Both the position numbers and the translations under genes were made by a program. The notes beneath the pieces are model-generated. The model searched no databases and was not told the origin of the DNA. It saw only the letters and a program-made list of their open reading frames with translations. Positions 1-64,000 of a stretch of DNA of 64,000 bases are shown in pieces. Source of the stretch: Verrucomicrobiia bacterium (lineage in GTDB: Bacteria > Verrucomicrobiota > Verrucomicrobiia > Opitutales > Opitutaceae); NCBI GenBank assembly GCA_011525695.1, contig WYBX01000022.1, positions 1-64,000 on the forward strand, written 5' to 3'. Each line of letters starts with the position of its first letter. Positions within the stretch are counted from its first letter, which is position 1.

Positions 1-2
1 TG

Positions 3-80
3 ACCAAACGCGCCATGAATCTGCTCGTCGTGGGCAGACAACTCACCGAGCGCATCATCCTGCCCGCCCTCGCCGCTTGA
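3..80 (+). CDS. C-terminal tail of an unidentified gene cut by the window edge
   Basis: An open frame runs from the left edge to a TGA at 78-80 and encodes about 25 residues with the hydrophobic ending RIILPALAA. Composition looks protein-like in this frame, but too little remains to name a family. It could be the end of a transposase, given the mobile-element remnant downstream; that is a guess. A short inverted repeat (CCTCAC-AA-GTGAGG, near 110-123) lies just after the stop. Confidence 0.25.
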   Translation, partial: TKRAMNLLVVGRQLTERIILPALAA

Positions 81-250
81 AAATTATCGTCTCAAACCTG
101 CACGATCCTCACAAGTGAGGGACTAAGTGAGGAATTCGGGGTGTCGTTCGCCAAAGATAGGAAATGGGAAGCTGCACCGATTCTAACACTCGCGGACAGA
201 AGAAATGTCGCGAAGCGAAGACGGTAGTCATTTATGACCCAAACCGGCCC

Positions 251-327
251 AACCAGTAGGAATGAGAAGGCGTAGCCGAGCCGCGATGAACGCGGGAGGC
301 TACGCTTGATGAACTCGAAAACCTATA
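251..327 (+). repeat. 77-bp REP-like direct repeat, copy 1
   Basis: A 77-bp block recurs almost identically at 1074-1150 in the same orientation. Its core is palindromic: GCGTAGCC and GCCGCG are mirrored by CGCGG(G/C) and GGCTACGC around an ATGAA loop. The 3' part (TTGATGAACTCGAAAACCTATA) is not palindromic but is equally conserved. In this copy one base of the inner stem is mismatched (CGCGGG instead of CGCGGC). Confidence 0.85.
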
Positions 328-340
328 GAGGCAAACCGAA

Positions 341-422
341 CACCTCAGGCCTCACCCTTCACCAAAGCCGGGCCTTTGGCCTCTCGCGTGCGCTGAAAAG
401 GTGAGAGGTGAAGCCTGAGGTG
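341..422. repeat. Long imperfect hairpin next to the IS remnant
   Basis: A 23-base arm at 341-363 (starting CACCTCAGGC) is mirrored, with three mismatches, by 400-422 (ending GCCTGAGGTG). The loop contains a second small hairpin, CCAAAG/CTTTGG. On the plus strand a TGTTTT run follows, so it may act as a terminator. It lies exactly where the IS110-like reading frame loses similarity, so it may be the element inserted there. Confidence 0.55.
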
Positions 423-431
423 TTTTGATGG

Positions 432-488
432 CGTGACAATGGTATCCTTGTGGACATCGAGGCCCACGAACTTATCCTGTGCTTTCAT
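432..488 (-). pseudogene. N-terminal remnant of an IS110-family transposase
   Basis: Reading leftward from the ATG at 488-486, the frame begins MKAQDKFVGLDVHKDTIV. This is the characteristic start of IS110/IS1111 DEDD transposases, including the first catalytic Asp of the GLDVHK motif. After about 18 residues the similarity stops and the frame runs on into the palindrome at 341-422 until about 345. The rest of the RuvC-like domain and the C-terminal serine-containing domain are absent, so this is a non-functional stub. The assignment rests only on this short N-terminal signature. Confidence 0.6.
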
Positions 489-583
489 GTGCTGGTCTCC
501 ATTGGTTGGTGGTTTGGCTAACACCTCCACCCTGCGGCTCGGCTCGCTTTTGGCGAGTAACCCGCGCTCCCGGGGACCAGCAC
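489..583 (-). other. Structured region directly upstream of the IS110 stub, possible relic of a bridge-RNA-encoding end
   Basis: Bases 489-500 (GTGCTGGTCTCC) and 572-583 (GGGGACCAGCAC) pair with one mismatch. They enclose a smaller stem-loop, CTCGC-TTTTG-GCGAG, at 543-557. IS110 elements are known to encode a bridge RNA in the non-coding end upstream of the recombinase, and this is the right position. The sequence shows only the inverted repeats; the bridge-RNA reading is inference. Confidence 0.3.
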
Positions 584-631
584 ACTCCATTCTCAACGGC
601 TGCTTCACGCAGCTATAGTGTCTGGGCCAAA

Positions 632-1066
632 ATGAAAGCGCTGCGACGATATCTGTTGCCAGCCAGCATAACCCTGGCCGTGTTTGCGCTTGCTTTCCTG
701 TTCAAGCCAGCCCCAGCGATTCGGAATGTGACCTCGAAGGAGAGTGCGCGGGAGTTGATCGAACTTTCCTTACCTCACGGTCGCGTACTCTACGTCATCG
801 TCGAAGAGAAGGGCGTGTATTTTGGCGAGGACTTTGTCGCTTTCGAGGGGCTTGAAGGTTTCATCGAAGCGAGTATCCGCCCGTTGAGGCCTGATTACGC
901 CTTGGTGTATGGCACGGATTTGGCCCGTTACGGCCACGTGGTTCAGGTCTTCGCGAAGATCAAGCAAGCGCTTTGCGTCCCGACGGAATTGCGCACGGAT
1001 TCTCTCCTAGTCGGAACGCGTCGTGGGCCGATCGAAGTTCACCAACACCACTGGGAGTATGACTGA
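632..1066 (+). CDS. Small ExbD/TolR-like periplasmic-domain protein, orphan
   Basis: The 144-residue product has one N-terminal membrane segment (about residues 7-23) followed by a periplasmic-type domain. The stretch DYALVYGTDLARYGHVVQVF resembles the 'aD..v.yg.vv.vl' signature of ExbD/TolR proteins, which relay proton motive force from ExbB/TolQ to outer-membrane partners. The membrane segment has no Asp, the residue ExbD needs for proton coupling, and no exbB lies nearby, so classical energisation is doubtful. The ATG at 632 fits the start of the hydrophobic leader; the frame is open further upstream but there it crosses the IS remnant. The gene sits between the two 77-bp repeats. It could also be an unrelated lipid-anchored protein. 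Confidence 0.55.
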   Translation: MKALRRYLLPASITLAVFALAFLFKPAPAIRNVTSKESARELIELSLPHGRVLYVIVEEKGVYFGEDFVAFEGLEGFIEASIRPLRPDYALVYGTDLARYGHVVQVFAKIKQALCVPTELRTDSLLVGTRRGPIEVHQHHWEYD

Positions 1067-1073
1067 AAAGCCG

Positions 1074-1150
1074 AACCAGTAGGAATGAGAAGGCGTAGCC
1101 GAGCCGCGATGAACGCGGCAGGCTACGCTTGATGAACTCGAAAACCTATA
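1074..1150 (+). repeat. 77-bp REP-like direct repeat, copy 2
   Basis: This copy has a perfect nested palindrome: GCGTAGCC...GGCTACGC outside and GCCGCG-ATGAA-CGCGGC inside. It starts seven bases after the stop codon of the ExbD-like gene and differs from copy 1 (251-327) by one base. Confidence 0.85.
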
Positions 1151-1210
1151 CGATCGGATTGGACTTCGGGGATCGGCAGCACCACGCGTGCCTCCTGGAT
1201 GAAACGGGCG

Positions 1211-1241
1211 ACGCCGGTCGGAGACGCGGCGCTACCGGCGT
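1211..1241. repeat. Palindromic repeat with a 24-bp core shared with 35112-35135
   Basis: ACGCCGGT at 1211-1218 is mirrored by ACCGGCGT at 1234-1241. The 24 bases at 1212-1235 recur exactly at 35112-35135, also between genes. It lies in the 270-bp gene-free stretch between the ExbD-like gene and the convergent kinase gene. Confidence 0.7.
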
Positions 1242-1336
1242 CCGATTCACCGGTGTGTCTCCGTAACGAAGTCTCCGAATTCGCGTCCATTGGCGTGGAT
1301 TCGCGGTTGCCCGAGATTCTCCTGGGCACTCCGCGT

Positions 1337-3043
1337 TCAACGCCGGATCTTCTTCTTGTCGCGGTAGTCCTGGAGCAGGATGTTCAGCACCAGCCAGAAC
1401 CCTCCCGCCGCGGCGAAGATGAAGCAAAGGATGGCCAGCCCGGGGTAGCCAAAGAGTCGGAAGCTCGTCTCGACCCGCATGAGCAGCGCGGCGCCGATGA
1501 TCAGGGCGGCGAGCACGAGCCCGGTGGTGATCCGGTTGGCGATCTTCTGCATCCCCTCCATCACGACCTTGGCGTCGACGGACTTCACCTTGATCTCGAG
1601 CTCGGAGTTGACGACCGAGTCCATCAGCCGGTTCAGCCGGTTTGGCAGCGCGGTGAGGAAGCCCTTCATCTCCAGAACGGAGGAGAGGATGTTGCCCTTG
1701 CTGATGTCCTGGCGCATCCGCTGCGCCATGAATTCGTCGACGTTGCGCCGGACCGAGGCATTGGGATCGAACTCGGGCGCGAGAATCCGCCCGATCTCAT
1801 CCAGCTGCATGAGCGTCTTGCCGAGCAGGGTGAGTTCGCTCGGCACGAACAGCCCGTTCTCGGCCGCCGAGCTGGTGACCTCGAGGAGCGACTGGCCAAC
1901 CTTGATCTGGGCGAGACCCTGATCGCGGGTCTGCGCGATGAGCTGGTTCAACCGGCGCTTGAACTCCGCCCGGTCGAACTCCTCGGTGCGCTCGCTGTTC
2001 GCGATGACGATTTCGCCGACCGCGTCGCTGTCACCGTCGCTGATGGCGAGGAGGATCTTGAGCAGGTTCTCCTGCATTTGGGGGGCGACGTGCCCGACCA
2101 TCCCGAGATCGAGCAGGGCAATCCGGTTTTCGTCGGTGAGGAAGATGTTTCCCGGATGGGGATCGGCATGAAAGATCCCGTCCACGAGCACCTGTTTCAG
2201 ATAGGCGCGGAAGAGTTCCTCGCACAGCGGCCCGCCCTTGACATCGAGCCGGGCGAGGGGAGTCAGCGACGTGATCTTGCGGCCGCGGACATACTCCATC
2301 GTGAGGATGCTGCGCGTGCTGTAGTCCTGGATGGGCTGGGGGACCTGGATGTTGGGAAACTCAGCCAGGTTCTCGCCGACGGTGACGAGATTCTGGGCCT
2401 CGCGCAGGTAATTCAGCTCGTTCCGGATGGTGAGATGAAACTCCTCGACCAGCGTTCCGAACCGGTAGCGACGTCCGATCTTCGTGTGGGAGTCGACCGT
2501 CTTGGAAAGTTCGGCCAGCACCTCGAAATCCTTTTCGATCTGCTGCCGGATCTCCGGCCGCTGAATCTTGACCACCACCGGGCGGCCGTCGCGGAGCCGG
2601 GCTTCGTGGACCTGGCCGAGCGATGCGGCCGCCACCGGCTCCGGGTTGAACTCCGAAAACGCCTTGGAAATCCGAACGCCGAGTTCCTCCTCGACGATCT
2701 TCTCCACCTGCTCATAGGGGAACGGCTTCACGTCGTCTTGCAGCCGGGCGAGCGCGAGCCGGTAGGCGTCCGGGATCAGATCCGGCCGGCCGGCGAGCAC
2801 CTGGCCAAGCTTCACGTAGGTTGGGCCCATCGCCTCGAGATCGGCTACGAGGCCATCAGGCGTGGCGACTCCATTGCTGGCGGGGGGTGCGGCGGTCTCC
2901 GCCGGGCCTTCCGGCTGCTTCTGGTTCTCGCGCGCTTCCTCTTCTTCGATTCCCAGCTGCTTCACGAGGTCGGATCGGCCGTATTTCCATAGGAGACCGG
3001 CGATTTCCCTATAGCGCTTGAGATGAACGGCAGTGAGTTTCAT
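1337..3043 (-). CDS. ABC1/UbiB (AarF) family atypical kinase
   Basis: The 568-residue protein has the ABC1 kinase-like core. YVKLGQ..AGRPDLIP is the family KxGQ motif, AASLGQVH is the modified A-rich loop, VVVKIQRP carries the nucleotide-binding Lys, and DPHPGNIF and LLDLGMVG are the catalytic and metal-binding segments. Two membrane helices close the C-terminus, as in UbiB, before a basic tail. An acidic, Gln/Pro-rich linker near residues 30-60 is probably disordered. Family members support ubiquinone or other isoprenoid lipid metabolism, probably as ATPases; the substrate here is unknown. The start at 3043 (MKLTAVHL) was preferred over upstream in-frame codons because similarity to the family begins there and it leaves a promoter region for the divergent gene at 3174. 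Confidence 0.9.
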   Translation of the reverse strand: MKLTAVHLKRYREIAGLLWKYGRSDLVKQLGIEEEEARENQKQPEGPAETAAPPASNGVATPDGLVADLEAMGPTYVKLGQVLAGRPDLIPDAYRLALARLQDDVKPFPYEQVEKIVEEELGVRISKAFSEFNPEPVAAASLGQVHEARLRDGRPVVVKIQRPEIRQQIEKDFEVLAELSKTVDSHTKIGRRYRFGTLVEEFHLTIRNELNYLREAQNLVTVGENLAEFPNIQVPQPIQDYSTRSILTMEYVRGRKITSLTPLARLDVKGGPLCEELFRAYLKQVLVDGIFHADPHPGNIFLTDENRIALLDLGMVGHVAPQMQENLLKILLAISDGDSDAVGEIVIANSERTEEFDRAEFKRRLNQLIAQTRDQGLAQIKVGQSLLEVTSSAAENGLFVPSELTLLGKTLMQLDEIGRILAPEFDPNASVRRNVDEFMAQRMRQDISKGNILSSVLEMKGFLTALPNRLNRLMDSVVNSELEIKVKSVDAKVVMEGMQKIANRITTGLVLAALIIGAALLMRVETSFRLFGYPGLAILCFIFAAAGGFWLVLNILLQDYRDKKKIRR

Positions 3044-3173
3044 GCGGGGTGCCGCGACCGTTCGCAGGTCGGGCGGGTATCCCGACACTTTTCGGGTCTG
3101 ACGGTTCACGAAGCCGGGCTCCGAATTGCGGAATTCCGGCGTTTGGGTACGGTCGGCGCCAATCATCAATCCC

Positions 3174-3494
3174 ATGTTTGGAGCCACCAAAGACCTCATG
3201 ACCAGCAAGGCCGCCCGGGCCTATCTGAACAACCTGATCTCCCGCTACGGCGAGGTGGAAGATCTGAAAATCGATTCCGGCCGCCGCCGGATTGATGTGG
3301 TGTGCCGGCTGAACGGGGAGGTGAGCCCGATTGGGGTGACGATTGAGAAGTACCAGGTGGAGGAGGAGGGGGCGAAGAAGTTTGTCCAGGTGGTGGACAG
3401 CTCCTGCACGCGGCCATGGCTCCAGGCCGTGCTGCGGGATCACCTGCACGGGCGGCGAATCGAGGTGCCTTCGTGGGCCACGGCCGCGTTGTAG
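3174..3494 (+). CDS. Conserved hypothetical protein, 106 residues
   Basis: The small, charged, soluble-looking protein begins MFGATKDLMTSKAARAYLNN and has no signal peptide or membrane segment. It shows alternating beta/alpha character (for example RRIDVVCRLNGEVSPIGVTI) and a Trp near the end (SCTRPWLQ). It may fold as a small ligand-binding domain, but I do not recognise a family. The ATG at 3174 was chosen because the preceding in-frame residues are rich in Arg/Pro and overlap the divergent kinase leader. The 130 bp shared with the kinase start probably carry both promoters. Confidence 0.7.
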   Translation: MFGATKDLMTSKAARAYLNNLISRYGEVEDLKIDSGRRRIDVVCRLNGEVSPIGVTIEKYQVEEEGAKKFVQVVDSSCTRPWLQAVLRDHLHGRRIEVPSWATAAL

Positions 3495-3669
3495 ATCGAC
3501 AGCGTAGGTGCGCGGCGGATCGATTTTCATGGCCGTGACGGAGCACGGCCCTCCATGTACGAGGCTCGGAACGTTGTGGCCAGGACGGCCTGCCCTCCGC
3601 GCTTCAGCGAAGGAAGGAGCCCGGCCTCCAATCATCCGATTCCGATTGCCATTCAATCACACAGCGCAG

Positions 3670-3737
3670 GGCGCAGCTCGCCTGCGCCCTCAGGACCTTT
3701 CAATCATGCAGCGCCGGGCGCACGCGAGGCTGCGCCC
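3670..3737. repeat. Pair of REP-like hairpins downstream of the aldo/keto reductase gene
   Basis: GGCGCAG (3670-3676) pairs with CTGCGCC (3682-3688) and is followed by CTCAGGACCTTTCAAT. This closely matches the sequence after the hairpin at 9915-9936. A second hairpin is formed by GGGCGCA (3716-3722) and TGCGCCC (3731-3737), 14 bases from the reductase stop codon. The remaining stretch 3495-3669 shows no gene. Confidence 0.65.
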
Positions 3738-3750
3738 CTGCGAACCCGCT

Positions 3751-4758
3751 TCAATGCGGCTGTCGCCGGCCCACGATCCGATCGATCGCGCTCAATTCCT
3801 CGGTGCTGAATACGAGGTTCTCCAGTGCGCCGAGGTTCTCCTCGATCTGGCTGGTCCGGCTCGCCCCGATCAGCGCGGAAGTGATCGCCGGATTCCGCAG
3901 CACCCAGGCGAGGGACATCTGCGCGAGGGTCTGGCCGCGCGCCCGGGCGACGCCATTCAACTGCCGCAGCATGATCCGTTTCTCCTCGGTGATGTGCTCC
4001 GGTTTCAGGAAGCGCGGATCGCGGCTTGCCCGCGCATCCGCCGGAATCCCGTCCAGGTAGCGATTGGTGAGCAATCCCTGGGCGAGCGGACAGAAGGCGA
4101 TCCCGCCGATGCCTTCGTCGATGAGGACGCGATCGAGACCGTCCTCGATCCCGCGATCGAAAAGGTGATACCGGGGCTGGTGAATCAGGCACGGGGTGCG
4201 GAGGCTGCGCAGGATTCCGGCGGCGAGTTTTGTCTGTTCCGCCGAATACTTCGACAGCCCCGCATAAAGTGCCTTGCCCGCCTTCACGGCATCGGCGAGC
4301 GCGCCCATTGTCTCCTCGATCGGCGTGTTGGGATCCGGCCGGTGGGAGTAGAAGATATCGACATAATCGAGCCGCATCCGGCGCAGGCTTTGATCGAGCG
4401 AGCTGAGGAGTGACTTGCGGGAACCCCAGTCGCCGTAGGGTCCGTCCCACATCAACGAGCCGGCCTTGGTGGAGATGATCAGTTCGTCGCGGTGCGCCGC
4501 GAGATCGACCCGCAGGATCCGGCCGAAGGTTTCCTCGGCCGCACCGGGTGGCGGACCATAGTTGTTGGCGAGATCGAAATGGGTGATGCCGAGATCGAAG
4601 GCGCGGAGAATCAGGGCGCGGCTGGTCTCCGCGGAGCTGCCAGCGCCGAAATTATGCCACAGGCCGAGTGCGAGCGCCGGCAGTTTGAGCCCGCTGCGAC
4701 CGCATCGGCGATACAGCGACGGGTCGGCATATCTGGTTGAGGCCGGAGTGCAGGGCAT
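3751..4758 (-). CDS. Aldo/keto reductase, YghZ/L-glyceraldehyde-3-phosphate reductase subgroup
   Basis: The 335-residue cytoplasmic TIM-barrel NADPH oxidoreductase has the catalytic tetrad visible as Asp62 and Tyr67 (HFDLANNYG), Lys98 (ISTKAG) and His139 (FYSHRPD). The NNYGPPPG.AEE segment and the sequence around FCPLAQGLLT..YL are typical of the YghZ/Gpr subgroup, which reduces L-glyceraldehyde 3-phosphate and methylglyoxal, and of the related potassium-channel beta-subunit-like reductases. Length is normal for the group. It is monocistronic, convergent with the small gene at 3174, and ends beside REP hairpins. The subgroup is likely; the physiological substrate is not shown. Confidence 0.9.
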   Translation of the reverse strand: MPCTPASTRYADPSLYRRCGRSGLKLPALALGLWHNFGAGSSAETSRALILRAFDLGITHFDLANNYGPPPGAAEETFGRILRVDLAAHRDELIISTKAGSLMWDGPYGDWGSRKSLLSSLDQSLRRMRLDYVDIFYSHRPDPNTPIEETMGALADAVKAGKALYAGLSKYSAEQTKLAAGILRSLRTPCLIHQPRYHLFDRGIEDGLDRVLIDEGIGGIAFCPLAQGLLTNRYLDGIPADARASRDPRFLKPEHITEEKRIMLRQLNGVARARGQTLAQMSLAWVLRNPAITSALIGASRTSQIEENLGALENLVFSTEELSAIDRIVGRRQPH

Positions 4759-4835
4759 GGCCTCATGAGGGGACGTGCGATGGCGACGCGCAATCCCGGA
4801 ACCGTGCTGCGCGGGGAGGCTTGCGGGCTTTCACC

Positions 4836-6641
4836 CTACGGCCGCTCGGCTGACGCCGGCGGGTCGGCGCGTTCCAAGCGCAACCGCCCGATGGCCGCCG
4901 GCAACGCCGCACTGGCCGCGTTGCCGGCGTTCATCTCGAGCATCGCGGTCGCCTCGGCGTTGCGTCCGTGCCGCGAAAGTGCCTCTGCGATTGCAGTCAC
5001 GACCGCTGGACGCCGGACGAACAGCTGTGCGCCCGCAGTCATCTCCGCAAACTCCACTTCGGTTGGCGCACTCCGGCAGCGCGCCCATGCTTCGGCAAGC
5101 AGGACGTAGGCCTCGGGCAATGGGGGCGCCTGCTGCAGCGCGCGTTGCAGCGGGTGGATGATTGGGGCGAGTTCGGTAAAGGAAAACAGCGCCCCCTCCG
5201 GTGCTCCGCGGCGCAGCTCGGCAAAGCGGATCCGGGCCAGCTCGTGGTAGGCGCGCGGCCTCACCACGCCGGTGGCTGTTGCCGGCTCGAGGAATTCCCG
5301 TGCACCGGCGTCGTTTCCGGCGTCGACCTCGCAGAGACCCAATGTTGCCAGCAGCCGCGGATCACGATCCCCGGCATCGAACGCGCGGCGCAGCGTGCGC
5401 CGCGCCTGGGCAACGTAGGGCTCGCGCACCTCCGGCATCCGGCGCTGCACGTAGCCGATGGCAAGGCGTTCCCATTCACCGCGCAGGCGGGCGATTTGGT
5501 TCGCGGTGGCGCGTTCGACCTTTATCCGCGGCAGCGGCGGCTGCCGCCCCGGATCGATCTGCACTGTCTCCGCCACGGCGTCCGGCAGATAATCGCTGAG
5601 CCGGTCGCGCAGTTCGGAGTAGTCGAAGCCAAAAATGGACTCAAAAAGCTCGTCCGTGAGCGGAGCCTCGGCCGCGGCTGCCGCGAGTTTCCAGAGTGCG
5701 GCCCGTGTCTGCGGCCCGGAGACGAGCGCCCAGCGAACAAACAGCTCTTCCGTGGCGGCCCTCACTGCCACGCGGCGCGGGTGGCGGTCCGCTGCCGTCC
5801 GCAGCTCCCCGGTCGCGAAAAGCTCGCGGGCCGGCAGCACGGCGCGCGGCCGCGTCGGATCCCGCGCCAGGGCGTCGCTTTCTTCGGCGTTGATCCAGGC
5901 CAGCGGATTGAACGTGATCGGTGCCGTGACGAAATCGATCCGATGCCAGGTGCGCTCGATGCCGGAGACCAGCCACTCCGGCAGTTCAGGCACGCGCCGG
6001 CCGAGGAGGTAACTCAGGTGATTGGGTGAGATGCTCATCCCGGCGGGGTCGAACAGGGCTTCGTCAATGTAGGCAATCGAAGCATGCATGTCCCGATCGC
6101 GGAGACGCATGCTCGACCCGATCACGACCTTGCTGCGGCCGGAGGCATCGGCGTGCTGCCGGCGTTCGGCGCTTTCCCGCAGCTCGCGCTGGATTTCCTC
6201 GCCCACCGTTTGCTGCCCATCCTGCGCATAGAGGACGAACACCTCCGGCACATCCATGCGGGGCAAGAACTCCTCCGGCACCAGCGCCCGCACGAGTTGC
6301 ATCTTGTCCAGCCACGTTTCCACCAGGCTTCGGGTGGTGGCGGCTGAACATCGCGAGAGAACTTCGGTTCCGCCGGCATCGACATAATACCAGGGCGCAC
6401 TCGAGATCGATTCCTCGACCAGCATCGGAGGCAGTTCCACGGGCGGTTCCGCCGAGGAAGCCGACGCTGGCGGGCGCAGGGGACCCGCGCCGAACAGTAC
6501 GAGCGTGAGCAGCGCGCGGACCCCTGGGCGGATCCGGGCGAAGGCACGGGCCGGGCCGGCAATGGTGGAAAGCATCCGTGTGCCCCGGCTGGGAATCACG
6601 CCGCGGACGCGTCGCGCAAATGTCGCCAAACCTGTCTTCAC
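4836..6641 (-). CDS. Exported hypothetical protein with TPR-like C-terminal half
   Basis: The 601-residue protein begins with a GTG that overlaps the stop of the upstream gene in a GTGA arrangement (6638-6641), so the two are translationally coupled. A hydrophobic stretch around residues 40-65 (LLTLVLFGAG) followed by Ala-rich sequence suggests export; an internal Met at residue 23 is an alternative start. The first half contains YLLGRRVPELPEWLVSGIER, which resembles the 'lp.Wl.eGla' strand of peptidase MA-like and DUF-type gluzincin relatives, but no HExxH zinc motif is visible. The second half is helical and Ala/Arg-rich, with TPR-like spacing (LLATLGLCEVDAGNDAGA). Function unknown. Confidence 0.75.
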   Translation of the reverse strand: MKTGLATFARRVRGVIPSRGTRMLSTIAGPARAFARIRPGVRALLTLVLFGAGPLRPPASASSAEPPVELPPMLVEESISSAPWYYVDAGGTEVLSRCSAATTRSLVETWLDKMQLVRALVPEEFLPRMDVPEVFVLYAQDGQQTVGEEIQRELRESAERRQHADASGRSKVVIGSSMRLRDRDMHASIAYIDEALFDPAGMSISPNHLSYLLGRRVPELPEWLVSGIERTWHRIDFVTAPITFNPLAWINAEESDALARDPTRPRAVLPARELFATGELRTAADRHPRRVAVRAATEELFVRWALVSGPQTRAALWKLAAAAAEAPLTDELFESIFGFDYSELRDRLSDYLPDAVAETVQIDPGRQPPLPRIKVERATANQIARLRGEWERLAIGYVQRRMPEVREPYVAQARRTLRRAFDAGDRDPRLLATLGLCEVDAGNDAGAREFLEPATATGVVRPRAYHELARIRFAELRRGAPEGALFSFTELAPIIHPLQRALQQAPPLPEAYVLLAEAWARCRSAPTEVEFAEMTAGAQLFVRRPAVVTAIAEALSRHGRNAEATAMLEMNAGNAASAALPAAIGRLRLERADPPASAERP

Positions 6642-7653
6642 TCTCGGCCAGGGTTTCCCGACGCGGCGGGGATTTCCAGCACCAGGTCCTCGGGTCGCTG
6701 GAGCACGAAGACGCGACCCCCCGGATCGCTGCCGGCGGTGACCCGAAAGAGCACGCGTTCGCGCGCCTCGCTCCAGTCCACGATCTCGACGCTGCGCCGG
6801 GGAAATTTCAGCTCGAGCTCCCGCTGAACGTGGGCCAGCTCGACGTCCCGCCAGATCGTCGTCGGCCGCGCCGACGTCCGGCGCTCGCCGACCACAGCCA
6901 GCCGGAACCCGTCAAAGATCTGCAGGGCGTCAGGTGGCGGGGGCCAGCCACCCCCGAACTCACGCACACTCCCGGTGCGGATGTCGACGAGATGATGTCG
7001 CGGAAAACTGTGACCCCCGTGCGTCCGGATCACGAGCTGGTCCCGCTGGCCGGGGACGAAGCCGAGGATGTCCAGGTGCGGCATCCGCCACCCGATGGCC
7101 TCGCTGCGCGAGGAGGCGAGTTCCCGGGGCGTCCGCAGGAGGTCCGCCAGCGTCTGGACGGCCTCCGCGGGGGTCTCGAGGAAATCGCGTGCATCGACGA
7201 TCGTGCCGCGCTGGCCGCCGTCGGCATCGATGGCCATGACCGGGGCAATGATGGTGGGCCCGTCGGGGTTGGGCAGCAGCCGGCCATCCGCGGCCACGAC
7301 GGGTGGCAGGGGCACGACCCGTTCGGCGGGGGCAAACACCAGCCGGTCCGGTGTGCCCAGCGGAGAAAGCGCAATTCCGTGGCTCCTTCTGCCGGCGCCT
7401 CCGGCCCCCCGTGGCCAGAGCCCACGCGCACCCGGCGTTTCCGACCGGGCGGCTCAATATCCATGAACACGATACGCAGGGCGCCCGCGGACCGCGCGGT
7501 GTAGGCGATCCGCCGTCCATCGGGGGAAAGCGCCATCAGCTCGGCGGGCGGTGGCCGGAAAGGAGTCTCCGGCAGGGCCTCGATGGCGGCTACGCATGAA
7601 AAGCAGGCAGCAGCGACCCACACAAGGACGGGACGAAGGCGGGGTGACCTCAC
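6638..7653 (-). pseudogene. S9 peptidase-like beta-propeller gene, frameshifted and lacking a catalytic domain
   Basis: A GTG at 7653 starts a signal-peptide-like sequence (VLVWVAAACFSC) followed by a propeller-blade motif, LSPDGRRIAYTA. This frame holds to about 7357 (LRFLRW). The continuation TPDRLVFAPAERVV lies in the next frame and runs to the TGA at 6638. A single missing base within about 7349-7358 would explain the break. The C-terminal part (ELKFPRRSVEIVDWSEARER) matches the segment that precedes the hydrolase domain in dipeptidyl-peptidase/prolyl-oligopeptidase-like S9 proteins. The Ser-Asp-His alpha/beta-hydrolase domain itself is absent. The gene is coupled to the unknown gene downstream by a GTGA overlap. 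A sequencing error cannot be excluded for the frameshift, but not for the missing domain. Confidence 0.7.
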
Positions 7654-7742
7654 GCGGAAGAATCAAATGGAGACGCGCCGCGGGGCAAGTGAATCGATCG
7701 CGAAGTCGCGCTGGTCTCCTGGCGTGGGGCTGCGATGGGCGC

Positions 7743-7770
7743 AAAAAAAACCCGCCGGGAAACCGGCGGG
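7743..7770 (-). terminator. Intrinsic terminator of the hibernation factor gene
   Basis: On the minus strand a perfect 8-bp G+C stem, CCCGCCGG (complement of 7763-7770) with its mirror at 7751-7758 and a four-base loop, is followed by eight Ts (7750-7743). It lies 22 bases after the stop codon at 7792. This is the clearest Rho-independent terminator in the window. Confidence 0.92.
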
Positions 7771-7791
7771 TGAAAATTCGGAGGGTGCGCG

Positions 7792-8166
7792 TCAGGCGAA
7801 CGCTTTCGGAATTTCCGCGTTGAGCTCGACGGCTCGCGGATGATTGCGTTTCACGCGGTGCAGCTGGTGGCGCCGCTGCAGCATGCGATCGAGCTTGTCG
7901 ATCAGCATCGAAACGGCCTTGTGGCACTCGTCCGCCTGCACGGATGCATTCATGTCGGGACCGTGGATCTCGATGTGCCCCTTGGCTTTGAACTGCATGC
8001 CGACCGCCGCGGACCGGTCGCATTCCAGTTCCACGCGGAGACGCACGATGCGCTCCCCGTGACGGAACAATCGGTCGGCTTTCTCCCGGACGAACGTCTT
8101 GAGCGATGGGGTGAGGTCCAGGTGGATGCCGGAGACGATTAGTTCGTGTTTGTTTTGGCTGTTCAT
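7792..8166 (-). CDS. hpf: Ribosome hibernation promoting factor, short form (HPF/RaiA family)
   Basis: The 124-residue basic protein begins MNSQNKHELIVSGIHLDLTP. The order of elements fits the HPF/YfiA beta-alpha-beta-beta-beta-alpha fold: 'SG.hldlt.slk.fv..Ka..L', then a strand-rich centre and the C-terminal helix with DKLDRMLQRR. These proteins bind the 30S decoding region and stop translation in stationary phase. It lacks the extra dimerisation domain of long HPFs, although a short basic tail follows the helix. The ATG at 8166 is the start that matches family length. A strong terminator follows; the divergent neighbour is an SDR gene. Confidence 0.88.
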   Translation of the reverse strand: MNSQNKHELIVSGIHLDLTPSLKTFVREKADRLFRHGERIVRLRVELECDRSAAVGMQFKAKGHIEIHGPDMNASVQADECHKAVSMLIDKLDRMLQRRHQLHRVKRNHPRAVELNAEIPKAFA

Positions 8167-8195
8167 GTTTCTGCGTATGGGTTGGGTTGACCAAA

Positions 8196-8220
8196 GGACG
8201 GGCTGCAGCCGCAGCCGTCC
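8196..8220. promoter_or_regulatory. Stem-loop in the divergent region between the hibernation factor and SDR genes
   Basis: GGACGGGCTGC pairs with GCAGCCGTCC around an AGCC loop, with one bulged G. It lies in the 79-bp shared upstream region, about 30 bases from the hpf ATG, and would be in the 5' untranslated RNA of either gene. A regulatory role is a guess; it may be another REP-like palindrome. Confidence 0.3.
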
Positions 8221-8245
8221 CCTAAATTTCTGCTGCTCCCAGACC

Positions 8246-9073
8246 GTGTCCTCGCCCCGCGAAGCGCTCCAACCATTCTCAGCCGTCGTCCTGACGGGTG
8301 GATCTTCCGGTATTGGAAAATCATTCATCGAGCTTGGGCAGAAGCTGAAACCGGAATTGTGGTTTTGCAACCTGTCGAGGCGGAGTCCCGACAAAAATAG
8401 TTCGGAAATCCGACAGGAATTTTTGAACCATTTTGCCTGCGATGTGTCGCGGCCCGACGAGGTGCGAAATGCCGCGGAGGCGGTCGTCGCGTGGCTCGAA
8501 CGCCAGGTGCCGTCGGGGCGGATACTACTTATCAACAACAGCGGTTTCGGTGCCTTCGGCCGGTTTGCCGAACTGGATTTGCCGCGCCAGCTCGAAATGG
8601 TCGACGTGAACGTGCGGGCCGTCGTCCAGCTGACCGGGTTGCTGTTGCCGCTGCTGCGGGCCCGGGGCGGGGCGATCATGAACATCGCCTCGACGGTCGC
8701 CTTCCAGCCGACGGCGTATGCGGCGACCTATGGAGCGTCGAAGGCCTTTGTGCTGCATTGGACCCTCGCGTTGAACGAGGAACTGCGCGGGACCGGGGTG
8801 CGGGCGCTCGCGGTGTGTCCCGGCACCACGACGACGCCGTTTTTCCGGACGGCGGGGCTCGGCGACGATGCGGTCCTTCCCGCACTGGCCATGAGCACGG
8901 AGGAGGTCGTCCTTGCGGCTTTCCGGGCGCTCGGGGCCGGACGTGCGCAAGTCGTCCCGGGCTGGAAGAACAAGCTTTACACGTTTGCCGGCTCGAAGCT
9001 GCCCAAGCCGCTTGTCACCCGTATAGCGGCCAGGTTGCTGGCACGCTTCCGACTGAACCGGGCCGAGCCGTGA
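8246..9073 (+). CDS. Short-chain dehydrogenase/reductase (classical SDR)
   Basis: The roughly 275-residue cytoplasmic NAD(P)-dependent oxidoreductase has the dinucleotide-binding TGGSSGIG at residues 17-24, the structural NNSGFG motif, and the catalytic Ser149, Tyr162 and Lys166 (TYGASK). Sequence after the catalytic Lys (LNEELRGTGVRALAVCPGTT) resembles the DltE/YqjQ-like SDR group, whose substrates are usually unknown. The start is uncertain: the GTG at 8246 places the Rossmann motif at the usual distance from the N-terminus, while ATGs further upstream would run back through the hpf leader. The gene is coupled to the pseudouridine synthase by a GTGA overlap. Confidence 0.88.
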   Translation: MSSPREALQPFSAVVLTGGSSGIGKSFIELGQKLKPELWFCNLSRRSPDKNSSEIRQEFLNHFACDVSRPDEVRNAAEAVVAWLERQVPSGRILLINNSGFGAFGRFAELDLPRQLEMVDVNVRAVVQLTGLLLPLLRARGGAIMNIASTVAFQPTAYAATYGASKAFVLHWTLALNEELRGTGVRALAVCPGTTTTPFFRTAGLGDDAVLPALAMSTEEVVLAAFRALGAGRAQVVPGWKNKLYTFAGSKLPKPLVTRIAARLLARFRLNRAEP

Positions 9074-9915
9074 GCGCTTCCGGGCTCCCCGAGTCAGGCG
9101 ACGGTTCCCCCGAACCTGACGACATCTACTCGAAGCGGGCATGTGCCTGGCCGCGCCGGCCGCGGAAACCCGGACCCGTGCGGATGATCGCGCCGGAAGA
9201 GGTGCCGGGCTGGATTATTCACGAGGACGAGCGGCTGCTGGTCGTGAACAAACCGGGCGACGTGGTCTGCCATCCGTCGAAAGCCGGGCCCTGGTCGAGC
9301 CTCGTGGGCGCGCTGCGCGAGCACGCGGGCTTGCCGACCGTGCACCTTGTCTTCCGGCTCGATCGCGAGACGAGCGGGATCATCGTGCTCGCGAAGGACG
9401 CGGCGATGGCGAGTCGGCTCCAGATCGCGATGCAGCGTCGGCTTGTCGGCAAGGCCTACCTCGCGATTCTCACGGGCGAGCTCGCTGCAGCGGTGACGGT
9501 CGACCAGCCGCTGGGCGACGATGTCAGCAGCCCGGTTTTCCTGAAGTCGGGCGTGGTGCCGGCCGGGGAGGGGCAGCCGGCGGAAACGCATTTCGAGCCG
9601 GTGGGCCGGGGCGGAGGCTACACCCTGGCGCGGGTGGTGCCACGGACCGGACGCAAGCACCAGATTCGGGCGCATGCGCAATGGCTTGGGTATCCGATCG
9701 TCGGCGACAAGATTTACGGGCCGGATGCACGCCTGTACCTGGAGTTCATCGATCACGGCTGGAGCGAGGCGCTGGCGGCCCGGCTGCTGCTGCCGCGGCA
9801 GGCGCTGCACTGTGCCGAGATCGATCTGCGGCCCGCGGGGCTGGAACATGTCTTCACGGCACCGCTGCCCGGGGACCTGCGCGAGTTCTGCGCCGGGAAA
9901 ATGATCCGGCCGTAG
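9070..9915 (+). CDS. RluA-family RNA pseudouridine synthase
   Basis: The 281-residue protein converts specific uridines in rRNA or tRNA to pseudouridine. The catalytic motif is VFRLDRETSGIIVLAKD with the essential Asp98. Further family marks are the LLVVNKP.G.v.HP segment and the RTGRKHQIRAHAQWLGYPI motif near residue 200. No S4 domain is seen at the N-terminus; instead there is about 40 residues of polar sequence before the catalytic domain. The GTG overlapping the SDR stop (GTGA, 9070-9073) was taken as start; the ATG at 9184 is a plausible shorter alternative. The target RNA site cannot be deduced. The stop codon merges into a REP-like palindrome. Confidence 0.88.
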   Translation: MSASGLPESGDGSPEPDDIYSKRACAWPRRPRKPGPVRMIAPEEVPGWIIHEDERLLVVNKPGDVVCHPSKAGPWSSLVGALREHAGLPTVHLVFRLDRETSGIIVLAKDAAMASRLQIAMQRRLVGKAYLAILTGELAAAVTVDQPLGDDVSSPVFLKSGVVPAGEGQPAETHFEPVGRGGGYTLARVVPRTGRKHQIRAHAQWLGYPIVGDKIYGPDARLYLEFIDHGWSEALAARLLLPRQALHCAEIDLRPAGLEHVFTAPLPGDLREFCAGKMIRP

Positions 9916-9998
9916 GGGCGCAGCCTTGCCTGCGCCCTCAGGACATTTCGAATATTCAATCAGCCAGGCAGCCGCAGGGGCGCAGCCTTGCCTGCGCC
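9915..9998. repeat. Two identical 22-bp REP-like hairpins between converging genes
   Basis: The same 22 bases, with GGCGCAG pairing with CTGCGCC, occur at 9915-9936 and 9977-9998. The first begins on the last base of the pseudouridine synthase stop codon. The second lies inside the 3' end of the oppositely oriented M14 peptidase gene and so encodes its last residues. The tail CTCAGGACATTTCGAAT after copy 1 resembles the tail after the hairpin at 3670-3688. Confidence 0.75.
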
Positions 9999-10757
9999 AG
10001 CGGGCGGGCCGGTCAGATGCGAGCAGGCGGCAGCGAGGGCCGCGGCATGGGCGGCGATCCGCTGGGCCAGCGGAAGCGAGGAGGGCGACTCGATGGTGTA
10101 GCTCAGCCGCGTGTGATGGGATCGCAGATAGATTGACTCGGGCCAGGTTTCACGGAGGAGCGGATCGCTGACCGGCCGGATGATGGCGGGTTCGGCGGCG
10201 GGCCGGCCGTCGATGATTGCCGCAGTCTCGAGCGGGCAGACCTTCGCGACCGCGTCCAGGATGGGGCGCGCGAGGCTGGGGCGCTGCTCCGCATTCAGTT
10301 CGTAGAGATAGAATCCCTGCGCCTCCCAGTCCTCATGCCCGCAGATGGCGAGATCGAAATTTGGCTGCGACTGCAGCCAGCGGGCATGCGCCTGGATTTC
10401 CAGCGAACGGAGCGACCGGTAGTCACGATTGAGATCGAGTCCGTCGGCGTTCTCCCGCGTCCGCCGGATGAACCCGGCCGGGTTGAGCAGCGGGCAGAGG
10501 AACCAGGTGGCGCGATCGTCGAAGACATCGGCCAGCAGCAGTTCGAGAAGCGCGAGGGGCGGGGCCGGTTCATCGCCATGGATCCCGGCGGACAGGTAGA
10601 TCCGGGGGCGGGGTCCGCGGGTGCGCTTGGTCAGCGCGAACAGCGGGCAGCCGGCAATTTCACCGAAGCGTTCGTCACGAAAACCCGCCGCCCGGGCGGC
10701 GGGCAGGATCTGCGCGGCGAAATCGCGGGGATCAAGAATGGAGGGAGAGTCGGGCAT
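9960..10757 (-). CDS. M14-family zinc carboxypeptidase-like protein
   Basis: The 265-residue enzyme has a recognisable zinc-peptidase core. SAGIHGDEP supplies the first His and Glu ligands, NPAGF and LDLNRDYR are the substrate-binding stretch of M14 enzymes, and CGHEDW includes the probable third zinc His. The compact size and sequence style resemble MpaA/succinylglutamate-desuccinylase-like members, some of which trim muropeptides; the substrate here is not known. No signal peptide is seen, so it is probably cytoplasmic. Start taken at MPDSPSIL (10757). The last dozen residues (about AGAGKAAPLRLPG) are encoded by the REP palindrome at 9977-9998, suggesting the natural end was overwritten. 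Confidence 0.82.
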   Translation of the reverse strand: MPDSPSILDPRDFAAQILPAARAAGFRDERFGEIAGCPLFALTKRTRGPRPRIYLSAGIHGDEPAPPLALLELLLADVFDDRATWFLCPLLNPAGFIRRTRENADGLDLNRDYRSLRSLEIQAHARWLQSQPNFDLAICGHEDWEAQGFYLYELNAEQRPSLARPILDAVAKVCPLETAAIIDGRPAAEPAIIRPVSDPLLRETWPESIYLRSHHTRLSYTIESPSSLPLAQRIAAHAAALAAACSHLTGPPAGAGKAAPLRLPG

Positions 10758-10977
10758 GGGCGTGTTGCCGCCGGTGGCGGCGCCACGGTTCACCTCATTG
10801 CATGCGTGTCTTTCGGTCCACCGCAAGCGGGCGCTGGCGGGTCCGGCGCTGGAACCACAGATCCACCATGATCATGGCATATGAGTGGTTGCCGGGGTTG
10901 CGGCTTTGACAGGACTGGGAAGGAGGCTCTTGCTGCGGGATTGCGCCGGGCAATCCTGCCTGCAACTCCCTCATCTC

Positions 10978-12381
10978 ATGTCCCAGGTACGCGTCCGCTT
11001 TGCTCCCAGCCCGACGGGGTTCTTCCACATTGGCAGCGCCCGCACGGCGTTGTTCAACTGGCTGTATGCCCGGCATACCGGTGGCGTCTTCGTCCTGCGG
11101 ATCGAGGACACGGACAAGGAGCGCAACAGCGACGAGTACCTGCGGCTGATTTACGAATCGCTCACGTGGCTCGGGCTGGACTGGGACGAGGGGCCGGTGT
11201 TCGGGAAATGCGGCGGCGGCGACCGCGGCCCGTACCGCCAGAGCGAGCGGGGCGCGATTTACCGGGAGTATGTCCAGAAGTTGCTCGACGCCGGGCGGGC
11301 CTATGAGAAGGACGGCGCGATCTGGTTCAAGCTGCTCGGCGAGCGCAGCGAGGTGTTCGACGAGCATCGGAAGAAGACGGTCGTGAAGGTGAGGACGGAG
11401 CCGGTGGTGATTGAGGACCAGATTCGCGGCCGGGTGGAGCGGGTCGAGGACGAGGATTTCGTGATCGTGCGCTCCGACGGCAACCCGGTGTTTCACCTGG
11501 TGAATGTCGTGGATGACATTGCGATGGGAATCACCCACATCATCCGTGGGGAGGACCACCTTTCGAATACGAGCAAGCACGTCCACCTGTACGAGGGATT
11601 TGGCGTGGCGCCTCCCGCCTTCGCGCACATTCCGCTGATCCTGAAGCAGAACGGGCCGGGAAAGATGTCCAAGCGCGATCAGGGCGCCTTGATCGAGGAG
11701 TACCAGCGGCGGGGATTCCTGCCGCAGGCGCTGGTGAACTTCCTCTGCCTGCTGGGCTGGAATCCGGGGGATGATCGGGAGAAGCTGCCGATCGCGGAAA
11801 TCATCCGGCTCTTCGATCTGCCGGGCGTGAACCAGAGCAATGCGCGTTTCGACGAGAAGAAACTCGCGCACATGAACATGGCCTACCTGCTGGAGCTGCC
11901 GGCCGACGATTTCGTGGCCCGGGCCCGGGAGTACTTCGAACGACACCGGCCGCCGGACGGCACGAGCGCGGCACTTTCGGCCGACAAGGAGTATTTCCGC
12001 GAGGTGATGAAGCTGAGCCAGCCCAAGGTGAAGGGCGTGGAGGAGCTTCCGGCCTACACGGGATATTTCTTCTCCGACGATTATCCGATCGATCCAAAGG
12101 TCCGGGACAAGGTTATGGCCAAGGGCGATCCCCGGGCGCGGCTCCGTGAGCTGTCGGCCGCGTTGACGACGACGAGTTTCTCGAGTGACACCACGATCGA
12201 GGATGCAATCAAGGCGCTGGCGGCGGAGCACGGAGTCGGCTTTGGGGATTACCAGGCGGTGACCCGGCTGGCATTGTCAGGAACGAACGTCGGCCCGAGC
12301 ATCACGGGAATGATTCGCGTGCTGGGGCGCGAACGCGTGCTGGACCGGATCGAACGTTTCCTGGCCAGCCAGGGCGCCTAG
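10978..12381 (+). CDS. gltX: Glutamate--tRNA ligase
   Basis: The class I aminoacyl-tRNA synthetase charges tRNA(Glu), and possibly tRNA(Gln) in organisms using the transamidation route. The 467-residue product has the HIGH-type signature [16 protein letters not shown] (His17-Ile18-Gly19-Ser20) and the KMSK loop GKMSKRD (Lys229-Lys232). The zinc-like and anticodon-binding regions follow to the expected length. Start chosen at [12 protein letters not shown] because the Rossmann fold begins there; upstream in-frame sequence overlaps the M14 gene leader. It stands alone, 76 bp before the UDP-glucose dehydrogenase gene on the same strand. Confidence 0.95.
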
Positions 12382-12457
12382 CCGATCACCTGCCGGGACA
12401 CCCGTACTTCGGACTTGGATTCACCGGCCGCGCGCGCAACCCTAGCCTGAAACCTGC

Positions 12458-13819
12458 ATGAAGATTTGTTGCATTGGCGCTGGCTACGTCGGCGGTCCGA
12501 CAATGGCGATGATTGCCCTCAAGGTCCCGGAGATCGAAGTCCGGGTCGTCGACATGAACCGGGAGCGAATCGAGGCCTGGAACTCGGCGACGCTGCCGAT
12601 TTATGAGCCGGGGCTCGAGGAGGTGGTTGGGCAGACCCGCGGCCGGAACCTGCATTTTTCCACCGACGTTGCCGGGGCGATCAAGGCGGCGGACATGATC
12701 TTCGTGGCGGTCAACACGCCGACGAAGACCTACGGGGTGGGGGCGGGCCGGGCGGCGGACCTGCGGTTCATCGAGTCGGTGGCCCGGACGATCGCGGAGC
12801 ATGCCAACGGGCCGAAGATCATCGTCGAGAAATCCACCATCCCGGTGAAGACGGCCGAGACCATCAAGGAGATCCTCGCCGCGAACGCCCGGGGGCATCA
12901 TTTCGAGGTGCTTTCCAACCCGGAGTTCCTGGCGGAGGGCACGGCGATGGCCGACCTGCTGGCGCCGGACCGGGTTCTGATTGGTGGTGAGCGGACCAGC
13001 GGCGGCGCAGCGGCGGTGCGCGTTTTGGCCGACATCTACGCCCGTTGGGTGCAGCGTGATCGGATCATCACGACCAATTTATGGTCCTCCGAACTCTCGA
13101 AACTCGTCGCCAACGCGTTCCTGGCGCAGCGAATCTCGTCGATCAACTCGGTCTCGGCCCTGTGTGAGGCGACGGGGGCGGACGTCGATGAGGTGGCACA
13201 CGCGATCGGGAAGGATTCGAGAATCGGGCCGAAGTTCCTGAAGGCCTCAGTGGGATTCGGCGGATCCTGTTTTCAGAAGGACATCCTCAACCTCGTGTAC
13301 CTCTGCGAGCACTTCGGGCTGCCGGAGGTGGCGGCTTACTGGGAAAGTGTCGTGAAGATGAACGACTGGCAGAAGCGACGTTTCACCGGCCGGATTGTCC
13401 GCTCCTTGTTCAATTCGGTGGCGGACAAGAAAATCGCGGTGCTCGGTTTCGCTTTCAAGAAGGACACGAACGACACCCGTGAGTCCGCGGCCATCTCCGT
13501 CTGCCGCGAGTTGCTCGGCGAGCTGGCGCAGGTCGTGGTCTACGATCCCAAGGTGCCGGCGGAACAGATCCGGGCGGAGGTGCTCGGCCGGGGGCAGGAA
13601 AACAGCCGGCTCGTGGTCGCGTCCAGTGCCTGCGAGGCCACCCAGGGTGCGCATGCGCTGGCGGTGGTCACGGAGTGGGATGAGTTCAAGGCGCTCGATT
13701 TCGAAGCCATTTTCGCGGGGATGCAGCAGCCGGCGTTTGTCTTTGACGGGCGCAACATCCTCGATCTCCCCAAGCTCAAGGCGATCGGCTTCCGCGTGTG
13801 CGGCATCGGCAAGTGCTGA
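12458..13819 (+). CDS. ugd: UDP-glucose 6-dehydrogenase
   Basis: The 453-residue enzyme oxidises UDP-glucose twice with NAD+ to give UDP-glucuronate. It has the N-terminal dinucleotide fold [12 protein letters not shown], the conserved VEKSTIPV stretch, and the catalytic Cys271 in [10 protein letters not shown], with a C-terminal domain containing [13 protein letters not shown]. The motif order and the [14 protein letters not shown] insertion resemble the animal/plant-like UGDH branch more than the short bacterial RkpK type. UDP-glucuronate could feed the polysaccharide cluster beyond 37.9 kb; that link is inference. It converges with the giant repeat gene, with only 14 bp between the stops. 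Confidence 0.94.
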
Positions 13820-13833
13820 GGCCGGGCGGCCTT

Positions 13834-16800
13834 TTAGTGGCCGGCCGGAATCCGCTGGCGCCACCGGTAGCCCAGCAGGGCGAGGACCATGCCGGTCATA
13901 ATCGCGCCATAGGTGGCGGGTTCGGGGGCCGGTGTGATCTGCCGGTCGTACGATTGCCAGGCGGTCGATTCGTTCGAGAATCCGCCAAAGGAAATCTGGT
14001 CCTGCGGGGGAACTCCGCGCACGTCCGGCGTTGCCGGGGTCGTGACCATCGTCGTGGTATTCAGCCCGAAGAGGGCGCCGGAGGCATAGAAGAAGTCCTG
14101 CAGGTCGACCCAGTTGTTGATGGTGAGGATCGCGCCATCCTCGAGAATCACGCTGGTGGCGGTGAGCACCGACGCCACGCTGCTGCCAAAGTCCAGGATC
14201 GTATTGCCGGAGATCCGCAGCGTATCCACGGTGAGGTTGACGCCGGCCAGCGCGAGCGTGCCGCCCGTCAGCTTTAGTTCGCCAGCAAAAGAGAAGCTCT
14301 GATCGAAAGTGAGCGTGCCGGTGCCAATCTTCTCGAACACGCCGGTGCCGGCGATGGCGCCGGCAAAGGTCGACGTGGCATTGCCGGCGCCGACCACCAG
14401 CCGGCCGGTGCCGAGCGAGATATCTCCGGCGCCGGCAAGCGCCCCAATCGTCTGCGTCAGATTGTTCAGATCGAAGGTGGCGCCGCTGCTGATCGTCAGC
14501 GCGCCGGTGGAGGAGATCGCGTTGCTGATGCCGAGCCTGAGGGTGCCGCCGGTGATGGAGGTGCCCCCTGTGAACGTGTTGGCGCCCGAAAGCGTGAGTG
14601 TGCCGACTCCCTGTTTGGTGAGCGAACCGTTACCGGAAATCACGCCGGAATAAGTGCCGTTGGAGGCCTGGTCGAACACGACGGAGGCATTGTTGCTGAT
14701 GTTGCCCTGGAGGCTGGTGGTGCTGCCCTGGAGTGCGCCGGTCGAGACCGTCGTGCCGCCGGAATAGGTGTTCGCCCCGGTAAGGACGAGGGTCCCGACG
14801 CCGGTCTTGGTCAGCCCGCCGGAGCCTGAGACCACGCCGGCCAGCGTCGACGTGTATACATTGGAATCAAACGTGCCTCCACCCGGGCTGAGGACGACCG
14901 CCCGTGTCGACGAGATCCCGCCCGTTGCCTGCAACGTCCCGCCGGCGAAGGTCAGCGTTCCAGACGAATTTCCCAGATTCGCCTCGGAGCCGACGGCAAC
15001 CGTGCCCGTGTTGATCGTGACGCCGCCGGTAAACGTATTCGTGCCGGAAAGCGTGAGCGTGCCGGCGCCGGTCTTCGTCAGCCCGCCGCTGCCCGAAATC
15101 ACTCCGGAAAATGTCGAATTGAATCCGTTCGAATCGATCGTGCCCCCGGCGGCGGCCAGGCTGACGGACCGTGCCGCGGTGATGCCGGCCGTGGTGCGGA
15201 GGGTGCCGCCGCCGAAGGCCAGCGCGCCGGATGAATCGCCCAGATTCGAGTCGCTGCCCACCGACACGGTCCCCGCGTTGATCGAAACGCCGCCGGTGAA
15301 GGTGTTTGTTCCACTGAGGGTGAGAAGGCCGCTGCCAACTTTGGTGATGCCGCCCGAGCCGTTGCCGATGGCCGCGCTGATGGTCGTGTCATGGGCGCCG
15401 TCCACCGTCAGGGTGTAGGTGTTGTTCGTGACCGTGGCCCCGGTGATCAGGAGATTTCCGCTTTGGGCGTTCCAGGTCTGGCCGGCGCTGAGATAGACGG
15501 GGACGTTCAGCGTCTGTGCATTCGTGGACTCGTTCAAAACCCCGCCGCCGCCGATCGTGAGCGTATCCCCCGTGCTGCTGTTGATGGTGAAGGCTCCGGC
15601 ATCGCCGCGGAACAGGAGGCTCTTGATTTGGAAGGCGCCATCCATGTCGTTCGTGGTCTGGGTCGTGCCCGCCATGATGATTGCCTTCACTGACGCGACC
15701 GCCGGTGCAATGCCTCCGACCCAGTTGTTCCCCTTGCTCCAGTTGTCCTGGTCGGCAGCGGGCCCGGTGGTCATTCCGCCGCTCCAGGTGAAGGTAGGAA
15801 TCGGGGCAATCGTGTAGAAATTGCCGTAACCGCCGATCGAACTTGTGCTGCCGGAAATCACGGCGCCAACACCGACGTTGATTCCGCTGAAGTAGACGTT
15901 GTCCAGGAAGGCTTGGCTCACGCCGTTCGTGGCGATACCAAAGGCGTCCGACCCGCTGGTCCAGTTCGATATGGTGAGCAGTCCGGTGGCCGTCCCAATA
16001 TCGCTGAGCAGAAAGTAATTTGCGGAGCCCGTCGTTCCGAAGTCGATGCTGGCGTCGGTGAAGCTCAGAAGATCGACGCGCTGAGAGAAGGCGCCGCCAA
16101 GCGAGAACGTGGTGCCGGCGCTCAGGGTGAGATCGGTGGAAGAGGAAAGCGCATCGCTGGCGCCGAGGGCGAGGCTGCCACCGCTGACGGTTGTTGCACC
16201 CGTATAGGTATTGGACCCGGAGAGCGTGAGCGTGCCCGAGTTGTCTTTGGTGAGTGAACCGGTGCCGGACATGACGCCCGAGTACGTCCCGGTGCCTGCC
16301 TGGTCGAAGACGACCGCGGCATTGTTGGTGATGTTGCCCTGGAGGCTGGTCGTGCTGCCCTGAAGAGTGCCGGCGCTGACGGTGGTGCCGCCGGAATAGG
16401 TATTGGCGCCGGTAAGCGTGAGCGTGCCGGCGTTCTGCTTGGTGAGCGAACCCGTGCCGGACATGACGCCGGCATAGGTTCCGGCCGACGCCTGGTCGAA
16501 GACGACGGAAGCGTTGTTGGTGATGTTGCCCTGGAGGCTCGTGGTGCTTCCCTGGAGCGCGCCAGCCGAGACGGTGGTGCCGCCGGAAAAGGTGTTGGTG
16601 CCGGTAAGCGTGAGCGTGCCGGCATTCTGCTTGGTGAGCGAACCCGAGCCGGACATGACGCCGGCATAGGTCCCGGCCGACGCCTGGTCGAAGACGACGG
16701 AAGCGTTGTTGGTGATGTTGCCCTGGAGGCTGGTGGTGCTGCCCTGGAGCGCGCCAGCCGAGACGGTGGTGCCACCGGAGTAGGTATTGGCGCCGGAGAG

Positions 16801-19800
16801 GGTGAGCGTGCCGGCATTCTGCTTGGTGAGCGAACCCGAGCCGGACATGACCCCGGCATAGGTCCCGGCCGACGCCTGGTCGAAGACGACGGCCGCATTG
16901 TTGGCGATGTTGCCCGGGAGGCTGGTCGTGCTGCCCTGGAGCACGCCGGCGCTGACAGTGGTGCCGCCGGAGTAAGTGTTGGCGCCAGTGAGCGTGAGCG
17001 TGCCGCTGCCGGTCTTGGTCAGTGAGCCGCCGGTTCCGGAAATGACGCCGGCAAACGCGGTCGAGGAGTTGTCGCCGCCGGTGGTCAGGCTTCCACTACC
17101 CAACTGGACGGCAGCCGAGGCATTGCTCGAAGCAAGTGATCCGACCGTATCAGAATAACCATTCAAGTTCAGGACGGGCGTGCCGGTGGCATCCAGCGTG
17201 ATCGCCGAGGAATCCGCAACTTGGTTAGCTGCCAGCCACCGGACCGTTGCTGAACCGGAGCCATCGCCCACAATGAGATTGCCGGCAAGGGCATTCACGC
17301 TGCCCGTCTTCGAGAGATCGAGCGTGCCGGCATTCACGGTCGTGATTCCCGTGTAGGTGTTGGCGGTCGTGCCGGCCAGCGTCAGCGTGCCGGACTGGAG
17401 CGTGACATTGCCCGTGCCGGAGATGGCTCCGGAATAGGTGTTGGCTCCGGATGCGCTGGCCAGCGAGCCGTCGAGCGCCAGCGCCTCCGCGCCGATGCTG
17501 ATGTCGTTCTGGAGCTGCAGGGTCGCTCCGGCCTGGACCGTGGTTCCACCAGCCGTTGTGCCCAGGGCATTGGAATGCGTCGCAATCAGCGTTCCTTCCT
17601 CGATGGTGGTGGCTCCCGTGTAGGTGTTCGAGCCGGACAGCGTGAAGGTGCCTGTCCCCTCCTTGGTCAGCGATCCCCCACTGCCTGAAATCACGCCGGC
17701 AAAAGCGGTCGAACTGCCATCGCCACCCGTCGTCAGCGTTCCGGAGCCGAGTTGGATCCCGGCGCTGGCATTCGCGGACGCGATCGAACCGATGGTTTCG
17801 GTGTATCCGTTGAGATCGAATGTGGGAGTGCCTCCGGTCTGCAGGATGACGGCGGAGGTGTCGGCGATTTGCCCATTTGCCAGGAGTCGGGCCGTGGCCG
17901 CCCCGCTGCCATCGCCGATGACGAGGTTGCCAGCGAGGGCGGTGACACCGGACGATTTTCCAAGTTGGAGCGTGCCGGCATTGACGGTCGTGACGCCGGT
18001 GTAGGTGTTGGCCGAAGTGCCGGAGAGAGTGAGTGAGCCGCCGTCGACGTTCACCACGCCATTTCCCGAGATGGCGCCGCCAAAGCTGTTGGTGCCGGAG
18101 GCGTTCACCAGGGTGCCATTCAGCGCGAGCGCTTCGGCGCCGACCGCGATGTCGTTTTCCAGCTGAACGATCGCTCCGCTTGCCACGCTGGTTCCCGCTG
18201 AGGTATCGCCCAGCGCGGTCGAGTGGCTGAGAATGGCCGTGCCGGCATTGATGGTCGTCTCGCCGGCGTAGGTGTTGGCACCGGCGAGTTCGAGCGTGCC
18301 AGTCCCGACCTTGTTGATCCCGCCGTCACCGGAGATCGCGCCGTTCAGGCTCAGCGCGCCGGCCCCGCTGGTTTCCACGATGGTCGTGGAATCCAGCACA
18401 AGCGGAATGTTCACAGTCTGCGCGTTCGACGAGAGCTGAATGATCCCGGGCACGACGCCGCCAAACGTGAGTGCATTGGAACCGGTCGCGTTCAGGGTGA
18501 AGGACCCGGCGGTGGCATTGAAGCGAAGGGTGTTGATGTCGTAGCTCGCATCCATCGACGGCGCGAGCGCTTCCGTTCCGTCAAATGCAACCTTCAGGGT
18601 GAAGCCGCTGCTCGGGGCACTGTTGCCATCCCAGTTTGCGCCGGTGGTCCAGTTGTCGCTGTTCGGATGGCCGCCGTCCCAGGTCACGAACGCAGTGGTG
18701 TCGGGGGTGATGAAGTCCCAGGTCCCCGAATAGCCGGCGAGCGACTGGCCGGTGGCACCGAGCACGCCGGCACCGATCCCGTAGAAGTAAACGCCGCTGA
18801 CGTAACCTGAATCGACCCCAAGCGCGCCGGTCTGGAACGCAAAGCGATCACCTTCGCCAGAATTGAAGTGGTTGACCGTCAGGGTGCCGGTGCTCGCTCC
18901 GCCGCCGGTGAACAGGAAATAGTTCGTGGATGCGGTCGCTCCGAAATCGATGATCGCGGTGTGGTAATCGAAGGTCGCCACCTGGACGGAATAGCCGTCC
19001 AGCGCGAGGGTGGTGCCGGAGTTCAGCGTCAAGTTGCTGGCGGCTGACAGCGAGTTGTTGGCTCCGACGGCAAGCATTCCTGCGTCAACGGTCGTTGCCC
19101 CCGTATAGGTGTTCGCCCCCGACAGCGTGAGGGTCCCGGTGTTCTGCTTGGTGAGCGAGCCCGACCCAGAGACGACGCCGGAGTATGTGCCTGAGCCGGA
19201 TTGGTCGAAGACGACGGAGGCATTGTTGGTGATGTTGCCCTGGAGGCTCGTGGTCGTGCCCTGGAGTGTACCGGCTGAGACGGTCGTGCCGCCGGAATAG
19301 GTGTTGGGGCCGGTCAGGGTGAGCGTGCCGGTGTTGAGCTTCGTGAGGGCGCCGGAGCCGGTCATCGTGCCGGCATAGGTGCCGGCGCCGGACTGATCGA
19401 AGACGACGGAGGCGTTGTTGGTGATGTTGCCTTGGAGACTCGTCGTCGTGCCTTGGAGGGTGCCGGCCGAGACGGTGGTGCCGCCCGAGTAAGTGTTGCT
19501 GCCGGTCAGGGTGAGGGTTCCGCTGTTGAGCTTCGTGAGGGCGCCGGAGCCGGTCATCGTGCCGGCATAGGTGCCGGCGCCGGACTGGTCGAAGACGACG
19601 GAGGCATTGTTGGTGATGTTGCCCTGAAGGCTCGTTGTGCTGCCCTGGAGAATGCCTGCGGAGACCGTTGTGCCACCAGAATAGGTGTTGGAGCCGGTCA
19701 GGGTGAGCGTGCCGGAGTTGGCCTTTGTGAAGGAGCCGGTGCCGGACATCGCGCCCGCGTAGGTGCCGGACGAAGCCTGATCAAAGGTGACCGCGGCATT

Positions 19801-21651
19801 GTTGACGATGGCACCCTGCAAACTCGTCGTATCGCCGACGAGGAGCCCACCGCTGACCGTGGTGCCGCCCGAGTAGGTATTCGGGCCGGTCAGGGTCAGC
19901 GTGCCGGCGCTCTGTTTGGACAGTGAGCCGGTTCCGGACATGATGCCGGAGTAGGTGCCCGAGCCGGATTGGTCGAAGACGACGGAGGCGTTGTTGCTGA
20001 TGTTGCCCTGGAGGCTGGTGGTGTTGCCCTGCAGGGTGCCGGCAGAGACTGTCGTTCCGCCGGAATAGCTGTTGGCGCCGGAGAGGGTGAGCGTGCCCGT
20101 ACCCGTCTTCACCAGGCCGCCGGTGCCGCTGATTCCTCCGGAAAAGCTCGTGCTGGCGTTTGTGCCGCCCGCGGTCAGCGAGTAGCTACCGAGGACGATG
20201 CTGCCGGCGCCAGCGAACGAACCCACGGTTTCGGACGCGGCGCCCAGTTCCAGCGTGCCGCCCGAAGCAATGGACAGCGCGGTTGAATCGTGGAGCGTTC
20301 CGGTCGCGTTTCCGAGGATGAGCGTGCCGGCATTGATCGTGGTGGCGCCGGTGTACGTATTCTGCCCCGAGAGGGTGAGCGATCCGACGTTGTCCTTCGT
20401 GAACGCCCCAGTGCCAGACATGACGCCGGCATAGGTTCCCGGACCGGATTGGTCGAAGACGACGGAGGCGTTGTTGGTGATGGCGCCCTGCAGGCTGGTG
20501 GTGTTCCCCTGGAGGATTCCGCCACTGACCGTCGTGCCGCCGGTATACGTGTTGGCGCCGGTCAGGGTGAGCGTGCCGGAGCCGGTCTTCCCGAGTCCGC
20601 CAGCTCCCGTGATTGCCCCGGAAAATGTCGTCGAGGCGTCCGTGCCGCCGGCCGTGAGTGTGTAGCTGCCCAGACTGATGCTTCCGGCGCCGGCGAAGGA
20701 TCCGATGGTCTCCGGTGCGGCCGTGAGCTGGAACGTGGCGCCTGACGAGACGGTGACGGCGGTCGTATCCGCAAGTGAACCACCAGAGCCGAGTGCCAGG
20801 GTTCCCGCTTCAACCGACGTCGCTCCGGAGAAGGTGTTGGCGCCAGCCAGAGTCACAATGCCCGTGTCCTGCTTCTGGAGCGAACCGGTCCCGGAGATCA
20901 CACCGCTGTACGCGCCGTTTAAGGACTGGCTGAACACCAGTGACGCGTTGTTCAGGATATTTCCCTGCAGGCTCGTAGTCGTCCCGATCAACGTTCCCGC
21001 GCTGACGGTCGTTCCGCCGGAATAGGAATTCGCTCCGGAAAGAGTCAGGGATCCGGCGCCAGACTTCATGAGCGTGCCCGTCCCTGAGATGACGCCGCTC
21101 ATCGAAGTATCTGATCCCCCCGCGATCGTCAGGGCATTCGCGCCGAGGGCCACCGTGCCACTGAATGAAAGATTCGCGGTATTCGCGGACCACGTCTGAT
21201 CTGCCGCCACGATCAGCGCATTCGCAAAGGAAGCGGCGAAGTCCGAATCATTGGCAATCGCCGAGGCCAGCGACGTTCCCTGCAGGGTGACTGTGTCACC
21301 TTCGATCACGAATGCGCCGGCAAACGAGTTGAACGTGATCGAATTAACATTCCACGCGCCGTCCGCATTGTTCGTCAGGCGGACGGTGCCGGTGAAGACC
21401 AGGTCGGCTGTCCCGTTGTTCGCCGGAGCGCCGTTTGGATTCCAGTTCTGGCTCAGCGACCACTTGGCCTGGCCCGGATGCCCGCCGTCCCAGGTGAAGG
21501 TGGCTGCCCCGAGCGGGAACGCGGCGAAAACGGCTGCGGATATCCACCCGCCAACCAGCCGGCGACAGCATCTGTTCGCGGGCAAGAGGAAACCTGGCTC
21601 ACCATGGGCACGGTGAGTTGCTGCACTGCGTTGGGGTGGGGCCAACCGCAT
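13834..21651 (-). CDS. Giant secreted beta-strand-repeat protein with PEP-CTERM anchor
   Basis: The 2605-residue protein has a signal-like region (residues about 33-50) and then three super-modules. Each opens with a W(D/S)GG....NW...NW header (near residues 54, 990 and 1955). Each continues through autotransporter-associated beta-strand repeats of the type GTLTLTGANTYSGGTTVSAG and closes with an 'IDFG...L.I.NW..' domain. Such PATR repeats form parallel beta-helices in secreted proteins. There is no autotransporter barrel; instead the end reads PAPEPATYG, a hydrophobic helix and an RWRQR cluster, a PEP-CTERM signal cut by exosortases. Many repeats are 64 residues (192 bp) and nearly identical. 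The ATG at 21651 is preferred; the frame is open to a TTG at 21693. Likely a surface or matrix protein. Confidence 0.88.
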   Translation of the reverse strand: MRLAPPQRSAATHRAHGEPGFLLPANRCCRRLVGGWISAAVFAAFPLGAATFTWDGGHPGQAKWSLSQNWNPNGAPANNGTADLVFTGTVRLTNNADGAWNVNSITFNSFAGAFVIEGDTVTLQGTSLASAIANDSDFAASFANALIVAADQTWSANTANLSFSGTVALGANALTIAGGSDTSMSGVISGTGTLMKSGAGSLTLSGANSYSGGTTVSAGTLIGTTTSLQGNILNNASLVFSQSLNGAYSGVISGTGSLQKQDTGIVTLAGANTFSGATSVEAGTLALGSGGSLADTTAVTVSSGATFQLTAAPETIGSFAGAGSISLGSYTLTAGGTDASTTFSGAITGAGGLGKTGSGTLTLTGANTYTGGTTVSGGILQGNTTSLQGAITNNASVVFDQSGPGTYAGVMSGTGAFTKDNVGSLTLSGQNTYTGATTINAGTLILGNATGTLHDSTALSIASGGTLELGAASETVGSFAGAGSIVLGSYSLTAGGTNASTSFSGGISGTGGLVKTGTGTLTLSGANSYSGGTTVSAGTLQGNTTSLQGNISNNASVVFDQSGSGTYSGIMSGTGSLSKQSAGTLTLTGPNTYSGGTTVSGGLLVGDTTSLQGAIVNNAAVTFDQASSGTYAGAMSGTGSFTKANSGTLTLTGSNTYSGGTTVSAGILQGSTTSLQGNITNNASVVFDQSGAGTYAGTMTGSGALTKLNSGTLTLTGSNTYSGGTTVSAGTLQGTTTSLQGNITNNASVVFDQSGAGTYAGTMTGSGALTKLNTGTLTLTGPNTYSGGTTVSAGTLQGTTTSLQGNITNNASVVFDQSGSGTYSGVVSGSGSLTKQNTGTLTLSGANTYTGATTVDAGMLAVGANNSLSAASNLTLNSGTTLALDGYSVQVATFDYHTAIIDFGATASTNYFLFTGGGASTGTLTVNHFNSGEGDRFAFQTGALGVDSGYVSGVYFYGIGAGVLGATGQSLAGYSGTWDFITPDTTAFVTWDGGHPNSDNWTTGANWDGNSAPSSGFTLKVAFDGTEALAPSMDASYDINTLRFNATAGSFTLNATGSNALTFGGVVPGIIQLSSNAQTVNIPLVLDSTTIVETSGAGALSLNGAISGDGGINKVGTGTLELAGANTYAGETTINAGTAILSHSTALGDTSAGTSVASGAIVQLENDIAVGAEALALNGTLVNASGTNSFGGAISGNGVVNVDGGSLTLSGTSANTYTGVTTVNAGTLQLGKSSGVTALAGNLVIGDGSGAATARLLANGQIADTSAVILQTGGTPTFDLNGYTETIGSIASANASAGIQLGSGTLTTGGDGSSTAFAGVISGSGGSLTKEGTGTFTLSGSNTYTGATTIEEGTLIATHSNALGTTAGGTTVQAGATLQLQNDISIGAEALALDGSLASASGANTYSGAISGTGNVTLQSGTLTLAGTTANTYTGITTVNAGTLDLSKTGSVNALAGNLIVGDGSGSATVRWLAANQVADSSAITLDATGTPVLNLNGYSDTVGSLASSNASAAVQLGSGSLTTGGDNSSTAFAGVISGTGGSLTKTGSGTLTLTGANTYSGGTTVSAGVLQGSTTSLPGNIANNAAVVFDQASAGTYAGVMSGSGSLTKQNAGTLTLSGANTYSGGTTVSAGALQGSTTSLQGNITNNASVVFDQASAGTYAGVMSGSGSLTKQNAGTLTLTGTNTFSGGTTVSAGALQGSTTSLQGNITNNASVVFDQASAGTYAGVMSGTGSLTKQNAGTLTLTGANTYSGGTTVSAGTLQGSTTSLQGNITNNAAVVFDQAGTGTYSGVMSGTGSLTKDNSGTLTLSGSNTYTGATTVSGGSLALGASDALSSSTDLTLSAGTTFSLGGAFSQRVDLLSFTDASIDFGTTGSANYFLLSDIGTATGLLTISNWTSGSDAFGIATNGVSQAFLDNVYFSGINVGVGAVISGSTSSIGGYGNFYTIAPIPTFTWSGGMTTGPAADQDNWSKGNNWVGGIAPAVASVKAIIMAGTTQTTNDMDGAFQIKSLLFRGDAGAFTINSSTGDTLTIGGGGVLNESTNAQTLNVPVYLSAGQTWNAQSGNLLITGATVTNNTYTLTVDGAHDTTISAAIGNGSGGITKVGSGLLTLSGTNTFTGGVSINAGTVSVGSDSNLGDSSGALAFGGGTLRTTAGITAARSVSLAAAGGTIDSNGFNSTFSGVISGSGGLTKTGAGTLTLSGTNTFTGGVTINTGTVAVGSEANLGNSSGTLTFAGGTLQATGGISSTRAVVLSPGGGTFDSNVYTSTLAGVVSGSGGLTKTGVGTLVLTGANTYSGGTTVSTGALQGSTTSLQGNISNNASVVFDQASNGTYSGVISGNGSLTKQGVGTLTLSGANTFTGGTSITGGTLRLGISNAISSTGALTISSGATFDLNNLTQTIGALAGAGDISLGTGRLVVGAGNATSTFAGAIAGTGVFEKIGTGTLTFDQSFSFAGELKLTGGTLALAGVNLTVDTLRISGNTILDFGSSVASVLTATSVILEDGAILTINNWVDLQDFFYASGALFGLNTTTMVTTPATPDVRGVPPQDQISFGGFSNESTAWQSYDRQITPAPEPATYGAIMTGMVLALLGYRWRQRIPAGH
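16240..17008 (-). repeat. Tandem 192-bp repeats inside the giant gene, block A (about 4 units)
   Basis: The same landmark (the start of GACGAC(G/C)G) falls at 16309, 16501, 16693 and 16885, exactly 192 bp apart. Each unit encodes one 64-residue beta-strand repeat containing SLQGNI.NNA.VVFDQA. Units at 16501 and 16693 are nearly identical at the DNA level, indicating recent duplication or gene conversion. Confidence 0.9.
19141..20100 (-). repeat. Tandem 192-bp repeats inside the giant gene, block B (about 5 units)
   Basis: Equivalent landmarks lie at 19210, 19402, 19594, 19786 and 19978, again exactly 192 bp apart, each encoding one 64-residue unit. The fourth unit has diverged most (GTGACC in place of GACGAC). 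Related single units are found near 14676, 20459 and 20930. Confidence 0.9.
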
Positions 21652-21781
21652 CGGTGCTAATCGTGCACAGTGCGCAGCAAGAAGTGAACACAAAAATGAG
21701 GTCGGAGATTACTTAAGTTCGCGTCCCACCGAGGGTTTCACAAAACGCGTATGATTAGCCCGAACAGTCCCCTTCGCTTGT

Positions 21782-22933
21782 TCAGACCCCGAGCGAAGTC
21801 TTGTAGATTCTCGGCACCCGCTTTGTCACCGACGTCAGAGTCTCCCAGGGAATCGTTTCCGCCGCCCGGCTGAACTCAGCGATCGAAATCTCCTCGTTCT
21901 GCTGTCGGCCGACCAGGACGACCGGGTCGCCGCAGCGGACATCCGGGCAATCCGTCACATCGACGATGGTTTGGTCCATGGTGACGCGGCCGAGCACGGG
22001 GCAACGGCGGCCATGAATCAGGACTTGGGCACGGTTGCTGGCCGCGCGCGGCATGCCATCGGCGTAGCCAGCGCAGAGGATCGCGACCGTCGAATCGCGT
22101 CGCAGCGTGTGGGTGCGGCCGTAACTGACCGCAGTGCCGCGGGGCAACCGCTTCACCAGTCCAACCTTGGTGTGAAAGCTGAACACTGGTTCGGTCCGGG
22201 CCTGCGCCAGGAGCGAGTCCGGTCGTGGCAGGATACCGAATTGGAGCAGCCCAACGCGAACGGCGTTGAACGGACTGGCATCGGGCATCGATTCAATTCC
22301 GGCGCTGCTGTCGGCGTGAATGAACAGTTTTCGGGGATCGACACCGTCGCATCGACTGAGCACATCGAGGAAGCGCGCGCGTTGCTCGGCGGTGAAGCCG
22401 GGATCGTCGGGGCTGGCGAAATGAGTAAAGAGTCCCGCAAGCCGCAAACGTCGCGTTCCCAGGACTTGCGCACAAAGCGCCGGCGCTTCCTCGTGCCACA
22501 CACCAGCCCGGCCCATTCCGGTGTCGATCTTCAGATGGACGGAAATCGTGCGACCCGCCCGTCCGCCGACCGCCGAGAGCCGAGCCACTTCATCCGCACT
22601 CGAGATCGTCCCGGCGAGATCCAACTCCGCCAGCGCGGAATCCTCCTCCGGGAGCAGTGGGCTGAGCACGAGGATCGGCCAGCCGGGGCCAAGCTCCCGA
22701 AGCGCGGCGGCCTCGGTCACATTCGCCACGGCAAACAAATCCGCCCCGGCATGCATCAATCGTGCCGCCACGTGGTGCAGCCCGTGCCCATAGGCATCGG
22801 CCTTGACCACTGCGACGTATCGCATCCGCGGAGGCAGCGAAGCGCGGATGAGCCGGAGATTGCGCTCCAGGGCAGCGAGATCGATTTCGGCCCAGCACCG
22901 GAGCGCGCGTGGTGGCGTGGTGGCGAAACTCAT
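21782..22933 (-). CDS. alr: Alanine racemase
   Basis: The 383-residue PLP enzyme interconverts L- and D-alanine for peptidoglycan. The PLP lysine is Lys44 in VVKADAYGHG, at the end of the first barrel strand. The second catalytic base Tyr is in CAGYADGMPR, and the C-terminal beta domain ends with ETLTSVTKRVPRIY. The ATG at 22933 overlaps the stop of the upstream tsaB gene as ATGA (22930-22933), so the pair is translationally coupled. The 130 bp after its stop separate it from the start of the giant repeat gene on the same strand and probably contain that gene's promoter. Confidence 0.94.
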   Translation of the reverse strand: MSFATTPPRALRCWAEIDLAALERNLRLIRASLPPRMRYVAVVKADAYGHGLHHVAARLMHAGADLFAVANVTEAAALRELGPGWPILVLSPLLPEEDSALAELDLAGTISSADEVARLSAVGGRAGRTISVHLKIDTGMGRAGVWHEEAPALCAQVLGTRRLRLAGLFTHFASPDDPGFTAEQRARFLDVLSRCDGVDPRKLFIHADSSAGIESMPDASPFNAVRVGLLQFGILPRPDSLLAQARTEPVFSFHTKVGLVKRLPRGTAVSYGRTHTLRRDSTVAILCAGYADGMPRAASNRAQVLIHGRRCPVLGRVTMDQTIVDVTDCPDVRCGDPVVLVGRQQNEEISIAEFSRAAETIPWETLTSVTKRVPRIYKTSLGV

Positions 22934-23565
22934 TTTTTCAAGGGCGCAGTGTGAATCTGCGGCGTCCACTTCGCATAGCTCGGCTCCTCATGCACGAATG
23001 CGTCCGGCTCGGTCGCGGCGGAAAAGAGATCTGCATCGGCGAGACCCGGGAGCAGATCCTTGAGCGAGTACCGGTGGTGCTTCACCCCGGTGGGCAGCGG
23101 GGACCAGTGGCGGAAGGTATCGGGCGTCACCAATTCGCCCCCGAGGGATTCGGATGGCACGCGCCGCAACCCGGTGCCGAGATTGAACTGGTGCCAGGCG
23201 TCCCGCCGGGCGTCGGCGATCACGCTGACCTCGCTGCGGCCGATCGCGTGGGCAATCAAAGCCAGGCTGCAATACGCGAAGACCGGCCGGGGACGGAGGA
23301 CATTCCAGGTGCGGATGGCCATCGCGCTCGTGCGGATGCCGAGGATGGAGCCGGGGCCGTCGCAGAAGAGGAAAGCGCCGGCATCCTCCGGGTTGCGGGC
23401 GAGTTGCTCCAGGCAGCGAAACAAGGCGACGCCCGCCTCATCCCCGCTGCCGCACCACTCAGCGGCGCCTTCGCCGGCCAGCCAGCCCACCTGCACCTCG
23501 GATGAGGCCGCATCGAGCAGGAGCAGTCGCCCATGTGCAGCATGAAGTTGGCGGAGGCTGGGCAT
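22930..23565 (-). CDS. tsaB: tRNA threonylcarbamoyladenosine biosynthesis protein TsaB
   Basis: The 211-residue protein resembles TsaB, the catalytically inactive ASKHA-fold partner of TsaD needed for the t6A37 modification of ANN-decoding tRNAs. The signature GPGSILGIRTSAMAIR corresponds to the usual GPGSfTGLRiG.a segment. Sequence is divergent: the N-terminal phosphate-loop region is less canonical (LLLLDAASSEVQVG) and the C-terminal part is short and variable, as is common in the family. Start at MPSLRQLH (23565) was chosen to fit this fold. It leads a two-gene unit with alr and is divergent from tig; the 151 bp between them should hold both promoters. Confidence 0.82.
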   Translation of the reverse strand: MPSLRQLHAAHGRLLLLDAASSEVQVGWLAGEGAAEWCGSGDEAGVALFRCLEQLARNPEDAGAFLFCDGPGSILGIRTSAMAIRTWNVLRPRPVFAYCSLALIAHAIGRSEVSVIADARRDAWHQFNLGTGLRRVPSESLGGELVTPDTFRHWSPLPTGVKHHRYSLKDLLPGLADADLFSAATEPDAFVHEEPSYAKWTPQIHTAPLKK

Positions 23566-23716
23566 CCTTTCCCACGAAACGACGCGCCGGAACGGCGTGC
23601 AAGCATCCACTAACGAGGCGCTGCCTCAGACCGGTTGCGCAATCGGGCATTGACCGGCCTCGGGTGCGGCCTACCGTCGACAATTCTTTCAACACCAAAC
23701 CCGCCCGCATTCCGCC

Positions 23717-25039
23717 GTGAACGTCCAATTGAACCACGTCTCCGCCACCCGCAAGCGCCTCGTTGTCACGCTCGATCCGGGCGAGGTGGACGCCGAGCAT
23801 CAGGCCGTCGTGCGCGAGATCGCGAAGCTGGCGGCGCTCCCCGGGTTCCGGCCGGGGAAAGTGCCGCCGGCAATCGTCGCGAAGCGATTCGCCAAGGAGA
23901 TCGCCGAAGAATTCAAGCAGAAGGTGGTGACCAAGGCCTACCGGTCCGCCCTCGATGACCAGAAGGTCGACGTGCTCAACGTCGTGAATGTCGACGAAGG
24001 CAAGATCGAGGCGGGTGCCGCCGCCGAGGTCGCCATTACGCTGGACATCCGGCCCGAGTTTGCCCTGCCGGAATACACGGGGCTCCCGACCGAGGTCGCG
24101 CCCACCGAGCCCACCGACGCCGAAGTGGAAAACGTCATCGAGGGGCTCCGTTCGGAACGGGCCGATTTCAAACCCGCCGAGCGCCCCGCGCAAAAGGGCG
24201 ACTATGTGAAGCTGTCGTATGAAGGCACCCTGGACGGCAAGCCGATTGCGGAGCTGGTGCCGGACAAGCAGCTCTACGGCAAGGTCCCGCAGACGTGGGA
24301 AGAGGTGGAGGGGACGAACGAGGGCGTGATTCCGGGTCTGGGCAAGCAGCTGACCGGATTGAAGCCGGGGGAAAAGAAGGACGTGACGATCGTGTTTCCG
24401 CCGGACTTTGCCGCCGTGCCCGCGCTCGCCGGGAAGACGGCCACCTACGCGGTCGAGGTCCAGGAGATTCGGGAGCGGGTGCTGCCCGCGCTCGATGCCG
24501 AGTTCTTCAAGGCGCAACAGGTCGACGATCTCGCCGGATTGCAGAACCAGGTGCGGGCAAACCTGAAGATGCAGAAGGAGTATCAGAATCGGACGGCGCA
24601 GCGCCGCCAGGTGACCGAACAACTGGCGGCCAAGGTGGACTTTCCCGTGCCGGATTCGCTGGTGGAGGCCGAGACCCAGGGGGTACTCCGCAACTTCATC
24701 GAGGAAAACATGCGCCGCGGCGTCCCCGCCGAGCAGTTCGAAAAGGACAAGAAGGAACTCTTCGAGGGCGCCCGGAAGGCTGCCACCGGTCGGGTGAAGC
24801 TCCAACTCATCCTGGCGCGGATCGCGGAGCAGGAAAAAATCGAGGTCACCGACGACGATATCAACAATTACCTCTATCGGGAGGCCATGCGGTCGGGACA
24901 GAAGCCGGACAAGCTGGCGAAGAACCTCGCGGCGGATCGCGAGCAGCTGCGCTCGGTGCAGCAATCCATCATTTTCGACAAGTCGGTTGATTTTCTGGTG
25001 TCGAAAGCTACCGTCACGACGGTCCAGCCCAAGGCCTAA
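23717..25039 (+). CDS. tig: Trigger factor
   Basis: The 440-residue ribosome-associated chaperone meets nascent chains at the exit tunnel. The N-terminal ribosome-binding signature is clear as [17 protein letters not shown] (the GFRxGKxP motif contacting protein L23). A FKBP-like middle domain follows ([17 protein letters not shown] ... [15 protein letters not shown]) and then the helical SurA-like C-terminal domain. It starts at a GTG. It heads the common tig-clpP-clpX order, with 22 bp before clpP and no visible terminator between them, so joint transcription is likely. Confidence 0.94.
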
Positions 25040-25061
25040 GCCACCAATCGTTTCCCACCAC

Positions 25062-25685
25062 GTGAGCAGCTATTACGTTCCCATCGTCCTTGAAAACACC
25101 GGCCGCGGCGAGCGGTCCATGGACATCTACTCGCGTCTCCTGAAGGACCGCATCGTCTTCATCGGGAGTCCGATCGACGACGGGGTGGCCAACGTGGTGA
25201 TTGCGCAGATGTTGTTCCTGCAGATGGAGGATGCGAAGAAGGACATCCATCTTTACATCAACTCGCCCGGTGGGGTGGTCACGGGCGGGATGGCGATCTA
25301 TGACACGATGAATTTCCTGCAGTGCGACATCGTCACGTACTGCATCGGGATGGCCGCCAGCATGAGCACGGTGCTGCTCGCGGCGGGCACGAAGGGCAAG
25401 CGGTTCGCGCTGCCGAACAGCCGGGTGATGATTCACCAGCCGAGCGGCGGGGCGGGCGGTCAGGCGGCCGATATCGCGATTGCGGCCCGGGAGATCCTGC
25501 GGTGGCGCAAGACCCTGAACGAGGCGCTCTCGCGCCACACGGGCAAGACCCCGGAGCAGATCGAGAAGGACTCGGATCGCGACTACTATCTCAGCGCCCA
25601 GGAGGCGAAGGATTACGGGATCGTGGATCACGTGGTGGTGTCCACCCGCGAGGCGCAGACTGCGGTGCAGACCGCCGCGGCCTGA
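25062..25685 (+). CDS. clpP: ATP-dependent Clp protease proteolytic subunit
   Basis: The 207-residue serine peptidase forms the tetradecameric Clp chamber. The catalytic triad is visible as Ser100 (GMAASMS), His125 (MIHQPSGG) and Asp174 (DRDYYLS). A GTG at 25062 is the likely start, giving the short [11 protein letters not shown] leader before the conserved [14 protein letters not shown]; starting at MDIYS is possible if the leader is processed. It lies between tig and clpX, its usual partner ATPase. Confidence 0.95.
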
Positions 25686-25749
25686 ACGCGGCCGGCGTTG
25701 CCAGCAACTCCGTTCTCGACTCGTTCCACCCCGCGGGCACCCTTGCGCC

Positions 25750-27042
<1,293 letters not shown>

Positions 27043-27043
27043 G

Positions 27044-27131
27044 AGCCTGTCGATTTTAGGTTGTCCGACGGGCAAAAGTGACTGGATCGCGGAATGCGCC
27101 GACAGGCTTTGAAAATGCCGGAGGCATTTTC
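27044..27131 (+). terminator. Composite palindrome and hairpin after clpX
   Basis: AGCCTGTCG (27044-27052) pairs with CGACAGGCT (27100-27108). Immediately after, GAAAATGCC (27111-27119) pairs perfectly with GGCATTTTC (27123-27131) around GGA. The second hairpin has A and T runs on its two sides, so it could end transcription in either direction. A very similar hairpin lies after hisA at 36181-36203. The whole block sits between clpX and the GH2 gene. Confidence 0.6.
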
Positions 27132-27177
27132 CGTTCGTGCTTTCCTCGGTGAAGCAACCGGGCTGGACTCATCGTTC

Positions 27178-30100
27178 ATGAGCTCACCAGCTGGGTGGAA
27201 ATGGCGCGGGTTCGCCACCGGAGCCGCAATGGCCATCGTGGCGTCGTTTGTCTCTGCGGCGGAGCCGCGGACGGAGCGACATTATCTCTCGGGCCATGGG
27301 CCTGAAGATGCCGTGCCGTGGGAATTCTCCGTCACGGGCGGGCGCCGTGCCGGTGAGGCGGCGAAGATTCCAGTGCCATCCCACTGGGAACTGCACGGGT
27401 TCGGGACCTACAATTACGGGCAGGAACAGGACAAGGGTGATGAGCATGGCCGGTACCGGACGAGCTTTCGGGTTCCGGCGGACTGGCAGGACCGGCGGAT
27501 CTGGCTCGTGTTCGATGGAGTGATGACCGATGCCGACGTGAAGGTGAACGGCCGATCGGCGGGACCGGTGCACCAGGGCGGGTTCACCCGGTTCCGCTAC
27601 GACGTCACGGGCTTGCTCAAACCGGACGCGGACAACGTGCTCGAAGTCGACGTCGCCAAGGTGTCCGCCAACGCGGACACGGAGCGGGCCGAGCGCAGTG
27701 GTGATTACTGGGTTTTCGGTGGAATCTACCGTCCCGTGTGGCTGGAGGCGGTTCCGCGTTTCTCGATTGAGCATGTCGCAATCAACGCGCTCGCGGACGG
27801 CACACTCACCGCGGATGTGATGATGACCGCGCCGCCGGACCACGTGGGGCCGGAGCGGGAGACGCCAGATCATGCCCCCGAGCGGCTTCACGCCCAGGTA
27901 TTCGACTCGGAAGGACAACCGTTCGGGCGGCCATTCGGGCTGGCCCTGCCCGGCGGGGGCGCCGGCCGGGTCCGCCTGGCGACGCAGTTCGAGGCGCCGC
28001 GACTGTGGACGGCCGAGACGCCGCACCTTTACACGATGAGAGTGACGCGATTTCGCGGAGACGAGGAACTCCATGTGGTGGACCGGCGGTTCGGGTTTCG
28101 GACCTTCGAGGTCCGGCAAGGCGAGGGGCTCTTCCTCAATGGCCGGCGGATCCTGCTCAAGGGCGTGAACCGCCACAGCTTCCGGCCTGACACCGGTCGG
28201 TCGCTCACGCGCGAGGATTGTTATGCGGATGTCCGGCTCATCCAGTCGATGAACATGAATGCGGTCAGGATGTCGCATTATCCGCCCGACGAGGCGTTCC
28301 TGGAGGCCTGCGACGAGCTGGGACTCTACGTGCTCGACGAGCTGAGCGGCTGGCAGCACCCGCACGACACCGTGGTCGGCCGGCTGCTGGTGCGCGAGAT
28401 GGTGGAACGCGACGTGAACCACCCCAGCATCCTTTTCTGGGACAATGGCAATGAGCGCGGCTGGAATCGCGATCTCGATGGTGAGTTCGCGCTCCACGAC
28501 CCGCGGCAGCGGCCGGTGCTGCACCCGTCCCATGTCTTCAGCGGGCTGGACACGAAGCACTACACGGCCTTCAGCGACCATGCACGGCGGCTGCAGGGAC
28601 CAAACCTGGTCATGCCCACCGAGATCCTGCATGCCATGTTTGACGGCGGTGCCGGGTCCGGGCTGGAGGACTACTGGGGCGCGATCCGCGATTCGAGGTT
28701 CGGCGCGGGCGCCTTCATCTGGATGCTGGCCGACGAGGGGATCGTGCGGACGGATGAGGGTGGCCGGGTCGATGTCTTCAGCACGTTTGCCGCCGATGGC
28801 ATCCTCGGCCCGCGACACGAGCGGGAGGGCAGCTATTACACAATCCGTGACGTGTGGTCGCCGGTCCAGATCGAGCCGCCGCGGATCGATGCCGATTTCG
28901 ACGGCACGCTTGTCGTGCACAATCGTTATGACTTCACGTCGCTTTCGCAGTGCCGATTCGAATGGCAGTTGGCACGGCTCGCGGGAATGGGACCGGCAAT
29001 CGTGGCGCGGGGCGCGGCGGCAGCACCGGAGGTGGCGCCGGGCGAGACCGGCCGACTCCGGCTTTCACTGCCAGCAGACTGGCGGGAGGCCGATGTTCTT
29101 TATCTGACCGCAACCGATCATCGGGGCATGGAACTCTGGCGCTGGTCATGGGCCACTCCGGCACTGGACGAGCGGACCCGGGCGTTACCCCAAAAACCCG
29201 GAGTTGCGGCCAGGATCGAGACCGCAGGCAATGAGATTCGGCTGATTGCGGGCGCCACCACTGCCACCATCGATGCCGGCAATGGGCTGCTGGTGGCGGT
29301 GAGCCATGGCAACCGCAAACTCGCCCTCGGCAACGGACCGCGGTTGGCGTTTGCCCGCCCGGCTTCCTCCGGCGAGGTCACTTGGCATGAATGGCAGGCT
29401 GGGGCGGAGCTCCGGGCCGATGGGATCCGGAGGCTGGCGGTCCCGCAGATGGCCAATCTCATCGAGATCCAATTCGAAAACCTCCGGGGCGTGCCGTTCG
29501 GCGGTTTCAAGCTCGAGCTCTCGTCGGACGGCACGGCTTGGAAGACGGTATTTGACGGCACCCGCCGGCCGGGGGATGGGACGCGGTATGAGTTTCCGCC
29601 GCAGCCCGTGAAAGCCGTCAGGATTTCAAATGTGCTCCGTTCGGATGGGAAACCAGGAGAGCTCCGGGTCGTGCGACTGGGCTGGACGCCGGCGCGATTT
29701 CCCAACGTCGCTCCTGGGCTTGCCGTAGTGACGAGTGGCACCGAGCCGGGCAAGGACGGGACGGTCGCATGGGTCGAGGCGCGCGGGGCCGGCGGGCTCG
29801 AGCGGCATCGCTGGTCGCTGTCGGCCGCGGGGCTCCAACTCGACTACGCCTACGAGCTTCAAGGGGAGATGGTGTATCACGGCATCACGTTCGATCATCC
29901 GGAGGAGCAGATGAAGGGCCTGCGCTGGCTGGGCGAGGGGCCGTATCGTGTCTGGCAGAACCGGCTGCGCGGCACCTGGCTTGGAATCCATGAGACGGTG
30001 CGGCACGCCCAGCAGCCCGGCACGACGTGGCACTATCCGGAATTCGATGGAATCTTTGCCGGGGTGCGGTGGGCGACACTGGACACGGATGCAGGGCCGG

Positions 30101-30324
30101 TGACGATGACCGCATTGACGCCGGGTTCGTATCTGCGGGTCGGCACGCCACGGATCACGCATTTCCAGACCACGGTCGATTTCCCGTCCGGCGATGTATC
30201 ATGGCTGCATGCGATCCCCGGAATGGGATCCAAGTTCCGGATACCCGAGGTTTCCGGTCCGGCGGCGCAGGCCAGGAAAGCCGACGGTCGTTACGAGGGC
30301 AGGATCCGGTTCAGCGTCGAATAG
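27178..30324 (+). CDS. Secreted glycoside hydrolase family 2 protein (beta-galactosidase-like)
   Basis: The 1048-residue protein has a signal peptide (about residues 1-27, ending VSAAEP). It continues with a GH2 sugar-binding jelly roll (PSHWELHGFGTYNYG ... FDGVMTDADVKVNG), the immunoglobulin-like domain and the TIM barrel (LLKGVNRHSF..D.GRS). The acid/base is probably Glu426 in WDNGNERGW and the nucleophile Glu482 in PTEILHAMFDGG, which aligns with the CEYAHAMGN stretch of LacZ. A coagulation-factor-5/8-like domain (FKLELSSDGTAWKTVFDG) is inserted near residues 760-830, unlike E. coli LacZ. Beta-galactosidase is the closest group, but beta-glucuronidase or another plant or algal glycan specificity is possible. 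It lies alone between hairpins and the convergent M42 gene. Confidence 0.88.
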   Translation: MSSPAGWKWRGFATGAAMAIVASFVSAAEPRTERHYLSGHGPEDAVPWEFSVTGGRRAGEAAKIPVPSHWELHGFGTYNYGQEQDKGDEHGRYRTSFRVPADWQDRRIWLVFDGVMTDADVKVNGRSAGPVHQGGFTRFRYDVTGLLKPDADNVLEVDVAKVSANADTERAERSGDYWVFGGIYRPVWLEAVPRFSIEHVAINALADGTLTADVMMTAPPDHVGPERETPDHAPERLHAQVFDSEGQPFGRPFGLALPGGGAGRVRLATQFEAPRLWTAETPHLYTMRVTRFRGDEELHVVDRRFGFRTFEVRQGEGLFLNGRRILLKGVNRHSFRPDTGRSLTREDCYADVRLIQSMNMNAVRMSHYPPDEAFLEACDELGLYVLDELSGWQHPHDTVVGRLLVREMVERDVNHPSILFWDNGNERGWNRDLDGEFALHDPRQRPVLHPSHVFSGLDTKHYTAFSDHARRLQGPNLVMPTEILHAMFDGGAGSGLEDYWGAIRDSRFGAGAFIWMLADEGIVRTDEGGRVDVFSTFAADGILGPRHEREGSYYTIRDVWSPVQIEPPRIDADFDGTLVVHNRYDFTSLSQCRFEWQLARLAGMGPAIVARGAAAAPEVAPGETGRLRLSLPADWREADVLYLTATDHRGMELWRWSWATPALDERTRALPQKPGVAARIETAGNEIRLIAGATTATIDAGNGLLVAVSHGNRKLALGNGPRLAFARPASSGEVTWHEWQAGAELRADGIRRLAVPQMANLIEIQFENLRGVPFGGFKLELSSDGTAWKTVFDGTRRPGDGTRYEFPPQPVKAVRISNVLRSDGKPGELRVVRLGWTPARFPNVAPGLAVVTSGTEPGKDGTVAWVEARGAGGLERHRWSLSAAGLQLDYAYELQGEMVYHGITFDHPEEQMKGLRWLGEGPYRVWQNRLRGTWLGIHETVRHAQQPGTTWHYPEFDGIFAGVRWATLDTDAGPVTMTALTPGSYLRVGTPRITHFQTTVDFPSGDVSWLHAIPGMGSKFRIPEVSGPAAQARKADGRYEGRIRFSVE

Positions 30325-30369
30325 CCAGCTTGCCAGGAAAACCCCACAAGGTTTTCGCGCCGCGAGAAC

Positions 30370-31437
30370 CTACCAGTGGGCGTAGTCGCCCTTGTCGAGC
30401 CCCTTGGCGAACTCGACGAGCAGCTGCACGCAACGCTCCACATCCTCGAGGTCAACGACCTCGCTGGGCGTATGCATGTAGCGCAGGGGAATGCTGACGA
30501 GACCGGTGGCGACCCCGCCGCGGCCCATCTGGATGGCGCGGGCGTCGGTGCCGGTCGGCCGCGGGTCGGCCTCGAGCTGGTAGGGGAGCTTCAGCTTCTT
30601 CGCCGCGCGCACGAGCCGCTCGTAAATCCTCGGATTGATGTTGGCGCCGCGGCAGATGATCGGGCCGCCGCCCAGCTTCGTCTCGCCATATTTCCGGTTG
30701 TCGCAGTCGGGGTGGTCCGTCGCATGGCCGACATCCACGGCGACGGCGATGTGCGGGTCGGCGAGGTAGGTGGCCGTGGTGGCGCCGCGGACTCCGATTT
30801 CCTCCTGCGCAGTGGCGACACTCACGACTTTGGCGGCCAGCGGCTTCTTTTCGCGGGAAAGCCGGATCATCGTCTCGCCCACCACATAGGCGCCCACCTT
30901 GTTGTCGAACGCCCGGGCCGTGCCGATGCTGCCGTTGAACAGCTCCAGCTCGTGATCGTAGGTCGCCACGTCGCCGATGCTGATCCGCTCGAGGGCCTCG
31001 TCCTTGGAGCGCGCGCCGATATCGATCCAGATCTCGTGCTTCTTCGGCACCTTCTTGCGATCCTCCTCCTCCATGAGGTGAATCGCCCGCTTGCCGGTGA
31101 CGCCCTTCACGATGCCGGCCGCGGTCTGGATGATGACGCGCCGGCCGGAGATGATGCTCAGGTCATGGCCGCCGATGGTGTCGAAGTACAGGAAGCCGTC
31201 CTTGTTGACGTAGGTGATGATGAGCCCGAGTTCATCGATGTGGCCGGCCAGCATGAGGACGGGATCGCCCTTGGGATTGAGGGTGGCGAGCCGGTTGCCC
31301 AGCGCATCCTTGGCATAGGTGTCGGCGGCGGGCTTGACGTGGCGGTCGTAGACGGCCTGCGCCTCGGCCTCGTAGCCGGAGGGCGACCGGGCGTGGAGCA
31401 GTTCGGCCAGGAAGGCGGGGACCTTGTAAGTCGGCAT
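30370..31437 (-). CDS. M42-family aminopeptidase (glutamyl aminopeptidase/FrvX-like)
   Basis: The 355-residue dinuclear metallo-aminopeptidase assembles as large tetrahedral particles in this family. Metal and catalytic residues appear in order: LAGHIDELG (His, Asp), AFDNKVGAY (bridging Asp), ATAQEEIGVRG (general base Glu pair), VAVDVGHATD (Asp) and YMHTPSEVV (His). The PDZ-like lid domain insertion is seen after the first His. There is no signal peptide, so it is cytoplasmic. Start at MPTYKVPAF (31437) fits the family; longer in-frame sequence upstream is not conserved-looking. It converges with the GH2 gene. Confidence 0.93.
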   Translation of the reverse strand: MPTYKVPAFLAELLHARSPSGYEAEAQAVYDRHVKPAADTYAKDALGNRLATLNPKGDPVLMLAGHIDELGLIITYVNKDGFLYFDTIGGHDLSIISGRRVIIQTAAGIVKGVTGKRAIHLMEEEDRKKVPKKHEIWIDIGARSKDEALERISIGDVATYDHELELFNGSIGTARAFDNKVGAYVVGETMIRLSREKKPLAAKVVSVATAQEEIGVRGATTATYLADPHIAVAVDVGHATDHPDCDNRKYGETKLGGGPIICRGANINPRIYERLVRAAKKLKLPYQLEADPRPTGTDARAIQMGRGGVATGLVSIPLRYMHTPSEVVDLEDVERCVQLLVEFAKGLDKGDYAHW

Positions 31438-31663
31438 TCGGGCAGCATGGTGGAACCGCGCGTTGCGCCAACCGCAAAGATCGCAGTCTCCGATCTCCAC
31501 TGCAGAACGGTGATGGTGCATTCCGTATCAGGTCCTTGAAATCTCCGGAGACCGGCCCGAGTGGGGCCGCATTGGCAAAAGGAGTGTGAAAAGGAGACTG
31601 CTTCCCTCTCGCCGAAGTGCATAGTCTCGCCATCCGACCGGCATCCACATATAGGATTCCAGC

Positions 31664-32134
31664 ATGAGCCGCAGGCGTCCGGTTCTCGAAACCTGCCTTC
31701 CCGGAATTTCCCGGAAGGACGGTGGCCTGACACTTCCCGAAGTGATGATAGCACTTCTGGTGGTTTCGAGTGTTTGCATTTCCGTGTTTGCCGGGCTGAG
31801 CACGATGTCGAGGTGGGCACTTCACTCGGCGATCCAAAGCGAGGCTCACCGGCTGCTTCAGGAGGAGGCCGAGCAATTGCTGGGAGGGGGTTATGCCGGA
31901 TTTGTCGCTTCCCCGGACGAGTCCATCACGAGCTCGGTCCGGACGACATTCCTTCCCGGTGCCCAGCCGCGCTTCACGCCGCCGGCAGACGGCAGTGGAG
32001 CCCGCGTGAATTTTACGCGTCGCGTGGTCGAAATCGATTCAACCGAGACGAGCCGTGCGTTGCGTGTCGAGGTGGAGTGGACCTGGCAGGGCAGGGCTTA
32101 TTCGGTGGTCTGCCCGCTGTTTCGAGCCCGCTGA
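31664..32134 (+). CDS. Type IV pilin-like (pseudopilin) protein, first of three
   Basis: The 156-residue protein has a prepilin-peptidase site, GGLTLPEVMIALLVVSSV: a Gly cut site, a hydrophobic helix and Glu at mature position 5. The precursor leader of about 21 residues is Arg-rich. The mature domain (about 135 residues) resembles minor pseudopilins of GspI/PilV type. Mature pilins and pseudopilins assemble in the inner membrane into pili or secretion pseudopili; no assembly ATPase or secretin lies here. It leads an operon with the two genes that follow (14-bp gap, then ATGA overlap). The 226 bp upstream of it probably hold the promoter, but no convincing -35/-10 pair was seen. Confidence 0.82.
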   Translation: MSRRRPVLETCLPGISRKDGGLTLPEVMIALLVVSSVCISVFAGLSTMSRWALHSAIQSEAHRLLQEEAEQLLGGGYAGFVASPDESITSSVRTTFLPGAQPRFTPPADGSGARVNFTRRVVEIDSTETSRALRVEVEWTWQGRAYSVVCPLFRAR

Positions 32135-32148
32135 ACCGCGTAACGGTG

Positions 32149-33126
32149 ATGAAGACGCCAGGCTCCAGTGCCTCTCACCCAGCGCTCCCGAAGTGCGCAT
32201 CCGGCGGGATTGTGCCGCATCGCGCGTTTTCACTGCTCGAAGTGCTGGTGGCGATGACGATATTCGGCCTCGCCATGGGAGTGGCCTTGGTCGCCTTCGT
32301 TGCCGTCCTGAAGCGCGTACATCATACCGATGCCGTCCTGAAGGGGGCGGCGGAGCTGCGGCATGCGACGGACGTGATCTCGCAGGTGGTACGCAGTGCG
32401 CCGCAGCCACCCGTGGTCCAGTCGGGCGGGCTGGAACTGCTGGTCGCCCCGAGGGACCTGGGGTATGCCACGGTGCTCGCGACCACCTGGATTGACGTCC
32501 TGCATGACGTCAAGGGCAGCAAGTCCAACCAGAGGATGCTGCACATTTCAAATGTGGCAGGCTCGGCGGTGAGCACCTCCGTGTTTGCAGGGTTCGGCCG
32601 GCCGGCCGGCTCGGTATCGACGTCGGGCCTGGCGGCCTATTTCGCAACGGCCGCCGATCTACCGACCATCGATTTGAACGATGTATTTTCAGCCGGTGAC
32701 GAGATCACGATACCGGCGACCGCCTATGGGGCGCAGGTCACCCGCGAAATCAGGAATATCAGCAACAACCCCGGGAACAAGACCCTTACTCTCACGAGCG
32801 ACCTCGGGGTCGACGTTCCGAATGGCACCCGGATCGCGGCGACGGCGGGGCGACGGCACCGGTTCATCCTGCAGGCGGATGGTGAGCTCCGCCACTATCC
32901 CGATCACCGCGATCTCACCCGTTACGCCGTCCTGGCCCGTGAAATCGATCCCTCACCGTTATCCAACCCGGCGGACGCCAGCAGCGCCGTCTCCGTGCCG
33001 TTCATCGTGACCGAACGCGCCGTCTCGATCAACCTGCAGCGGATTCCGGCTGGCAGCACCTCCGGGCGGACCGTGCAGGGTGCCCAGACCACGGTCTTTA
33101 CCCGAACCGACCCACTGATCCCATGA
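32149..33126 (+). CDS. Type IV pilin-like (pseudopilin) protein, second of three, PilW/GspJ-like
   Basis: The 325-residue protein carries a prepilin motif, HRAFSLLEVLVAMTIFG, after a roughly 27-residue leader. Glu5 of the mature form and the hydrophobic helix are intact. Its larger beta-rich ectodomain and middle position resemble PilW or GspJ minor pilins. The ATG at 32149 (MKTPGSSA) was chosen over the long open frame that overlaps the previous gene. Its stop overlaps the start of the third gene (ATGA, 33123-33126), showing co-expression. Partner assembly machinery must be encoded elsewhere. Confidence 0.8.
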   Translation: MKTPGSSASHPALPKCASGGIVPHRAFSLLEVLVAMTIFGLAMGVALVAFVAVLKRVHHTDAVLKGAAELRHATDVISQVVRSAPQPPVVQSGGLELLVAPRDLGYATVLATTWIDVLHDVKGSKSNQRMLHISNVAGSAVSTSVFAGFGRPAGSVSTSGLAAYFATAADLPTIDLNDVFSAGDEITIPATAYGAQVTREIRNISNNPGNKTLTLTSDLGVDVPNGTRIAATAGRRHRFILQADGELRHYPDHRDLTRYAVLAREIDPSPLSNPADASSAVSVPFIVTERAVSINLQRIPAGSTSGRTVQGAQTTVFTRTDPLIP

Positions 33127-34973
33127 AACATGTTCCCGGCGATTTTGTGCGATCTCGCAAATACGGGCAGCGCGGAAGCGCGCTGCTGACGGTGCTCATT
33201 CTTTCCACCGTGATGTGCACCGTCCTGGCCGGGCTGATCACGTATGTCTCGCAGTCCGCCAAGCTCGAGCGACGCAGCAGCCTGAGGACCGAGGCGCTCT
33301 ATGCGGGGGAGTATGCGGCTGAGCAGGCGTACTCCGCCCTGTACACCCTCGTGAGCCAGGACAGCACGGCGCTGCCCGATATCGCCGAGACGACGACGGC
33401 GACGAACCTGTCGACTGCACCCACCGATGTGTTTCCAGCGAGTGAGGGGTATGCCTGGAAGGCATTCCTGACCGTTCCGCTTGAAAACAACGAGGTGGTT
33501 GCTCGGCATTCCGGATTCAATCCGGCAAAGGGCAGCTACAAATTCCTGAGCGTGGTGGAGTTTGAGCGCACCGTGCCCACCATGGCGGAACCCGTGGCGG
33601 TCCAATTGCAGCGCGAGTGGTCGTACGTCCTGACTCCACTGTTCCAGTACGCGATCTTCTATGACAAGGATATGGAGCTCTTTCCCGGAGCAAGATTCGT
33701 CGTCGGGGGGCGCGTCCACTCGAATGGCAGGATCTACACGGGCACCTCCGCGAGCATCACGTTCACGGACTACGTCAGCAATGTCGACGGGCTGGTCAAC
33801 GAATATCACCCGCTGGATCCCCGGGCCCCGGGCAGCCCGGGAAGCAACATCAGTTACAACAAGGGAGAGCCGATCTCGACGACGCGCGAGGATCCTCCGG
33901 GTGCCATCAACCAGGATACGTCGGACGGCAACAACAACAATGATGGTCCGCGAGAGCTCATCGAGATACCCGACTACCTTCATTCCGACGCCAATGCGGA
34001 GACCCGGGGCTACAACAAGGCCGGGCTGAAAATCCTGCGTACCGGCACGGGGCATGATTTTCTCACGGCGGATGGTACACGGATCCCCTCCGCCGATCCT
34101 CTCGCCGGGGTCCTTCAGTTGCTGGTATCCACCGGCACGATGGTCGACTTTCGAGAGTCGGCCACGATTCCGACGACAGATGTCGACATCACAAGGGTGA
34201 CGGCTGCCTACAGTGCCGGTGGCCTGCCGCGGAACATCCCGAACTCCAACCGCTGGCCCAACAACAGTTCAGTGCCGGCAGCCCTGAAGAACCAGCCGAT
34301 TCCCGAGGAATTGCGGGGCAAGTCATTTTGGAACGGCATTCTTTATGTGGCCGACAGTGGGACATCGCGCGCGGGCGTGAAACTCCTCAATGGTTCCCGA
34401 CTTCCGGATGGAACCCAATCGGACAGCCCTCAGGCAGGACTTACCATCATCAGCCAGAACCCGGTCTATGTTGTCGGCGACTACAACACAGGCGGTTCGC
34501 CGCCGGTGAACAGCGGTACGGATCTGTCGGCAGCCAATGCCGTCGCAGGCTACACGGTCCAACCGGCCGCGATCATGGCGGATGCCGTAACGGTGGTGTC
34601 AGCGAACTGGGTGTCAGGAAACTACAACGCAGTGTCCAACTACAACGCACGGGACGCGTCGAACACGACGATCAATGCCGCGCTGATTTCGGGCATCGTC
34701 GCATCGAATGGTTCCGCCTACAGTGGTGGCGTGGAGAATTACATCCGGCTGCAGGAGGATTGGTCCGGCAAGCGGCTGACGTACTATGGATCCATCATCA
34801 ATCTGTATGAAAGCAGGCAGGCCACCGCGCCCTGGCAGAATACCGGGATCTATTACAACGCCCCGGCGCGCAACTGGCACTTCGATGTCAATTTCCTCGA
34901 TCCTGACAAGCTGCCTCCGGGGTCTCCGATTCTCCGCAGCCTGAAGCGCGGTCAGTGGGCCCAACTGCGGTAG
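33123..34973 (+). CDS. PilX-like large membrane-anchored surface protein, third of the pilin operon
   Basis: The 616-residue protein begins with a short basic leader and GSALLTVLILSTVMCTVLAG, a single N-terminal membrane helix preceded by a QRGSALL junction. This is typical of PilX_N/GspK-related minor pilins, but it lacks the Glu5 of true prepilins. The long ectodomain contains Gly/Asn/Thr-rich stretches (for example DTSDGNNNNDGP) and VVGGRVHSNGRIYTG, a pattern common in DUF4900-like pilus-associated proteins of Verrucomicrobia and Planctomycetes. Translation is coupled to the preceding gene. It is probably a tip or priming component of the apparatus; the exact role is unknown. Confidence 0.75.
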   Translation: MKHVPGDFVRSRKYGQRGSALLTVLILSTVMCTVLAGLITYVSQSAKLERRSSLRTEALYAGEYAAEQAYSALYTLVSQDSTALPDIAETTTATNLSTAPTDVFPASEGYAWKAFLTVPLENNEVVARHSGFNPAKGSYKFLSVVEFERTVPTMAEPVAVQLQREWSYVLTPLFQYAIFYDKDMELFPGARFVVGGRVHSNGRIYTGTSASITFTDYVSNVDGLVNEYHPLDPRAPGSPGSNISYNKGEPISTTREDPPGAINQDTSDGNNNNDGPRELIEIPDYLHSDANAETRGYNKAGLKILRTGTGHDFLTADGTRIPSADPLAGVLQLLVSTGTMVDFRESATIPTTDVDITRVTAAYSAGGLPRNIPNSNRWPNNSSVPAALKNQPIPEELRGKSFWNGILYVADSGTSRAGVKLLNGSRLPDGTQSDSPQAGLTIISQNPVYVVGDYNTGGSPPVNSGTDLSAANAVAGYTVQPAAIMADAVTVVSANWVSGNYNAVSNYNARDASNTTINAALISGIVASNGSAYSGGVENYIRLQEDWSGKRLTYYGSIINLYESRQATAPWQNTGIYYNAPARNWHFDVNFLDPDKLPPGSPILRSLKRGQWAQLR

Positions 34974-35384
34974 AAGCCTCTCGCACGCATTTGCTCCGAC
35001 CAGGCTCCGCCTCCGTCGCGAATGCAATCGGCCTGACCGGGCGCATCAATCACAGTAGGCGCACCGCACAGGTCGAAGGGGGTAAAAGAGAGTGCAATTC
35101 GAATTGCGTTTCGCCGGTCGGAGACGCGGCGCTACGTGCGGCCAGCCCGAGAGCGGGTTCGGAGATCATTGGTGCGTGCGGCTGCCGGGGGTGGCGCCGG
35201 TTTCTAACCGGCGAAATGCGTTCCGATTCACATTTTTGGCAGGTGTGTAGAAAAGTTTGGCCATCGGCCCAGGGTTTCGTTTGGCCCCGCTATCCCGAGG
35301 GCTGAAAGCCCGGGAGACTTTCGAGGGTCCTTTTCGTTGAAGAGCATTGCGTCCTGGTCGCTGACTCCCTGACTGGCTGACCCC
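34974..35384. repeat. 411-bp intergenic region with REP-like palindromes
   Basis: No gene is supported in this stretch. It holds the 24-bp repeat at 35112-35135 (identical to 1212-1235), a perfect 8-bp hairpin CGCCGGTT-TCT-AACCGGCG at 35195-35213, and the small palindrome GGGCT-GAA-AGCCC at 35299-35311. The hairpin at 35195-35213 could end the pilin operon transcript. The hisA promoter should lie in the last 100 bp but no clear consensus was seen. Confidence 0.6.
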
Positions 35385-36143
35385 ATGACCATTTATCCAG
35401 CCATTGATCTCAAGGGCGGCCGGTGTGTGCGGCTGATCCAGGGCCGTGCCGATCAGGAGACCGTTTATGCGGAAAACCCGGCGGAGGTGGCGGTGCAGTT
35501 CCGCGCTGCAGGGAGCGGCTGGGTCCACGTCGTGGATCTCGACGGGGCGTTTTCGGGCGAGCCGCAGAACCTGCGTGCCGTGGAGGCCATCGCCGCAATC
35601 GGGATGAAGGTTCAACTCGGGGGTGGGCTGCGTACGCGGGCCGCCGTGGAACGGGCGCTGGGCGCCGGCATCAGCCGGGTGGTGATCGGCACTCGCGCGG
35701 CGGAAAGCGAGACGTTTGTCGCTGAACTCGTCCAGGCGTTCGGCGACAAAATCGCCGTAGGAATCGACGCGAAGAATGGACGTGTCGCGGTGAAGGGCTG
35801 GGTGGCGACGTCGGAAGTCACCGCCCTGGCCCTCGCGAAACGGATGGACGCCCTGGGCGTCCGGACCCTGATTCACACCGACATCGGGACGGACGGGATG
35901 CTGACCGGCCCGAACCTCCCCGCGCAGGAGGCGATGCTGGCAGCGGGTTCCTTTCGCGTGATTGCCAGCGGCGGCGTGAGCCGGCGGGAGGATGTCGTGA
36001 ACCTGGCACAGCTCGCGCGCCGTTACTCCAATCTGGATGGGGTGATCGTCGGCAAGGCGCTTTATGAAAAGCGCGTGGAGCTGCCGGATCTGCTGGCGAT
36101 CGCCGCTAGCAGCGTGTCGAACTTGGAAATTCCGAACGTGTAA
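35385..36143 (+). CDS. hisA: HisA, phosphoribosyl-formimino-AICAR ribotide isomerase
   Basis: The 252-residue TIM-barrel isomerase catalyses the Amadori rearrangement in the fourth step of histidine synthesis. The catalytic Asp8 (YPAIDLKGG) and Asp128 (GIDAKNG) are present, as are phosphate-binding motifs (GGGLRT, IASGGVS). It stands alone, with no other his genes in the window. The last residues (SSVSNLEIPNV) are encoded by a nested palindrome spanning the stop codon, so the C-terminus seems to have been extended or replaced by an inserted repeat. Confidence 0.95.
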   Translation: MTIYPAIDLKGGRCVRLIQGRADQETVYAENPAEVAVQFRAAGSGWVHVVDLDGAFSGEPQNLRAVEAIAAIGMKVQLGGGLRTRAAVERALGAGISRVVIGTRAAESETFVAELVQAFGDKIAVGIDAKNGRVAVKGWVATSEVTALALAKRMDALGVRTLIHTDIGTDGMLTGPNLPAQEAMLAAGSFRVIASGGVSRREDVVNLAQLARRYSNLDGVIVGKALYEKRVELPDLLAIAASSVSNLEIPNV

Positions 36144-36216
36144 CCTCGGAATGACGACTCATCGGTGACACGCTGCTAATCGAAAATGCCGCCAGCATTT
36201 TCGCGGAAGATGAGTC
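36107..36216 (+). repeat. Nested palindromic element spanning the hisA stop codon
   Basis: TAGCAGCGTGTC (36107-36118) pairs perfectly with GACACGCTGCTA (36167-36178). Inside, ATTCCGA (36129-36135) pairs with TCGGAAT (36146-36152). A second hairpin, CGAAAATGC/GCATTTTCG (36181-36203), follows and is itself bracketed by GACTCATC (36156-36163) and GATGAGTC (36209-36216). The block may terminate hisA transcription. The rest of the gap to 36358 shows no gene. Confidence 0.75.
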
Positions 36217-36358
36217 CAAGGGACTGCGCACAGCAGGAGGTTCGATTGAGCATCCGGGTGCCCTTTGGGCCCCCCGAGGGGCTTGGGACATCGGGCGGAA
36301 CCGGCGAATTTGCGTCCCTGCGAAGCTCGGGCGTTTATTTATGACAATCAGGGACACA

Positions 36359-37798
36359 CTACGCGCGCCGGCCGGGGTGGCGCCGTTTGCGCGGTGGCGG
36401 GGCCTGTTCGCGAACCTGGGCAATCTTTTCCGCGAGTTCCTCGAGCGGATAAGTGATGATTTCAGCCAGGGTGGGATGGTACCACGGGGCCCGAAGCAGA
36501 TCGAAGACCGTGGCCTTCATTGCCAGCGGCCCGCTGAAGGCATGAATCAATTCGCCGGCATCCTTGCCGACAATCTCCGCCCCGAGGATCCGGCCGCGGT
36601 TCGGTTCGACCAGCACCTTCACATGGCCGTAATTGGCGTCCATCAGGATGGATTTGCCGTGATCGTTGAAGGGGTAGTCGGCGGCAAGATACGGGATCTT
36701 GTGGGCTTCGAGATCCCGTTGTGATCGCCCGATCGCGGCCAGTTGCGGATCGGTGAAGACGACATTGAGCAGCAGCGAATAATTGACCGGCTTCAGCCCG
36801 GTGACCCCCGCGGAGTGTCGCGCCGCAAGTTCGCCCTGCTGAATCGCAATGTGGACAATCTCAAACGGACCGGCGCAGTCCCCGGCGGCATAGATGTGCG
36901 GGACGTCGCACTGCTGCCAGCGGTTCGTGCACACCTGTCCATTGGATCGCATGCTGACGCCAGCGGCGGCGAGGTTCAGTTCCGCGGTGTTGGCCTGGCG
37001 GCCGAGGGCGTTGAGCAGGTGCGCCGCGCGGCGGCGAATCGTCTTTCCCTGATGGAGGAACTCCACCGTGAACCCGCGCGGATGCTGGCTGACGCGCTGC
37101 AATTGCGTGTCGGTGAAGAGCTCGATGCCCTCGTCGCGGAGCGCCTGCTCCACGACGGATGACGCTTCTGCGGAATGATCCCGGAGGACATGCGGACTGC
37201 GTTGCACCAGTGTGACCCTCGACCCGATCCGGTTGAGAAACTGGGCAAGTTCGCAGGCCACGATCCCGCCGCCCAGCACGAGCACGCTCGACGGGATGAA
37301 ATCCAGGTCGAGCACATCGTCACTCGTCCAATACTTCACGTCGGCCAGTCCGGGCACGGGAGGCACGCTGACGACGGATCCGGTCGCGATCAGGAAATGC
37401 TTTGCCCGAACGCGGTCCCCGTTCGAGAGCATCAGTGTGTTGGCATCTTCAAACCGGGCATTTGCCCGCACCAAATCGAACTTTCCCGACTCCAGCGCCT
37501 TCACCCGGTAGTCCGCAAACTCGGCGATGATCCGCTGCTTGCGGGCGTGGATTGCCTTCATGTCGGCGCGGGCGGTGGAAACCTTCAGGCCAAAGGTGCT
37601 GGCCTTTTGGGCCAGATGCAGGACCTCGGCCATGTAGAGCAGCGTCTTGGACGGCATGCAGCCGCGATGGATGCAGAGCCCGCCGAGTTCCCGGGCGCCG
37701 TCGATCACGGCCGTCCGGCGGCCGCAGGCCACGGCAACGCGCGCGGCGTTGAACCCGGCACTGCCTCCGCCGATCACGACGAAGTCGTAGTATTTCAT
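36359..37798 (-). CDS. Pyridine nucleotide-disulfide oxidoreductase, dihydrolipoamide dehydrogenase-like
   Basis: The 479-residue FAD enzyme of the class I disulfide reductase group has the FAD-binding motif VVIGGGSAGFNAA. The redox-active disulfide is Cys42/Cys47 (GGLCIHRGCMPSK), followed by the second dinucleotide motif LVLGGGIVACELAQF and the flavin-contact YAAGDCAG. The C-terminal dyad is His441/Glu446 (YHPTLAE). The CIHRGC spacer differs from the usual CxNxGC of lipoamide dehydrogenases and mercuric reductases. No pyruvate or 2-oxoglutarate dehydrogenase genes are nearby, so the substrate is open. The gene ends near the REP region after hisA, converging with it. Basic, Pro-rich tail (PPPRKRRHPGRR) is unusual. 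Confidence 0.88.
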   Translation of the reverse strand: MKYYDFVVIGGGSAGFNAARVAVACGRRTAVIDGARELGGLCIHRGCMPSKTLLYMAEVLHLAQKASTFGLKVSTARADMKAIHARKQRIIAEFADYRVKALESGKFDLVRANARFEDANTLMLSNGDRVRAKHFLIATGSVVSVPPVPGLADVKYWTSDDVLDLDFIPSSVLVLGGGIVACELAQFLNRIGSRVTLVQRSPHVLRDHSAEASSVVEQALRDEGIELFTDTQLQRVSQHPRGFTVEFLHQGKTIRRRAAHLLNALGRQANTAELNLAAAGVSMRSNGQVCTNRWQQCDVPHIYAAGDCAGPFEIVHIAIQQGELAARHSAGVTGLKPVNYSLLLNVVFTDPQLAAIGRSQRDLEAHKIPYLAADYPFNDHGKSILMDANYGHVKVLVEPNRGRILGAEIVGKDAGELIHAFSGPLAMKATVFDLLRAPWYHPTLAEIITYPLEELAEKIAQVREQAPPPRKRRHPGRRA

Positions 37799-37882
37799 GG
37801 AAGGTCTTGCACAGGGAACTCGATTCAGAGCCGGCGTAGATCGACGCTCCGCGGGTTCAGCACGTTGAATGCGATGCCGCCG

Positions 37883-39412
37883 TCAACGAACAGGCGGGGG
37901 TTCGATGCGTCGGAAGGTGGTGAGGCCGCAGGCGGTTTCGCCGCGGCTATAATGGGCCAGTTTGCCACCGAGGAAGGTATCTCCAGTCCCGGCCGGCAGC
38001 AACATCGAGGCGAAGTAGCCCCGCTCAATGAGTCCGCCGACTCCGCCATGCTCAAAGGGTCTTCCCGAACGCCGTTCCTGATCGTAATTGTACGCGAGTA
38101 CGAGCGCGGGCGAACCGGGATTTAGCCACGGGAGCTGCAGACGGTTCTCCGACGTAAATCGAGGTTCGGGCAGGGAGCGGAACATCTCCCACGCCTGCGC
38201 GGTGAAACGCGTTTCGTCGTCGAGGTGGACGCGCCCCGCCCACCCGAAGCTGGCACCGAGTTGCATCACCGCGATCATTGCACAGACGATCGATGAAACG
38301 ACCCGGGACGGGCGCAGGCTGAACCCGCCTGCGCCGGCGAGGGTCAGCAGAAGCGCGGTTGAAAAGAAATAATTCGACCATGCGCCGAGCTTGCAGCTGG
38401 CGGCGAAGGCGAAGGGCAGGCTAACAGCGACGCCAATCCAGCCCAGCCGGGTGGCGTCTTCCGGAAGCGGGGAGGGGTGGGGGTCCCGCCCTCGCTGGCG
38501 GGTTCCGGCCCAAACGGCGAGTACGATGAGCGGCAGCGACTTTTCCAGTGCATTGCGGAGATTGTTCCAACCATGGGCGTAGTAGAACGTGTTGGACAGA
38601 AACGTGCCGTGCTGCGCCGCGCGATAACCGGGTCCCAGGGCGGCAGCCGTGACGGCCCAGAGCAGCATGGAGCCGGTGAGCAGCGCGAGGGCATGGCGCC
38701 ATTTCCGATGCGATCCGAGGAAGAGAGTTCCGGCGAGGAGCCCCAGCGCGTAGGATTGTTTGAAGGACCACGCAGCATAGAAGCATCCCAGGCTCACCAG
38801 TGTTGCGCGCCAAGGGCGTTCACGGTGCCAGGCGAGGAGAGATGCGAGGGCTCCCGCCTCAAGGGCCAGGGCCCAGACGTCCGGGCGGACGGTATGTGCC
38901 CACCATCCGACGAGCGGACCGAAGAAGACGAAAGCGGCCACTGCAGCGGGCAGTCCGAGCGCGCCATCGAGGATTCTCCGCAGCAGAAGAAAGAGCACGA
39001 TGGCTCCGGAAATCGCGCCGATTGCGGTGACGATCCGGCCGGCCCGGGGAATCAACGAGGCGGTGCCCGGGGTGACCACGGGCTTCAGAACGGTGACGTA
39101 CGCCGAATAGAACAGCCAGTTGAAATAGGCAGAGGCATACGGCAGCCGGGCGCCATCCACATAGATTGGCTCACCATGCAAACTCCGCCACACCGCATAA
39201 AGGCTCTCCTCCTCGAAACCGGACGTGACGGCCACACCCGGAGGCACTCCGCTGGCCTGCCAGGCTGCGAGGCCTCGCTGGGCAAAGACGATCGCCGAAA
39301 GCAGCACGGCGAGCACGGCCGCCAATGCCGCCGTTGCCTTCCACCGGCCGGAACAGCGGGTGCAATCCGCACCATGGGTGGTGAACATCCTGATTCCAGG
39401 CACCAGGCGCAT
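37883..39412 (-). CDS. Multi-pass membrane protein, GT39/ArnT-like
   Basis: The 509-residue protein has about ten hydrophobic segments. An early loop with FEEESLYAVWRSLHGEPIY has the Asp/Glu-containing position and spacing seen in the first periplasmic loop of lipid-phosphosugar-dependent glycosyltransferases of the GT39/GT83 (PMT_2) type. Such enzymes add sugars on the periplasmic side using polyprenyl-phosphate donors. It is the last gene of the polysaccharide cluster. Its ATG (39412) follows the stop of the priming transferase gene with no intervening base. The family assignment rests on topology and the loop motif and is not certain. Confidence 0.65.
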   Translation of the reverse strand: MRLVPGIRMFTTHGADCTRCSGRWKATAALAAVLAVLLSAIVFAQRGLAAWQASGVPPGVAVTSGFEEESLYAVWRSLHGEPIYVDGARLPYASAYFNWLFYSAYVTVLKPVVTPGTASLIPRAGRIVTAIGAISGAIVLFLLLRRILDGALGLPAAVAAFVFFGPLVGWWAHTVRPDVWALALEAGALASLLAWHRERPWRATLVSLGCFYAAWSFKQSYALGLLAGTLFLGSHRKWRHALALLTGSMLLWAVTAAALGPGYRAAQHGTFLSNTFYYAHGWNNLRNALEKSLPLIVLAVWAGTRQRGRDPHPSPLPEDATRLGWIGVAVSLPFAFAASCKLGAWSNYFFSTALLLTLAGAGGFSLRPSRVVSSIVCAMIAVMQLGASFGWAGRVHLDDETRFTAQAWEMFRSLPEPRFTSENRLQLPWLNPGSPALVLAYNYDQERRSGRPFEHGGVGGLIERGYFASMLLPAGTGDTFLGGKLAHYSRGETACGLTTFRRIEPPPVR

Positions 39413-40780
39413 TCAGCGGCCTCTTCCGAAGAGCATGATGTGAACGGTCTTAAGTACGATGGATGCATCCAGCAGGAAGGAGAAATGCCGGATGTAATAG
39501 AGATCGTATTCGAGCTTGCGCAGCGTGTCGTCCACACTGGCCCCGTAGGGATAGTTGACCTGCGCCCAGCCGGTGATCCCGGGTTTCACCAGGTGCCGAA
39601 AGTGGTAGCAGGGAATCTCCCGTTCGTAGTCCGCCACCAGTCGGTCCCATTCGGCGCGAGGGCCAATGAGGCTCATTTCACCGCGGAGCACGTTCCAGAG
39701 CTGGGGCAGCTCGTCCAGCCGGGTCTTGCGCAGGAAGCTTCCGACCCGCGTGATCCGCTTGTCATTGGGCTCCGTATAACGGGCGGAACTCGCCGCCGTG
39801 CGCATGGTGCGCAGCTTCACGAGCCGAAAAGGTGCATGGTTCTTGCCGATTCGTGTCTGCGTGAAGAACACCGGACCGCGATCCTCCAGCCAGATGGCAA
39901 TGGCGGCAGCGGCCACCGGCAGCGCACCGAGCAGGAGACCGATGAACGCCAGGCCGATGTCACTGGCACGCTTCAGCCGTTCAAAGACCGGCTCGCGGGC
40001 GACGCGGAATCCCTCCTGGAACAGCCACGCCTGGTTCAGCCGATAGAGCGGGATCTTGCGCCAGTAGACCTGGTGAAATCGTTCCAGAGTGTAGGTTGGG
40101 ATTCCGACAAAATAGAGCTGCATCAGCCGACGCGAAATCTCGGGATTCATTTCGCCGGCGGTTTCGCGCAGCACGATGGCCTCGATGCTGAGCGTGCCGG
40201 CAGAGACCTCGTCCAGGACTGCGGCAATGGGACGGCCGGCGGGTTGCGCCGGGTCCAAGTCCGCGGCTGGTTCGGGGGCGATCTCGGCAAAGAGGATTGG
40301 CTGGGTTGAACTCATCCGGGCCGATTCCTCGCGAAAGGCCTGGAAGCTTGCGGCATTGCCGAGGAAGACGAGGCCCCGCTGACCGCGGGTGGCGATCCGG
40401 CGCAGGTAGATGAGCCGGCGGTAGGCCAGGGTGAGCGGCACAAGCGCCAGGTAGCTGAACGCGATCACAAGCCGGCTGGACTGCAGTTCGTAACCCGTCG
40501 GGATAAAGACGTACGTCAGCAGCAGCGTGGAGATCAGTGCACCGCCCAGCGCAATCACATGCAGGCTGGCGTAGTCGACGCTCAGCATGTCGGTCTGCGC
40601 CCGGTATCCCTCGATCAGGTACACGGCCAGCACCAGCACTGCCGCCGGTACCAGGAGGGGCGTGACAATCAGCAACTGGGCATTGGGAGCGCCGCGAAGA
40701 AAGCCGATGAGATTGAATACCGCGATCGTGGCAATCACGTCGAAGCCCAGCAGCAGGACGGCCAGATTCCGGGATTTCAT
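39413..40780 (-). CDS. Polyprenyl-phosphate sugar phosphotransferase, priming enzyme (WcaJ/PssY-like)
   Basis: The 455-residue enzyme transfers a sugar-1-phosphate onto undecaprenyl phosphate to start repeat-unit synthesis. The N-terminal part has four or five membrane segments and a soluble CoA-binding-like region. The C-terminal catalytic domain is unmistakable: [14 protein letters not shown] membrane hairpin, [37 protein letters not shown] (with the Asp-Glu catalytic dyad) and [15 protein letters not shown]. Its start overlaps the next upstream gene (ATGA, 40777-40780). The starting sugar is unknown. It lies near the 3' end of the operon although it acts first. Confidence 0.94.
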
Positions 40781-41961
40781 GGGGTTGCTCCGGCCATTGC
40801 GTGCTGCCAGGCGAGTTGCCGGGCTTCGGGCGAAGGAAGCGCCGCGACATGGCGCCGGACCGCCGCAGCCAGGGTGGCGAGGGCCGCGGGATCACGAGCC
40901 AGCGAAAGGATGAAGCTGGCAATGGTCCCGGCATCGTCCGGTGCAAAGGCGCCGCCGAGTCCGTTTTCCCGGACCAGGCTGGCGATTTCGCACGCGGGCG
41001 GGCCGAGGAAGAGCACGGGGCGGCCCACGGCGAGCGCACCCTGGAACTTGCTGGGATACACATACCGTTCGCAGCCGGCCCGCAGCGTGACCAGGTGGAG
41101 ATCGGCGAGCCCAAGGGTGGCATCGAGTCGTCCCCGCGGTTGTGGCGGGAAGAACCGGACATTTTCCAGCCGCCGGGCCATTGCGGCCTGCTCGAGCGAC
41201 GGGCGTTGCGGCCCGTCGCCGACGAAGAGGAACGCGATTCGCGGTTCTTCGTGGAGCCGGGCGGCAACAGCCAGGATGCTTTCCACGTCATGCACCCGCC
41301 CGAGATTGCCCGAGTAGGCGACCACGAATTTTCCGGAAAGATCCCATTCCTTCCGCAGCGTGGAATCCGCGGGATCAGCCTGGAACGAAAGCCCGGCAGG
41401 AGCGGGATTGGGAATGACGTGCAATGTGCCGGGATCGACCCCCGCTGCGCGCAGGACGGATGCCATGTCGGTCCCCAGGGTGACGCAGCCGTCGGAACGG
41501 CGCCAGGCCAGGTTGCGCAGCGGACGCAATCCGGCGAGCCAGCGATGGCCGGTCACGGCGATCGCGATTTCCGGATAGATATCCTGAACCCAGTGGAGGA
41601 CGCGCGCGTGCCGGAGCCGGGCCACAAGCCACGCCCCGATTCCCAGCAAGGGCGGGTCCGTCATGGCGACGATGATGGTGTCGCGGCTGGCGATTCGGCC
41701 CAGCCGGATGAGAGCGGAAACAAGGTAGGATCCATGATCGATCGCCTTGGTGAGAATCCCAGCCCGTGACCAGCGGGTGCCGCGCACGCGATGAATTTCG
41801 ACGTCCTGATGCATCTCGCGCGGAAGCGTGCTCCCGGCCCGGCTCGTGATGACCGTGATCTGGTGTCCGGCGGCGGCGAGTCCCTCCGCCAGATCGGTGA
41901 GCAGTTGGCCGGTGGCGGGTTCATCCGGCCAGTAGAAGCGGTTCAGAAAGATGACCCTCAT
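40777..41961 (-). CDS. Glycosyltransferase, GT4 (group 1), WbuB-like
   Basis: The 394-residue GT-B enzyme starts MRVIFLNRFYWPDEPATGQL, a WbuB-type N-terminus. It has the donor-binding half VAYSGNLGRVHDVE ... FLFVGDGPQ, and then a segment GCERYVYPSKFQGALAVGRP which replaces the usual E(x7)E motif with an SKFQGALA variant common in WbuB-like proteins. These enzymes add sugars to lipid-linked intermediates at the cytoplasmic membrane face. Stop and start codons overlap both neighbours by four bases. Donor and acceptor are unknown. Confidence 0.9.
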   Translation of the reverse strand: MRVIFLNRFYWPDEPATGQLLTDLAEGLAAAGHQITVITSRAGSTLPREMHQDVEIHRVRGTRWSRAGILTKAIDHGSYLVSALIRLGRIASRDTIIVAMTDPPLLGIGAWLVARLRHARVLHWVQDIYPEIAIAVTGHRWLAGLRPLRNLAWRRSDGCVTLGTDMASVLRAAGVDPGTLHVIPNPAPAGLSFQADPADSTLRKEWDLSGKFVVAYSGNLGRVHDVESILAVAARLHEEPRIAFLFVGDGPQRPSLEQAAMARRLENVRFFPPQPRGRLDATLGLADLHLVTLRAGCERYVYPSKFQGALAVGRPVLFLGPPACEIASLVRENGLGGAFAPDDAGTIASFILSLARDPAALATLAAAVRRHVAALPSPEARQLAWQHAMAGATP

Positions 41962-42842
41962 GAACGGCTGCCGGGCGAGGGAGGATGGCGCGCGATTTCG
42001 CGCGCCTTGGCCACGCTGAGGAATTCATAGAATGCCATCAGCCGGCAGAACACGTAGCCGCGGTAGCCGTCGAGAATGCCGGCGCGCAGCACGTAATGGT
42101 AAAGGAAACGGAGCGTGGGTCGGAATGGCAGCCGCTGCGCGGCGTGCTTGAGCCAGCGTTTGCGGGCCAGGACGGGGTCGAGCGCGCTGGCATCGGCGGC
42201 CTGACGCGAGCCGGTGCGGGACGTGGCCAGCCGTGCCTCCCAACTCGAGTACCGGTTATGCTTCTCGACCCAGACGGCGATGGTCGGAAACGCAAAATGC
42301 TCCATTTCATGCCGGAGATACCCGGCCTCGCCCTGGAGCAGGACATGCTCGTGGATCTCGTTGTCCCCGGAATTGGTATCGCTGACACCGGCCAGTTGCT
42401 CGTAGCGGCCGAGCGCATGGCGGAAGAAGCGAAGGTTCCAGCTGGGATAGTAGCCGCAGTGCCGCAGCCAGCCGTCAAGGAACCAGAAGCGGCGGTTGAC
42501 ATAATAGCCGCTTGCTCCTCCCGGCGGGAGCGCGACAATCGCGCGCAATTCTGCCGCGAGCTCCGGGGTGATCCGTTCGTCGGCGTCCAGGATAAAGACC
42601 CAATCGTGCTGCCAGGTGACATTCGCCAGGGCCCAGTTCTTCTTCTTTGGCAACTGACCGTCCCAGCGAAAATCGACCACCCGCGCGCCCCAGGTGCGGG
42701 CGAGTTCCTGGGTCCCATCATCGCTGCCCGAATCGACCACGACTACCTCCGCGGCAAAACGGCACGACTCCAGGCACGCGGGAAGATTCGCACGCTCATT
42801 GCGTGCCGGGATGAGGATGGAGATGGGAGCGGGCTGGCTCAT
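41958..42842 (-). CDS. Glycosyltransferase, GT2, WaaE/KdtX-like
   Basis: The 294-residue enzyme has a GT-A fold: ISILIPARNERANLP, VVDSGSDDGT, and the metal-binding DADERI. The segment DGQLPKKKNWAL and the later WFLDGWLRHCGYYP are characteristic of the WaaE/KdtX group, which adds glucose to the heptose of lipopolysaccharide core. The actual acceptor here is likely a polysaccharide repeat unit. Start MSQPAPIS at 42842 overlaps the ligase-like gene stop (ATGA). Confidence 0.88.
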   Translation of the reverse strand: MSQPAPISILIPARNERANLPACLESCRFAAEVVVVDSGSDDGTQELARTWGARVVDFRWDGQLPKKKNWALANVTWQHDWVFILDADERITPELAAELRAIVALPPGGASGYYVNRRFWFLDGWLRHCGYYPSWNLRFFRHALGRYEQLAGVSDTNSGDNEIHEHVLLQGEAGYLRHEMEHFAFPTIAVWVEKHNRYSSWEARLATSRTGSRQAADASALDPVLARKRWLKHAAQRLPFRPTLRFLYHYVLRAGILDGYRGYVFCRLMAFYEFLSVAKAREIARHPPSPGSRS

Positions 42843-44320
42843 GCCGGGGAGGCGGCGCCTGCCGCCGGCGCCGGCGACGCGTCCGCCGGTGTCCGGGTCA
42901 GCCGGGCATATTGGAGGGCCAGGAAGAAGCAAAGCCACCAATAAAGGACGACCGCGAAATTCCCGAACGGGAACTCAATCGCGGCATACAGCACCACCAG
43001 GGCGCATCCGGCCAGCAGGTATTGTGGTATCAGCGCTTTCATGACTCGGGAGCGGAGCGAGAGGAGAGGCACCAGGGCACAGGCGCCAAGGAGCGCAGTG
43101 CCCGCGATCCCGTGTTCGGCCAGGGCCTGGAGCCAGTCGCTGTGGGCATCATGATAGAATACCGGCAGGCGATCGGCCGGCTGCTTGGTGTTATAAAGCG
43201 TGAACACATGCGGGTACGAGCCCATCCCCCAGCCGAACCAGGGTTTGGACCGGGCCATCCGCCAGGTGTCGGCATAAAGCAGAGCCCGGTCGCCGATAGT
43301 GCCGCGTTCGCGCATGGTGGCCACCTGTTCGCGCGTCTTCTCCAGCCGTTGGTGGATCACGTCGCCCGCCACGAACCAGGTGCCCGCGGCCAGCAGGACC
43401 AGGGCGGTCGCGGTGCCCAGGACAGGGGGGAGGATGGATTCGTGAAATTCACGGCGCTTGCGGATCAACTGGCGCATCCATTGGAGAAAGGCGCCGCCAA
43501 GCAGCAGCCCGGCAAAGAGGGTGGACGAACGCGAGCCACTGAGCGGGATGGTGGCCGCCAGGAGCAGCAGGACCGCGAGGCCGGCGAGGATCGGGGAATG
43601 GAGGAAATTGCGGGCCGCGATCCGGCGGGCGTAATGCCAGGTCAATCCCAGGCTGGCTGCCAGCAGCAGGAGCAGGTACGCGCCCCAGTGATTGTGATAG
43701 ACGAAGCTGGCGAAGAAATATTCCTGCGGCGAGGGCACGGCATCGAAGAAGAGCCCTTCCGCGCGCGAAAGTTTTTGCACGGTGCCAAAGACCGAAAGCG
43801 CGAGCGCATTGGCGACCAGCACCAGCAGCAGCCGGCGGAGCCCGCGCCGGTGGCGGACAACCAGCATGAGGTTGAAGCAGGCGATCCAGATCGCATCGAA
43901 GGCCCAAAGCGACTGGACTGCGAGTGCCGGCATGGCGGAGCTCGGCCATCCCGGACGGCCGCCGGTGTTGGCGTACACTGTTTCGCCCTCGAACGCCATG
44001 GCGCGGAAACTGGGGTTGAGCGTGGCTGCGATCACCAGGAGGTTGAATGCCAGGATCGGCCAGAGCCATTTGAGCGGCCCCAATCCCCGTTCGCGCCAGG
44101 CGCGCCGGTCCGCCACGGCGGCAATCAGGATCAACCCGCCGAGGCTGCCCCAGATGCAGAGTGGCGTGCGCACGGAGTCGGCATTGCCGCCAAAGGCCCA
44201 GGTGGCCGCGACGCCGAACAGCCCCAGGTGCACGAGCGTGAGTTTCTCCAGCGATCCCAGCGGGGATGGAGACACCATGGACCGGGATCGAGCGGAGGAC
44301 GCGGGGAAGACAGGAATCAT
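42839..44320 (-). CDS. O-antigen ligase/polymerase-like membrane protein (Wzy_C/WaaL type)
   Basis: The 493-residue protein has about twelve membrane helices and a large periplasmic loop. It contains SGSRSSTLFAG and the segment KPWFGWGMGSYPHVFTLY...HDAHSDWLQALAEHGIAG, the H(x)nN/S-type loop that marks O-antigen ligases and some polymerases, in which the HxxxD-like stretch is needed for glycan transfer. It either joins finished glycan to a lipid/protein acceptor or polymerises repeat units. A second polymerase-like gene lies at 48448-49905, which favours a ligase role for this one. Start at MIPVFPAS (44320) overlaps the next upstream gene. Confidence 0.85.
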   Translation of the reverse strand: MIPVFPASSARSRSMVSPSPLGSLEKLTLVHLGLFGVAATWAFGGNADSVRTPLCIWGSLGGLILIAAVADRRAWRERGLGPLKWLWPILAFNLLVIAATLNPSFRAMAFEGETVYANTGGRPGWPSSAMPALAVQSLWAFDAIWIACFNLMLVVRHRRGLRRLLLVLVANALALSVFGTVQKLSRAEGLFFDAVPSPQEYFFASFVYHNHWGAYLLLLLAASLGLTWHYARRIAARNFLHSPILAGLAVLLLLAATIPLSGSRSSTLFAGLLLGGAFLQWMRQLIRKRREFHESILPPVLGTATALVLLAAGTWFVAGDVIHQRLEKTREQVATMRERGTIGDRALLYADTWRMARSKPWFGWGMGSYPHVFTLYNTKQPADRLPVFYHDAHSDWLQALAEHGIAGTALLGACALVPLLSLRSRVMKALIPQYLLAGCALVVLYAAIEFPFGNFAVVLYWWLCFFLALQYARLTRTPADASPAPAAGAASPA

Positions 44321-45447
44321 GCCCGCTCCCCCCGACGTTCTTGCAGCAGGCCGTAAAACCGGGCGAGCCGCTCGGCGGAGTGGCGCCAGGAAAATGCGCC
44401 CAGCGCCCAGGTGCGACAGCCGGCCCCCCGTTCCGCAAGCTGGCCGGCTGGTTCGGCGGTGGCGGCTCGCAGCGCGGCTGCATAGTCGCTCCACGGCACA
44501 CACCAGCCGCGGCCTGGGATGTTCAGTTCCTTCCAGGGCGTGGTGTCGGTCACGAGTGCCGGGACGCCATGAGCCAGTGCCTCGGCCACCACCAGCCCGA
44601 AATTTTCATTGTGCGACGGTAGCAGAAACAGCGAAGCAACCGCGTAGGGTGCCGGGCAATCCACGCCACTGAAGGCCGCGATCCGCCCCGTGCCCGACTG
44701 CCGATCCACATAACGGTCCAGCATCTCGGGAGTATAGTCCTCCGGGATTCCGACGAGCAGGAGCAACCAGTCATTGGGCCCGGTCGCCAGCCAGAGATCG
44801 ATCAATTCCAGCACCCGCTTCTTGGGATGGAATCGGGAATAGAAGACCGCCACGGGCCGGGACTCCACCGCCGGGCACCGGCCGATCCAGTATCGCCGGG
44901 CTTCGTCGCGCTCGAGCTCCGTGGGCGCCGCCACCCCGTTTGGCGCGACGCAGATGGGCTGGATGAATCCCAGGGCACGGATCTCCGACTCCTCCTCGGC
45001 GCTGGTGGCATGCCAGCCGTCGACGCTACTGAACGCCCCGGGGTGAATCAGCGCGGACGCGATCCGCTTCCGGCAGCGGTGGCGGTTCCATGACCACTCT
45101 GCCATGGCTCCGCGAGGTGAAAGCACGAACACGCCGCTGCGGGCGGCACGGCGATGGACATAGTGCAGCGTCCGCAACCAGAGCGAATGATGGTGAAAGA
45201 TTTCCGCCTCCGAATGGTCGAGCGCCATGCGCAATGGTGCGGAGCGGCCCACTCTGTCCGGCCAGCCGCGGGAGAACCGCGTGATCCGGAGGCCGCCATC
45301 GTTCAAGGTTGCCGTGGGCCCCGGCTCCGTGGCGAACAGATCCACCGCATGCCCGAGACCGGCCAGTGCGCGGCTCAACTGCATCACGGAACGGCTCGGC
45401 CCACCGTGTCGCGCCTCGAGGCTGGGGACGATTTGGACGATCTTCAA
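44317..45447 (-). CDS. Glycosyltransferase, GT4 (group 1)
   Basis: The 376-residue GT-B enzyme has the N-terminal acceptor half MKIVQIVPSLEARHGGPSRS with its Gly-Gly loop. The donor half contains YSRFHPKKRVLELIDLW and the E(x7)E-type motif PSHNENFGLVVAEALAHGVP. It is a cytoplasmic or membrane-peripheral sugar transferase of the cluster. It begins after a 60-bp spacer (45448-45507), one of the few breaks in the chain of overlapping genes, and overlaps the ligase-like gene at its 3' end. Confidence 0.92.
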   Translation of the reverse strand: MKIVQIVPSLEARHGGPSRSVMQLSRALAGLGHAVDLFATEPGPTATLNDGGLRITRFSRGWPDRVGRSAPLRMALDHSEAEIFHHHSLWLRTLHYVHRRAARSGVFVLSPRGAMAEWSWNRHRCRKRIASALIHPGAFSSVDGWHATSAEEESEIRALGFIQPICVAPNGVAAPTELERDEARRYWIGRCPAVESRPVAVFYSRFHPKKRVLELIDLWLATGPNDWLLLLVGIPEDYTPEMLDRYVDRQSGTGRIAAFSGVDCPAPYAVASLFLLPSHNENFGLVVAEALAHGVPALVTDTTPWKELNIPGRGWCVPWSDYAAALRAATAEPAGQLAERGAGCRTWALGAFSWRHSAERLARFYGLLQERRGERA

Positions 45448-45449
45448 AA

Positions 45450-45495
45450 GGGGACTAGGGACTGAGGACCAGGGACCAGGGACTCCGTTGGTCCC
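45450..45495 (-). repeat. Short tandem repeat and hairpin in the spacer between two cluster genes
   Basis: The spacer contains imperfect repeats of GGGACTA/GGACCA (five units from 45451) ending with GGGACCA (45472-45478) and its mirror TGGTCCC (45489-45495). On the minus strand the hairpin lies just after the acetyltransferase stop. It may weaken transcription between the two halves of the operon or be a simple REP insertion. Confidence 0.5.
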
Positions 45496-45507
45496 GTCGC
45501 GTAGTTC

Positions 45508-46074
45508 CTACTCCGGCTCGGGCCGATCCTTCACCGGCCGGCAGGGATGGCCGACGCAGATCTTGCGGGGCGGAAGATCGCGCACGACGACCGAACGGGC
45601 GCCGACGACGCAAAGTTCGCCGATGCTGACGCCGGGCCCGACAAAGACATCGGCGCCGAGCCATGCGTTCTCGCCCACGACAATGGGGGCCGTGACGAGC
45701 GGCATGCTCCAGCGCATGAAGTCGTGGGTGCCGGCGCAAAGATGGCAGTTCTGGCTCACATTGGCGCCGCGCTGCAGGGTGATCCGGGCCAGATTGTAGA
45801 TGGTGACGTTGCGCCCAATCATCGCGCGCGGCGCGAGCGTGAGCTTCCAGGGAAAGGTGATTCTCGCGGTGGGAAAGACGACCACCCGGCCGGGTTCGGG
45901 AATCTCCGCGCCAAACAGCTTCAGCAGCCGGACGCGGAACCCATGCCACGGCCGCGGGCTCCAGCGGAAGAAGGTGGCCTGCACCAGCGACCACAGGCAA
46001 CGCAGCGCGACTTCACTCCGCGGATACGGAGTCACGCAACCCTGGGCCAGATAGGGCGGTTCGGACGGGCTCAC
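45508..46074 (-). CDS. Hexapeptide-repeat acetyltransferase, WcaF-like
   Basis: The 188-residue left-handed beta-helix acyltransferase closely fits WcaF, the colanic acid acetyltransferase, in length and motifs. Features include FFRWSPRPWHGFRVRLLKLFGA, the hexapeptide turns IGRNVTIYNLARITL, the catalytic His loop CAGTHDFMRWSMPLV, and the closing AGHPCRPVK-type segment GHPCRPVKDR. It probably O-acetylates a sugar of the repeat unit with acetyl-CoA. A GTG start at 46074 overlaps the upstream stop (GTGA); longer in-frame sequence was rejected as Arg/Pro-rich shadow. Confidence 0.9.
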   Translation of the reverse strand: MSPSEPPYLAQGCVTPYPRSEVALRCLWSLVQATFFRWSPRPWHGFRVRLLKLFGAEIPEPGRVVVFPTARITFPWKLTLAPRAMIGRNVTIYNLARITLQRGANVSQNCHLCAGTHDFMRWSMPLVTAPIVVGENAWLGADVFVGPGVSIGELCVVGARSVVVRDLPPRKICVGHPCRPVKDRPEPE

Positions 46075-47240
46075 GAGGATCGGACAGTCTCGGCCGCGGT
46101 CTTCCCGGTCAACCGCGCAAAATGATCGAGGAGGACCCGGGCAGTGACGGCGTAGTCGAACCGCCGCGCGGTCTGTTGGGCGGCGATGGCGAGGACGCGG
46201 CGTTGAGCGGGGTTGGACAACAGGGACAAGAGGATTTCCGCAAGGCCGCCGGCCGGATTGGGAGCGGCGTGGTTGAACTGGCATCCATTGACGTCCGGCA
46301 CGATCAAGTCGCGATAACAGTCCAGCTGCGAGAGCACGGGGACGGCTCCCGCTGCCATGGCCTCGATCGGGGCTATGCTCAGGCCTTCGCCGAGCGCGGC
46401 CAGGCTGGGGTAACAGAAGATGTCGAAGTCGCCATAACGGCGCGCGAGGTCCGCGGGGTTGAAGACGGGAGGCTCAATGGCGAGCCGCCCACCGAGTTTT
46501 GGGGCATACGTCCGAACCAGGCGCTCGCGATAGGCGTCTCCGCCGCCGCCCTGCGTCACGGCGACGGGCCCGACCAGGGAAACCCGCCACTCGGGCAGAT
46601 CCGTTCGACTGGCGAGCCGGCAGGCGGCTTCGAGCAGCTGTTCGAGGCCCTTCTCCGGATGGATTCGGCCGACATAGCCGATATGAAGGATCCGACCAGG
46701 CTGCTCCTGACGGGAGCAGGCGCGGTGGAGTTCCCAGTCGATGGGATTGGGGAACTGGAAGATCCGATCGGAGAGGCTCGGGTTTTCCAACCGCACCCGA
46801 TCGGCGACGGCGGTGCTGGTGGCCAGCACCGTGTCCACCGCTCCATAAAACCGGTTCTGGCCCTTCGGCATCCGGCCGAGGACGACGGCGACCCGACCGG
46901 CGCGCGGACGGACATGACGCAGGTAGACGGGCAGCGATACGGTGTTGCAGACCGTCACGTCTGCTGCCGGCAGGTTGCGCGCCACGCGCAATCCCCAGAT
47001 CAAATCAAGCACCAGATTGAGGGAAAGCCGGCGGGTATGATCCATGCCCTTCAGCCGCGCGTGGTGGAGTCGTCCGATGGATTCGTGTGCGGCCAGCCCG
47101 GGCCACTGGCGCGAGACGATCGTGACATCATTGCCGGCCTCGGCCATGAGCGCGGCAAGCCGGTGCCAGATCTTTTCCGTGGATCCACCCTGCAAGGCCG
47201 GAACCGGCAGGAAATAGCCCATCACGATCGAGATCTTCAT
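46071..47240 (-). CDS. Glycosyltransferase, GT4 (group 1)
   Basis: The 389-residue GT-B enzyme begins MKISIVMGYFLPVPALQGGS (glycine-rich acceptor loop) and has the donor-side GYVGRIHPEKGLEQLLEA and the E(x7)E motif ALGEGLSIAPIEAMAAG. It belongs to the polysaccharide operon with ATGA overlap to the upstream gene and GTGA overlap to the acetyltransferase gene. Specificity is unknown. Confidence 0.92.
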   Translation of the reverse strand: MKISIVMGYFLPVPALQGGSTEKIWHRLAALMAEAGNDVTIVSRQWPGLAAHESIGRLHHARLKGMDHTRRLSLNLVLDLIWGLRVARNLPAADVTVCNTVSLPVYLRHVRPRAGRVAVVLGRMPKGQNRFYGAVDTVLATSTAVADRVRLENPSLSDRIFQFPNPIDWELHRACSRQEQPGRILHIGYVGRIHPEKGLEQLLEAACRLASRTDLPEWRVSLVGPVAVTQGGGGDAYRERLVRTYAPKLGGRLAIEPPVFNPADLARRYGDFDIFCYPSLAALGEGLSIAPIEAMAAGAVPVLSQLDCYRDLIVPDVNGCQFNHAAPNPAGGLAEILLSLLSNPAQRRVLAIAAQQTARRFDYAVTARVLLDHFARLTGKTAAETVRSS

Positions 47241-48451
47241 GGGACAGGAGCGACGGAGCGGATCGCGGCGAGTAGTCCGCGCGTGGCATCTTCGTAGGTA
47301 TAATGGCCGATGCGGGCGAGCACCCGGGCACGGAACCCGTCGCGATCCTGCTGCACCGCCGCGAGGGCTCGGGCGAGCGCCTTGGGGAGGGCGTGCGGCT
47401 GATTGGCGCGGAAGACCCAACCCGTTTCGCTGTCCGTCACCAGGTCCTGCTGGCAACCCACGCGATCGCTGACGAGGGCGGGCACGCCCAGATGCATGGC
47501 CTCGTTCACGATCAGGCCCCAGGTTTCATAATTTCCGGACGAGGGCAGGACGAGAATGTCGGCGAGCAGCAGCCGGGCAGGGATTTCCGACTGGTTGGCG
47601 AACGGGAGCACGTGGACGGTGCCGGGGCGCGCGGCGGATGCACGATCGACGAGCCGGGGTTTTTCAGGCCCGTCGCCGATGAAGATCAGGACGGTGTCCG
47701 GAGGGTCGAGGTTCAGGAAAGCCTCGAGCAGGGGCACCGGCTGCTTGTCGGGCACAAACTTGCCGGCAAAGAGCACCACGCGCCGGGCGCTGGTCAGGTG
47801 CAAACTGGCGCGCAGGCGGCTGGCCTGGTCTGCGAGGGCGGGGTCCTGCGGGTTGAAGCGCGAGGCGTCGACCGCATGAGGGACGAAGAAGAGCCGGTGC
47901 TTGGGAACGCCCAGCGTCCGGAAGTAGTCGCGATTGGCCGCACCGACGAACAGGCAGCCCGCGAACTGGGCAAAGAGCATTCGCAAGGCGAGCCGGCGCA
48001 ACCGCGGCGGCGGACCGCGGCCGAGGAAGTGGGAATCACCCCGGAAGAGCACAGGCACGGAATGCAGGCGGGCCCAGAGGATGGCGCGCAGGTGGCTGCG
48101 CCAGTTGTAGCCGAACACCAGCAGGAGATCCGGCTGCCACGCCGCGAGCCGCGAGGGCAGCGAGGGATTGTGGAGCCCATTGAAATGATGCGTGCCGGGA
48201 TCGGGCGCGATGTTCGGGACAAATTCGTGCTCGTATCCGGAAAGCAGGTCGACATCCCACTTGAAGGTCGTCCCGAACCGGGGATCGCGCCGGGCCGTGA
48301 CGCCGAATTCCCAGAGGTAGAAGACGCGCAGGCAACGTGTTCCCTCGGCGGCGATCTGCCGGAACCAGGGGCTGTAATACTGCGTCGGATGCGAGAGCAC
48401 GACCGCCAGCCGGCGGCGGAACGGGATTTCGGCGGGGGAGGGCGAGGTCAC
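47237..48451 (-). CDS. Glycosyltransferase, GT4-like
   Basis: The 404-residue GT-B enzyme starts after RRLAVVLSHPTQYYSPWFRQ, an N-terminus seen in a subset of GT4 proteins of environmental EPS clusters. The donor half shows LFAGKFVPDKQP, FIGDGPEKP and the motif SSGNYETWGLIVNEAMHLGVP, with the E(x7)E pair at E..WGLIVNE. The start is a GTG at 48451 overlapping the polymerase-like gene stop. The acceptor is unknown. Confidence 0.88.
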   Translation of the reverse strand: MTSPSPAEIPFRRRLAVVLSHPTQYYSPWFRQIAAEGTRCLRVFYLWEFGVTARRDPRFGTTFKWDVDLLSGYEHEFVPNIAPDPGTHHFNGLHNPSLPSRLAAWQPDLLLVFGYNWRSHLRAILWARLHSVPVLFRGDSHFLGRGPPPRLRRLALRMLFAQFAGCLFVGAANRDYFRTLGVPKHRLFFVPHAVDASRFNPQDPALADQASRLRASLHLTSARRVVLFAGKFVPDKQPVPLLEAFLNLDPPDTVLIFIGDGPEKPRLVDRASAARPGTVHVLPFANQSEIPARLLLADILVLPSSGNYETWGLIVNEAMHLGVPALVSDRVGCQQDLVTDSETGWVFRANQPHALPKALARALAAVQQDRDGFRARVLARIGHYTYEDATRGLLAAIRSVAPVP

Positions 48452-49905
48452 CGGCCGAGGAGGTTGCGAACAACGAACGGCACGCCCAGCACGGCCACGC
48501 AGGCCTGGTAAAGGGAGCTCAGCCAGGCGGCGAGCGTGAGCTCCGACTGGAATGACCAGGCCATGAGCACGATCAGGAAAAGCCCGGGGTAGGAAAGCAG
48601 TGGGCTCCGCGCGGCCCAGCCGCTGATCTTCTTGAAGCAGAAGGCAAACACGGCCCCGACGAGGGCCAGCCCGAACATGCCGTAGTTGGCATAGGCCTCG
48701 GACAGGAGCCCGAACGCGATGGTGGTCTTGGCGGTGGCTGCCTCGTCCTGCAGGCCGTAATAGATCGAGAGCGTGTTCGTCGCGATGTGGCTGAAGGGCT
48801 TTTCCGGCCAGAGGAACCGCGGCACGAACTGCCCCGGCACATATCGGTAAGTCGCCCCTTCGAGGAACGGCTGCCGCTCGGGCGTGTACGTCACGACGAG
48901 GCAGAGAATGTGCATCAGGGAGGTGCGCTCCAGGAGCCGGCTGGTCTGCTCCACCTGTTCCGGAGTCTCCGACTCGAAGCTGTGCCCAAGCCATTCGGAA
49001 AAGAAGGCGGGCAACTGGGTGAGGGTCGGTTTCGATGCACCCCCCTCCCAGTAGATTGCCCGCATGGCCGTCTTGCCGGTGTGAAGCGCTCCCACCACCG
49101 GCAGGCTGAGCGCCATTGCCAGGAGTGGGAGCCGGTGACTTCCAGTGACATAGCCGAGGAATGCCAGGACCATCATCGACATGCCGGAGATCAGATAAAG
49201 ACTGGTCCAGCTCAGCAGGATTTGGACGATCAAGAGGGCAAGGAATGCATTCTTTTGTCCCCGCCGCAGCAGACCCTGTCCCCACAGCCGGCTCAGGATG
49301 AACGTGGCCATGATGCCCACGCCGAAACACACGGCGCGCAGCACCCCTTCGATTTCGCGGGGTATCCAGTCGGTGAATTCCGTAACCGCGGTGTAGGCCG
49401 CCGAGACGAGCATCCCATATTCGAGATAGGTGGCGACGTTCCGGGCAATGACCTCGCTGGTCCAGAGCCGGGTCGTCCGTGCGCGCGCCGGAGTGGCGGC
49501 GTAGACGATATTGGCAACCACCTGGAAAAGGAGCACTCCCATGGCAGCGACAGTCACATCGTCGGCACTGAAATGGACAAGATGCCGGTGACCGCTGAGC
49601 AATGGAATCGCGTAGGTGTTCACGCCGGTGAGCATGAACACCTCGAAGACGGGAAAACGGTAATCGCCGCGTTTCGCCCAGAGCAATGCGGGCGCCGAGG
49701 CCCCGACGAAGATCAGCAATCCCAGGTAAAGGTGGAGCGGTTCGCCGCTGGTGGATGTCAGGCTATAGTAGGCGAGAACCGCCACCAGACCGGCCACGCC
49801 GAGGCTGAACAGCCGCCGGGGTGCGAGTCGGCGCGAGACCGGGATCGGGCGGCGCTCGGGCGCAGGCGGGGCCGTTTCCGGCACGGATGGAATCGGTTCG
49901 CTCAT
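48448..49905 (-). CDS. Wzy-like polysaccharide polymerase
   Basis: The 485-residue protein has about eleven to twelve membrane segments and a long hydrophilic loop near residues 280-390 (ending FLEGATYRYVPGQFVPRFLWPEKP). The PGQFVPRFLWP..P stretch resembles oligosaccharide repeat-unit polymerases, in which a loop Arg contacts the lipid-linked glycan. Wzy proteins join repeat units in the periplasm. Sequence conservation in this group is poor, so the call rests on topology, loop motif and cluster context. The ATG at 49905 overlaps the upstream stop by four bases. Confidence 0.75.
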   Translation of the reverse strand: MSEPIPSVPETAPPAPERRPIPVSRRLAPRRLFSLGVAGLVAVLAYYSLTSTSGEPLHLYLGLLIFVGASAPALLWAKRGDYRFPVFEVFMLTGVNTYAIPLLSGHRHLVHFSADDVTVAAMGVLLFQVVANIVYAATPARARTTRLWTSEVIARNVATYLEYGMLVSAAYTAVTEFTDWIPREIEGVLRAVCFGVGIMATFILSRLWGQGLLRRGQKNAFLALLIVQILLSWTSLYLISGMSMMVLAFLGYVTGSHRLPLLAMALSLPVVGALHTGKTAMRAIYWEGGASKPTLTQLPAFFSEWLGHSFESETPEQVEQTSRLLERTSLMHILCLVVTYTPERQPFLEGATYRYVPGQFVPRFLWPEKPFSHIATNTLSIYYGLQDEAATAKTTIAFGLLSEAYANYGMFGLALVGAVFAFCFKKISGWAARSPLLSYPGLFLIVLMAWSFQSELTLAAWLSSLYQACVAVLGVPFVVRNLLGR

Positions 49906-51200
49906 CCGACGAGACTCTGTTCGAGAATTCCGGCGAGCCGGCGGGTCAGGACCTCGGCGGTGAAGGAGCCAAGGCGGGCTTCATTGAAGGGGGGCACGGT
50001 CGAGGACGCCGGATGGTTGAACCATCGGTCAAGGATCTCCGCGGCGGCAGGAGTGATCCCGGAGGTTCCGGCGCAGCCGACGAAGATGCCGCTTCCAACC
50101 TGCTCCGACAGTTCGCGGACCGGGCTCTGCGGGTGGAAGACCAACAGCAATGGACGACGGGCCAGCAGATAAGGGAAGAGTTTGGAGGCGTTGTAGCTGG
50201 AATCATCGGAGCCGATGGCGAGGAGTGCGTCGGCGTTCCGCAGATAATACAACGCTTCAAAATAAGGCACGCGGCCGGTGTGTTCAGTGACGAAATCTGC
50301 GACGCCCTCCTCCCGGGCAAGGGGGGAGACCCATTCCCGGCTCCGCGGCGGCGGGGCGTAGTCCGTGCCGACGAAATGGAATCGCCACCGTTCGGCGACG
50401 CCTGGGCTGGATTCCTGGTGCCGCCGGAAGGCACGGAAGAAGGCGCGGAGCGCGGGTTGCATCCCGGCGACGCAGCGGCCGACATAGACGGCGTGGCGGA
50501 AACCGTCGGTGAAATCGAACAGCGGGCGCGGCGGCGGTTCCCGCAGGGCCAGGCTGAAGTCGGCCGGCTCGACGCCGAACGGCAGCACGTGGAGCCGGGA
50601 GCGATCCAGGGTGGGATAGCGCGTACAGAGGTCCGCGATATAGGCAGGTGAGACACTGAGGATGGCGGCGGCGTGTCCGACCGCACGGGGCTCGCGGCGG
50701 CGTGCACTCCACTGGCTCAGGCCAAACTTGAGCCGTCCACCGGGGGGAGGAACACCGCTCCGATGGTAATAATCATTTACCCAGGGATCCTGGTAATCGA
50801 GGATATAGGGAACGGCGAAGCGATCGCGCCAGCGCGGACCGAGCGAGAAGGCGCTGAACTGGGTGGTGCTGAAAAGGACCGCATCGAATCGCTCGGTCGC
50901 CAGCAGGTGTTCGGCGGCCCGACGCACGGCGGCGCCGCAGCGGAGCCAGAGATTGTCGAATCCGAGCGGCTTTGTGAGCCCGGGCGGTATCCCGCGTACC
51001 CGGACGATCCGGATCCCGGGTGGATAGGCGGACTCCAGCAGGAAATCGAGCGTGGCGCCGGCGACGAATTCCGGAGCAATGGCAACGATGGTGGGTTCCC
51101 AGCCGCACTTTGCCAGATAGGGCAGCGCCTGCCGCACGCGTTGCATGTCCGGCGCATTGACCGGTGGAAAGTGGGGCGAAATGATGAGGAGCTTTTTCAC
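49902..51200 (-). CDS. Glycosyltransferase-like protein, GT4-like
   Basis: The 432-residue protein begins MKKLLIISPHFPPVNAPDMQ, as in GT4 enzymes, with a DYQDPW motif around residue 140, which is common in a group of glycosyltransferases with a GT-B fold. The C-terminal half has VEPADF and a region SDDSSYNASKLFPYLLARRP in place of the usual E(x7)E motif, so the donor-binding residues differ from typical GT4. It is coupled to both neighbours by ATGA overlaps. The specificity is unknown. Confidence 0.82.
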   Translation of the reverse strand: MKKLLIISPHFPPVNAPDMQRVRQALPYLAKCGWEPTIVAIAPEFVAGATLDFLLESAYPPGIRIVRVRGIPPGLTKPLGFDNLWLRCGAAVRRAAEHLLATERFDAVLFSTTQFSAFSLGPRWRDRFAVPYILDYQDPWVNDYYHRSGVPPPGGRLKFGLSQWSARRREPRAVGHAAAILSVSPAYIADLCTRYPTLDRSRLHVLPFGVEPADFSLALREPPPRPLFDFTDGFRHAVYVGRCVAGMQPALRAFFRAFRRHQESSPGVAERWRFHFVGTDYAPPPRSREWVSPLAREEGVADFVTEHTGRVPYFEALYYLRNADALLAIGSDDSSYNASKLFPYLLARRPLLLVFHPQSPVRELSEQVGSGIFVGCAGTSGITPAAAEILDRWFNHPASSTVPPFNEARLGSFTAEVLTRRLAGILEQSLVG

Positions 51201-52441
51201 GAGCGATCAACCCCGGCGGTGGGAGTCCGGGCGGGTGTTGCGAGGGCTCGGGCGACGGAGGCCAGCAGGCGGGGTGCTTCACGTTCCCAACAAAAAACTC
51301 GCTCGGCCGCGGCTCGCGCCGCCGCCTTCATCGCGGCGATCCGGGCAGGCCGTTCCAAAAGGGCGTCGAGTTCGGCGGCGGCGGCCACCGGATCGCGGAA
51401 ATCATTCATGATCCCGGCGGCAGGCGCCTCGGCAAGCACCTCACGCTGGCCCGTCGTGGGCGTGGCGATGAGCCCCAGCCCAGCCTCCATATATTGGAAC
51501 ACCTTGTTGGTGATCGTCAGATCGCGGCTCGGAGGATCCGTCAGTTCAACGGCGAGACCCAGGTCATGCTGGCGCAGGACTGCCGGCAGGGCGCGGGAAG
51601 GCACGGCGGGTTCGAACCGGAGGTAATCCCGCAATGCGAGGGGAACCCCTTGTCTCAGCGTTTCGTGGTAGCGGGGATCCCCGTCGCCAATGAGTACCAA
51701 CGTGCTCGAACGGCGCGTGCGGCTCCATGCCGCCAGGAACCGCTCGAGCCCACGGCCGGGCCCGATCGTCTGGGAGAACCAGGCCAGCGAAATGCGTTCA
51801 CGTGGCCGACGAATTTCCGGCGGAGTGGAAAGCGGGAAGGTGTTCCGCAGGACAACCGGTTCTTCGCCGCCGTAGCTCCGGTGCAAGGCCGATGCGAGCG
51901 CGAGTGAGGTCGTACTGGCGTAGGCTGAACGCCGGAGATGGTGCTGCTCGAGCCTTTGCAGCAGCTGGATGGGCCGGTGCCGGCGGGCCTCGGGCAGCAA
52001 ATCGCGGGAATGCCAGTCCTCGAGATCCGCCGCGACCAGTGTGCCCCGGCGCTGGAGGTGGCGGCCGATCGCCAGTCCGATCTCGGTGTGGACGATGGCC
52101 AGATGCGGCTGCAGCCCCCGGAGCGCGCGGCGATAGGCGAAATACGGTCCCAACGCCTGGGGGTGGTCAAACCCGGCGCGGACCGCCCGCCGGGCCAGCC
52201 AGGTCGCGAGCCGGTTCGAATGCCAGGCGGCACCCCGGGCCGCGGGCCCACCGGTCGTAATCTTCCGGATACCGGTCTCCGCCATGAACCCCCGATCCTC
52301 CTCCTCGAAGCGCTCCGCCCCGCCGGCGGCGAGCACCGTGACGGCATGGCCGGCCGCCGCCAGGGTCCGGGCTTCCTTCGCCGGCCGGGGATTCCGGCAA
52401 AGCGGGCCGGCGGTGATGATGAGGATGTCAGCAGTCGTCAT
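51197..52441 (-). CDS. Glycosyltransferase, GT4-like
   Basis: The 414-residue GT-B protein starts MTTADILIITAGPLCRNPRP, with a GPLCRNPRPAKEA loop seen in a small family of putative glycosyltransferases. The C-terminal part contains FSQTIGPGRGLERFLAAW, LIGDGDPRY and TNKVFQYMEAGLGLIATP, in which K.FQYM.AG replaces E(x7)E. The ATG at 52441 was chosen because sequence before it is a composition artefact. A 58-bp gap separates it from the upstream gene. Confidence 0.82.
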   Translation of the reverse strand: MTTADILIITAGPLCRNPRPAKEARTLAAAGHAVTVLAAGGAERFEEEDRGFMAETGIRKITTGGPAARGAAWHSNRLATWLARRAVRAGFDHPQALGPYFAYRRALRGLQPHLAIVHTEIGLAIGRHLQRRGTLVAADLEDWHSRDLLPEARRHRPIQLLQRLEQHHLRRSAYASTTSLALASALHRSYGGEEPVVLRNTFPLSTPPEIRRPRERISLAWFSQTIGPGRGLERFLAAWSRTRRSSTLVLIGDGDPRYHETLRQGVPLALRDYLRFEPAVPSRALPAVLRQHDLGLAVELTDPPSRDLTITNKVFQYMEAGLGLIATPTTGQREVLAEAPAAGIMNDFRDPVAAAAELDALLERPARIAAMKAAARAAAERVFCWEREAPRLLASVARALATPARTPTAGVDRS

Positions 52442-52499
52442 CGACCGTATCCGCGCAGAGGCAGCGCACCGCGATCCCCGACAGCTTGCCCGCTCAATT

Positions 52500-53429
52500 T
52501 CAACAGAAGAGCCGCTTGGCCAGCCGCCAGCCGAGCAGGCGCGAGCCGAGTTGAAAGCGGCCTCCGGCTGGAAAAGGCCGGCGACTGCCCCCCAGCGCCT
52601 TGGAGCGCTCCATTGCCTGGCGCGAGAGATCCCGTGCGTGGGGATAGAGTTCGAAGGCCAGCCATTTCCAGGCATGGGCTGCGGCGGCCCGGGTCCGCTC
52701 GGAGGCATCGGCTTCCAGGAGATAGCCGATCATGCGTTCGTCGGATCGGTAAAGCGATTCCAACGCGGCGCGATCCTGCCGCCGGCTCAGGCTGCCGGAG
52801 AGATTCGAGCGGTAATAACTCCGTGCCCCCGGACAGAATACAATGCCCTTGGATGCGAGCATGACCCGCGCGAAATACTCGCCATCGTCGTTCAACGTCA
52901 GCGTTTCATCCCACGGCCCGGCGCGATCCAGGAGGGAGCGGGGCGCCAGCCAGGCTGCCGGATGCATCATGATCTGCTCCTCGTAATGCAATTGGAGGAA
53001 TTCGACGCCGGTCAGGTCGCGCCAGTTCGAGCAGGGCGTGAATCGCGCCGCGGCCGGATCGGACTCGAACCGGGCCCAGGCGCCGGCGGCGAGAAGCGAG
53101 TCGTCGCGGCCGAGCAGGTGCGCCAGCTGCAGGCCGATCTTGTCGGGCGCCAGGAGATCGTCCGCATCGAGAAACTGGATATAAGAGCCGGTGGCCAGCC
53201 GGAGCCCATGGTTGCGGGCCGCACTGGCGCCGCGCCTGGGCTGGCGGGCCACGCGGACGCCCCGCGGTGCGAAGCCGGCCGCCACGGCATGACTGTTGTC
53301 GGTGGAGCCATCGTCGATGAGAATGACTTCGCAGTGCGACCAGGTCTGCGCCAGGGCGGATTCCAGCGTCACGGCCAGCCAGCGGCCGGCGTTGTGGCAG
53401 GGGATGATGATCGAAACCAGCGGGGTCAT
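52500..53429 (-). CDS. Glycosyltransferase, GT2
   Basis: The 309-residue GT-A enzyme opens with VSIIIPCHNAGRWLAVTLES. It has the DDGSTDNS nucleotide-binding stretch, the FLDADDLLAPD metal-binding motif, and a conserved WDETLTLNDDGEYFARV segment holding the presumed catalytic base. No membrane segment is evident. It lies 28 bp downstream of the GT8-like gene. Confidence 0.92.
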   Translation of the reverse strand: MTPLVSIIIPCHNAGRWLAVTLESALAQTWSHCEVILIDDGSTDNSHAVAAGFAPRGVRVARQPRRGASAARNHGLRLATGSYIQFLDADDLLAPDKIGLQLAHLLGRDDSLLAAGAWARFESDPAAARFTPCSNWRDLTGVEFLQLHYEEQIMMHPAAWLAPRSLLDRAGPWDETLTLNDDGEYFARVMLASKGIVFCPGARSYYRSNLSGSLSRRQDRAALESLYRSDERMIGYLLEADASERTRAAAAHAWKWLAFELYPHARDLSRQAMERSKALGGSRRPFPAGGRFQLGSRLLGWRLAKRLFC

Positions 53430-53457
53430 GTCCGCACGAGATTGCTGGAATGCCGCG

Positions 53458-54384
53458 TCACGCTTCCGGCGGCGGGGACTGCCACTTGGCCTCGTCCTGC
53501 CGCATGTGTTCGGAAAATTGGCCGCCCAGGACCCGGGTGCGGATGCTGGCCCGGCTCCGCAGAACGTTCCGCACGCTCATGGGCAGGAGGCGACGGCCAG
53601 CCCGGCGGGCGAGTGCCACCATGCTCCGCCACCAGAGGCGGCCCAGTTCCGATGCCGGCATGCCCGCTCCGACCACGACGTCCAATTCCGGCGTATAGGC
53701 GCGGGTGCCGGACCAGTCATTGAGCCGTCCGAGCAGGTTCTCGGCAGCCGGGCCCGCCCGCGAATGCAGGATTTTCACCGCACTGCAGGCGAGGTTGGTA
53801 TGATGGGGAATGAAATTGAATTCCGGCCCGAGCACGGCATGGCGCAGGCCGGAAAAATAGAGGGCGCAGCGGAAGCTCTTTTGGTCGCTCACGTTGGAAT
53901 AATGATAGGCGCCGGCGGTGTTTTGCGCGAGGAAGGCCATGTAGGACTTGCGCCATGACCCGAAAAATTCGCTGACGCGATCGCTGCGCCGAAACCCGAG
54001 CACCCCGGTGTTGAATTCCGGAAACGCATCCGGCACATCCGTCAGTCCATAGTCGTGGCCTTCGAACAGCTGCTGGCCGATGACATCGAAGCGATCGAGC
54101 AGGGTGAACAGGTCCTCGAGCGGTGCGGCGACCAACGTGTCGGTGTCCAGGAACAGAAAGCGTTCATAGGGACACTGCACCATCGCGAGTTTATCCTGAA
54201 ATCCGAAGCAAGGCTGATCCAGGAGCACGAGGTCGTCCCAGAATACTTCGCCTTCGGCCTGATCGGTGACGAGGCAGATTCGATCGGTGGGATGATGCGA
54301 ACGCAGTCGGCGGGCTGCCTCCCGCGCCTCGGATCGGTACCGGGAACCGGTTGCGACGTAGACAAACCCACGGGTGGAGGTCAT
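53458..54384 (-). CDS. Nucleotide-diphospho-sugar transferase-like protein (GT8-like)
   Basis: The 308-residue protein has GFVYVATGSRYRSEAREAAR at its N-terminus and a clear DxD motif in RFLFLDTDTLVAAPLEDLF, which binds metal and nucleotide sugar. EFNTGVLGFRRS then follows, a layout typical of GT8-type glycosyltransferases and related families. A basic C-terminal tail could associate with the membrane. The ATG overlaps the methyltransferase stop (54381-54384). Donor and acceptor are unknown. Confidence 0.8.
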   Translation of the reverse strand: MTSTRGFVYVATGSRYRSEAREAARRLRSHHPTDRICLVTDQAEGEVFWDDLVLLDQPCFGFQDKLAMVQCPYERFLFLDTDTLVAAPLEDLFTLLDRFDVIGQQLFEGHDYGLTDVPDAFPEFNTGVLGFRRSDRVSEFFGSWRKSYMAFLAQNTAGAYHYSNVSDQKSFRCALYFSGLRHAVLGPEFNFIPHHTNLACSAVKILHSRAGPAAENLLGRLNDWSGTRAYTPELDVVVGAGMPASELGRLWWRSMVALARRAGRRLLPMSVRNVLRSRASIRTRVLGGQFSEHMRQDEAKWQSPPPEA

Positions 54385-55139
54385 GGGCGGCCCTTGCGCG
54401 GAAACAGGAACGCCAGGCCGTTGCTCCGTTCCGTGGTCATCGTATGGATATCAAACCGCTCGCGCCGTTCCCAGACCGCCTGCCGGACGCCGGGCGCGGA
54501 GAGGGCGTCATGGAGTGCGAGGCAGCCGCGTGGCGACAACCGCTGGGAATACAGCTCAATCTCCGCGCACGTCAGCCGGTACTCGTGCGTGGTGTCGATG
54601 AAGATCAAGTCGGCCACGGGCGGCAGTCTGGCCAGCAACTCGGGATCGGTGGAGAGGCCGCGATGCGGCATGGTGCCCTGGGTGAGCCCACATTGTTCGA
54701 GGTTGCGGGTCGCGCGCGCGAGGCAGCCGGAATCGGAGTCGACGTAATGGAGCTGGCAATCGCCTCCGCGCTGCTGCAGCGCCATCGCAAGATGGGCGGT
54801 GGTCCAGCCGACGAAGCAGCCCACCTCAATCACGGTTTGTGCGTTCATTGCCACCACCATCCGGCCGAGGCAGCGGGCGACCGATGGTTCCGACGACCAT
54901 TCCCGGGTCGCTGCGGGTTGATCGGAGTCGAAGCGCTCCTGGCTCAGCGATTCGAAGCCGGGCCCGCCGGGCTCGCCACCAGAGGCGCGGGCAACGAGGT
55001 CGAAGGGGTCGAGGTTGCCGGCGGCATCCGCCAGGCGAATCCCGTAGGCGGTCGCGAACTTCACGACGTCCGGATAGATGAATCGCCGGGTCAAGGCGGT
55101 GCGCACAAGGAACCAGCGATCGCGGAGGTTATTCTTCAT
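54381..55139 (-). CDS. Class I SAM-dependent methyltransferase
   Basis: The 252-residue Rossmann-fold protein has motif I VIEVGCFVGWTTAHLA, the acidic ribose-binding end of strand 2 (LHYVDSDSG), and ADLIFIDTTHEY. The last is a segment shared with O-methyltransferases of the CmcI and catechol-like groups. It may methylate a sugar of the polysaccharide or a small precursor. The N-terminus (LTRRFIYPDVVKFA) may contact the membrane. The ATG at 55139 lies 21 bp after the preceding GT2 gene stop. Confidence 0.85.
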   Translation of the reverse strand: MKNNLRDRWFLVRTALTRRFIYPDVVKFATAYGIRLADAAGNLDPFDLVARASGGEPGGPGFESLSQERFDSDQPAATREWSSEPSVARCLGRMVVAMNAQTVIEVGCFVGWTTAHLAMALQQRGGDCQLHYVDSDSGCLARATRNLEQCGLTQGTMPHRGLSTDPELLARLPPVADLIFIDTTHEYRLTCAEIELYSQRLSPRGCLALHDALSAPGVRQAVWERRERFDIHTMTTERSNGLAFLFPRKGRP

Positions 55140-55160
55140 GATCGGGGCAAAGCGGAATGG

Positions 55161-56081
55161 CTATGTCCTTCCGAGGACCCGTTTGAGAATCTGTTTGATC
55201 CGAGTCCAGATTCGAACGTGAAGAGGCGTGACTTCAGCCCAGGCCCGGAGGTTTTCGGCTGAGGCCTGAGGATCGCCAAGGCGTTTGAACTGGAGGGCCT
55301 GACTGTAGGCAATGCCGCTTAGTCCGGTGAGCATCCGCTGCAATGGATAATCTATGTGGATAGAGGCGAAGTGCCGGTAGAGGCGCTCGAATTCGCGGAT
55401 GTTCTGGGCCGTTCTCTTCGTGCGATCCGTTATGCTTTCGGTGTGTTGGCGATAGGCAGCGAGGATCTCGGGAGACATGATGATGCCACTGTCTCTAATC
55501 ACGCGGCTCCACATTTCCCAGTCCTGCCCATTCGCGATGTCTTCTCGGAACCGTCCAATGCGGTCGTAGACCTCATGGCGAACCACTACCGCCGAGGGCA
55601 TGAGGTGGAGTTGTTCCCAAATCGGAGAGTCGTCCTTCGTGAACCGTTCAAAGGTGGGGTAACGAAATGAGTCCCAGAGGCGCGTCCCGTTTGCATCCAC
55701 GCCGACGGCGCGGCAGGCAAGCATGCCTGCGGAGGGGTGGTTGAGCGATAGGGACGTGATCTTTTCGATGAAGCCTGGGAGGAGGTAACAGTCGCCATGC
55801 AATACAAGCACGAGATCTCCGGTGGCTAGAGCGAGGCATTGATTGAAGTTTCCACCCGCCCCGAGATTTTTCTCGTTGCAGTAATATTCAACGCGTCCGT
55901 TGCCACCATTTGTCTGAACGACTTCCCTGCAGCGCAGGTCTGAGGGATCGTCATTGACGACTGCAAGCTGCAAGCGATCCGGGCCGATATCCTGAGCGAG
56001 TACCGATTGCAGGCATTGTGGTAGGAAGTCACTGCATCGATATGCGGGAATCATCACCGACCATGTAGGCTTGGATGTCAT
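55161..56081 (-). CDS. Glycosyltransferase, GT2, of lower G+C content
   Basis: The 306-residue GT-A enzyme has WSVMIPAYRCSDFLPQCLQS, NDDPSD, and the LVLHGDCYLLPGF metal-binding region, where HGD replaces the more usual DxD. GRFREDIANGQDWEMWSRV follows, the ED-type catalytic segment. Its codons are visibly less G+C-rich (around the mid-fifties per cent in sampled lines) than those of neighbours, and it is bordered upstream by a 220-bp gene-free gap. This suggests recent acquisition. Start MTSKPTWSVM at 56081 chosen; the open frame extends to 56162. Confidence 0.88.
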   Translation of the reverse strand: MTSKPTWSVMIPAYRCSDFLPQCLQSVLAQDIGPDRLQLAVVNDDPSDLRCREVVQTNGGNGRVEYYCNEKNLGAGGNFNQCLALATGDLVLVLHGDCYLLPGFIEKITSLSLNHPSAGMLACRAVGVDANGTRLWDSFRYPTFERFTKDDSPIWEQLHLMPSAVVVRHEVYDRIGRFREDIANGQDWEMWSRVIRDSGIIMSPEILAAYRQHTESITDRTKRTAQNIREFERLYRHFASIHIDYPLQRMLTGLSGIAYSQALQFKRLGDPQASAENLRAWAEVTPLHVRIWTRIKQILKRVLGRT

Positions 56082-56301
56082 TGGGCTTCCAGGGCTGGAA
56101 GGGCGTTGAGCAATGTGGCCCGAGTGCTGCTCAACCAGCTTGCCGGTCCTACGGCTGCTCAACGTGAAGCGAGTCGCGTGAAAGCAGTTGAACTATTTTG
56201 TCCTCGGCAGCCGGGGAGAGTAGCGGGATGTGCGGGCGATCTGATCCAACAATATTGGTTGGATTCTCGAGTTCGAAAAGGATCGCGCGCGTGGCCTGTT
56301 G
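56082..56301 (-). promoter_or_regulatory. 220-bp spacer with inverted and direct repeats upstream of the low-GC gene
   Basis: GCTGCTCAAC occurs twice (56126-56135 and 56154-56163), and GTTGAGCA (56105-56112) pairs with TGCTCAAC (56128-56135). The hairpin would lie in the leader of the gene at 55161-56081. This is the largest gap in the polysaccharide cluster and may hold an internal promoter or be the scar of an insertion; no promoter consensus was confirmed. Confidence 0.35.
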
Positions 56302-57816
56302 TCAGCGGCCCACGGCGGTTGAAGTCCTTTCCAACACGAGCAGCGCTGGCGTGTCGAGTAGCCAGCCGTATCGGCCCTGATCGACGAGATCGGCCGCAAA
56401 ATTCCGCCACTCCGAACTGACAGTCTCTGGAGCGCCGGAACGATTCCGCGGGCGGCCGGCAATGACGAGGAAGCGCTGGTTGGAAATCCCCGTCTCGCGA
56501 ACTGGCCACACCCGGACCACCCGATTGCGAAGATAGCCAGTGAGTGTCAACGCGTGATCGTTAATTCCGATCTGGTCGAGGGGACCAATCCTTGCCCGCA
56601 GTGGCGGCAGCGCCGCCCGGATATCGCCGGCGATTTCCCGGCTTCCGCCGCGCAGCAGCGAACCTGCGGCGATGAGCAGCAGACCGACCACCAGGGTTCC
56701 CGCGAACGCACGCTGGCGCCGGGGTGAAGGGAGCTGAATGACGGCCAGGATCGTGATGGGAAATACTGCGGGCATTGTCGTGCGCGCATTGAAGAGCGGA
56801 TCAAATCCGCCGACGGTCCGCAGAATCGTCATCCCGAACCAATAGACAAGCAGCCCAAGGGCCAGGGCGGGCGCCCAAGGTCGACGGGGCGTGTGCCAGC
56901 CGCTCAGGCAGATTCCGAGAATCCCGAGCGTGACAATCCCGCCGATAATCAATGTCACGAGACCTTCGCCGGTCCAATGGCGCACCCCGCCAAGTCCCAG
57001 CGCGCCGACGGGTGACCACCCGATGTCCGCGACCTGATGAAGCCAGGTCATGAGGCTGGGATTGCCTTCTGCGGCGCGGGGGGCGCCGCTGAAATGGCCG
57101 GTGGCCTTCCAGTTCCAGTAGAGCAGGCCGATCGAAAGGAGGGTCGTGGCAACCGTCGCTGCGGCGGCGTTGGCGAGGGCCGAGCGTCCTTGCAGCGGCC
57201 GTGCCTTGAGCAGCAGCCATGCCCACAACACAATCAGGCCCAGCCCGCCGGCATAGCGCAGTGCGAGGCCGGCGACGGCGGCCGCGCCGGCCCACCACCA
57301 GGCGGCGGGCCGCTCCCAATCAGCCAGCGCAACCACCAGCGCCAGCCAGGCAAAAGCAAAGGGAAGCTCAGTCAGCACCCCGAGCAATTGCATGCTCACA
57401 ATCGGCATGACTGCGAGCGCCACCACCAATCCGCGGTTGAAGGGAACCCCGGCCAAGAGCCGGGCTGAGAGGAATAGCAGACCGGCCAATGACACGATCG
57501 AGACGAGGGTCAGTGCCTCGTAGGCCGGCAGACCGAGCCTTCCAAGCAGTCCGCCGAGAAGTGGATATCCGCAGGGCCAGTGATTCCCGAAGGCCGTGGG
57601 CCAGGTGGAGGTATAGATTTTTGCGAATTCGCAATAATGATACCCATCAAACGAGATGAGCCGGCCTGCACGATAGTGAATGCAAGCCGCCAGTATCCCG
57701 GCGACGAGTCCCAATCCGGCCGTGAAATTAAGCCGCTCCGGCAAGGTCCATGCCGTATGCCCGGCGGGGGGCATCCCAGTAGGCGCATGGCTTGCGGTGG
57801 CCAGCGGGACGTTCAT
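56302..57816 (-). CDS. Multi-pass membrane protein, GT39-like
   Basis: The 504-residue protein has ten or more hydrophobic helices. The first periplasmic-type loop, FDGYHYCEFAKIYTSTWPTA, has the acidic/aromatic arrangement of lipid-phosphosugar glycosyltransferases, followed by GNHWPCGYPLLGG. The C-terminal region is soluble, ending in a domain with LDQIGINDHALTLTGYLRN. This is a layout of GT39/PMT_2-like proteins with a short C-terminal domain. It is one of three such proteins in the cluster. Start (57816) overlaps the upstream gene by four bases; reading earlier in frame was rejected as antisense composition. Confidence 0.65.
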   Translation of the reverse strand: MNVPLATASHAPTGMPPAGHTAWTLPERLNFTAGLGLVAGILAACIHYRAGRLISFDGYHYCEFAKIYTSTWPTAFGNHWPCGYPLLGGLLGRLGLPAYEALTLVSIVSLAGLLFLSARLLAGVPFNRGLVVALAVMPIVSMQLLGVLTELPFAFAWLALVVALADWERPAAWWWAGAAAVAGLALRYAGGLGLIVLWAWLLLKARPLQGRSALANAAAATVATTLLSIGLLYWNWKATGHFSGAPRAAEGNPSLMTWLHQVADIGWSPVGALGLGGVRHWTGEGLVTLIIGGIVTLGILGICLSGWHTPRRPWAPALALGLLVYWFGMTILRTVGGFDPLFNARTTMPAVFPITILAVIQLPSPRRQRAFAGTLVVGLLLIAAGSLLRGGSREIAGDIRAALPPLRARIGPLDQIGINDHALTLTGYLRNRVVRVWPVRETGISNQRFLVIAGRPRNRSGAPETVSSEWRNFAADLVDQGRYGWLLDTPALLVLERTSTAVGR

Positions 57817-58805
57817 CCGGAAGCGCGCAGACCAGCTCTTTCCGCAGCCACGCGCCAGCCCGTGCGCAGGTACCATTCCTTGGATTCGGCGACGTAATGC
57901 TGCAGGACGGCCGCGGGTTGCTCCACCTGCTGGCGGGTCGGCAGCAGCTGGTAATCCTCTGCCGGCAGGACAAGGCAGGGCCGCGCAGCCAGGTGCATCG
58001 CCGAGATTGCCTGGGTGAGATTGTATTTCAGCCCCTCGGTTTCGATCAGCTCCTTCAGCCACCGTTCCACTCTTGGCCAGTCGACCAGCCGCCCGGTAAA
58101 CCCGAAGATCCCAATATTCACCAGGTCGGGGATGGGCGCCCCTGCCAGCCGCCGCATCAGTTCGGGTGAATAGCCATAGGCGTTATGGACATCGATCATG
58201 TAGCACGGGCGAGCGGGTTCCCGCAGCCACTGCTCGAGGCATTCCGGCGGTCGAAAGAACAACATGTCGGAATCGAGCAGCAGCCGCCATTGATCATCCC
58301 GCCCGAAGATGTCCGTGAACTTCCGGAATATCGGTTTCACGCGGCGATAGAACCAAATGAGCGGAAATTCTTCCGGTGGCAGCCGGTCGCGCAGCTGCGC
58401 CTCGATTTCGAGCGTGGTTACGAACCTGGCCTCGGGCAACAGCCGTCGCAGGTGGGCGAGTTCAGCGGGCCGAAGCGAGCCGTCATCAACGATCTCGAGC
58501 GGCGTCCGGCCGCCGGTATGGCACGCCAGCGTCCAGGCACACCAGATTGTCTGCCACCAGTACGCATGACCCGTCAGAAATGTGGCACAGGCACCATCGT
58601 CGACAGGGGCGGTGGCGGCGGAAGGGAGTCGGACGCCGGCGCGGCGCATCCGCCGCTCGCCCCAGACCATGGCCGCGGTGGAAGCCAGGCCGCGCGTGCG
58701 CAGTCGGTGCCATTTTTCCAGGGGCCGGTAAAAGCATTTATAGGCCAGGACCCCGAGACCAAGCTGGCGGACAGAGGAGTCGCGGTGGTGAGGGATGCGA
58801 ATCAT
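57813..58805 (-). CDS. Putative glycosyltransferase with DxD motif (GT8-like)
   Basis: The 330-residue protein contains LTGHAYWWQTIWCAWTLACH, a C-terminal half of the sugar-transferase type, and the metal-binding motif WRLLLDSDMLFFRPPECL. NIGIFGFTGRLVDWPRVERW follows, which resembles the second half of GT8-type domains. The N-terminal 60 residues are basic. Probably transfers a sugar in the cytoplasm; the family is not certain. Start MIRIPHHR at 58805 overlaps the upstream GT2 stop (ATGA). Confidence 0.7.
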   Translation of the reverse strand: MIRIPHHRDSSVRQLGLGVLAYKCFYRPLEKWHRLRTRGLASTAAMVWGERRMRRAGVRLPSAATAPVDDGACATFLTGHAYWWQTIWCAWTLACHTGGRTPLEIVDDGSLRPAELAHLRRLLPEARFVTTLEIEAQLRDRLPPEEFPLIWFYRRVKPIFRKFTDIFGRDDQWRLLLDSDMLFFRPPECLEQWLREPARPCYMIDVHNAYGYSPELMRRLAGAPIPDLVNIGIFGFTGRLVDWPRVERWLKELIETEGLKYNLTQAISAMHLAARPCLVLPAEDYQLLPTRQQVEQPAAVLQHYVAESKEWYLRTGWRVAAERAGLRASG

Positions 58806-59740
58806 GGCTTCAGGGAAGCCTGGCCGGCGAATGTTCCGCAGGCGCCCCGCCACCGGATATAGGCTGGCCGCCCCCTCCAAGCCTGCAGTCGGAAGAATGC
58901 CCGCGCCTGGCGGAGTGGGACAGTGCGCGGATCAATGCGCGGCCAGGGGCTGATGCCATGCAGCGCAAGCAACTGCACCCACGACTTGTTGGAATCGTAC
59001 GCCATCCGGCTGAGATAACGGAATGAGAGTCGGGCGGCGGGAATTAGATGTTCGAGCCGCAGGGCGGGATCGTAGGCGACCGCCCATCCCCGTCCGAGTG
59101 CCGTCAGCACGATGTCGCAATCACCGCCCGAGCTGAGCGAGCCGCCACGGCGGTCGGTAATGGCCGCTCCATCGGCGCGCTCCGTGAGGGCGGCACGATA
59201 TTCATCTGCGACTGCCCGGCGAAGAACCATCCCCGCACCGATGGGCGACATCGCCGGATACCCAGTGAGTTTTCCGCCGGTGGGCGGGGGCTCAATGAGA
59301 ACGGAATCTCCAAGGTCACGGCATCCGAGGGAAATTCCGAGCGCAGCAAACCACCGCGGCGGCGTGGTGGCATATTCCGGCAGCGAACGCCCTCCCCACA
59401 CGCCCACTTCCGGATGCACCGCGGCGAAACGGGCCGCTGTCGCCAGATAATCGGGAGCGAGCACGTTGTCGTCATCGACGAGGATGATCAGGTCTCCGCT
59501 GGTTTCGCGGAATCCGCGCAGCCGCGCGGCGGTGAGCCCGAGCACATCTTCGCGGATGATCCGAGTCGCCGCCGGACTTCGAACCGGATTGAATGTCTCG
59601 GAAACCGGCGGCGTGGAGGCATTGTCAATCACGACCAACTCCCAATCCGCGGCCGGGTGCGATTGCTGGCGCAGCCCGGAGAGCGTGCGGCGGAGGACAG
59701 CCGGATCCGGCTGGTGCGTGGGAATGACGACTGAAATCAA
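58802..59740 (-). CDS. Glycosyltransferase, GT2
   Basis: The 312-residue enzyme begins MISVVIPTHQPDPAVLRRTL and has VIDNASTPP, the metal-binding LVDDDNVLAPDYL, and the SGGDCDIVLTALGRGW segment with the likely catalytic Asp. This arrangement is typical of family 2 enzymes adding rhamnose, glucose or galactose. It is coupled to both neighbours by four-base overlaps. Confidence 0.9.
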   Translation of the reverse strand: MISVVIPTHQPDPAVLRRTLSGLRQQSHPAADWELVVIDNASTPPVSETFNPVRSPAATRIIREDVLGLTAARLRGFRETSGDLIILVDDDNVLAPDYLATAARFAAVHPEVGVWGGRSLPEYATTPPRWFAALGISLGCRDLGDSVLIEPPPTGGKLTGYPAMSPIGAGMVLRRAVADEYRAALTERADGAAITDRRGGSLSSGGDCDIVLTALGRGWAVAYDPALRLEHLIPAARLSFRYLSRMAYDSNKSWVQLLALHGISPWPRIDPRTVPLRQARAFFRLQAWRGRPAYIRWRGACGTFAGQASLKP

Positions 59741-61443
59741 GGAGGGGTGGGTGACGCCAATGACACCTCAGACGGCGGCTCGCCCGGCGCACGCAGCACG
59801 CGCCAATCATGGCTGGACTTCACGACGGCCCAGCCGCGGCGCAGCAGCATGCCGATGGATTCCTCGCAATGCCGGTCAAGCAGCGCATAGTCGAAGTGCA
59901 CTTCTGCGAGCAGTCGTTGAAGTCGATCACCGATCACCTCAGGTTCGGACGGACAATGGGGATCGATTCCCGCCGCACGCAAAATTTCCAGCTTTTCCGC
60001 ATAGCGGTGGGTTAGTGCCAGGTGGCCTGCCCAGACCCGAACGCCGCGCAGGCCGGGCAAGGCGTTGCCCGTTAGTGCGTCGGTTAGAACGGTAGTGACC
60101 CGGCTTCCGGTCAGCTTGGGAATGGCCGCTGCGGCCTGCCATAACCCGGCGTCCATCGGCGGCGGTCTCTTCAGACGCAGGCTCCGCAGGTTCAGAAACA
60201 GGGAGCCCGTTCCAATCAGGCCGCCGACGAGCAGCGCACCAAGAGCTGTGGCCGCGACTGGATGCATCCGGGCCTGGCACCAGGCCGCAACGCGGTGGAG
60301 TCCCAATCCGGCCATGAGAGCGAGTCCGACAGAGAGGCCACTGACGAGCTTGGACTGGTCCAGGTCCAGGACGAGCAAGACAACCAACATCAGGATCGCT
60401 GCGGCACATGGCAGAAGCGCCATGCGGGCTCCGAGCCGAAAGAGCGGGCGTACTCCCAGACCGGCGGCAAGCCATAATCCGCCAAACCCCGCCAGCCAGT
60501 CGATCCGGTTCTTCCCGAGTGAGAGTGAATGTCCGGCGAAGGTCGACCAGATCGGCTGGACGGCGACATAGGCGTTCCACGCCAGCCCGGCTCCGAGCGT
60601 AGAGGCGAGGACGCTGATCATGAAACGACATGTGCGCCAGGTGCCGGGATCCCGATGCCGCTGTGACCAGACCCACGCTGATTTCAGTCCGTACGCGGCA
60701 AGGAAGGCGGCGGGTTCGTAGGGGCGGGAGAAGCCCAACAGCAAGGCGCAGCCCACGGTGGCGGGCAGCCAGCGGTTCCAGACGCCTTCGCGCAGGACGG
60801 CCGTTTCGCACTTTATCGTGAACCACCAGAGAGCGGTGAGCAGTGCCAGGCCCAGCGAATGGTAGGCATAGATGTGGATGGTTGCGGACGGAAAGAGATC
60901 AAAATAGCCGAGATCAGCGCCGGTGGCCGGGGGGGCCAGATTCGCCAGATGGGCCGCGTGCCAGATCCAGGAGCTCCCCGAGCCGAGCACCAGGACGACG
61001 GTCGCCCAATTGCCCTGCGACGGGCTGAAACCGAGTGCGCGGGTCGCACGGCGAAAACAGAACACCGCCACGAGAGCGCCGGTGAATCCGGCGACATTGA
61101 AGACGCCGATCGGATTCAATCCCGTCGCTGCCGACACGCGGCCAACCAGCCAGAGCGGGAAGAGCCATAGCAGCGCCGGGTGTGGCTCCGTCGTGTAAAG
61201 CAATTCCGCTCCCCATGCCCCGTCCTGATATTGCCGTATCCACGACAGGTACGTCCACGTATCATTGGCATTGTAGAGGATTCCCGTCTCGACTCCGCCG
61301 TCGAACATCGCAGGCCGCAGTCCCCAGGGGCACTCCATGGCCGTGCGGACCATGAGCAGCCAGAAAGCCGTGAGCAGCACGGCAGCGATTTCACCTCCGG
61401 GTGAGAATCGGGCTTGGTGCAACGAATGTCCCTGATCCCTCAC
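59737..61443 (-). CDS. Large multi-pass membrane protein, possible GT39-like
   Basis: The 568-residue protein has roughly ten to twelve membrane helices. The first loop DTWTYLSWIRQYQDGAWGAE and the later FPSATIHIYAYHSLGLALL suggest a polyprenyl-phosphosugar-dependent glycosyltransferase-type topology, and a soluble C-terminal domain of about 120 residues follows. No catalytic motif is unambiguous; an O-antigen-type membrane protein of another role cannot be excluded. It begins with a GTG at 61443 overlapping the acyltransferase stop. Confidence 0.6.
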   Translation of the reverse strand: MRDQGHSLHQARFSPGGEIAAVLLTAFWLLMVRTAMECPWGLRPAMFDGGVETGILYNANDTWTYLSWIRQYQDGAWGAELLYTTEPHPALLWLFPLWLVGRVSAATGLNPIGVFNVAGFTGALVAVFCFRRATRALGFSPSQGNWATVVLVLGSGSSWIWHAAHLANLAPPATGADLGYFDLFPSATIHIYAYHSLGLALLTALWWFTIKCETAVLREGVWNRWLPATVGCALLLGFSRPYEPAAFLAAYGLKSAWVWSQRHRDPGTWRTCRFMISVLASTLGAGLAWNAYVAVQPIWSTFAGHSLSLGKNRIDWLAGFGGLWLAAGLGVRPLFRLGARMALLPCAAAILMLVVLLVLDLDQSKLVSGLSVGLALMAGLGLHRVAAWCQARMHPVAATALGALLVGGLIGTGSLFLNLRSLRLKRPPPMDAGLWQAAAAIPKLTGSRVTTVLTDALTGNALPGLRGVRVWAGHLALTHRYAEKLEILRAAGIDPHCPSEPEVIGDRLQRLLAEVHFDYALLDRHCEESIGMLLRRGWAVVKSSHDWRVLRAPGEPPSEVSLASPTPP

Positions 61444-61994
61444 CCGCGCGGCGCACGCTGCCCTCGTATTGAGGCCGGAATCCCCATGGCGATGCTTCCC
61501 GCCGGCAGGTCATTCGTGACCACGGCTCCGGCGCCAATGATACAGCCGTCCCCAATCGAGACTCCGCCAAGCACCGTGACTCCGGCGCCGAGCCAGACAT
61601 CGCGACCAATCCTGGAGGGCAGCAGTACATTTGGCTGGGATCGAATCGCGACGCCCATCGGGGGCATGGCATGGTTCGAAGAAAGGATCCGGCAGTGCAT
61701 CGAAATCAGCGTTTCGTCGCCGATCTCGATGCCTCCGTGACCGTAGATGACCGTCCCTGGACCAACCCAGACATGCCGGCCGATGGAAATTGCGCCGCCC
61801 CAAGCCGCGAGAATGGCTCCCCGTCCGAGCTCACAGTCCGCACCGAGTTGGATTCGACCGTTGGTCCCCTCTCTCCAGCCCCGGGCGAGTTCGACGCCAG
61901 CAGCCAGACGGCATCCGGGTCCAATGCGAATTCCGTGGGCAGCGAACCACCGCACGCGAAGAGCCGAGAGCAATTTGTCCAGCATGGCACTCAT
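61440..61994 (-). CDS. Hexapeptide-repeat acyltransferase (WbbJ/maa-like)
   Basis: The 184-residue left-handed beta-helix protein has successive hexapeptides (IGPGCRLAAGVEL, IGRHVWVGPGTVIYG), the catalytic loop LSSNHAMPPMGVAIRS with its His, and the closing turns DVWLGAGVTVLGGVSIGDG. It is probably an O-acetyltransferase acting on the polysaccharide, the second in the cluster. The ATG at 61994 gives MSAMLDKLLSALR and overlaps the GT2 stop; the upstream open frame is composition noise. Confidence 0.88.
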   Translation of the reverse strand: MSAMLDKLLSALRVRWFAAHGIRIGPGCRLAAGVELARGWREGTNGRIQLGADCELGRGAILAAWGGAISIGRHVWVGPGTVIYGHGGIEIGDETLISMHCRILSSNHAMPPMGVAIRSQPNVLLPSRIGRDVWLGAGVTVLGGVSIGDGCIIGAGAVVTNDLPAGSIAMGIPASIRGQRAPRG

Positions 61995-62911
61995 GATTGG
62001 GGACGCGGATCTCCAAAGCGCCGGCGGGCGGCCTGAAGTCGCATCAGGACTCCTGCCGGCAGGACCGCGCGTGCAAGCCGCAGCGCAGGATGCCCCGTGG
62101 TGGGGACGGCCCGGCCGGTTCGCTGGCATACCTTGATCGCTCGGTCCGCCAGATCCGGATCGCGGCCTGAACCCAGCAGGTAAGCTGCAAGTTCCTCCGC
62201 CACTGCGCCAATGGTTTCAGCCGCGTGCGGGTAATCCACCGCATAGCGCTCCAGCAGCCGGGTGCGCGACTCCCACATCATGCGCCGATCACTGCTCGCG
62301 CCCCTCCCGTGGCGGATTCCCCGCGCGAGCACCTGCGGGACAATCGTGAAACGCGCCCCGGCCGCGGCCATTCGCACGCCGAGGTCGGCATCCTCCCATC
62401 CGCGAAAACCTTCATCGAACCCGCCGATGGCCCGAAGTGTGGCGGCACGATAGAGACAACAGATGACGCCGATGGGAGTGCGGATCGCCGCCGAAACCGC
62501 GTCGGCTTCCAGGGCGGCCTGGTCGTACCGCCATGCGATTTCCAATCTGCCCGTATCCTCGGCGGTCCAGTTCATCTGGCAGGCGACGACGTCTGCCTCG
62601 CCGGTAGCCTCTGCCAGGCAGGCCAGAAAGTCCGGTTCGAGCAGGTCGTCGGCATCCTGAAAGTGGATCCACGGACAGGTGGCGGCGGCAAGCAGCCGGT
62701 TGCGGGTGCCGGCAGGTCCGAGGTTGGCAGGATTCTGAAGGACGCGGAACCCAAGTTCCGCCGCCAGCCCGGCCGTGCGATCACTGCTCGCGTCGTCGCA
62801 CAGCAACCATTCGGTGAACGGCGTGGTTTGCCGCCGCATTGATTCCACCAGCCGCGGCAGGTATGCCTCCGCATTGTAAGCCGGTACGAGCAGCGAAACG
62901 GGTGGAGGCAT
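61991..62911 (-). CDS. Glycosyltransferase, GT2
   Basis: The 306-residue GT-A enzyme has VSLLVPAYNAEAYLPRLVES, CDDASSDRT, the metal-binding FQDADDLLEPDFL, and GGFDEGFRGWEDADLGVRM, a clear ED catalytic motif. It lacks membrane segments. Start MPPPVSLL at 62911 lies 10 bp after the stop of the GT9 gene; the longer frame was rejected since the family begins at VSLLVPAYN. Confidence 0.92.
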   Translation of the reverse strand: MPPPVSLLVPAYNAEAYLPRLVESMRRQTTPFTEWLLCDDASSDRTAGLAAELGFRVLQNPANLGPAGTRNRLLAAATCPWIHFQDADDLLEPDFLACLAEATGEADVVACQMNWTAEDTGRLEIAWRYDQAALEADAVSAAIRTPIGVICCLYRAATLRAIGGFDEGFRGWEDADLGVRMAAAGARFTIVPQVLARGIRHGRGASSDRRMMWESRTRLLERYAVDYPHAAETIGAVAEELAAYLLGSGRDPDLADRAIKVCQRTGRAVPTTGHPALRLARAVLPAGVLMRLQAARRRFGDPRPQS

Positions 62912-62921
62912 CGTCACCGAT

Positions 62922-63788
62922 CTAGGGCTGGCGCGATGCAAGCACGTCGCGGATCGCGCGTTCGCACTCATCGACCGGGATGTCCATGCAGACCATTTGA
63001 TGCGGGCATCCGTCGTTCAAACCACACCCGGCGCAGGACGGCTGCCGCACCAGATGACGGTGAAAGGGGTATCCGGTCTCCTGGGGTCTGCTCCTGCCGC
63101 CATAAATGATGACTGCCGGGGTGCCAACGGCTGCTGCCACGTGCATCAAACCCGATTCCATGCCGACAAAGCACGCGGCCTGAGCGAGCAGCCCGGCGAC
63201 CTCGCGCAGATTGGTCTGACCGCGGAGATCCTGAACACCTGGCAGCGGCGGATCAAGGCGGGTGCCCACCTGCACAATCTCGAAGTCGTCCTTCAACCGG
63301 ACAACAAGTCCGTGCCACCGCTCAAGCGGCCACTCCTTCGTGACGGCGGAATAGAGCGCTCCGCGACACGAATTTTGCACGACGAGCCGGCGCGCCATCC
63401 GCGGATGATGCGAACCCAGCTTCAGAATCGGGCACCAGTCAACCGGCAATGCCACACCAATGTGATCCGCCATTTGCTGGGCGATGTGCCGTCCCGTTCC
63501 ATTCACATACGCGAGATGCCGGATCGTGGTGCCCAGCCATCCGCGGCGGACCCCATAGTGCCAGCGCTCGACTCCAGTCTGGACGCTGAGCGGGTCGTCA
63601 TTTCCAACCCAGACCTCGGGTCGGCTGGTGAGCACATGCTGGGGGGCTCCATGGCGGCGCGCTGCCCGGACGACCGCAGTGAGCATGAGTTCGTCTCCCA
63701 GCCCCCCGTTGGCATAGATGATTTCCGCCAGCCGGTCGCGGGTGGCGGCCCAGATGCGATCACTGGCTGAGCGCAGAATCCCGTTCAT
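62922..63788 (-). CDS. Glycosyltransferase, GT9 (heptosyltransferase-like)
   Basis: The 288-residue GT-B enzyme resembles ADP-heptose:LPS heptosyltransferases. The N-terminus EIIYANGGLGDELMLTAVVR is the family GlyGD(x)vl motif, and ACFVGMESGLMHVAAAVGTP and VIIYGGRSRPQETGYP form the donor site. The C-terminal Cys cluster SCAGCGLNDGCPHQMVCM recurs in many GT9 proteins. It is somewhat shorter than WaaC/WaaF. The start overlaps the stop of the incomplete upstream gene (ATGA, 63785-63788). Confidence 0.9.
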   Translation of the reverse strand: MNGILRSASDRIWAATRDRLAEIIYANGGLGDELMLTAVVRAARRHGAPQHVLTSRPEVWVGNDDPLSVQTGVERWHYGVRRGWLGTTIRHLAYVNGTGRHIAQQMADHIGVALPVDWCPILKLGSHHPRMARRLVVQNSCRGALYSAVTKEWPLERWHGLVVRLKDDFEIVQVGTRLDPPLPGVQDLRGQTNLREVAGLLAQAACFVGMESGLMHVAAAVGTPAVIIYGGRSRPQETGYPFHRHLVRQPSCAGCGLNDGCPHQMVCMDIPVDECERAIRDVLASRQP

Positions 63789-64000
63789 CGGGCGAAGATC
63801 CGACCTATCAGCGGCCAGCGGCGCATCCGGCCGAGGGCTCGAAACAGCGACGTATCAGGGTCACCGAGCCGATACAGGCGTCGCACACCGGAAAATCCGG
63901 GAATCTCAAAATCAGGCGAGAATGGGTCGGCATCTTCAGGCGTGAGCGACCACATCCGGGCCTGGAAAAATGCGCGTTGCTGCGGCGTGAGACGCTTGCC
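63785..64000 (-). CDS. C-terminal part of the next cluster gene, cut by the window edge
   Basis: The frame is open from the right edge to a TGA at 63787-63785 and encodes 71 residues beginning GKRLTPQQRAFFQARMWSLT and ending PLIGRIFAR. It is polar, Arg- and Phe-rich, with DADPFSPDFEIPGFSGVRRL in the middle. No family is recognisable from this fragment; the coupling to the GT9 gene implies a role in the same polysaccharide pathway. Confidence 0.7.
   Translation of the reverse strand, partial: GKRLTPQQRAFFQARMWSLTPEDADPFSPDFEIPGFSGVRRLYRLGDPDTSLFRALGRMRRWPLIGRIFAR

Follow-up and report, generated by a model that had tools for sequence, protein, structure and literature searches.

Three header-repeat-closer modules in a giant PATR repeat protein with a PEP-CTERM-like tail from an Opitutaceae bacterium

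We studied a giant repeat gene in a stretch of 64,000 nucleotides (the window) of contig WYBX01000022.1, from a Verrucomicrobiia bacterium of the family Opitutaceae. The question that this locus raises is how so long a chain is built and by what history it came to be so. An earlier note on the same DNA had described three units, each with a W(D/S)GG...NW header, a run of repeats and a closing domain, and had proposed a fusion or triplication of complete smaller PEP-CTERM-type proteins of which only the last kept its sorting signal. The gene lies at 13834-21651 on the minus strand and is a single ORF of 2605 aa from its ATG; residues are numbered here from an upstream TTG at 21693, which gives 2619 aa. 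The protein scored 623.7 bits with PATR (PF12951, Pfam) and 589.9 bits with TIGR02601 (NCBIfam), with 24 stretches above the curated cut-off in each case, and is by these repeats a PATR/TIGR02601 protein. It consists of a header, PATR repeats and a closer, three times over, as follows:

13834..21651, minus strand: whole gene, three-module PATR repeat protein (ORF and Pfam/NCBIfam repeats)
21505..21651, minus strand: putative signal peptide, with a long n-region, a hydrophobic stretch and ...GAA ahead of header 1 (read from the sequence)
21148..21507, minus strand: header 1, residues 63-182 (pairwise alignment and header models)
19039..21147, minus strand: module 1 repeats, spaced 64-95-64-96-(64x5), 703 residues (repeat-anchor spacing)
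19120..20079, minus strand: run of five 64-aa units in module 1, where relatives have one (TRF, unit comparison and anchor spacing)
18694..19038, minus strand: closer 1, internal type, residues 886-1000 (pairwise alignment and closer models)
18331..18696, minus strand: header 2, residues 1000-1121 (pairwise alignment and header models)
16138..18330, minus strand: module 2 repeats, spaced 89-127-89-127-(64x4), 731 residues (repeat-anchor spacing)
16219..16986, minus strand: four 64-aa units of module 2, absent from module 2 of L168 and L169
15793..16137, minus strand: closer 2, internal type, residues 1853-1967 (pairwise alignment and closer models)
15427..15801, minus strand: header 3, residues 1965-2089 (pairwise alignment and header models)
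14296..15426, minus strand: module 3 repeats, spaced 89-89-64, plus degenerate coils (repeat-anchor spacing)
13927..14295, minus strand: closer 3, terminal type, residues 2467-2589 (closer models and closer tree)
13837..13932, minus strand: PEP-CTERM-like tail, residues 2588-2619, with PAPEPATYG, a hydrophobic helix and a basic end (below the Pfam cut-off)

The reading that we prefer, at a probability of roughly 0.68, is that of an exported protein of three capped beta-helix rods in series, with an old Opitutaceae layout in which two modules were later lengthened.

Pairwise alignment of the three headers gave Z values of 15.8-20.9 against shuffles, and none of 586 repeat-window comparisons was as good (0/586). 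To keep the test from being circular, header and closer models were also built anew from sets that excluded the three-module proteins and the paralogs in the window's genome. The independent header model scored headers 1, 2 and 3 at 62.5, 97.8 and 57.7 bits, compared with maxima of 6.9 among repeat tiles and 15.2 among 3000 shuffles, and the three headers described earlier are thus borne out by both methods (58-98 bits in the second).

The closing domains gave a divided result. Closers 1 and 2 aligned with Z 17.7 and no repeat window did as well (0/586), but closer 3 reached only Z 3.0 with closer 1 and Z 4.2 with closer 2, alignments that 200/586 and 97/586 repeat windows, respectively, equalled or bettered. 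Judged against beta-helix segments, as the earlier note had asked, closer 3 thus fails in pairwise comparison. The independent internal-closer model gave 56.8, 80.2 and 27.1 bits for closers 1, 2 and 3 (best repeat tile, 22.1; shuffle maximum, 10.4), and a terminal-closer model gave 139 bits for closer 3 and only 15.5 and 19.1 for closers 1 and 2. These scores point to two closer subtypes that are distantly related. The internal and terminal profiles aligned to each other (hhalign, 94.5% over 62 columns), and a scan of the genome with the internal-type profile found closer 3 at E 4e-4. In the closer tree, internal closers grouped with the closers that end single-module PEP-CTERM proteins in other orders and families (support 100/97), and closer 3 fell among Opitutaceae terminal closers on the opposite side of that same branch. 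The homology claimed for all three closing domains therefore stands for closers 1 and 2; on sequence comparison it appears marginal for closer 3, which is not of the same type as the internal two, as had been supposed, but a different subtype and their distant kin at profile level. It follows that the gene does not hold three copies of one protein. A shared ancestry of headers and closers might even be an illusion created by the biased composition of beta-helices (G, T, S, N), for which the pairwise behavior of closer 3 could be cited; this is barely credible, given the wide margins by which the independent models part the three headers and closers 1 and 2 from repeat tiles and from shuffles. 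On the pairwise tests and independent models together, we rejected a composition artefact for the headers and for closers 1 and 2, but not for closer 3.

In the proteins compared, every internal closer scoring at least 60 bits (34/34) was followed by a header after no more than a few residues, and in none of these 34 cases did a PEP-CTERM tail or a signal peptide lie between the closer and the next header, in agreement with the earlier claim that only the last module carries a sorting signal. The direct joining of every such closer to a header would also suit a different idea, namely that the closer-header joint (~235 aa) forms a single domain, a spacer or hinge set into one long beta-helix, and is not the meeting of two protein ends; so would the high overall confidence with which the joint was predicted (residues 841-1176, 14 sequences; pLDDT 91.9, pTM 0.86). 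We regard a hinge domain as unlikely, since the two halves also occur apart: in single-module proteins the header follows the signal peptide, close to the N-terminus, and the closer immediately precedes the PEP-CTERM, and header-alone matches are far commoner in the phylum than whole joints.

Single-module relatives, with header, repeats, closer and PEP-CTERM, are common. One of them (C111) was found in the window's own genome, where the earlier note had suggested looking, another (L148) in the same genus, and four more (L234-L237) elsewhere in the phylum, in different orders and families. The window's genome holds five other PATR PEP-CTERM giants, C111 and C78 being two of them. A two-module protein of this genome (C78, also L040, 2563-3490) has an L-type-lectin-like N-terminal domain (PF18483, E 8e-12, below the Pfam cut-off; the one two-module relative tested). 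Two-module proteins of this lectin type are about 1500 aa long and recur across many genera; they resemble the window protein in their order of header, repeats, internal closer, header, repeats, terminal closer and PEP, and differ from it in the lectin-like domain, in having two modules and in their separate joint clade. The three-module layout was seen in L168 (Candidatus Didemnitutus), L169 (Opitutus sp.), L172 (truncated at the 5' end by the contig edge), L173 and L174, and the design occurs in at least six Opitutaceae or Opitutales species. The internal-type closer model matched 54/150 family genomes and the terminal-type model 106/150. First-joint orthologs (E < 1e-100) were present in 7/252 family genomes; among 27 genomes of the same genus, a first joint of that kind was present only in the window's genome. 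Module number varies among near relatives, as L170 has two modules. L148 (G139:C10) has one module in 604 aa, with an H1-type header and a closer that is sister to closer 3 (100/99); it is possibly a three-module gene that collapsed by internal deletion. Note also that a contig-end ORF (L122, G134:C67) has four headers and three internal closers, so that more than three modules can occur in the lineage, and that at another locus (L243/L175, G435:C99) header, internal closer and header pieces lie in differing frames within one short region, owing either to a broken gene or to sequencing errors.

The history of the modules is most visible in the trees. First joints of the three-module proteins formed one clade (99/94), second joints another (100/100) and lectin-type joints a third. 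Headers also clustered by position (H3, SH 100; H1, 94; H2, 92), in a quick tree with few columns. This positional clustering of headers and joints spans at least five genera, and identity to relatives was 40-73% at the same position and 26-50% across positions; the module order is therefore older than the split of these genera. A recent triplication, in which three copies of a complete PEP-CTERM protein arose inside the gene in this lineage, could call on the three homologous headers, the two clearly homologous closers and the likeness of the 64-aa units across modules (60-95% DNA identity). It is nevertheless very improbable, because of the positional clades, because headers within the gene share only 33-38% identity compared with 45-64% to same-position headers elsewhere, and because the module-specific repeat patterns are present in relatives too. 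We rejected it on the positional clades, unless these are alignment artefacts. The earlier proposal of a fusion or triplication of smaller PEP-CTERM proteins is thus upheld in that single-module relatives exist and internal closers group with their end closers, and is not upheld as an event in this gene. The data fit a history in which mature modules were fused and duplicated long ago, the internal-closer module probably being the one duplicated; the closer tree, from which direction and order might be read, is unrooted. The better reading is accordingly that fusion and duplication are old and that two of the modules grew afterwards.

A distinct repeat pattern is conserved in each module, in relatives too. 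The spacing of repeat anchors shared by L168 and L169 is 64-95-64-95-64 in module 1, 89-127-89-126 in module 2 and 89-64-64 in module 3, to be compared with the window spacings listed above. The header-to-closer span is 703 residues in module 1 here compared with 446, 446, 460 and 447 in relatives, and 731 in module 2 compared with 476, 473, 476, 471 and 467; each module has therefore gained about 256 residues, that is, four 64-residue units, and both are longer than in all relatives. The 64-aa units are 81-95% identical at the DNA level in module 2 and 60-88% in module 1, and TRF detected the same arrays. These copies differ enough to make an assembly artefact unlikely. The identity matrix of the units gave no clear one-to-one order between the module 1 and module 2 blocks.

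The gene stands between ugd (12458-13819, plus strand) and alr (21782-22969, minus strand). In two genomes of the same genus (G163 and G139) ugd and alr adjoin with no gene between them, and in further members of the family different PATR proteins are encoded downstream of alr or tsaB. PATR PEP-CTERM genes of varying type were often found just downstream of alr/tsaB, on the same strand, in several genera (window 13834-22969; L186, L187, L192-L194; G125:C84, G060:C1, G142:C264, G108:C425, G003:C1, G009:C26 and G113:C1). From positions alone, this site looks like a conserved or recurrent place for such genes.

The C-terminal tail has the Pro-Glu-Pro, hydrophobic helix and basic end of substrates of the PEP-CTERM/exosortase system, first met in Verrucomicrobium spinosum (Haft et al. 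2006, PMC1569441), and the genome has four exosortase genes, all over the PF09721 cut-off and all matched by NCBIfam exosortase models. The tail differs from such substrates in lying below the curated cut-offs: it scored 14.5 bits with PF07589 (Pfam cut-off, 20.7) and was absent from the TIGR02595 matches of its genome, which leaves exosortase processing uncertain. Our own PEP-CTERM tail model was seeded with this tail and with two paralog tails that pass TIGR02595. Taking together the PEP-CTERM-like tail, the exosortases, the biology of the system (PMC1569441) and the lectin-like domain of a paralog, we infer that the product is most likely an exosortase-processed, adhesin-like surface rod.

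No Pfam family matched header or closer. Attempts to name the caps failed in three ways: joint members gave scattered chance matches only in Pfam, the joint profile matched no PDB sequence, and the PDB matches of the closer profile were due to a short Gly-rich segment that recurs within designed SAKe proteins. In the joint model, the header half aligned to the beta-helix of Ag43 (4kh3; Z 11.1 over 128 residues) and the closer half to the IcsA passenger fragment 510-679 (5ke1; Z 9.0, 133 residues, 3.1 A). The C-terminal segment 2400-2619 was modelled (pLDDT 72.6) as a beta-helix to about residue 2537, a low-confidence or disordered spacer and one helix, and its best aligned chain was 4wa0, a possible adhesin C-terminal domain (Z 11.1). 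Z values of about 9-11 are little above those reached by unrelated repeat folds and Foldseek found no significant match in the PDB for either model, so that the alignments to Ag43, IcsA and 4wa0 are leads. The window protein shares its repeats with the PATR or autotransporter-associated beta-strand repeat proteins (PF12951, TIGR02601), and the halves of its modelled joint align to the passengers of IcsA and Ag43. Unlike PATR autotransporters it has three headers, three closers and a PEP-CTERM-like tail in place of a C-terminal translocator barrel, no autotransporter barrel family being matched in Pfam at E 1, and it does not classify as type Va by that barrel. It also differs from autochaperone autotransporters (IcsA, Ag43) in that its closer sits between rods. 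The published IcsA autochaperone comprises residues 606-720 (PMC5767081), which the aligned fragment overlaps in part only, and sequence searches (Pfam, joint and closer profiles) lent no support to a likeness. It is a tentative and rather doubtful idea that the closers work as folding caps in the manner of an autochaperone, in a protein that lacks the autotransporter barrel, and that each of them nucleates the beta-helix rod to which it belongs, on the outer side of the inner membrane.

Under the preferred reading of three capped rods, the header would initiate a beta-helix as its N-cap, the PATR repeats would make up the coils and the closer would terminate it, and each internal closer would lead straight into the next header, so that joints couple rod to rod; the models suggest that these fold as separate rods. 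The putative signal peptide would export the chain and the single PEP-CTERM-like tail present it to an exosortase. The product would be a single rod of great length, either held in the cell envelope or set free from it, and would most likely serve as an adhesin or matrix protein. Duplicated internal-closer modules would have been joined ahead of a terminal-closer module at a time when several Opitutaceae genera had yet to diverge, the sorting signals at the joints being left out during fusion; in the window's strain four 64-residue units would then have been added to each of modules 1 and 2, with caps and joints unmoved.

Giant PATR PEP-CTERM proteins occur commonly in Opitutaceae genomes, but no Pfam family matches what lies outside their repeats. 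The header and the two kinds of closer, internal and terminal, can be recognised as recurring domains, and together they make up a modular grammar of these proteins. Should the closers indeed be autochaperone-like, rods could be strung together and lengthened, and repeat number would set the reach of a surface fibre. The fixed parts are the caps, the joints and the module order, and the variable ones are the number of 64-residue units and the number of modules (one to three); with these known, the relation of rod length to function becomes testable.
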